Below are positions 1 through 26,652 of a DNA stretch of 26,652 bases, piece by piece (positions within the stretch are counted from its first letter, which is position 1; the number at the start of each line of letters is the position of its first letter). Position numbers and translations under genes: made by a program. Source of the DNA: a virus; IMG/VR virus record IMGVR_UViG_3300016457_000538, positions 1 to 26,652 of that record; one strand, 5' to 3'. The notes beneath the pieces were generated by a model that made no database searches, was not told the DNA's origin, and worked only from the letters and a program-made list of their open reading frames with translations.

Positions 1-44
1 AAACGAAGGCGTCGGGTCACGCCAATCCTATATGCACAGTAAAG

Positions 45-104
45 GACTAACAAGCTCAATCCAGCCGACTCTAAAAAGTAGAGCGGCTGATTAGGGCGTT
101 ATGT
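45..104 (+). repeat. attC-like recombination site 1
   Basis: This imperfect palindrome has an inverse-core-like ACTAAC at 46-51 and a core GTTATGT at 98-104. The inner arms CAGCCG and CGGCTG pair around a short A-rich loop. Folding the arms leaves an unpaired C in one of them, like the extrahelical bases of attC sites. The GCTGAT...GTTATG spacing matches the 3' half of the other sites in this array. The integron identity is inferred from this layout; recombination was not tested. Confidence 0.72.
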
Positions 105-313
105 GCTTGATGGGGGGGTGGCAAATGCCGTACTGGCAAATGTCGGACTGGGGAACGACAAACTTACAAGAAAACCGGTCACTGTTGTTTGGGAGTCCTG
201 TACCTGGGAACAAGATGCGGTCGCGCCGCTATTACCTTGCCCCTCACCATGAAGCACATAAGGGCTATCCAGCCGGCCTCGGTAACTTTGGCGGCTGATC
301 AGCTACGTTATGC
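98..313 (+). other. Gene cassette without a convincing gene
   Basis: This is the interval between the cores of attC-like sites 1 and 2, about 210 bp. A 65-codon frame (101-298) opens with the ATG inside the GTTATG core and closes inside the next attC. It has no ribosome binding site, is rich in Trp and Met, and part of it comes from a degenerate local repeat (tggcaaatgccgt / tggcaaatgtcgg). I regard this as a non-coding or decayed cassette. Together with bases 1-97 and the leader to 388 it accounts for the first ~390 bases, where I see no well-supported gene. Confidence 0.45.
255..313 (+). repeat. attC-like recombination site 2
   Basis: The arms GCACATAAGG...CCAGCCG and CGGCTGATCAGCTACGTTATGC are complementary apart from a few bulges, around a roughly 15-nt centre. 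The core GTTATGC is at 307-313 and an inverse-core-like ACATAAG lies in the left arm. The inner stem CAGCCG/CGGCTG is shared with site 1, so the two sites are related. Orientation places the cassette it closes to the left. Confidence 0.75.
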
Positions 314-388
314 TTTGGAGGAAGATGGTTGAAATACACGTAATGAATGAAACACGGCATTAAAAAGTTGGCGAAATAGGAGGTTATT

Positions 389-598
389 TTGGGAACAAAA
401 TTGACCGAGATTGAAATTCTTAAAGAAGCATTACGGACTGCAATATTGAACACAAATAGAGTAAGTGACAGATGTATTGACTATGATCCAGCCGGATCAA
501 CTTACGAGATTGATTGGACAAACGAAGTCAAAGAATGGGCAAAATTGTGTGACTTAGACTTAGAGAAACATGACCCTGTTTTACATAGACGCATATGA
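389..598 (+). CDS. Cassette-encoded small hypothetical protein (69 aa)
   Basis: I do not recognise this family. The start is TTG, chosen because a full AGGAGG Shine-Dalgarno (378-383) lies 5 nt upstream. The protein is soluble and acidic, with a Trp-containing stretch (EIDWTNEVKEWAKLCD) and no signal peptide or membrane segment. It is the first ORF after attC-like site 2, as expected for a cassette gene read from the left. No attC is visible between it and the next ORF, so this may be a two-gene cassette. The composition is ordinary for coding DNA. Confidence 0.7.
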   Translation: MGTKLTEIEILKEALRTAILNTNRVSDRCIDYDPAGSTYEIDWTNEVKEWAKLCDLDLEKHDPVLHRRI

Positions 599-618
599 CC
601 AACCAGCGAGGTGAGCAA

Positions 619-666
619 ATGGAAAACACATGGCCTGAAGGAAGGAGGCATGTGATGTGTCAGTAA
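619..666 (+). CDS. Possible 15-codon ORF between two cassette genes
   Basis: An ATG preceded by GAGGTGAG opens a 15-residue frame ending in TAA. It sits in the 116-nt gap between the two ORFs of the second cassette. No similarity is recognised. It could be a leader peptide or chance; the rest of the gap shows no attC-like palindrome. Confidence 0.2.
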   Translation: MENTWPEGRRHVMCQ

Positions 667-714
667 CAATTTATAATCAAAAAGGGAAAGGCCATTTGGG
701 AGGTAGAGGTAATT

Positions 715-963
715 ATGAGAAAAGAATTAGATATAAAAAATAGGCTTGAGGCGGAAAGTTTGAACTTATCAACAAGAGCTGTACTTTATGAATGTGCTGG
801 TGATTATGAGCGTGGTTGGGTCGCTGCGTTAAAGTGGGTGCTGGTTGACAACGGCACCTCCGAACAAGCCGTTCAAACGGAGTACTGTCCCCATTGTGGT
901 GGGCATCTGTCTCACGGTAAATGTTGGGACTGTATTGGCGATGGTTCTAATCGCACCGCTTAA
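715..963 (+). CDS. Cassette-encoded small zinc-ribbon-like protein (82 aa)
   Basis: The function is unknown. The C-terminal third carries CPHC and CWDC pairs separated by a short basic/Gly segment, the layout of a treble-clef or zinc-ribbon knuckle, so metal binding is likely. The N-terminal half is predicted helical. The start is supported by GGGAGG about 11 nt upstream and a second GAGG at closer spacing. The stop codon TAA is embedded in the GCTTAAC box of the following attC-like 3' half, a usual arrangement for integron cassette genes. Confidence 0.7.
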   Translation: MRKELDIKNRLEAESLNLSTRAVLYECAGDYERGWVAALKWVLVDNGTSEQAVQTEYCPHCGGHLSHGKCWDCIGDGSNRTA

Positions 964-977
964 CTAAATCGTTATGC
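955..977 (+). repeat. attC-like 3' half, site 3
   Basis: The sequence CCGCTTAACTAAATCGTTATGC closely follows the classic attC 3' arm (GCTTAACTCAAGCGTTAG-type), with core GTTATGC at 971-977. I could not place a convincing left arm, which would lie inside the preceding gene, so only the 3' half is annotated. Confidence 0.55.
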
Positions 978-999
978 AACAACCAGAAAGGAGCACACA

Positions 1000-1233
1000 A
1001 TGAAGTATAAGATTGAATATTTGAACTGTGGGAAAGCGTCAAGAAGTTGGATAATCGAAATCCAGGCACGATTCCCAACCAAGCGCCAATGTACTTGGGA
1101 AACGGCAGCATGGAACAGCGAAGGCTTGTGTCTCGGGCAGTCTCTTATCTGGTCCATTATTAAATTCTGGTGGATAGTGCGCAAGAAAATCAAGGCCCGC
1201 CAGGAATTGCCGGGAGAATTTGAACTGGCATAA
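1000..1233 (+). CDS. Cassette-encoded small hypothetical protein (77 aa)
   Basis: An AGAAAGGAG ribosome site lies about 9 nt before the ATG. The protein is basic and Trp-rich (KYKIEYLNCG..., IIKFWWIVRKKIKARQ) and is not recognised. A short hydrophobic stretch (SLIWSIIKFWWIV) might touch a membrane, but no signal peptide is seen. The stop codon lies inside the GGCATAACC inverse core of the next attC-like site. Frame, start and position fit a cassette gene; the function is open. Confidence 0.65.
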   Translation: MKYKIEYLNCGKASRSWIIEIQARFPTKRQCTWETAAWNSEGLCLGQSLIWSIIKFWWIVRKKIKARQELPGEFELA

Positions 1234-1308
1234 CCAATCAATAAACCAGACAGGCGCATAAAGCCGCGCCTGCTGGTTATTTTAACCGTTGCTAATCAAC
1301 TGTTATAA
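1227..1308 (+). repeat. attC-like recombination site 4
   Basis: The left arm GGCATAACC...AATAAACCAGACAGGCGC pairs with GCGCCTGCTGGTTATT in the right arm. Two A residues remain unpaired in the left arm, resembling attC extrahelical bases. Two core positions are possible: GTTGCTA at 1288-1294, which fits the fold, or GTTATAA at 1302-1308, which fits the GCTAATCAA box spacing of the sister sites. This is the best-paired palindrome of the array. Confidence 0.75.
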
Positions 1309-1327
1309 TGCTTGAGGAATTTAAATT

Positions 1328-1534
1328 ATGGGTTGGTCAAAATCAGATTATAAAGGAAAGGTTTGCTGGGAACAAAATGGGCAACGAGTGTTTGATACGG
1401 CAGATATTGAAAAATTAGAAAACTCCTTGTTGAGCCCACCATTATTTGAATATAATATTGGCAGAGGTATAAGATGTGTTCTTTTTCTTTTGGGTGTTTT
1501 TATAGGAGCAATAATAGGCATCGCATTACAATAA
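1328..1534 (+). CDS. Cassette-encoded protein with C-terminal membrane anchor (68 aa)
   Basis: The ATG follows GAGGAATTTAAATT, an acceptable ribosome site. Residues 1-45 are soluble (GWSKSDYKGKVCWEQNGQ...). The last ~20 residues (CVLFLLGVFIGAIIGIALQ) form one strong transmembrane helix with a GxxxG-like pattern, giving a tail-anchored topology. It lies alone between attC-like sites 4 and 5, so it is a one-gene cassette. The function is not recognised. Confidence 0.72.
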   Translation: MGWSKSDYKGKVCWEQNGQRVFDTADIEKLENSLLSPPLFEYNIGRGIRCVLFLLGVFIGAIIGIALQ

Positions 1535-1578
1535 GTCATTGCAAGCGGAAAACCGCCTGCTTAACTTAACCGTTATTA
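1528..1578 (+). repeat. attC-like recombination site 5
   Basis: The arms ACAATAAG...GCAAGCGG and CCGCCTGCTTAACTTAACCGTTATTA pair around an AAAA loop, with core GTTATTA at 1572-1578 and a CTGCTTAAC box. It is about 51 bp, short but within the range seen for attC sites. It overlaps the 3' end of the preceding gene. Confidence 0.72.
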
Positions 1579-1598
1579 TCTAAGGGAGGACCCAAATT

Positions 1599-1781
1599 AT
1601 GGGATTTTTTGGTAAAATATTACAAGAGACGATAGACGTTGCAACAACTCCTATTGATGTCATCAAAGATGTTGCAACGATTGGCGGATATCTTACTGAT
1701 GAGGATGAGCCATACACAGTACAAAAAGCAAAGAAATTAGCAAAAAGATTTGAGGAAATTTACGAGTCTTTAGACGAATAA
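1599..1781 (+). CDS. Cassette-encoded small hypothetical protein (60 aa)
   Basis: A strong AAGGGAGG site lies about 8 nt upstream of the ATG. The protein starts with an amphipathic helix (GFFGKILQETIDVATTPIDV), continues through a Gly turn (TIGGYLTDEDEPYT), and ends with a charged helix (KKLAKRFEEIYESLDE). The pattern recalls small uncharacterised proteins found on mobile DNA; I cannot name a function. It directly follows attC-like site 5 and is the most gene-like ORF of the array. Confidence 0.75.
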   Translation: MGFFGKILQETIDVATTPIDVIKDVATIGGYLTDEDEPYTVQKAKKLAKRFEEIYESLDE

Positions 1782-1782
1782 A

Positions 1783-1811
1783 GAATGCCGCTTAACCAAA
1801 GCCATGCATTC
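1783..1811 (+). repeat. Degenerate attC-like 3' half, site 6
   Basis: CCGCTTAACCAAAGCCATGC matches sites 3 and 5 except that the core GTT is GCC, so the G/TT cleavage point is lost. A perfect GAATGC...GCATTC inverted repeat brackets it (1783-1788 and 1806-1811). I infer a decayed or fused cassette junction. Confidence 0.4.
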
Positions 1812-1865
1812 GGACGGGCAGATTTGCTAAGAAAATTGCTTGAATTTAAAAAGAGGAAGTGAAAC

Positions 1866-2018
1866 TTGGATAAATTTTTAGAGTTTCGAGAATTTGTGAA
1901 GTCAAAGCCTGATTCAGACTTTGCACAAGAATTCGTGCTTGACCTTGTGAATGAAGTAATCAAGCTAAAAATCCTCCATGAAGGCTTGATAGATCCATTT
2001 GACGAAGCCAATGACTAA
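1866..2018 (+). CDS. Small hypothetical protein at the end of the cassette array (50 aa)
   Basis: A TTG start follows AAGAGGAAGTG (GAGG about 10 nt upstream). The 50-residue product is acidic and helical (DKFLEFREFVKSKPDSDF, VNEVIKLKILHEGLIDPFDE) and is not recognised. It is the last plus-strand gene; its stop lies 27 nt from the stop of the convergent phage operon. It is too regular in helical periodicity to be a random frame, but its role is unknown. Confidence 0.6.
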   Translation: MDKFLEFREFVKSKPDSDFAQEFVLDLVNEVIKLKILHEGLIDPFDEAND

Positions 2019-2044
2019 AACCAGGCAGTCCATAAGAGTACCGA

Positions 2045-2206
2045 CTAACCCTTCTTCCGCCCCATAGCTATTCCTGCCAGCACATATAAGGCTTTCTCGA
2101 TTACTCCACTTGCTTCTGAAGTAAGTGGCGCCAATATAGCTATTATGCAGATTGAAAATACTGCCACAATTACCAAGTCCTTGTCATCATAGTCTGTAAG
2201 TTTCAT
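2045..2206 (-). CDS. Small single-helix membrane protein, end of lysis module (53 aa)
   Basis: An ATG opens a 53-residue frame starting MKLTDYDDKD. A hydrophobic helix follows (LVIVAVFSICIIAILAPL, residues 11-28), then a second weak hydrophobic segment (ALYVLAGIAMG) and a basic tail RKKG. The ATG is one base downstream of the stop of the PLA2-like gene, so it is translationally coupled. Position and topology suggest a lysis accessory or small holin/antiholin, but this is inference. It is the last gene of the phage-like operon. Confidence 0.6.
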   Translation of the reverse strand: MKLTDYDDKDLVIVAVFSICIIAILAPLTSEASGVIEKALYVLAGIAMGRKKG

Positions 2207-2207
2207 G

Positions 2208-2579
2208 TCAATCCTCGTTACCAAAAGAGCTGTCCCCGCCCCTACTAACTGCTATGTAATAAGTTATGGCACGGTACAAAGCTGGTTCATCAAAAAGGTT
2301 ATCCTCTTTCTCTACGATTGAAATCATGTTAAACAGGAATAGCCTGTCAGCAAATATCTTATCTTCCCGGTCTCCCCCTATTTCATACATGAAGTCATGC
2401 ACTTGGCAGGCTTTAACCACATTCTGCCCCCATAAGGTGTCAGGGACTAACCAGTCCCCTATTTTCCCAGGACCTCAACCGTATTCATCAAGGCGCTCCT
2501 GCGGAAGAAGAAAGAAAGAAGGTGGGGCTAATATCTCCCCGAACTGCTCTAACTTAACCAATCTGCTAATGAAATCCAT
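2208..2579 (-). pseudogene. Phospholipase A2-like protein with in-frame TGA (possible selenoprotein or nonsense mutant)
   Basis: The frame from ATG 2579 (AGAGGGAT ribosome site) runs 123 codons to TGA at 2208-2210, interrupted once by TGA at codon 35 (2475-2477). Around it the protein reads DEYG-[TGA]-GPGKIGDWLVPDTLW, followed by KACQVHDFMY with the His61-Asp62 pair. Small PLA2-fold proteins of phages, as I recall them, have NGCGP at this point, so TGA replaces the calcium-loop cysteine. Coding character is equally good on both sides. A restart at GTG 2420 would keep the HD pair but lose the loop and has only a weak ribosome site. A 6-bp GC/AU stem with loop GGUU starts 16 nt after the TGA. 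The alternatives are selenocysteine insertion, a recent nonsense mutation, or a sequence error. Likely role: membrane or lipid hydrolysis during lysis, inferred from the neighbouring endolysin and holin-like genes. Confidence 0.6.
2441..2458 (-). promoter_or_regulatory. SECIS-like hairpin downstream of the in-frame TGA
   Basis: On the minus-strand RNA, AGGGGACU-GGUU-AGUCCCU folds into six Watson-Crick pairs (GGGACU/AGUCCC) plus an outer G-U or bulged A-U pair, with a 4-nt GGUU loop. The loop begins 22 nt after the TGA. Bacterial SECIS elements, as I recall them, need a stem-loop at about this distance with G among the first loop bases. The element is short, and chance cannot be excluded. Confidence 0.35.
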
Positions 2580-2583
2580 TTGT

Positions 2584-2655
2584 TCATCCCTCTAAGAAAT
2601 GCAGGGTGAGCTTAACTTCCTCTCCTTTTATGATAGGGTTGATTCCCCTTCTCAT
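2584..2655 (-). CDS. Small ORF coupled to the PLA2-like gene (23 aa)
   Basis: An ATG follows CAGGAG by 4 nt and opens a 23-residue frame (MRRGINPIIKGEEVKLTL...) ending 4 nt before the PLA2-like start. It overlaps as ATGA the end of a 32-codon frame that starts at 2750 without a good ribosome site. No family is recognised. The Shine-Dalgarno lies in the 3' arm of a 9-bp inverted repeat, so translation may be controlled by that fold. It could be the tail of a degraded gene. Confidence 0.35.
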   Translation of the reverse strand: MRRGINPIIKGEEVKLTLHFLEG

Positions 2656-2660
2656 CTGAC

Positions 2661-2695
2661 TCCTGATACCTGAATCCTGCGGTGTCGTATCAGGA
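2661..2695 (-). repeat. 9-bp inverted repeat upstream of the lysis-end genes
   Basis: TCCTGATAC (2661-2669) and GTATCAGGA (2687-2695) are perfect inverted copies separated by 17 nt. On the minus-strand RNA the second arm contains the CAGGA of the ribosome site of the 23-codon ORF, so folding would sequester it. No T-run follows, so it is not a standard terminator. Confidence 0.5.
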
Positions 2696-2782
2696 CGTGC
2701 CCAGGATTAGATTTGGCCAAGCGGGAGCAGTCATCTGTTAATCCCTGCATTATTCTATTCTTAAATAAGTTGTTTCTATGTA

Positions 2783-3079
2783 TTATTTCGGGTCATACTC
2801 CACATGAAAAATGTCTCGTTCATCATCATATTCTACTACGTCAAAACCCTTTCCAACAGCATTCTTAATAAACTCTTTAAGCATTCCCTGCCTCTTAAAA
2901 TCGAAGGCTTTCCCGTCGTAATGAAAACTCCCAGGGCTATGATTCCCTTCCATTAGCGAAGTAACAAAGAAATCTAAATTATGACTGAAATATAATTTAG
3001 CTACATGCCCAAAAGCTTTACGGGTATGTTGGCTTAGTCTTCCCTTCACTCCCTGTTTTATCCATACCGTGTTCATCAA
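2783..3079 (-). CDS. M15-type peptidase endolysin
   Basis: The protein probably cleaves peptidoglycan peptide bonds as the phage lysin. The core reads EGNHSPGSFHYDGKAFDF: His53 and Asp60 form the HxxxxxxD zinc-site pattern of M15/DD-peptidase folds (HYDGKAFD), and His92 in DIFHVEYD would be the third ligand. At 98 residues it is a minimal catalytic domain with no cell-wall binding domain and no signal peptide, so it would need the holin-like neighbour for release. The N-terminus overlaps the upstream gene by 62 nt. I keep the ATG at 3079 because VWIKQGVKGRLSQHTRKAFG reads as a continuous part of the domain. Confidence 0.8.
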   Translation of the reverse strand: MMNTVWIKQGVKGRLSQHTRKAFGHVAKLYFSHNLDFFVTSLMEGNHSPGSFHYDGKAFDFKRQGMLKEFIKNAVGKGFDVVEYDDERDIFHVEYDPK

Positions 3080-3224
3080 GTAGTTCCTCCGAATAGGCTG
3101 TAACGGCTGTCTCTATCAATCTAAGGTATTGCCTGACCTCCCTCATGCAACCCTCTATTGCGGTCGTTGCGTTTCTAACAGCATGCCATAGATACTTCAA
3201 ATCCTTCAATTCCTGCTCTGTCAT
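3018..3224 (-). CDS. Helical lysis-module protein of unknown function (68 aa)
   Basis: The frame begins MTEQELKDLKYLWHAVRNAT and is predicted almost entirely helical. Its ATG overlaps the stop of the holin-like gene (ATGA), and its end overlaps the endolysin gene by 62 nt. There is no signal peptide or membrane segment. The place between a holin-like gene and an endolysin suggests a spanin-like or lysis-timing role, but no lipobox or anchor is present. Function unassigned. Confidence 0.6.
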   Translation of the reverse strand: MTEQELKDLKYLWHAVRNATTAIEGCMREVRQYLRLIETAVTAYSEELLDEHGMDKTGSEGKTKPTYP

Positions 3225-3538
3225 TCCGGCACCTCAGCATTTACGCTCCTGGCGATATTAATCATCAGCTTCCGTTGATAAACTTGTTCCACTTTGACAT
3301 CAGCTAATTTCTCGGCAAGATTATTAGATATAACCTCACACATTTCCTTGTCTGTCTTCTTATCCCATAACTCCGAAATGGCTTCTTTGCTTTCGTCGCT
3401 TGACAGCTTAGTCCTGCTGTTACCGTTCTTTTTTGAGTTGGGCAACAAAAACCTTTTAATCCCCATAGCACCACCTCCAATAACTACAAGCGCTCCTATC
3501 CCGAAATTGACTATCTCCGCTGTTGTCATAGATTCCAT
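3221..3538 (-). CDS. Holin-like single-span membrane protein (105 aa)
   Basis: Residues 8-30 (EIVNFGIGALVVIGGGAMGI) form one transmembrane helix, followed by a basic KRFLLPNSKKNGNSR segment and a charged helical cytoplasmic domain. This N-out, single-span layout with a long soluble tail is common in phage proteins annotated as holins or lysis accessory proteins. A TTGGAG site lies 8 nt before the ATG. The stop overlaps the next start as ATGA. Holin identity rests on topology and place beside the endolysin. Confidence 0.6.
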   Translation of the reverse strand: MESMTTAEIVNFGIGALVVIGGGAMGIKRFLLPNSKKNGNSRTKLSSDESKEAISELWDKKTDKEMCEVISNNLAEKLADVKVEQVYQRKLMINIARSVNAEVPE

Positions 3539-3580
3539 TTTACATCTCCAAGTTAGAGTTAGGTTGCTTCAATTATTGCT

Positions 3581-4162
3581 TTAAAAATCGGATCCATATT
3601 TCCGGCTAAGTGGCAGGTTATCGTAATACGATGTCATTTCGTGTTTCAGGGTGCCTATGGTTTCCGGCAGTTTGTTTTTCAAACGCTCAAGCTGATATAT
3701 TCCTTTAATATCGGGGATAAGATCATCCATTAATTTAGCCGCTTCCGCATCGTCTGTTTTAGTAGCCAGAATCAACAGACAGAGCAGTTTATACGCATCA
3801 GCCAACTGGTCCTGTGGATCTCCGATTTCTTTTTTAAGTTTTGCCCTGAGTCGATTCTTGTTTAACAGGGCTTCCTCGTTTGCCACGTCTTCAGAGGTCT
3901 TGAGGCGTATAGTCCCATTTTCGTTAATCAATGATTTGCGGTCCCGGTAGGACATTGCAATAAGCTGGGCACCCGGTACTTTGATAGCATGCAGGGTCAT
4001 ATCCGGCGCAACCCAGATTTCAGCAAGGTCGGCTAAATCAACCAGCTTTTTTCCATCCCACCGAAGGCGTTCAAGACCAACGCCTTTAGGGAGAGAGCCA
4101 ATTTCGGTATCTCCATTTGGGGTAATGTTTGTTATTATGTCGTCTTGGATTATTGCTTTCAT
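3581..4162 (-). CDS. Phage tail-fibre-region protein, function unknown (193 aa)
   Basis: The N-terminus (MKAIIQDDIITNI...GSLPKGVGLERLRWDGKKLVDL) is a beta-rich head like small proteins encoded after phage fibres. From residue ~85 it becomes helical and charged (NEEALLNKNRLRAKLKKEIGD...). It lies 4 nt after the fibre gene and before the lysis module, the usual position of a fibre chaperone or assembly protein, but no known motif confirms this. No signal peptide or membrane segment is present. Confidence 0.6.
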   Translation of the reverse strand: MKAIIQDDIITNITPNGDTEIGSLPKGVGLERLRWDGKKLVDLADLAEIWVAPDMTLHAIKVPGAQLIAMSYRDRKSLINENGTIRLKTSEDVANEEALLNKNRLRAKLKKEIGDPQDQLADAYKLLCLLILATKTDDAEAAKLMDDLIPDIKGIYQLERLKNKLPETIGTLKHEMTSYYDNLPLSRKYGSDF

Positions 4163-4166
4163 TTTT

Positions 4167-4961
4167 TTAGGCTTGCTTGTAGACTATTGTATAGCCCTTC
4201 ATGTGTGCGCCACCTCTGCCAATCTCCTCTTTCAGTTGAATCGCCATTGTGTACCAACCGCTTTTTGCCGACACATTAAGAATGGACTCAGATGTCCAGG
4301 CATATGAACTTTCGTGCACATCAACGGTAGAACTATTGCTCCCACCAATAACAAATCTCGCATAGACTCGATATCCAGGTGTCTCAGAGACAAGGTTTGC
4401 TACCATAGCTAAAACTTCTGCATTCGCAGGGATATAGATTCTGTGGTTTAATACAGTGACCCAGTCTGTTCCTGTCATACTCACCACTGGACTTGCATCT
4501 GACGCCGATACCAAATTAACGGAATAAGACTCAATATTTCCAAGGTCATGTGAAATCGAACCTATTGCAGAATCAAGGGCTCCTGCCTTATTATCCAAAC
4601 CTTTCAGATGCGCCGAAAGGTCGTTCACGTCAGAAGTTTCCGCCACATCAGTCGGCGTATAATTTGACGGATTCCAGTCAATATCAATTTTATCCCCATC
4701 AAGGTATGCACCGTCCGTAAAGTCCTGTCCACAGGGCTTATCGTTCGCAAGATCCCATATAGATAACCATGCTGAATTTGCTTCGTTCCGAACTTTCAGG
4801 ATATGATTTGTCGTATCAACCCAAAGCTGTCCAGCTACTATATTTGCTGGAGCTGAGGTTCCCTTAAATGTCGATTTGAGCACGGCAAAGTTATCCTTTA
4901 TCTGCTGCAAGTCGGTTGCTGCTACATGCCCTCCGCCATAAGTGTCATCATCCCATGCCAT
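4167..4961 (-). CDS. Tail fibre / receptor-binding candidate (264 aa)
   Basis: The first ~70 residues (MAWDDDTYGGGHVAATDLQQIKDN..., NIVAGQLWVDTTNHILKVRN) resemble the virion-attachment head of phage fibres, with the GQLWVDTT motif common in appendage proteins. A helical segment follows (LSAHLKGLDNKAGALDSAIG), probably a trimeric coiled coil. The C-terminal ~120 residues are beta-rich and end in YTIVYKQA, consistent with a jelly-roll-like tip. It follows the gpJ-like gene by 10 nt. The receptor-binding role is inferred from position and architecture. Confidence 0.68.
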   Translation of the reverse strand: MAWDDDTYGGGHVAATDLQQIKDNFAVLKSTFKGTSAPANIVAGQLWVDTTNHILKVRNEANSAWLSIWDLANDKPCGQDFTDGAYLDGDKIDIDWNPSNYTPTDVAETSDVNDLSAHLKGLDNKAGALDSAIGSISHDLGNIESYSVNLVSASDASPVVSMTGTDWVTVLNHRIYIPANAEVLAMVANLVSETPGYRVYARFVIGGSNSSTVDVHESSYAWTSESILNVSAKSGWYTMAIQLKEEIGRGGAHMKGYTIVYKQA

Positions 4962-4971
4962 TTTATTCCCC

Positions 4972-7410
4972 CTACTGACAAAATTTTAAAGTGAAGTTCT
5001 CCACCAAAGCATTTACATTTATATTTGGATCTGTAATTGTTATTTCCATCTGAAAATATCGCCCGGTTGCGATTGCAGATAATATTTCCAATTTTCTCAC
5101 TTCACTTGTCGGTGGACTCGTATCCCCATATTTCAGTTTCATGGCAACTGAAGGACCAGCGCTCAACGTAAATATCTCATTCCAGGTCTTTGTGCTTGCG
5201 CCGCCCTGATCCCAGGTTGTAGGACTTGGAAGCTGATCATCCCATGTGGTGCCGGCACCGGTTACCGCAATATCAGCAGAACAATAAATCAAATACCTGC
5301 CGCTTGTTCCCCGGTCATAAATTGGAGAGGTATATGTCCCGACCAGGACATCGGCGGTATGAGAGCATTTCAAATAATCATCGCTTAAATATGTTGTGTG
5401 CTCTGTATTGTCATGGGTTCCCACCCCATTATAATCGCAAGTTTCCGTGTTCTGCACAGTCCAGCCATCTGGCGGATCAATCATTGTTACTGCCTTTGAT
5501 CTGGGGGTATCACCATACTCCCCGTTGTTACACAGGGTATTTGCTATAAAAGTGTGATTTCCCGGTTTCACTCCATACAATGAAAAATTTGGAGCTCTCA
5601 AAGCCGCTAAAAATATTGCGCCTGCCCAGGAAGTACCAAGACGGAACTCATAAAGTTCAACATCTGTATCACTTACTTTAGCGGAATAAAGATTTATTGT
5701 ATTGGAATTTACAATCGCCTCCAGAGAACCCAAAGAATCCGGTGCACTCGTATATCCCTTCACCATATTATGCAATTTGATATCGTTTACATCTGCCTGT
5801 TTTGTTCCCCATATGGACACGACTTTGAGCCTGACATAATAATCCTGACCCTCCTCCACATTTTCTATGGCAAAATCCGTGTTCACATTATAGAGATACT
5901 CATAATCTATATTATCATATGAAAGATAAACCTCCACATGATCAAACCAGGCATAAGTAGAGGGGACATCGAAAGTAATATTTAGCCTGGTGAAAGTTCT
6001 CAATCTATAATTATAGGTTTCTTCCGTCATACTTGCATTTTCCACAGCAGGCGGTTCATCTGTTGGATCAGGCAGGGAACAAGCGTAAACGCCTTCAATA
6101 GCCGTATCATAATCGTCATCATATAAATCCAGGCTCTCATAAGACATGACTAATTCAATCAAACCATCCGGCAATATATTAGCATCCTGCACTCTCATCA
6201 ACTGTGAGGATATGGAAAGGGCGGAGTAATTCAAAGTAATAATATCATGAGGTTCTAATTTCAGAGCATCGTCCCGAAAGCGGCCTGAAATTGTACGATC
6301 TAATCGTAACCGCTCTAAATTATATGTCCCTAAATTTGCCGCCATTTCTCTGTCAGTGCAACCTAACAAATCCAATTGCCTGACTACTCCGGTATCGTCT
6401 CCTATCATTAAATCGTCAGTGACAAATCCTTTTTCTTTGTCAATCAATCTAACCCTCATGCCGTCCGGCTTTTTAAACTTAGACGGCTGGGAAATGGAGA
6501 TTGCGGCCCTGCCCTGGACATCCTGGACTATATGCTCATCATCTAAAGTCATACAGGAGCTTTCGTAATTCAGGTCTGCATATCTCAGATAATATTTACC
6601 GTCAAACCAGACCAATGTTCCGCGGAAGTGGGCCATTATATTGTTTATCGTGTCGATAGCGGCCTCATCTTTCGTTACAACCAGATTCAATGTCCAGCCC
6701 TTTGTGTCGCAATAATTAGCTGCCGCCGTCCATGAGGTTATATCCAGTTTTGCGGAATTTATCCCCATTCCGTATCTGTTATTGGTAATGTAGTCGTATA
6801 AAGCCAGGACCGGATTATCAGACCATGCTGTTGAACTATCTCTAAAATCAAACAGCTTGCGCCCCTTGAGCTCGACCTGCCGACTCGGCATATTCTGGAA
6901 ATAATCCATATTATACTTTAACCTAAAAACAATATAACAGGTATATCTCAGGGGATCAGTCCATTCGGCCAAAGCGGCATGAAGAGTGGCATCGACCGCT
7001 TGGTTTGACGCACCATTATGAAATGCATACCAAACTTTATTTCCAAATTCTTTTTCAAGCTTATCGCCCAACCATACTTGGTCATTTCCGCCAGCAGTGT
7101 TTATACTGTCACATTCTCCTTCGCTCAAGGTCTGCACAATCCAAAGATATTTATTATCCTCTCCAGATGTACCCAGATAGACATCATTCCCGCCAACTTT
7201 TTGCGTACCATAAACTACACGTATCGGCTCCTGCGTTGACCTTGTGTTAAGCTTCAGGCCTTGGTCTTTAGCCTGATCAAGGGGGGAAGTATCCGGGGCA
7301 TCCGGTCTGTTAAGCATGCCATAGGCAGTTGAAACAACGGATACCGCAACCGCAATATATGCCCCGTAAGCCTTAGCGAATCCCGCTACAGCTGCTATTG
7401 CCGTGCCCAT
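4972..7410 (-). CDS. Tail tip attachment protein, gpJ-like (812 aa)
   Basis: This is the central tail-tip protein that carries the fibre and closes the tail tube. It opens with a hydrophobic Ala/Gly-rich segment (GTAIAAVAGFAKAYGAYIAVAV), then IRVVYGTQKVGGNDVYLG and the long beta-rich hub domains of the lambda J/TipJ type. Fibronectin-III-like stretches follow (LNITFDVPSTYAWFDHVEVYLS, TDFAIENVEEGQDYYVRLKVVS) and a beta domain at the C-terminus. I use ATG 7410 because it follows a GGTGGGGGA ribosome site and abuts the NlpC stop; an in-frame start at 7524 would add 38 unrelated residues inside that gene. Its place after DUF2460, gpL- and gpK-like genes is canonical. Confidence 0.88.
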   Translation of the reverse strand: MGTAIAAVAGFAKAYGAYIAVAVSVVSTAYGMLNRPDAPDTSPLDQAKDQGLKLNTRSTQEPIRVVYGTQKVGGNDVYLGTSGEDNKYLWIVQTLSEGECDSINTAGGNDQVWLGDKLEKEFGNKVWYAFHNGASNQAVDATLHAALAEWTDPLRYTCYIVFRLKYNMDYFQNMPSRQVELKGRKLFDFRDSSTAWSDNPVLALYDYITNNRYGMGINSAKLDITSWTAAANYCDTKGWTLNLVVTKDEAAIDTINNIMAHFRGTLVWFDGKYYLRYADLNYESSCMTLDDEHIVQDVQGRAAISISQPSKFKKPDGMRVRLIDKEKGFVTDDLMIGDDTGVVRQLDLLGCTDREMAANLGTYNLERLRLDRTISGRFRDDALKLEPHDIITLNYSALSISSQLMRVQDANILPDGLIELVMSYESLDLYDDDYDTAIEGVYACSLPDPTDEPPAVENASMTEETYNYRLRTFTRLNITFDVPSTYAWFDHVEVYLSYDNIDYEYLYNVNTDFAIENVEEGQDYYVRLKVVSIWGTKQADVNDIKLHNMVKGYTSAPDSLGSLEAIVNSNTINLYSAKVSDTDVELYEFRLGTSWAGAIFLAALRAPNFSLYGVKPGNHTFIANTLCNNGEYGDTPRSKAVTMIDPPDGWTVQNTETCDYNGVGTHDNTEHTTYLSDDYLKCSHTADVLVGTYTSPIYDRGTSGRYLIYCSADIAVTGAGTTWDDQLPSPTTWDQGGASTKTWNEIFTLSAGPSVAMKLKYGDTSPPTSEVRKLEILSAIATGRYFQMEITITDPNINVNALVENFTLKFCQ

Positions 7411-7411
7411 T

Positions 7412-7855
7412 TTATTTCCCCCACCTGTATGCCTGCTTGATAGTGTATGCCTGTAAACTGGCCAGGGCAACTCCCGCATCGGTAAATGCAGAAAGCACCT
7501 TATCCCCGCCGGCATGAATTCCAATTGTCAATTCGCCCGTTTCCTTGTTTTTCAAAATGAGGAGATCACCGGTAAATGCAAACTTCGGTTTTATCTTTTC
7601 TCCTAAACTTGCTAAAAATCTAAACAATGTGGCCTTTGCCCTCGGCTTATTCGTGTTCCATAAGGCAGAATATGTCTCTCTTGTAATTCCCTCGAATACA
7701 TCCGGCACAGGAAGATTTCGTTTTTTTGCTACATCTAAGAGAAGGCTTACACAATCATATCCATTAGAGAATGAGCCATTACCCAAAGAATATTTGGCAC
7801 CTACCAGGCCAGACGTCATCTCCGCCATTCTCAATTTTTTCTTTTGCGTTTTCAT
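7412..7855 (-). CDS. NlpC/P60 tail-tip peptidase, gpK-like
   Basis: This papain-fold cysteine peptidase of the tail tip probably trims peptidoglycan or takes part in tip assembly. The catalytic Cys35 is in NGYDCVSLLLDV and the His is in GELTIGIHAGGDKVLS; the C-terminal AYTIKQAYRWGK matches the YR/W-rich end of the family. ATG 7855 overlaps the upstream TGA as ATGA, so I prefer it to the in-frame start at 7879. The length is that of the single-domain form, without the JAB domain of lambda gpK. Confidence 0.85.
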   Translation of the reverse strand: MKTQKKKLRMAEMTSGLVGAKYSLGNGSFSNGYDCVSLLLDVAKKRNLPVPDVFEGITRETYSALWNTNKPRAKATLFRFLASLGEKIKPKFAFTGDLLILKNKETGELTIGIHAGGDKVLSAFTDAGVALASLQAYTIKQAYRWGK

Positions 7856-8481
7856 ACTGCCCTGTTTTTCCCCCACCATATTTCCCTGTCAACAATCGAT
7901 GGTAGCCACCTGAACCCACCAAAATTATTTGTATTGCTCAAGGCCGCGCATCTTGCGTAGGACCTGTCGCACCAGGTCTCCCCGCCCGAATATCCGCACT
8001 CCGCGCCCTTAAAGACCTTCCACCTGCATGATGCAGAATGTTTTGCCAAAGTCTTTTGAGACCAGCGGTTAAAAATACTCGAAACCGTAAGGCTTAGCTT
8101 CTCTTCCGTAAGCCCCCACCCATTTATAAACCCCTCAAAAAGAGTCTGCGGTGAAGCAATAACCGCATAATCAGAATCAAGCACGGCTAATTTAAGGCTG
8201 ACGTCGCTGCCCTGGGGAATTCCGCCTACGAAAGCGGAAGTAAGTTCGTCGTCAAGGTTATCTATCTCCAATTTTACCTGATCAATGACCTTGTTCAGGC
8301 TGTATTGTATGGGCTGGCTCTTAAAACCTCTTGGGTTGAACAAATTATCCCCTATCGCAATGGGCACATCGCAATCCGTATAACGATAATGAGTGCCATC
8401 TATTTCCATATCGATGAGTTTGAAGGGCCTCAACTCTTCGGCTTCCAGTTGAGCCATTATATTGGAATCAATATCACGCAT
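7852..8481 (-). CDS. DUF2163 / gpL-like minor tail protein
   Basis: This tail-tip component acts between the DUF2460 protein and the gpJ-like hub. The N-terminal ~120 residues form the beta-rich domain (LRPFKLIDMEIDGTHYRYTDCD). The C-terminal part carries the conserved cysteine cluster CRWKVFKGAECGYSGG followed by WCDRSYARC. In lambda gpL the equivalent cysteines bind an iron-sulfur cluster. FGGFRWLP near the end is also typical of the family. It overlaps its neighbours by 4 to 8 nt. Confidence 0.88.
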   Translation of the reverse strand: MRDIDSNIMAQLEAEELRPFKLIDMEIDGTHYRYTDCDVPIAIGDNLFNPRGFKSQPIQYSLNKVIDQVKLEIDNLDDELTSAFVGGIPQGSDVSLKLAVLDSDYAVIASPQTLFEGFINGWGLTEEKLSLTVSSIFNRWSQKTLAKHSASCRWKVFKGAECGYSGGETWCDRSYARCAALSNTNNFGGFRWLPSIVDREIWWGKNRAV

Positions 8482-9085
8482 TTAACAACCCTTTAATCTT
8501 TAATCCAGAAGTTATCAGTTTGTTGTAAAAATTATTGTAGCTCATTTTGTCTTCTTCAAATCGGCCATGGATTTTCAAATACCCGGTAAAATCAGCGGTA
8601 ATTCGCTCCCCACTAACTGGTGCGGAATAAAAGTTGATCTTATCCGCGCCGTCCGCTCCCGCCTCCCCGCTAAAATTATAGTCCACTCCTTCAGATTGAG
8701 TGACCCCATCAACTTTCACTGTAACGTCCGAGCCTGTCTTACAGGGTAAATTAAAATCAACAGTTGTGCTGTCCCCCGTTCCGACATATTCGCCCTGGTA
8801 ACTATCCACCTCCATATACTCGGCCAGGGTAGTATCCATAAATAAATTGAACGCTTCGAATGCTCCCCCCCGATCTATATGGAACTGCCATAAGATTCTG
8901 GCGTCCGCTATCGGGATTTTCTCAAAATTCAGAGAAATATCCCTGGTCGGATATAATCGCTTCTGCTTTCGTTGCTCTTGCCCAAGGTCTTCGAAATTCG
9001 TGATTAACGTTTTACCGCTAATAAGATCCACATCAATGTTACTTGGAGCACCTGCCGGCGTTAAAGTGTTTGGGAATTTTGCCAT
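8474..9085 (-). CDS. DUF2460-family minor tail protein
   Basis: This is a distal-tail protein of the type found after the tape measure in GTA-like and lambda-like tail-tip modules. Recognisable parts are FPNTLTPAGAPSNIDVDLI near the start, then WQFHIDRGGAFEAFNLF, and a DSTTVDFNLPCKTGSDVTVK beta domain with VTVKVDGVTQSEGVDYNF. It starts 2 nt after the tape-measure stop. The order tape measure, DUF2460, DUF2163, NlpC, gpJ is conserved and supports the call. Confidence 0.85.
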   Translation of the reverse strand: MAKFPNTLTPAGAPSNIDVDLISGKTLITNFEDLGQEQRKQKRLYPTRDISLNFEKIPIADARILWQFHIDRGGAFEAFNLFMDTTLAEYMEVDSYQGEYVGTGDSTTVDFNLPCKTGSDVTVKVDGVTQSEGVDYNFSGEAGADGADKINFYSAPVSGERITADFTGYLKIHGRFEEDKMSYNNFYNKLITSGLKIKGLLNA

Positions 9086-9086
9086 G

Positions 9087-12000
9087 TTATATCACGCTCC
9101 TTATTGTATCCCTTAACTGCCCGCCCTGTTGTAGCCCTTCAATTACGGGGCCAATAATCGCACTTGGGTTTCTATGCGCCATTTCAATAAAGGATTGTGC
9201 ATCGTTTGCGAATATATTGATTATGGGGCTTCCCTGTTTTTCTTCTCCGCCCCCTTCAGATTTAACGCCGAGGTTCCCGCCCGGAAGACGTGTCAGGGGC
9301 ATAACGGCCTCTGGTCCCGCCTCTCCCATGACCCCCGCGCCTCGTGCCATGGGAAATAGTGTGGCCCGGTCTATTACTCCATTAACGAAAGCATTTCCCT
9401 TTGCATGAAATACGGGATCAATTATGCGAAAGTTATCCGGGTTTATTCCGCCACCGAATGTCCCTGGTGCAGCGGCTGTTCCACCGCCACCACCAAATGC
9501 CCCGGCAATCGACCCTGCAACAGAGAGTACGCCGGAGAGAATACTGCTGCCTTCGGATTTGCCACCCCCGGCTTGCAGAGCGTTAAGGATCGTCTGTTTC
9601 AAGATTAGCTTTGTTAGCCATTCCAACGTGCTTCTGCCAAAAGCGATAAAAGCTTCCTTGGCGCTTTTGGTCCCGTCAATGAATTCCCACATAGCATTGG
9701 TTATGCCTGTTGCGAATCTATCTTCAATCTCACTCCCTATCTTTTGAAAAACATCACCAAAGGTTTTACCTTCTTCCCTTGCCTTTTTAAGGCTGTGTAA
9801 AAACCTGTCTAAAGGACCCTTTGTTTCTGCTTCCCTATCTTCAAATTCCACTTCCGTAATTCCACCACGGTCCATAAGAATCTTCAGCTTTGAGAGATAT
9901 TCGTCGGCGGATATAAGCTTCCGGTCATAGGCTTCCCTGGCGACCTTTACGTCGTATTTCGCTTTTTTGTCGTAATAATTTTCCATTTCCTGGAGAGATA
10001 TAATTTCATTTTCATGCATCGCCTCCATAATCATGGTATATTCATCGGAATATTTATTGGTTATTGCCAGCCGGTCTTTCAGTGCCTTGGTTAATATTTT
10101 TTTGTTTTCATCCTGCAAGTCCTTCTCTGCCTGGGCGATCTTGTTACTAAGCTCTTTGACCTCGACAAGCCTTTCCCCTGTTTCGGTCTGTGCTTCAAGC
10201 ACTTGTTTCCGTTGCTTGAGATGCTCTATTTCCAGCTTAATGGCTGCTATCTTCTGTCCGGCGATCTCTAACGCCTTGACATCCAGGTCCTCACCTTTCT
10301 CCTTCAAATCGGTTATCTTCCTCAGTGCATCCTCTATATGCTTCTGCGCATCCTCCTGTTTCCTGGCGAGACTTTCCTGAAAGTCCTCAAGGAATTCTTC
10401 CTCTTTAATCTTTACTGCAACATCAATTTCAGGGCTTTTGCCTTTGCCCATCTTCTCCATGCTGTCTTTAAAACTGTTTATTCCGGACTGAAAAGATTTG
10501 AATTTGGAAAGAAAATCAATTTTATCGAAGGGTGCCAGACTATCGAAAAATTTCTGGATAGAAGGCGTCATAGTCTCGACAACCTTAAAGGTCTCAGTAA
10601 TGTCAAGGCCGGTTTTTTTGATTTCTGAGGAAAAACTTTTCAAACGATCTTTTATTTTATCCGGGAGTTTATCAAACATGGATAAAACGTCATCCATTGG
10701 CATCCCGGACTTGGCCATCCTACGCAAGTCCAGTATGGTGCTCTGGATCGTAGCTTCGATCTTGGTAGCAATTTCTTCAACTTCTTTTTTTTGACGTTGG
10801 AATTCTCCCTCCATAAATTTAGCTCTTGAATGTTTTTGTTCTTCAGTTAAGCCTATGACATACGTGAGCTCCTTCCTTGCATTTTGCCACGCTTCAAATC
10901 CCTTAATCTGACTTTCATATTGCTTAGTAAAATCCTTGAGTTTTTCTATCTCCTGCTCAATGTTATCCCGCACCCGGGCATTAGTGACCTCTTTTATCGC
11001 CGCGGCCAGCTCTTTGTATGATGCGGTCGTAAGATCTATTTTATCCGCAAGCTCAGGATGGTCCTTAAGGAGCCGTTTAATGACGGATGAATACTCCAAA
11101 GCTATAACGGTGGTATCCTTATTTTCCTCCTGGGCCTTCTCCATTCGCTCATTGAGGTTTTTAAGCGCACCTTCATAAACCTCAAGAGAACTGATTATCC
11201 TGTTATTCTCGACAATCAGTTGCTCGCTTTTTTCAATAGCCCGCTCTGTTGCACCGGAAAAGTAATTTATGGTTGTTACGACTGCCCCGACTGCAGCAGC
11301 TATTGCGAGGAAGGGATGTGCTTTGATAAGTGTTGAAAAAATTGAAAAAGTTGCCGCCGATGCGCCCATCTGGCGTGTGAGTATCCCGAATACCGTGATA
11401 AGGTTGTGAAGGGAGAGATAAAGCCCGGTTCCGGAAATCAAGGGGATCAGGATGCTAATGGCCTTTATTGTGCCATAGATGGCCATGGTCCAGGCCGTGA
11501 ACTGAATGACAAGCTGTCCCCCGACCGTCTTAGCCAAAGAAGCCGCCGCATCCGCAACCGCTCTCATTAAATCAATAATGGCGCCTAATGCCCCTGCAAC
11601 TCCCGCTTCACCGAAAGCAAGTGCCACCAGTTTCGCCCGGTCTACCAGGTTCTTCAATTTAACTCCAAGACCTTCGGCCTGTTTGGCGGCCATGTCCTCT
11701 GCCGTACCGACCTCATAGACCCTTTTCAGTGCCGTTTGAAAGTCCCCGGCCATGAAAGACTTGACAAGAACGGCAGCAGCCTGCGCCCCACGAAGCCCGA
11801 ATAACGAGTAGGCTTTACCCATATCAACGGTACCCTTCGTATGGTCCCAAATAGTCGGGATTAAATTCTTCAGGGCTGTCTCATATCCAACTAACCGCGG
11901 GTTTACGTCTTTAACGTCAATGCCATATGACTTGAACGCATCTCTGAGCTTTGACGTAGGGGCCATGAGCCGGGCAAGGACCTGACGCAGGCCGGTGCCT

Positions 12001-12839
12001 ATTGTGCTGGCCCTCATTCCATTGTTCGCCAAGACCATCATACTTGCCGCAGTCTGTTCAATTGAAAGACCGGTCTGGGCCGCGGCCGCAGCAACGAAGT
12101 TGAATGAGATACGCAGCTTGTCAATGGTGAGTTTAGATTTATTGATAGCATTGGCCATGACATCGGCCACCCTGCCTGCCTCGATGGCATCAAGGCCGAA
12201 TGCACGGAGGGTAGTGGTCATGAGGTCCGTGGTGAGCTGCATACTCGAAAGTGTACCCGTAGCCAGGTCCGCCGTAGCCTGCATGGCATTCATGGCCTCT
12301 TCAGCGCTCAATCCGGCCTGGGTGAGCAGGACCATACCCTCAGCCACTTCAACCGTGGAGAATTTGGTAGTACGGGCAATCTCTTCGATTGTGTCGCGCA
12401 TGGCCGCAATCTGGGCGTCTGTCGCGCCACTGATAGCCTGAAGGTTTTTCAGGGCCTGGTCGAAATCGATGATTTCACTGATTCCCGCTCGAAGGGCACT
12501 GATTACAGTGTAAATAGCTGTAGCCGCAATTCCGTAACTTGCTGTTACTTTGGCGGCCGCGGCAATTCGGTTAAAGCCCCCCTGGACTTTAGCGATTTGT
12601 TTAGTAAAATTCGTATAGTCACTACTCGTTTTTTTGATGGCTGCCCGATGTTTATTGAGAGCTGTATTATCCTTGCCAAGCGACTGGGCTAAACCGCCAC
12701 CACGGGCTTTATTGGCAAGCTTGGATTGTAGGTTGCCAAGCTCGGTTACTATCGAGCGGACCTGTCCAACCGCCCGCCTGAATGATTGATCAAGCCGACC
12801 GGTAAATATGGTCCCGAGACTCATTTCACGGTTTGGCAT
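9087..12839 (-). CDS. Tail tape measure protein (1250 aa)
   Basis: This protein sets tail length and passes through the tail tube during DNA entry. Residues ~90-400 carry the TIGR01760-type core (ALKNLQAISGATDAQIAAMRD, TKFSTVEVAEGMVLLTQAGLS, and a long alanine-rich helical stretch). Hydrophobic segments at roughly residues 440-525 (GGQLVIQFTAWTMAIYGTIK, LAIAAAVGAVVTTINYF) may be membrane-active. Long charged coiled coils fill residues 530-1000 and a Gly-rich C-terminal region follows. At about 1.5 Å per residue, 1250 residues would give a tail of roughly 190 nm. It starts 5 nt after the chaperone extension stop. Confidence 0.93.
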   Translation of the reverse strand: MPNREMSLGTIFTGRLDQSFRRAVGQVRSIVTELGNLQSKLANKARGGGLAQSLGKDNTALNKHRAAIKKTSSDYTNFTKQIAKVQGGFNRIAAAAKVTASYGIAATAIYTVISALRAGISEIIDFDQALKNLQAISGATDAQIAAMRDTIEEIARTTKFSTVEVAEGMVLLTQAGLSAEEAMNAMQATADLATGTLSSMQLTTDLMTTTLRAFGLDAIEAGRVADVMANAINKSKLTIDKLRISFNFVAAAAAQTGLSIEQTAASMMVLANNGMRASTIGTGLRQVLARLMAPTSKLRDAFKSYGIDVKDVNPRLVGYETALKNLIPTIWDHTKGTVDMGKAYSLFGLRGAQAAAVLVKSFMAGDFQTALKRVYEVGTAEDMAAKQAEGLGVKLKNLVDRAKLVALAFGEAGVAGALGAIIDLMRAVADAAASLAKTVGGQLVIQFTAWTMAIYGTIKAISILIPLISGTGLYLSLHNLITVFGILTRQMGASAATFSIFSTLIKAHPFLAIAAAVGAVVTTINYFSGATERAIEKSEQLIVENNRIISSLEVYEGALKNLNERMEKAQEENKDTTVIALEYSSVIKRLLKDHPELADKIDLTTASYKELAAAIKEVTNARVRDNIEQEIEKLKDFTKQYESQIKGFEAWQNARKELTYVIGLTEEQKHSRAKFMEGEFQRQKKEVEEIATKIEATIQSTILDLRRMAKSGMPMDDVLSMFDKLPDKIKDRLKSFSSEIKKTGLDITETFKVVETMTPSIQKFFDSLAPFDKIDFLSKFKSFQSGINSFKDSMEKMGKGKSPEIDVAVKIKEEEFLEDFQESLARKQEDAQKHIEDALRKITDLKEKGEDLDVKALEIAGQKIAAIKLEIEHLKQRKQVLEAQTETGERLVEVKELSNKIAQAEKDLQDENKKILTKALKDRLAITNKYSDEYTMIMEAMHENEIISLQEMENYYDKKAKYDVKVAREAYDRKLISADEYLSKLKILMDRGGITEVEFEDREAETKGPLDRFLHSLKKAREEGKTFGDVFQKIGSEIEDRFATGITNAMWEFIDGTKSAKEAFIAFGRSTLEWLTKLILKQTILNALQAGGGKSEGSSILSGVLSVAGSIAGAFGGGGGTAAAPGTFGGGINPDNFRIIDPVFHAKGNAFVNGVIDRATLFPMARGAGVMGEAGPEAVMPLTRLPGGNLGVKSEGGGEEKQGSPIINIFANDAQSFIEMAHRNPSAIIGPVIEGLQQGGQLRDTIRSVI

Positions 12840-12844
12840 TTAAT

Positions 12845-13114
12845 TTATGTCCCCCTCGTCGGCATAGCCGTCTGTGCCCATGGTTTGAATTTTTTAATCA
12901 ACTTTGCTGTCTCAGCCTTCCGCTCTTCCGGTGTCATTTTTGCATATTCATCAGGATGCTTGAAAATCACGTCGTCATCGTCAGCTTTACCATCGAAGTT
13001 ACTTGCTTCCCCACCATCAATCTTGGCACCGTGTATGGCGGCAAGGAACTTATATCTTTGAAACTCTTCCTTTTCAGACGCGTCGAATAATGCCAATAGC
13101 TGCCGATATGTTAA
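12845..13114 (-). CDS. Tail assembly chaperone T extension, made by -1 frameshift
   Basis: This 89-codon extension is read after a -1 slip on G GGG GGT at the end of the G gene, giving a 264-residue GT protein. The junction would read KTGG-LTYRQLLALFDASEKEEF, a natural continuation. An independent TTG start exists at 13096 but has no good ribosome site. The C-terminus is charged (KMTPEERKAETAKLIKKFKPWA), as in GT proteins that bind the tape measure. It ends 5 nt before the tape-measure gene. Confidence 0.82.
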   Translation of the reverse strand, partial: LTYRQLLALFDASEKEEFQRYKFLAAIHGAKIDGGEASNFDGKADDDDVIFKHPDEYAKMTPEERKAETAKLIKKFKPWAQTAMPTRGT

Positions 13115-13638
13115 CCCCCCGTCTTTGAAACTTTTTCTGTAGATATCTTCGAGTCTGCATTGAGGATATCTTCTGAGGACTGCTGCAACGACCTCCCCGA
13201 GAGCAACTCCTGGATCACCGGATTTTTTTCGAGAAGGTCTTCTACTTTTTTTAAAAGTACCGCGTAGTTCATCTCGTAAATGATCTGTGCAATCTCAAAA
13301 GCCTGCTCATTGGTTATATCCTCAAGAATCGATTTTCTTTTCCGCCAAACGCAAAAGCGGGACAGAAAAGCGGTGTTTCCCCCCAGGGCCTCTTTTGTAT
13401 CTTTCACAACCAAGTCCAGGACCCAGGATATGTTTTTCTGAAGAATGCCGAGGATACTTGCGATAAATGCCTTATCATCGCTATTCCCTTTCAAATTCGA
13501 GAATGCCTGCACCCCGGCATTGATCAAATCTGAAAGCTTGAATTGGTCTGCAATAGAGATAGGGAGTATCTCAATCATCCTCAGTTCACGTTTACCTATC
13601 TCGACTTTCTTCCGTTGCGGATTAAGTTTGTCGGTCAT
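13111..13638 (-). CDS. Tail assembly chaperone, G-type (175 aa)
   Basis: This helical, charged protein is encoded between the major tail and tape-measure genes, the invariable place of the gpG chaperone. It coats the tape measure during assembly and is not part of the virion. A GGAGG site lies 7 nt before the ATG. The last codons are ACG GGG GGT TAA, so termination occurs directly after the slippery heptamer. The sequence has no strong motif; the call rests on gene order, overlap geometry and the frameshift signal. Confidence 0.82.
   Translation of the reverse strand: MTDKLNPQRKKVEIGKRELRMIEILPISIADQFKLSDLINAGVQAFSNLKGNSDDKAFIASILGILQKNISWVLDLVVKDTKEALGGNTAFLSRFCVWRKRKSILEDITNEQAFEIAQIIYEMNYAVLLKKVEDLLEKNPVIQELLSGRSLQQSSEDILNADSKISTEKVSKTGG
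13114..13120 (-). promoter_or_regulatory. -1 ribosomal frameshift slippery heptamer GGGGGGT
   Basis: In the zero frame ACG GGG GGT TAA the heptamer G GGG GGT fits X XXY YYZ exactly, and the stop follows at once. Slipping back one base gives TTA ACA TAT CGG and opens the 89-codon T frame. I saw no strong pseudoknot by eye just downstream. Confidence 0.8.
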
Positions 13639-13660
13639 TCGGGTTCCTCCGTTGTGTTAC

Positions 13661-13683
13661 CCCGGGCAATTGTAATGCCCGGG
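13661..13683 (-). terminator. GC-rich hairpin between the major tail and chaperone genes
   Basis: CCCGGGCA and TGCCCGGG form a perfect 8-bp stem with a 7-nt loop in the 61-nt gap after the major tail gene. No T-run follows on the minus strand, so it is a weak or partial terminator, or an mRNA-stabilising hairpin. Either would favour high expression of the upstream major tail gene over the chaperone. Confidence 0.5.
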
Positions 13684-13699
13684 AGATAAAGGGTTAAAA

Positions 13700-14290
13700 T
13701 CACGAAGCATCGTAAAATGCTATTCGACCAATCGGCATATCATCCCAAACAGCATTTCCACCACTGATACCAGAGTCCGCTCTTTTTGCGGTAATCACGA
13801 TTGGAGACGCAATGCCTTCTTCTTTCTGAAAGCCTAAATCTGCATCCCCCGTAACTTGAGAACGCGGGAAGATCGCATCCATGGTGTAGTCGGTATTGGG
13901 GAACGAATAATGCAGCTCAGTTCGCAGAAAAACCGGGCTGGATAATGCCCCGAGTTTAATCTCACCGGAATGAGCTAAAGCATAATCCCCCGATGTGGGA
14001 TCGATTCCCCAGACAAGTGCAAGGTTATACGGGGAAAGTTCTTCGAAGTTTCCTTCAACACGAGCACCCTCGCGTACCGCAATGATGTGATCCTCTAAAA
14101 GAGGAAAACCCGATTCATGCGTCCAATACTCCCTGGATCCGATAAACTTACTGTCTGTAAGGGAACCAATCGAATCACTATCGGTCAATACATTGTGGAT
14201 TGACCCGATATTGTCCGCCGAATTCCCCACCCTGAACTGTGCCAGCCCCAACGCAAGCGAGCTGGTATCCTTCGTTGTTGGTCCGGCCAT
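13700..14290 (-). CDS. Major tail tube protein (196 aa)
   Basis: This is the repeating subunit of the tail tube. It is beta-rich, with an N-terminal low-complexity stretch (AGPTTKDTSSLALGLAQFRVG) and a central DHIIAVREGARVEGNFEELSPYNLALVWG, the recurring tail-tube motif in which a strand-helix pair is followed by AL.WG. The ribosome site AAGGAGGTGG is the strongest in the window, fitting a highly expressed structural gene. It lies upstream of the chaperone genes as in other siphoviruses. The 121-nt gap upstream (14291-14411) has an AT-rich stretch but no promoter I can name. Confidence 0.85.
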   Translation of the reverse strand: MAGPTTKDTSSLALGLAQFRVGNSADNIGSIHNVLTDSDSIGSLTDSKFIGSREYWTHESGFPLLEDHIIAVREGARVEGNFEELSPYNLALVWGIDPTSGDYALAHSGEIKLGALSSPVFLRTELHYSFPNTDYTMDAIFPRSQVTGDADLGFQKEEGIASPIVITAKRADSGISGGNAVWDDMPIGRIAFYDAS

Positions 14291-14411
14291 AATGAACCAC
14301 CTCCTTATAAATAAAATAGGTTTATGGATTTTTTATTCGGATGAAATCGATTGGTTGGGGACTGAGAGGTATCACATATTCAAAGGGCCCGTTGCGACCC
14401 TAAATAAACAA

Positions 14412-14660
14412 TTAAGATTGCTGAAATGTCGGATGTAGTTCTGTCCAGTGATCACAATCTTTCGCAAAGCACCGGATTGAAACAGAGCCATGGATTATCA
14501 ACTCAAGAGAGGGTTTGGGTTGATTTGAGTTGGACTCCATAATAACCCGCCCATCCCTGTCTTTAATGCGGCCAAAGCGCAGGTGGTATTCGCCATTTCC
14601 TACCTGTACGATTAAATTCTTACCACACTTCTCGCATTTAATGAAGTTTTTTTCTCGCAT
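14412..14660 (-). CDS. Small four-cysteine zinc-ribbon protein, Com-like (82 aa)
   Basis: The frame from ATG 14660 (one base past the preceding stop) has CEKC at residues 9-12 and CFAKDC at 64-69, a split zinc ribbon. Mu Com and related phage proteins have an N-terminal CxxC like this and regulate translation of the mom modification gene. Here the second knuckle is CxxxxC and further away, so the resemblance is only partial. An upstream in-frame start (14717) would overlap the previous gene. The role is unproven; RNA binding is a reasonable guess. Confidence 0.6.
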   Translation of the reverse strand: MREKNFIKCEKCGKNLIVQVGNGEYHLRFGRIKDRDGRVIMESNSNQPKPSLELIIHGSVSIRCFAKDCDHWTELHPTFQQS

Positions 14661-14661
14661 A

Positions 14662-15105
14662 TTAAAACTTTGCACCCCACTTGAGGACCATCGGAATGAT
14701 GATATATTTAGACCCATCCGGGGCCCTCAACACCCCTGACTCCGGATCGAAATAAACGGACATATACCCGACTATTACCCAGGGACTGACCCCGCAATTA
14801 TAAAGGGGAATCCGTGATGTTTCGGTTAGATATCCAAGGACTGTATCCTTCAATGCAAATAGCAACGTTCCCTCAGGATCACTTCTGGTACAGCAAAAAA
14901 CTCTGGGCATTCGTTTAAAAACAGAACCTTTCAGAAGCGTGCCATCGTCAACTGCAACCCATTGCGCCGAACTGCTATCCGGAGGAGCCGTCCAGTCCCT
15001 GTCGAATATTACGGTTATTCCTTCGCCGATCTTAATATTGTCGATAAAGAACTTCTTCAAAGATTTTTGGTAATTAACTTCTTTAGCCGTCTGATCGAGG
15101 GCCAT
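14662..15105 (-). CDS. Tail terminator / minor tail protein candidate (147 aa)
   Basis: This is a beta-rich soluble protein of the size of tail terminators (gpU-like), encoded two genes before the major tail protein where the terminator or completion protein is expected. Recognisable parts are NIKIGEGITVIFDRDWTAPP and an extended strand-rich C-terminus (GYMSVYFDPESGVLRAPDG). The first residues overlap the preceding gene by 23 nt. Identity is by order and fold-like composition, not motif. Confidence 0.6.
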   Translation of the reverse strand: MALDQTAKEVNYQKSLKKFFIDNIKIGEGITVIFDRDWTAPPDSSSAQWVAVDDGTLLKGSVFKRMPRVFCCTRSDPEGTLLFALKDTVLGYLTETSRIPLYNCGVSPWVIVGYMSVYFDPESGVLRAPDGSKYIIIPMVLKWGAKF

Positions 15106-15307
15106 TTTTTAAATCCTCGCAAATTTTGGAGATCATAGGATAATGTTCTTCAACAAAATACCTGTTAGTCTCCGCTTCTTCCGGATCTTTCATGTTGGCC
15201 TTGATTTCACACATCTCATAAGCCTTTCTTAGCTTTTCCAGTTCATCAAGGCTGTACTCAATGGTGACGTAAATGCCTTTAGGCCTGATTTGAAGGACTT
15301 CAGCCAT
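15083..15307 (-). CDS. Small phage neck-region hypothetical protein (74 aa)
   Basis: ATG 15307 follows GGGGGTGGGCATAAA and lies just beyond the stop of the gp10-like gene; an in-frame start at 15382 would run back through that gene. The product has a short strand (KGIYVTIEYSLDELEKL) and then helices rich in Glu and Lys. It is not recognised. It sits between the gp10-like and terminator-like genes in a packed operon. Confidence 0.6.
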   Translation of the reverse strand: MAEVLQIRPKGIYVTIEYSLDELEKLRKAYEMCEIKANMKDPEEAETNRYFVEEHYPMISKICEDLKNGPRSDG

Positions 15308-15308
15308 T

Positions 15309-15884
15309 TTATGCCCACCCCCTCTTGATTTCGTGCAGGGCTTGCTCGCCCCTTTTCTCCCAGTCATTCTTCGCATATTCATCCTGAGTAGGCTTGAACA
15401 TGGGCCTTAATTTTTCGGCCTTCTTGCCATACATGGCAATTGATTTTGGCGGACCTTTATCCCCAGAACCAAACCAGGATTTGCCGCCTTTATCATAGAT
15501 TCCGGAAGGTATTCCGGCCATCCAATCTCTTCCGATTCCTCCCTTTGAGAAAGGAAAGGTACGAATGTTCCTAACGAGGTCTCCCCCTAAAATCCAATAA
15601 GGGCCGGGGAAGTATTTTGCCTTCCATGCAGCATACTGTATGTTGTAGGCAGGATATGTCCCAAACCTGCGGCCGGACATAATGTTTCCAATTTGTTTAT
15701 GGGAAAGCTCTATGGCACAAAGCCGCTGCATCTCATCTTCAATCCAATAGCTGGCCCGTGTGGTTACCTTTTGAATAGCCCTGTTCCATCGCCTGTAATC
15801 CGTAACAGATATTCGGATTCCCATGCCCTGAACCACATTCGAGGCAAACTTTAAAAGATATTCTGCAAGCGCTGCATTGTTCAT
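15309..15884 (-). CDS. HK97 gp10-like neck / head-tail joining protein (191 aa)
   Basis: The region SGRRFGTYPAYNIQYAAWKAKYF followed by WILGGDLVRNIRTF resembles the WK..K...L...GDL..SI core of gp10-like phage morphogenesis proteins. The long helical N-terminus also fits. ATG 15884 overlaps the preceding TGA as ATGA, so I prefer it to the in-frame start at 15896. It likely acts at the head-tail interface or in tail completion. Family assignment is moderate because sequence conservation in this group is low. Confidence 0.65.
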   Translation of the reverse strand: MNNAALAEYLLKFASNVVQGMGIRISVTDYRRWNRAIQKVTTRASYWIEDEMQRLCAIELSHKQIGNIMSGRRFGTYPAYNIQYAAWKAKYFPGPYWILGGDLVRNIRTFPFSKGGIGRDWMAGIPSGIYDKGGKSWFGSGDKGPPKSIAMYGKKAEKLRPMFKPTQDEYAKNDWEKRGEQALHEIKRGWA

Positions 15885-16291
15885 CCTTCGATCCACCCGT
15901 TAAGAATATGTTCGTGTTTCCACCTGCCAGGATCCGCGGGAATCAACCCTTCCGGTTTCAAGATAACATGCGACCGGAAGATCCTCGGGGCCCGGAAGTA
16001 CCGGAAGCCCTTCTCTGCCTCGGGATCCCGCACCCGCTTATGTAAAACAAAGCAATCAATCTGCTCATTATTAAGCATGGTTGGAAGAGCCTTAGCCAGA
16101 TCCCGGTTTATTGCTTCATTGTCATACAGAAATGCGAACCATGAAGCATAATGCGTTCCCACTAAGTAAAGCTGTGAAGCTCGGATTTGTGTCACCTGGA
16201 CTGGTACAGTGTTGACCGAGGCCGCGGCACGTTTTGCGCCGGCAGGTTCACCGTCTCCAGATGCGGGCAATATGTAAAGATGAAGTTTCAT
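15881..16291 (-). CDS. Hypothetical protein between the modification island and the neck genes (136 aa)
   Basis: The protein has a beta-type N-terminus (MKLHLYILPASGDGEPAG), an Ala-rich basic turn, then mixed alpha/beta sequence with DCFVLHKRVRDPEAEKGF. No catalytic motif is recognised. Its ATG overlaps the methyltransferase stop as TAATG, and its TGA overlaps the gp10-like start. It could be the last modification gene or the first of the neck genes. Function open. Confidence 0.6.
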   Translation of the reverse strand: MKLHLYILPASGDGEPAGAKRAAASVNTVPVQVTQIRASQLYLVGTHYASWFAFLYDNEAINRDLAKALPTMLNNEQIDCFVLHKRVRDPEAEKGFRYFRAPRIFRSHVILKPEGLIPADPGRWKHEHILNGWIEG

Positions 16292-16923
16292 TAGTTTTTT
16301 ATTAATATAAAAAATCCATGCGCTGTCGGATAATCTGGAAAGTAATTATCCTTGATCCCTGGAATCCGAAAATCAAATCCCTCCTGGGCCCACCCACATC
16401 GAGAGAAGAATCTTGTCCACCATTCCTCGGGCATGCAGGTTACATGGGTCGCATCTTTATTGTTTGCAGGTGCTCTAAATTTCCCATCTTCTCCCAAAGG
16501 GATAACTGCAAAAAGTACCTGCCCTGGGAGCTTTTTCTCTAAGATTACTGAAAGATCGTCAGCGTAAATATGTTCAAAAACATCTTTCGCAATAGTATAA
16601 TCAAACCTTGGAGGAAAGATGCTGTATCCCCCATGAGGCTTGCAAAAGTCAGCGATTTGAGGATCTGCGTTTTCCAAAGCATATTGACTGATATCAATCC
16701 CGAAAGCCTGCCGGTAAAGCAATCTGAATGCCTTGACTAAATATCCTTTGGCGCACCCAAAGTCTAAAATATTTGCATGCCTTTGGATTTTCAAATGATC
16801 AATTATTGTCATGGCCATGGGAATCGTTAGCTCCGGGATCCACCGGTAATTTTCGTAACAACTTTTCCCTGTGATGGGGCCACGCTCATAGTAATCCGCA
16901 TCGTAAATTTCAGTATCTATCAT
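16291..16923 (-). CDS. Class I SAM-dependent methyltransferase (210 aa)
   Basis: Motif I is ILDFGCAKGYLVKAF (residues 52-66), followed by FGIDIS (motif II acidic residue) and the catalytic-region DYTIAKDVFEHI. This is the Methyltransf_11/23 type, acting on small molecules, sugars or peptides rather than a recognisable DNA or rRNA methylase. The start overlaps the radical SAM gene by 14 nt. Standing after two radical SAM genes and two glycosyltransferase genes, it probably finishes a glycan or peptide modification; the substrate is unknown. Confidence 0.8.
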   Translation of the reverse strand: MIDTEIYDADYYERGPITGKSCYENYRWIPELTIPMAMTIIDHLKIQRHANILDFGCAKGYLVKAFRLLYRQAFGIDISQYALENADPQIADFCKPHGGYSIFPPRFDYTIAKDVFEHIYADDLSVILEKKLPGQVLFAVIPLGEDGKFRAPANNKDATHVTCMPEEWWTRFFSRCGWAQEGFDFRIPGIKDNYFPDYPTAHGFFILIKN

Positions 16924-17725
16924 TCTTCAGGCACCTTCGGCACAGGCTATGATAATATTCTTTACGTGCCAGTTCGGAATAAAACTGTTTCCGCATTTCA
17001 AGGATATCCTCACGGGCATTGTTCAAGATGTTCCCGAAAATGACCTCCTCTTCCAGATCCATGCAGCATGGAATAACATTGCCGGTCGAACCGATAAACA
17101 GGTGCTCTCCATCACCGTATGGACAGGCATCGAAAGAAACAAGGTCCCCTACGTCTATTCGGCCGCACCATGGGTTAATGTGCTCATTTACATAAACAGC
17201 TTTCAAGCTGGGGTGCGTTTTTCGCAGCTCGTCCCATCCCTTCTTCCACTCAGATAGTCTCTGCCGGTCATTCTCGCGGACGATATGGGTCGTTACGACA
17301 AAATCGATATTGCTGCCAGCCCTCAGAAGCATCTTCCTGATCTCTTCGGTTTTCTGCTCGTAATCGTTCCTGGAACCGTCAGCGTTTTCAAAATGGAACG
17401 AAACTAATATGGCACATTGGTTCAGCAGGCTGCCGAACAGGTCAACAACGTCCTGGGTCAAAAAGATACCATTGGTATAAAGATCCAGCTTCGCAGATGA
17501 CACTCGAGATATCGCCCGGACAATTTCTTTGAAATTCGGATGTAACAACGGCTCCCCGTCCTTGTGCAGGATAATGGTCCCGAAGTCCATCTTCTCAATG
17601 TACTCTGTTTTAATTGCCTCAAAGACCTTCATGGACATATGCTCACGTTTCCTCTGCATAAGTCTGTTGGGACACTCGACACATCTTAAATTGCAATAAT
17701 TCGTTAATTCCATTTGCAGGTTCAT
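16910..17725 (-). CDS. Radical SAM/SPASM protein (271 aa)
   Basis: The CX3CX2C [4Fe-4S] motif is CNLRCVEC (residues 11-18), followed by a GEP motif in HKDGEPLLHP. The C-terminus has SPASM-type cysteines: FDACPYGDG, then GNVIPCCMDLEEEVIFGNI and CRRCL. Such enzymes often modify peptides or activate sugars and amino acids by radical chemistry. The start codon overlaps the stop of the frame upstream (ATGA). It is one of two radical SAM genes in the island, separated by a TnpB remnant. Confidence 0.88.
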   Translation of the reverse strand: MNLQMELTNYCNLRCVECPNRLMQRKREHMSMKVFEAIKTEYIEKMDFGTIILHKDGEPLLHPNFKEIVRAISRVSSAKLDLYTNGIFLTQDVVDLFGSLLNQCAILVSFHFENADGSRNDYEQKTEEIRKMLLRAGSNIDFVVTTHIVRENDRQRLSEWKKGWDELRKTHPSLKAVYVNEHINPWCGRIDVGDLVSFDACPYGDGEHLFIGSTGNVIPCCMDLEEEVIFGNILNNAREDILEMRKQFYSELARKEYYHSLCRRCLKNDRY

Positions 17726-17901
17726 TTTTTGTCCTCCGCCTGAATTGGGGTCGCATTGTTTATGCCTAAAAGCTTCATCGCTTTTCCCCTCTGTCTCGCC
17801 GCTATGGCATCATTACTAATCCCTGGCAAGAAAGCCCACGTACTTCAGTCGTGGAATGCTGATGTAAATGCTGCTATCAATATCGCAATTGGCTTGCTCA
17901 T
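17722..17901 (-). other. Open frame interrupted by TGA between the two radical SAM genes
   Basis: A 60-codon frame runs from ATG 17901, which overlaps the upstream stop as ATGA, to TGA 17722-17724, which overlaps the next start as ATGA. It is broken once by TGA at codon 19. The downstream part (LPGISNDAIAARQRGKAMKL...) has good coding character. The first part lies antisense to a TnpB-like segment and may not be genuine coding. I infer a small operon gene whose 5' end was replaced or disrupted; recoding of the TGA is a less likely option. Confidence 0.35.
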
Positions 17902-17905
17902 ATAA
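17824..17905 (+). mobile_element. IS200/IS605-family TnpB C-terminal remnant
   Basis: On the plus strand, GKKAHVLQSWNADVNAAINI followed by AIGLLI and TAA reads as the end of a TnpB (OrfB). NADVNAAINI is the RuvC-III motif with its catalytic Asp. Only about 25 codons remain; sequence upstream (17762 on, MPKSFIAFPLCL...) does not continue TnpB. It is antisense to the phage operon and is presumably debris of a past insertion. The CCACG...CGTGG inverted repeat lies within it. Confidence 0.5.
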
Positions 17906-18839
17906 AATCCTCCATCCCCGAGGGGTTAAGGATATTGCCAATCATGGCGTTCTGGGCCGAAAACACACAATGATTGCAATTCTCAGTCGGGAACGATTTG
18001 ATATCCTCATCATAAAGAGCGGGCAGCTCTTCCATTTTCACCCAACGATATTTTTCATGAAAGCTCCTGTCTGCGTCTGCATTTAATACTACTGAGGAAC
18101 AGGCGTATGCCCAGCCGTCATGTAATATAAAGGGCTTAAAATAGCCCCAATAACATTGGTCGGGTTTCTGAAAAACCTTGGGCTGATAGAAATAGGGCTT
18201 TCCCCACTCCGCTACGGTTTTTCCAAGCACCTCGTTATTTTCCTTTTGTTCCTCATCTGATGCCTGACAATTGGGAACGATCCGGACATATGCAGGCTTA
18301 TATTTTTCGACATATTCCCTTAGATGAGCAAGTATATTGTCAGTTGTCTTTTCATTCATTACATAGCTGAAACCTAAAGTCCCCGGGATTTCGGGGATAT
18401 CGATATCCTTTACATAGTCTAAGCAATTCATGGAAATCCTGAGCCAGGTCAGACTATCTAAATTTTCCATGGAAAGGCTTTTTTTGAGTTCCACCCCATT
18501 AGTAATCATGCCCTGCTGAAGCCCCTGACTATTGCAGTAGCGGATCGCTTCATTGATAGGACCATATTGTGTAGGATCCCCGCCACCCGTCCATTCTACG
18601 GTCTTGGCACCACGCCCCCGGAGTTGATGAATACATCCCAGAAGGGCCTCAAGATCCAGGGCCTCGTGTTTATCGCGGTTTACGTTGCTGCAAAACACGC
18701 AATTAAGGTTACATTTTGATGTCGGGGCAATTTGTATGGAAATGGGCGTTGCCTCCTGAAAATTTATCAACCTTTGTATTACCTCGGGATGATGTAGAAG
18801 CTTTATGCCAGTTGATGTAAAGGTTTTAATCTGGCTCAT
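17898..18839 (-). CDS. Radical SAM protein (313 aa)
   Basis: The CX3CX2C motif CNLNCVFC is at residues 43-50, and TVEWTGGGDPTQY supplies the SAM-binding glycine-rich strand. The C-terminal half has cysteines (WAYACSSV, NCNHCVF) that may hold an auxiliary cluster. About 40 N-terminal residues precede the cluster motif. Its ATG overlaps the 25-codon ORF as ATGA. The C-terminus ends in MEDFI, and its TGA lies at the TnpB remnant edge, so the very end may be altered. Substrate unknown. Confidence 0.85.
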   Translation of the reverse strand: MSQIKTFTSTGIKLLHHPEVIQRLINFQEATPISIQIAPTSKCNLNCVFCSNVNRDKHEALDLEALLGCIHQLRGRGAKTVEWTGGGDPTQYGPINEAIRYCNSQGLQQGMITNGVELKKSLSMENLDSLTWLRISMNCLDYVKDIDIPEIPGTLGFSYVMNEKTTDNILAHLREYVEKYKPAYVRIVPNCQASDEEQKENNEVLGKTVAEWGKPYFYQPKVFQKPDQCYWGYFKPFILHDGWAYACSSVVLNADADRSFHEKYRWVKMEELPALYDEDIKSFPTENCNHCVFSAQNAMIGNILNPSGMEDFI

Positions 18840-18913
18840 TGGCCCTCTCCATAAGGTTGAGTATCATATTGTAATAAATCCGAATCAAAGACATTGTAAA
18901 TGGTTTCTATCAC
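18836..18913 (-). CDS. 25-residue ORF coupled between GT2 and radical SAM genes
   Basis: A GTG start overlaps the GT2 stop as GTGA, and the TGA stop overlaps the radical SAM start as ATGA. The frame encodes 25 residues (MIETIYNVFDSDLLQ, then YDTQPYGEGQ), acidic and with three Tyr. This exact fit on both sides argues that it is translated. Candidates are a tiny peptide substrate of the radical SAM enzyme, a coupling peptide, or a relic. No homology is claimed. Confidence 0.5.
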   Translation of the reverse strand: MIETIYNVFDSDLLQYDTQPYGEGQ

Positions 18914-19599
18914 AGGCCATCCTCTTTTAATTTTCTCCGGTAAAAGGCCTCTTTGGGATGCTCAGGATAGGTATGGCCCCATTCATCGTCTTTGGCATGA
19001 AGCATAGCACATAACTTCCCGATAAAGTCGCGCTTACCCGGTTCCACACTTCTATGGAAATGGTGGATCTTCGGGTTTGTAACTTGAGCAAAAACGCCTC
19101 GCGAACCGATAATCTGTTCATGAAGCCTCCGAACATATCGAAGGGGACTATTTATCCGCGTCATTCGAGCTTGATAATCGGGGTACACATGCCAATCCTT
19201 AGCCGCAGAAGTCCTTTCTGTATCCATCCAGTCAATCCGGGGGAAGGCGATTGCATCGAATGTTTCAATCAAATAATCTTTTAAAAACCTCAGATTGTGA
19301 TGATCAGCAGGATCGATCCGTTCATCCCCGTCCAGGAACATCATCCAATGTGCCCCCGGAAAGTGTTTCCGCGTCATTTCCCGGAGGTGTTCCCGGGCAG
19401 GGCCGTAGCCCTCGCTTTGAATAATATTGTCAACGACAACGGTTACTCCATGTCCTTGCAGGGCCTCAATCGTTCCATCCGTGGACCCGCCGTCTACAAC
19501 GAGAATCCCGCCATCCGCTATTGGCATAACAGTTTCAAGCCATCCCTCGATCTGGGGTCGCTCATTGAGCATATTGGAAGCGATGCAAAGTTTTTTCAT
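18910..19599 (-). CDS. Glycosyltransferase family 2 protein (229 aa)
   Basis: This GT-A fold enzyme carries VVDGGSTDGT as the nucleotide-binding strand-loop and FLDGDERI as the DxD metal site. The C-terminal IHHFHRSVEPGKRDF matches GT2 acceptor-side sequences. ATG 19599 has AGGAGG 10 nt upstream; a TTG at 19605 is 4 nt from it and is an alternative. It overlaps the previous gene's end by about 40 nt. It likely adds a sugar in a phage-encoded glycan pathway. Confidence 0.85.
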   Translation of the reverse strand: MKKLCIASNMLNERPQIEGWLETVMPIADGGILVVDGGSTDGTIEALQGHGVTVVVDNIIQSEGYGPAREHLREMTRKHFPGAHWMMFLDGDERIDPADHHNLRFLKDYLIETFDAIAFPRIDWMDTERTSAAKDWHVYPDYQARMTRINSPLRYVRRLHEQIIGSRGVFAQVTNPKIHHFHRSVEPGKRDFIGKLCAMLHAKDDEWGHTYPEHPKEAFYRRKLKEDGL

Positions 19600-21733
19600 G
19601 TTCAAAGTTCCTCCTTATATTTCCGTTGGATTTGATCTGTTTGATCGCCTCCAGGATTGTTTTCGGGTCATGCCGGCCGGTACATGGTGCCGGGCAATCT
19701 CTTACGCTTGCCGAACACGGCCCCAGGCCCTTGCAATATCTGACATAATCAGGGACAAGGCAAATGAGCTCACCTTTCATTTGGTTTGGTCTCACCACCA
19801 TAGCATTGCCGGATCCGAATAAGCAGACTTGCGATATTCCCAAACCCCCTGCCAGGTGGCTCATAAAACTATCAACAGTAATAGCAAGAACGGCTTTATC
19901 CATTATCCAGGCCGTTTCTTTGTAAGAGAATTCCCCCCTCAAGTCCATACCCGCATCAGCAGGATAATCGCTTTTTCCACCAAGCTGTATGGTGAAATAC
20001 CCCATATCTTTGAGCCCGCGGCAGACATCCGCCATATATTTGTATGTCCTGAAATGAGGATCTCCGCCTGTGGTATGGACTATACAGATAGGCATATATT
20101 CATCGTTCCAAAATTCAAGGTATTCATAAAAAGATAATTTTGTATCTGCAACTTTTCTATCAGTATCTACATAATGATAAAAAAAAGGTTCTTCTTGCTG
20201 GATAAAAAAATCATCCGGTTCCACATCCAGGATCTTCCAATAAAAATCAGAGAGGATCGAATTGCAGTTCCTTCCCCAGTGTCCTGGCAGAATACGGTCT
20301 GCGTGAGGGTTTAAGATGATCTCATATTTATTAAACTGCTTTTCATCCCAAGGGATTACCTCATCAATATAGGGATTCCCCTCGACTATTCCCATGTATT
20401 GGGGAGAGGTCATATAGGTCAGATGTTTCCCGGGGAATCTCTCCTTTATCCCCTTAAAACATCGTGTAGTCATGTATACATCCCCTGCAGCGGAATGCTG
20501 GGCAAAAAGAACGGCGGGCATTTTTTTCTTAACAGGCACTGGCTTAAAAGCTTCTTCCAGCAATTCATTAATGTCAGATATACCGGAAAGCCAGTCTTTG
20601 CCCCTAACAATCCCGGAAGCCACCATAAGGTCCTTTTCATCCTCAGGAAGGGCGATCATCCGGACCATGGCCTCGGCAATATCTTCCGGCCGGCAGCATC
20701 CGGTCTCGATCCAGCTATTCCCGTTCTTTCCCGCTAAAGGAAGGAAATCTAAGTTTTTGAGCGGAACAAGCATACCAACATTTTCGACCAGTTCGGTTTG
20801 GGCCGTAGTGTCCGATGCAATTATGGGGGTCCCGCAAAGCATGGCATTCAGAGGGGTCCATGAGAGCCCTTCTTGCATCGAGCAATTGACGAGACAATCA
20901 ATGGCATTGTAGACGTCCACCATGCCCTGTTCCGTGAATGTCCCGCCACAGGTCAAAATATCTCCGGTGCTTAGTCCCATATCATTCAGATACTGAATAA
21001 GATTGAAGTTTCCGTTTTTATGCCCATCCACACGAGTATGAAGGTAAAGCATGCTATCGGGATATTGCTCCTTAACCATCCTGAAGGCTTTAATCAATCG
21101 CTGGGGATCCTTTCGCTTCTGGTTGGGGCCCACAAATCCAAATACAAATTGATCATCTCGGACATTGGGGAACAATCTCTCCCTTATTTTACGCCTTTTG
21201 TCGGCATCATAAGGCCGATACATCTCTGCATAGGCCAGGGGCGGTCGAAAGTATTGGATGTGAGGGACCGCGTCTTTCAGCATTTGCTCTCCATATTTGG
21301 AGTATGCACAGGGGAAATCCATCATATTGATCCAGTCTGCCCAATCCTGCCTGAAATCCTGGAGGTCATACGGAAATAGCCAGATCCACTTGAACCCCTT
21401 TCGTTTTTTTAAATCATAGATGTTTTTAAAAATCGGGAAATATCGCCATAGATCAATCCCCACCATAATTAGCGCATCAAATGTCGCGGTCTGAATTATG
21501 CGCAACAGTTTTTGCTCTCCCCAGGGGTTTCTACCATCAGATGCCGGAATCAGGCGAAATGGGGGAGGGGCAAATATATCGAATCCTGCCCAGGGAGGAA
21601 CTTCACTCGCAGCGAAGCAGGCGATATTGTACCGATCTTCTTTCAGCATATCGAGAACGGCCTGCATCATGTGACCATTTCCTGTCGTTGAAGCTGGATC
21701 CTCTCCGACAAATAGGATTGTTTTTTTGTCCAA
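19562..21733 (-). CDS. Bifunctional glycosyltransferase GT4-GT9 fusion (723 aa)
   Basis: The N-terminal ~390 residues are GT4-like: TILFVGEDPASTTGNGHMMQ, the linker VFGFVGPNQKRKDPQRLIKA, and the donor loop CSMQEGLSWTPLNAMLCGTP. Residues ~405-700 are heptosyltransferase-type (GT9): AVLFAQHSAAGDVYMTTRC, ICIVHTTGGDPHFRTYKY, and AITVDSFMSHLAGGLGISQV followed by CLFGSG. A Cys-rich tail follows (GLGPCSASVRDCPAPC). Such domains normally occur as separate enzymes. The gene is the first of the modification island and probably starts or extends a glycan chain. Confidence 0.85.
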   Translation of the reverse strand: MDKKTILFVGEDPASTTGNGHMMQAVLDMLKEDRYNIACFAASEVPPWAGFDIFAPPPFRLIPASDGRNPWGEQKLLRIIQTATFDALIMVGIDLWRYFPIFKNIYDLKKRKGFKWIWLFPYDLQDFRQDWADWINMMDFPCAYSKYGEQMLKDAVPHIQYFRPPLAYAEMYRPYDADKRRKIRERLFPNVRDDQFVFGFVGPNQKRKDPQRLIKAFRMVKEQYPDSMLYLHTRVDGHKNGNFNLIQYLNDMGLSTGDILTCGGTFTEQGMVDVYNAIDCLVNCSMQEGLSWTPLNAMLCGTPIIASDTTAQTELVENVGMLVPLKNLDFLPLAGKNGNSWIETGCCRPEDIAEAMVRMIALPEDEKDLMVASGIVRGKDWLSGISDINELLEEAFKPVPVKKKMPAVLFAQHSAAGDVYMTTRCFKGIKERFPGKHLTYMTSPQYMGIVEGNPYIDEVIPWDEKQFNKYEIILNPHADRILPGHWGRNCNSILSDFYWKILDVEPDDFFIQQEEPFFYHYVDTDRKVADTKLSFYEYLEFWNDEYMPICIVHTTGGDPHFRTYKYMADVCRGLKDMGYFTIQLGGKSDYPADAGMDLRGEFSYKETAWIMDKAVLAITVDSFMSHLAGGLGISQVCLFGSGNAMVVRPNQMKGELICLVPDYVRYCKGLGPCSASVRDCPAPCTGRHDPKTILEAIKQIKSNGNIRRNFEHEKTLHRFQYAQ

Positions 21734-21753
21734 CGTACAAAACCTCCCTTCTT

Positions 21754-22374
21754 TTATCTTCGATCCAGGGAAAGTGTTACCACGTCCACCGAATCATATC
21801 TTCTTGTTTTTATAGCTTCCACCATAAGCGCATTCTCTCCGCTTACGGGAATGAGTCGATCAAATTTTTGAACACCCATAGAATGGGGGACGTAAAATTC
21901 ATGGTTTTCCAGGCCAAGCAAGGCCATCTCTTCATCAGTCTCCATATCATGGCCATACAAGGATTCTGTTAGAAGCCCGTAGCAGGCATCCTTGACCATG
22001 GCGAAGGATGCCATGGCATTATAATTATCATCATATGTATTCTCCCCAGATATTCGTTGCAGTTCTCCCGAAACATTACATTTGTAAAGAACTCCCAATT
22101 GCTCGATTGCTTCGTCTTGATACATGGCCGGGGTCTTATTCATGACGATGAAAACGCGATCATCACTAACCTGAACGACATCCCCTGCAACAAGACCAGT
22201 GTTCCAATCGAACTTGCCCTCCATAAAGAATTCCCGGGTGAACGGTTTTGTTACCTGAGCATTCTTTTTCAAGATGCAGTACTCTCCGGATATATTTCCG
22301 CTATCCCGGAGAATCGTAAAAGAGACCCCTACTTCCTCATGGACTTCGCTTATGTCTTCGCCTAACTCCGACAT
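21754..22374 (-). CDS. Head-tail connector region protein (206 aa)
   Basis: The protein is acidic and alpha/beta (MSELGEDISEVHEEVGVSFTILRDSG, DVVQVSDDRVFIVMNK), with a strand-rich middle resembling head-closure proteins in size and position. No motif is diagnostic. It directly follows the gp6-like gene. Stopper or neck protein is the best guess by synteny. The last ~20 residues (TRRYDSVDVVTLSLDRR) are a strand ending typical of this group, as I recall. Confidence 0.55.
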   Translation of the reverse strand: MSELGEDISEVHEEVGVSFTILRDSGNISGEYCILKKNAQVTKPFTREFFMEGKFDWNTGLVAGDVVQVSDDRVFIVMNKTPAMYQDEAIEQLGVLYKCNVSGELQRISGENTYDDNYNAMASFAMVKDACYGLLTESLYGHDMETDEEMALLGLENHEFYVPHSMGVQKFDRLIPVSGENALMVEAIKTRRYDSVDVVTLSLDRR

Positions 22375-22376
22375 TA

Positions 22377-22835
22377 TTAATCATCAGCCTCGGTCGGGTG
22401 CATAATGACTTTGTTACCCTTGGTATAGGTTGTGTCAACTCCAGTTACAGCCTCATATTGAAACCCTGCATCAATCTTAGTCCCGAACATCTGGCAGGCC
22501 GAAACACCAGCGAACTCAAATGGATTCTCCTTGAGAGCCCTGGCATACTCTTCGTCCATATCCTGGATAAGCTTTCGGTAATTACCGAAAGCCTGCTCAA
22601 GATTTATCTGTTCGTACCGGACTTTTTTAGCCGACCCCGATAAGAGCATAAAAAATAAGGCCCTTTTAGTTCTATGCTTCAACCATAGAATTTGAAAATC
22701 AGATGTAACGGGACATGAAAGCCCAGTCTCCCTTTCAGCGTCATCCACGGCATCGCTGTAATTGTCGGAATCAAACTTTGTGGATAATGCCATGATTTCT
22801 CTCGTTACGAGGGCTATGAGTTCATCTTTGGTCAT
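22377..22835 (-). CDS. Head-tail adaptor, gp6-like (152 aa)
   Basis: This all-helical protein of adaptor size contains MTKDELIALVTREIMALSTK, then DDAERETGL and ILWLKHRTKRALFFMLLSG, the amphipathic helix pattern of connector adaptors that sit on the portal ring. A Tyr/Gln-rich helix follows (QAFGNYRKLIQDMDEEYA). The gene is immediately upstream of the presumed closure protein. Assigned by helix pattern and synteny. Confidence 0.6.
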   Translation of the reverse strand: MTKDELIALVTREIMALSTKFDSDNYSDAVDDAERETGLSCPVTSDFQILWLKHRTKRALFFMLLSGSAKKVRYEQINLEQAFGNYRKLIQDMDEEYARALKENPFEFAGVSACQMFGTKIDAGFQYEAVTGVDTTYTKGNKVIMHPTEADD

Positions 22836-22839
22836 TTCA

Positions 22840-23331
22840 TTAACCTACCTCTTTAGCCTCTTCTGGTTCGTAGCCTTGGTGCATCTTAGCCAAATGGATG
22901 CTGAGGCCTTGCTCGGAATCAAAGCGCTTTCCACATCCGGGGACCGGACAGAGAATTTTCATCCTGGATGATTTATCATCTACCTCCGGTTTCACAAAAA
23001 CTTTCTTAAGTTGTTCCGTTAAGTTCTGGATCTTTCGGAGCAACTCATCCCTCTCTTCCGTAAGGGCCGTTATCCTTTTTTCGAGGTCTTTGTTGACCTC
23101 TAAAGACGCATCATATTTTGCCTGGAGTTTTTCGATCTCCTTAAGATCTGTCTCCGCAGTTGCAGCGTCCGGCAGCAGGTTTACCATGGTTTGGCCCGGT
23201 TTTTTAAATGTCGCAAGGATATCTTTGGGAATAGAACCCCCTTCGCTATCATCAAAAACTTGGCCTTTTGTCCAGGTTACGAGTTTTCTGCCCTCAGTTC
23301 CCCTCATGGTATGGTCCAGTTGTAATCTCAT
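22840..23331 (-). CDS. Coiled-coil protein with a C-terminal C2H2 zinc finger (163 aa)
   Basis: Residues ~55-115 form a long coiled coil (KEIEKLQAKYDASLEVNKDL then TEERDELLRKIQNLTEQLKK). Residues 128-151 form a classic C2H2 finger, CPVPGCGKRFDSEQGLSIHL with Cys128, Cys133, His146 and His151 (C-x4-C-x12-H-x4-H). The N-terminus is beta-type (WTKGQVFDDSEGGSIPKDIL). Bacterial C2H2 fingers of this type are uncommon; nucleic-acid or protein binding at the head vertex is possible. It starts about 10 nt downstream of AAGGGGG. Confidence 0.7.
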   Translation of the reverse strand: MRLQLDHTMRGTEGRKLVTWTKGQVFDDSEGGSIPKDILATFKKPGQTMVNLLPDAATAETDLKEIEKLQAKYDASLEVNKDLEKRITALTEERDELLRKIQNLTEQLKKVFVKPEVDDKSSRMKILCPVPGCGKRFDSEQGLSIHLAKMHQGYEPEEAKEVG

Positions 23332-23380
23332 GAAATTGCACCCCCTTCGATTAAGGTTATTGATGTAAAAATTTCCCCAT

Positions 23381-23710
23381 TTAAGATTGTTTGCTCATTC
23401 CAACATCTTTTGTGGGTTGCCAATACTTTGGTGCTTCGACTCGTACTGGAATCCCATTATGTAGCTCATAGAAATCCCAGCCGTTATCAGTAATAATTGC
23501 TGCCATACGATGGAATTGAAGTTTGCCATCCTCAAATCGTATCTGATTTGGGTTGTCACGCTCAAGCATTGGGCCTGTTACGGTAGTTACTGCCGCATCT
23601 GGCATACGTTTTTCAAGCTCTTTGGCGCAATCTAAGGCTTTCTCCACACAATCTTTGTGAGGTTGCTGTGGAGGGAAGAAATAATGGAATATGTTACTTA
23701 GCCAGCGCAT
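23381..23710 (-). CDS. Hypothetical protein, possible thiol-hydrolase-like (109 aa)
   Basis: The product has Cys residues early (KDCVEKALDCAKELEKR), then TTVTGPMLER and FHRMAAIITDNGWDFYELHNG. A Cys, a later His and an Asp are in the order of a small transglutaminase/papain-like fold, but the length is short and I cannot confirm it. No signal peptide. It overlaps the following exported protein by 17 nt. Confidence 0.5.
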   Translation of the reverse strand: MRWLSNIFHYFFPPQQPHKDCVEKALDCAKELEKRMPDAAVTTVTGPMLERDNPNQIRFEDGKLQFHRMAAIITDNGWDFYELHNGIPVRVEAPKYWQPTKDVGMSKQS

Positions 23711-24017
23711 TAGTCACCTTCACCATAGGCTGTTTGCCATTCAGATAATGTTTAATTTCTTTCGTGCTGACCAGCTTACCGGCCCTGTATCTTTCGATGG
23801 TAATCATGTCCACCTCTCCGGTTTTGTAATATGTCCAGGTAATCTTCCGTTCGTGCTTTATGCCCTTCTCATCTACGCTCTCCATTTCCTGTAGTAATCT
23901 GCCAAATTTCTTTGGGCTTTGTACCCTCAGGGTAGTCTTTTCAGAGACGGCGTTTATCTCCTGGGCATAGCAGGGTAATGCCCACATCAAGCTAAGTAAT
24001 ATTATTACATATCTCAT
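23694..24017 (-). CDS. Small exported protein (107 aa)
   Basis: A Sec signal peptide is clear: MRYVIILLSLMWALPCYA followed by QEINAVSEK, cleavage predicted after CYA. The mature part is basic and strand-rich (ERKITWTYYKTGEVDMITIE, KEIKHYLNGKQP). The single Cys precedes the cleavage point and does not form a lipobox at the +1 site. A periplasmic or surface location is expected, unusual for a structural operon. Function unknown. Confidence 0.65.
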   Translation of the reverse strand: MRYVIILLSLMWALPCYAQEINAVSEKTTLRVQSPKKFGRLLQEMESVDEKGIKHERKITWTYYKTGEVDMITIERYRAGKLVSTKEIKHYLNGKQPMVKVTNALAK

Positions 24018-24029
24018 AATTTATCTCCT

Positions 24030-24905
24030 TTAATTGTCTCGGACAAGACGGACATAATATTTTGTGGACTCCTTACCGTAATCGTATACCCTACTGTAGT
24101 TAAAGTGTATGGCGAGTGCCACAAGCGAGTAACCAGGCCTCGAAGATGATGTCCATGTATACTCGGCTGGTGTACTGGGAAAGGCTGTTGTATCAATGCA
24201 GGGGTTGGAACCTATATCGACGAGTTTATTTAATTGACTCCTGTTCGGAATATACCAATCTGTATACCCACCGAGGCTATTTGCATTCGCCTGATCCTTG
24301 AAATTCCAGATTAGGTCATCAACCGTGGCGATAGTAACCGTATCTCCCGCCGCCTCATCGGCTACACCCTCCACGGTGGTAATGGCCCCAGCTGTAATGG
24401 ATGACACAGTATAAGTCCCGTCATTACTCGTTGACCCCGTAACAGTAAATATACGTCCGGCGCATAGGGCAAGCGTCTCAAACTCACTGGCCCCACTTCG
24501 TATCTCACCGGAGGCGTTGTCAAAGCTGATATCGGTCTTGTTTTCTAACGTCCATTGACTCCAGAACAGCTTGCCGTCAGCACCCGGACCTATGTCAGCA
24601 TTAGGTACATACCTCACCCACATGAGGCCTGTTCGCTCGTCTATGACACAGTTGTTGCTCAGCGCATGAGTTTTAGCATTGATTACAATATTCGTGGTCC
24701 CTGAATGCTGTCCAGTAGTCAGTATATTATATGACCGGCTCACGCCTTTTTCCAGGTCCCCGTCATCGCCTGCATTGAAACTCGTTGTCTGACCGGTTTT
24801 CAACGGTTGGCTCGGTAAAGATGCCCCGTAATAACGACTGACATCTGCTCCCATAAAAGTCAGGAAAGCTATAAATAAACTAAGTAATATTAAGTATCTT
24901 TTCAT
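24030..24905 (-). CDS. Exported DUF1566 (Lcl C-terminal) domain protein (291 aa)
   Basis: A Sec signal peptide (MKRYLILLSLFIAFLTFMG) precedes the DUF1566 module. Its marks are VIDERTGLMWVRYVPNADIG, GGYTDWYIPNRSQLNKLVD, and YTWTSSSRP with the terminal YYVRLVRDN. Residues ~125-195 hold an inserted beta domain (FTVTGSTSNDGTYTVSSITA...) like repeats in phage appendage proteins. The domain has a lectin-like fold and is used for surface binding. The ATG overlaps the preceding stop as ATGA. Confidence 0.82.
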   Translation of the reverse strand: MKRYLILLSLFIAFLTFMGADVSRYYGASLPSQPLKTGQTTSFNAGDDGDLEKGVSRSYNILTTGQHSGTTNIVINAKTHALSNNCVIDERTGLMWVRYVPNADIGPGADGKLFWSQWTLENKTDISFDNASGEIRSGASEFETLALCAGRIFTVTGSTSNDGTYTVSSITAGAITTVEGVADEAAGDTVTIATVDDLIWNFKDQANANSLGGYTDWYIPNRSQLNKLVDIGSNPCIDTTAFPSTPAEYTWTSSSRPGYSLVALAIHFNYSRVYDYGKESTKYYVRLVRDN

Positions 24906-25201
24906 AATATATCCTCTTTTCCTGCATCTCCGATAATATCAGCATCGGGCACAGACCTTATCCACATGAGATTGGTGTGCTCATCTATGTCACAAGTATT
25001 AGAAAGAGCATAGGCCCTGCCATTGATTACGATATTTGTTGTGTCTAAATGTTGACCTGTATCATTGTCAAGCGTTTGTTCTGTCATTAACGATAACGTT
25101 TGGTTAAGCATAGATACGCTGCGGCAGGACCCATTCCAGAAAAAGAAAAGAGCAAAAAGTATCGAACATAGAAAACATATCATAGCTAAGAATTCTCTCA
25201 T
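24902..25201 (-). CDS. Truncated exported paralog of the adjacent DUF1566 protein (99 aa)
   Basis: The N-terminal hydrophobic segment (FLAMICFLCSILFALFFFW) looks like a signal or anchor. The rest aligns with the neighbour: TGQHLDTTNIVINGRAYALS vs TGQHSGTTNIVINAKTHALS, and CDIDEHTNLMWIRSVPDADI vs CVIDERTGLMWVRYVPNADI. It stops (KEDIL) where the neighbour's domain continues, so the C-terminal half is missing. I read it as a tandem duplicate that lost its 3' half. Confidence 0.65.
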   Translation of the reverse strand: MREFLAMICFLCSILFALFFFWNGSCRSVSMLNQTLSLMTEQTLDNDTGQHLDTTNIVINGRAYALSNTCDIDEHTNLMWIRSVPDADIIGDAGKEDIL

Positions 25202-25212
25202 TATACCCTCCT

Positions 25213-26652
25213 TTAATCGGTCGTAATCCAGCTTTCGCTGGGTTCATTGACTATGCTCATTATCGCCCATTGAGTAGCGGATATTAATTCAATGGTAATT
25301 ACGGCCTTCCCTGTATCCCCGCAATACACAGTATCACCTGCTCCTGAATCTCCAATTGTATCAGAATCAGCAGCGTCTATTGTCAGCTTTCCAGCGCCTA
25401 ATTTGACAAAGCGTAAACGTGCTCCAATGTCGTCACCGTCCACAGAAAGCAACGTGAATGTCTTATCACTGGCAGAGTTCATCACCAGGGTTTTGCCTAA
25501 GTCTGCGGTTGTGACAGTGTAGTTATCTGTTTTGGTGATACTACTGTTCATGGCCGCTCGAAGCGTTTCTGATACTGTAAGACCTCCATTAGCCTCAGAT
25601 GAAACCATATTCACATTGCCACTATATCCACTGGCCGCTGTGATCGCATCGCCAGTAGAATTAATTTCGCCTGTTCCAGTTTCAACAAATGAATAGGCAT
25701 TACCGGCTCCAGAACATTCGATATGGATATGATTAAGATTAGAGATCACTGTTGCATCAGAGGTATAGATACCATATGCGTTATTATCAGCAGCATGAAC
25801 ATGAACTATATTACCTAAGAACTCGTTAAGGATAGATGATCCAGAAGTCAAATATCCCATACCAACGGTAAAAGTCGCTGTATCATCATCTACATCTATG
25901 ATACAACCAGATGCATGAATATAACCTGTGCCTGTGCTTATCCCAACGGCTGTAGCTATAGCTGACCCAGAACCATTAATATCTATGTTCTTGAGATCAT
26001 ACAATTTAACTGCACCGCCTGAAGCCGCTTTAAACGGTATCTTAAGACCTGTAGCTGTAGTCCCTGTATGTGAGTAAATCACTTGTCCGAGATTAAACGC
26101 CAACGTTCCTGAACCAGTAACTTGACCAATCATAGGTTGGTCAGCTTGACTTAGATTCTGTGCACAAGTCACAGTTGACTTGCACATCCGAACTTGAAAT
26201 GAGCCAGTAGACCCCTGCACTGCGGCAATGGCCGTTGTAGGAGCAGATAAATTCAAATTAAAATTTATTATACGTCCTCCAGTAGTGGCCCCGAAATCTA
26301 TTAAATTAGCGTCGATTTGAGTAAGTGTAGTATTAAATGGACTACCCAAAGCTATGATTGACAAGTTATTAACAGCTACAGTAATGGTATCCGTATAAAT
26401 TCCTGGATAGACCAAAATCGTATCACCGGCGCTCGCATCATCTACAGCATCGGATAAGTCGGTATAATCACCACCAGATGCAGCAACAACAGTAGTAGCG
26501 CCATAAGGAGTAGCAAATGTGGTGCAGTCTAAGTCAGTAAAACTCCCCGCGTTGGCACCGCTTGTCGGGTCAATGGCTTCAATCTTATCGTAAACGGCAT
26601 TCTGGCTTGGAGCAATCTCGTCTTTCCCATTCCAGGAAGACGAATAGACGGC
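25213..26652 (-). CDS. Beta-helix appendage / tailspike-like protein, 5' end outside window
   Basis: The frame is open to the window edge (479 codons, start not seen). DEIAPSQNAVYDKIEAIDP matches the segment common in phage appendage proteins, followed by a pectin-lyase-type opening: GGDYTDLSDAVDDASAGDTI and LVYPGIYTD. Right-handed beta-helix repeats (short strands with GNAY, GSGSAIATAVGIST) fill the centre, and a C-terminal domain (TVTTADLGKTLVMNSASDKT, GKAVITIELISATQWAIM) follows. The role is receptor binding or decoration; no catalytic site is identified. A TTG at 26415 is not the real start. Confidence 0.78.
   Translation of the reverse strand, partial: AVYSSSWNGKDEIAPSQNAVYDKIEAIDPTSGANAGSFTDLDCTTFATPYGATTVVAASGGDYTDLSDAVDDASAGDTILVYPGIYTDTITVAVNNLSIIALGSPFNTTLTQIDANLIDFGATTGGRIINFNLNLSAPTTAIAAVQGSTGSFQVRMCKSTVTCAQNLSQADQPMIGQVTGSGTLAFNLGQVIYSHTGTTATGLKIPFKAASGGAVKLYDLKNIDINGSGSAIATAVGISTGTGYIHASGCIIDVDDDTATFTVGMGYLTSGSSILNEFLGNIVHVHAADNNAYGIYTSDATVISNLNHIHIECSGAGNAYSFVETGTGEINSTGDAITAASGYSGNVNMVSSEANGGLTVSETLRAAMNSSITKTDNYTVTTADLGKTLVMNSASDKTFTLLSVDGDDIGARLRFVKLGAGKLTIDAADSDTIGDSGAGDTVYCGDTGKAVITIELISATQWAIMSIVNEPSESWITTD

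Follow-up and report, generated by a model that had tools for sequence, protein, structure and literature searches.

A gene on the minus strand of a phage genome very probably encodes a selenoprotein, probably a phospholipase A2 (PLA2)-like lysis enzyme, that would be made with the selenocysteine (Sec) machinery of the host. The gene lies in IMG/VR record IMGVR_UViG_3300016457_000538, of which positions 1 to 26,652 were analysed as one stretch of 26,652 nucleotides (hereafter the window). Computational analysis establishes a recoded UGA in a conserved reading frame, a PLA2 fold, a match to the bacterial SECIS (bSECIS) model, and the setting of the gene.

The coding sequence occupies positions 2208..2579 (minus strand). 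Read from 2579 to 2208, its translation starts with MDFISR, continues through the TGA-interrupted segment and ACQVHDFMYEIGG, and ends in GNED before a terminal stop that is also TGA. The 123-codon frame contains a single in-frame TGA, at codon 35 (2475..2477, minus strand), in the context DEYG-TGA-GPGKIGDWLVP; it falls at the Ca-loop position, in an alignment column held by Cys or UGA, and on the strength of the sequence and its homologues we read it as Sec, giving a predicted 123-residue product with Sec at position 35. A preliminary description of this DNA had reported a TGA at codon 35 inside a coding frame, a good ribosome site at the true start and an intact HD pair downstream, and had pointed out that TGA is also the real stop of this and other genes. 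These observations are borne out: a Shine-Dalgarno-like AGAGGG (2588..2593, minus strand) stands 5′ of the ATG at 2579, the His61-Asp62 pair (2394..2399, minus strand) is invariant in the family alignment, and TGA ends other open reading frames (ORFs) of the window as well. His61 and Asp62, the predicted catalytic and Ca-ligand pair of a CxxHD motif, were assigned from the sequence and from alignment to the solved PLA2 structures 1faz and 4aup.

To describe the homologues, we call window codon 35 site 1 and its partner Cys, window C58 (codon 2406..2408, minus strand), site 2, and we give the state of each in that order as C (Cys codon) or U (TGA). Among 95 distinct homologues, a count that leaves out the non-family matches L137 and L142, 83 are CC, 4 UC, 7 UU and 1 CU; in the UU and CU sequences, the Cys58 codon is thus replaced by TGA. 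The homologue alignment proposed in the preliminary description placed Cys or TGA at the codon-35 position, and the Cys anticipated there is invariant in the 84 sampled homologues without TGA at site 1. In 80 viral loci from a family-alignment search, picked through the CxxHD motif and hence blind to codon 35, site 1 was always Cys or TGA, never another residue and never TAA or TAG; likewise, no other residue and no TAA or TAG occurred at site 2 in 31 loci picked blind to that site. Scans of the collections for homologues interrupted by a stop codon relied solely on TGA patterns. The first strict pattern returned, besides the window virus, only Cys homologues with their TGA out of frame; a looser search, the one that gave the 80 CxxHD-selected loci, exposed L018, a second, divergent TGA case, and later patterns brought in the remaining TGA members.

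The IMG/VR contigs L001 and L002 also have this TGA; being 100% identical to the window over 7,579 bp, they are not independent of it. Independent support comes from L103, L018/L118, L102 and a two-TGA subfamily. L103, the closest relative (63% protein identity), was found with TGA-specific patterns, as were L102 and the two-TGA subfamily; using the first Cys as the search key brought up L143, the CU sequence. The TGA-bearing homologues come from more than 10 source metagenomes, and the named phages and plasmids hold Cys versions only. A tblastn search identified Cys homologues in Vibrio phage 1.097.O, where the protein is annotated with a phospholipase A2 domain, and in a Thiohalocapsa phage, and in both the residue aligned to codon 35 is Cys. 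Two megaplasmids of Vibrio sp. THAF191d and THAF64 (L198, L199) also carry the Cys form, at a place for which the collection searched lists no gene.

Downstream of the window TGA, RNAfold predicts a SECIS-like hairpin, GGGGACU-GGUU-AGUCCCU (2442..2459, minus strand; loop 2449-2452), with G in the first two loop positions; its stem begins 16 nt and its loop 22 nt past the TGA. The published bSECIS model specifies a loop of 3-9 nt, a stem of 4-16 bp, G in the first two loop nucleotides, a spacing of 16-37 nt from the UGA and a minimum free energy (MFE) of at most -7.5 (PMC13188914). The hairpin with its GGUU loop had been described as compatible with a bacterial SECIS, and scoring it, as was suggested at the time, showed that the model fits at the window TGA and at every other TGA of the family: 19 of 19 TGA codons conform to the published geometry when the MFE limit of -7.5 is applied to a 50-nt fragment. 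When ≤ -7.5 kcal/mol is demanded of the hairpin alone, 8 of 11 pass at site 1 and 3 of 8 at site 2. By itself, the window hairpin has an unexceptional stability (z -0.76 relative to dinucleotide shuffles), and comparison with synonymous recodings gives p 0.023. An Rfam search over the window region gave no match to a SECIS family.

UGA codons were also compared with Cys codons. With cut-offs chosen after the TGA sites were seen (hairpin ≤ -5 kcal/mol, spacing 20-28), hairpins follow 11/11 UGA against 6/84 Cys codons at site 1 (Fisher 2e-10) and, at site 2, 8/8 UGA but 0/87 Cys codons (Fisher 8e-12), p-values that are indicative, the rows being related and their independence overstated. Under the published geometry combined with -5 kcal/mol, the site 1 figures are 11/11 TGA and 15/84 Cys. 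Mean z against synonymous recodings is -2.3 at site 1 and -2.5 at site 2 for TGA, compared with -0.4 and -0.1 for Cys. The encoded GDW.VP peptide itself predisposes site 1 to form a hairpin, whereas site 2 is without such a peptide; there the hairpin sequence varies between lineages while its position and loop G stay constant. A few Cys homologues (L022, L024, L046 and L143) bear the site 1 hairpin too, and in L022, L024 and L143 it is strong, as if Sec had lately been lost.

On a 95-row tree, the site 1 state changed at least 8 times and the site 2 state at least 4 times, although the tree is built on few alignment columns, has many weak forks and does not distinguish gain from loss. The pair L104 (UU) and L143 (CU) shares 87% DNA identity and has TGA and TGC, respectively, at site 1; L143 keeps its site 1 hairpin, which is what a recent change from Sec to Cys would leave. 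Downstream of the TGA codon or codons, dN/dS is 0.028 for L108/L116 and 0.126 for L104/L143, and between the two TGA codons it is 0.095 and 0, respectively. Overall, values past the TGA lie at about 0.03-0.2 where measurable, indicating purifying selection, and translation must therefore run past both TGA codons. The relaxed selection after the stop that marks a pseudogene was not seen. The window and L103 share 58% amino acid identity downstream of the TGA, with dS saturated.

The family profile matches solved PLA2 structures (1faz, E 3e-7; also 4aup, 7ygk and 8k1w). An AlphaFold2 model (pLDDT 89) was compared with known structures using Foldseek, which returned the PLA2s of Tuber borchii and Streptomyces and a Vibrio phage PLA2 model (4aup at probability 1.00 and TM 0.62; best E 5e-3). 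The protein is accordingly modelled with a secreted-PLA2 fold, and no signal peptide was seen in the window protein. Against Pfam PF09056, the window protein had no match, while 14 of 72 members matched at E<0.01 (best 5.6e-5). Both Cys/Sec positions and the HD pair are invariant in the family, in keeping with a CxxHD catalytic pair, and homology suggests that the product would have PLA2 enzymatic activity. In 1faz, the Cys of CxxHD is bonded to a Ca-loop Cys. By analogy, sites 1 and 2 would correspond to the single conserved Ca-loop cystine, with the reservation that the 1faz profile match starts only after site 1. The window protein has one Sec (UGA) and one Cys at these columns, and the UU relatives have UGA at both; Sec35 and Cys58 should form a selenenylsulfide in the former, and the pair should form a diselenide in the latter. 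PHROG 1158, labelled tail assembly chaperone, is matched by 44 of 72 members; we did not adopt this label, since among solved structures the family profile matches PLA2. The Thiohalocapsa phage member (OP947165.1) is annotated as a DNA binding protein. Both names look like misannotations of a PLA2-fold family.

The gene setting points to lysis. One nucleotide past the PLA2 stop, a gene at 2045..2206 (minus strand) encodes a small one-TM protein (MKLTDYDDK...) that may be a lysis or holin-type partner. Upstream lie a candidate endolysin (2783..3079, minus strand), with a weak Hedgehog/M15 peptidase fold match (PF01085, E 0.005, below cut-off), and a small protein with an N-terminal TM segment (3221..3538, minus strand) that is holin-like by inspection alone, without a family match. 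In L175, the gene at the position equivalent to window 2783..3079 has a better M15 match (Peptidase_M15_3). Elsewhere the neighbours of the PLA2 gene include NlpC/P60 proteins in L018 and L102, a phage lysozyme in L092, and small holin-like proteins, so that endolysin or holin adjacency is seen in L018, L102, L175 and L092, with weak matches in the window itself. The window and L103 phages resemble each other detectably only in the PLA2-like gene and a tail-type gene; the Sec gene has therefore been kept in different phages. In Vibrio phage 1.097.O, the homologue sits between terminase and head genes. Because this copy adjoins terminase, the lysis role suggested by homology and gene position is likely but not certain.

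Several other features of these genomes were recorded. Caspase-domain (Peptidase_C14) proteins are encoded upstream of UU and CU PLA2 genes (L092:9923-10765 and L116:879-1736; Pfam matches at 4e-28 and 1e-24, respectively; L108 and L143 by inspection). In the window, translations read at 16291-21733 include radical-SAM-like, methyltransferase-like and glycosyltransferase-like genes beside tail genes, and the adjacent ORFs 24030-24905 and 24902-25201 share the repeat NIVIN..ALSN.C.IDE.T.LMW, the second being apparently a truncated copy.

Ordinary ORFs terminate at TGA both in the window and in all other records counted, and a change of genetic code making TGA a sense codon was rejected on this ground. 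The phage records yielded no tRNA(Sec), suppressor tRNA or other TGA-reading tRNA; their sole tRNA is a tRNA-His, and a phage suppressor tRNA was rejected on this basis. Since the phage records lack a tRNA(Sec), the Sec machinery must come from the host. A genome-wide scan of bacterial genomes for the Cys/TGA pattern brought up a single, unrelated Cys protein and hence neither a prophage nor a host, and 396 genomes from the phylum of the organism with that protein yielded only Cys homologues, any TGA being at the normal gene end.

The preliminary description had named a nonsense mutation as the plain alternative to a selenoprotein or a Cys/UGA switch. On that account, or if the TGA were a sequencing error, the gene would be a decayed PLA2-like gene ending at codon 34, and both the use of TGA as a normal stop in this phage and the unremarkable stability of the window hairpin alone would fit. 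The account fails, and we consider it almost certainly wrong: the same codon is TGA in independent lineages, selection downstream is purifying, SECIS-like hairpins accompany 19/19 TGA sites, and TGA also replaces the partner Cys, in seven distinct UU sequences and in one that is CU. The selenoprotein or switch reading, by contrast, gains support from the Cys-or-TGA homologues and the bSECIS fit. The double-TGA subfamily and the lysis-gene setting go beyond what that description had covered. It is a separate matter whether the UGA might be decoded as something other than Sec, by a near-cognate or suppressor tRNA (Trp or Cys) or by a tRNA that recodes UGA as Cys. Recoded tRNA(Sec) variants carrying Cys exist, SelB-dependent Cys insertion is compatible with the data, and the inserted residue is here a prediction from sequence. 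Such decoding is nevertheless very unlikely, given that TGA also terminates genes, that the codon exchanges with Cys only, that the phage records hold no suppressor tRNA, and that SECIS-like hairpins are far commoner after UGA than after Cys codons.

Two further alternatives accept Sec insertion and concern its purpose. The UGA could act as a selenium-gated stop through which PLA2 synthesis, and with it lysis, would depend on the host's supply of selenium or Sec-tRNA, Sec chemistry being secondary. Its position near the start of the gene (codon 35 of 123) and the lysis setting suit such a gate; a single UGA would suffice for it, however, while the second sits exactly at the bond partner, and the occurrence of both CU and UC forms points to bond chemistry, so that we regard gating as improbable. 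Alternatively, the Sec protein may serve outside lysis, as a virion or injected phospholipase or as a non-enzymatic PLA2-fold protein. The place of the Vibrio phage 1.097.O homologue and the PHROG 1158 label speak for this, whereas the endolysin and holin-like neighbours in several otherwise different phages, together with the retained HD pair and Ca loop, speak against it, leaving it unlikely though deserving of some weight.

Under the selenoprotein reading, a host SelB-Sec-tRNA(Sec) complex would decode UGA codon 35 as Sec, directed by the SECIS hairpin 16 nt downstream, which lies within the codons of the conserved GDWLVP motif. The product would be a small, signal-less PLA2-fold enzyme made late, alongside the endolysin and holin-like proteins; it would accumulate, be released at lysis and probably attack membrane phospholipids. 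A selenenylsulfide or diselenide could arise and survive in a cell that is reducing or rich in thiols, in which a disulfide would not. Redox potentials of -381 mV for a diselenide and -180 mV for a disulfide, and formation in the E. coli cytoplasm, have been reported (PMC8923235). Stability of the bond in reducing surroundings may be the selective reason for Sec. More tentatively, and at somewhat less than even odds in our judgement, phages of selenium-using hosts may have repeatedly converted the cystine of a lysis PLA2 to a selenenylsulfide or diselenide, allowing folding in a reducing or sulfidic cell and making lysis selenium-dependent.

The family shares with bacterial bSECIS selenoproteins a UGA at a conserved Cys position flanked by conserved coding sequence, a hairpin 16-37 nt downstream with a loop G, Cys homologues, and multiple UGA homologues. 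It differs in being phage-borne and in placing Sec not in a redox active site but in the Ca-loop cystine, expected to be structural, of a hydrolase fold. With the PLA2s of Streptomyces violaceoruber (1faz) and Tuber borchii (4aup) and with PF09056 it shares the predicted fold, the CxxHD helix and the Ca-loop Cys; unlike 1faz and 4aup, the window protein is phage-borne, shows no signal peptide and has Sec in place of Cys. The proteins of Vibrio phage 1.097.O and Thiohalocapsa phage LS06-2018-MD03 are homologous over most of their length, including both conserved positions, but have Cys at both sites and no UGA. SelL contains two Sec in a UxxU redox motif. Like SelL, the UU relatives have two Sec and a possible diselenide, but theirs lie 23-24 residues apart in a PLA2-like scaffold; a title cited in PMC2398784 describes SelL as a selenoprotein family with a diselenide bond. 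Genes for tRNA(Sec) have been reported in Basilisk-like phages (PMC6145125) and huge phages (PMC10747093), earlier hints that phages engage Sec decoding, as here; those reports concern tRNA genes and no selenoprotein, whereas here phage selenoprotein genes occur without a phage tRNA(Sec). A 2026 review of prokaryotic selenoproteomes makes no mention of phage, virus, phospholipase or diselenide, and the open-access literature searched contained no report of a phage or PLA2 selenoprotein, though an unseen report is possible; the family is apparently undescribed.

When engineered phage T7 was offered Sec in the hope of diselenides, none arose (PMC8923235); the phages of this family, unlike engineered T7, appear to have evolved Sec pairs repeatedly. 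If real, these genes would extend Sec coding to phage lysis genes, would provide a hydrolase-fold selenoprotein with Sec in place of an expected structural cystine, and would represent natural proteins whose two Sec lie outside a UxxU redox motif. Because standard gene callers truncate such genes, more of them may be hidden.
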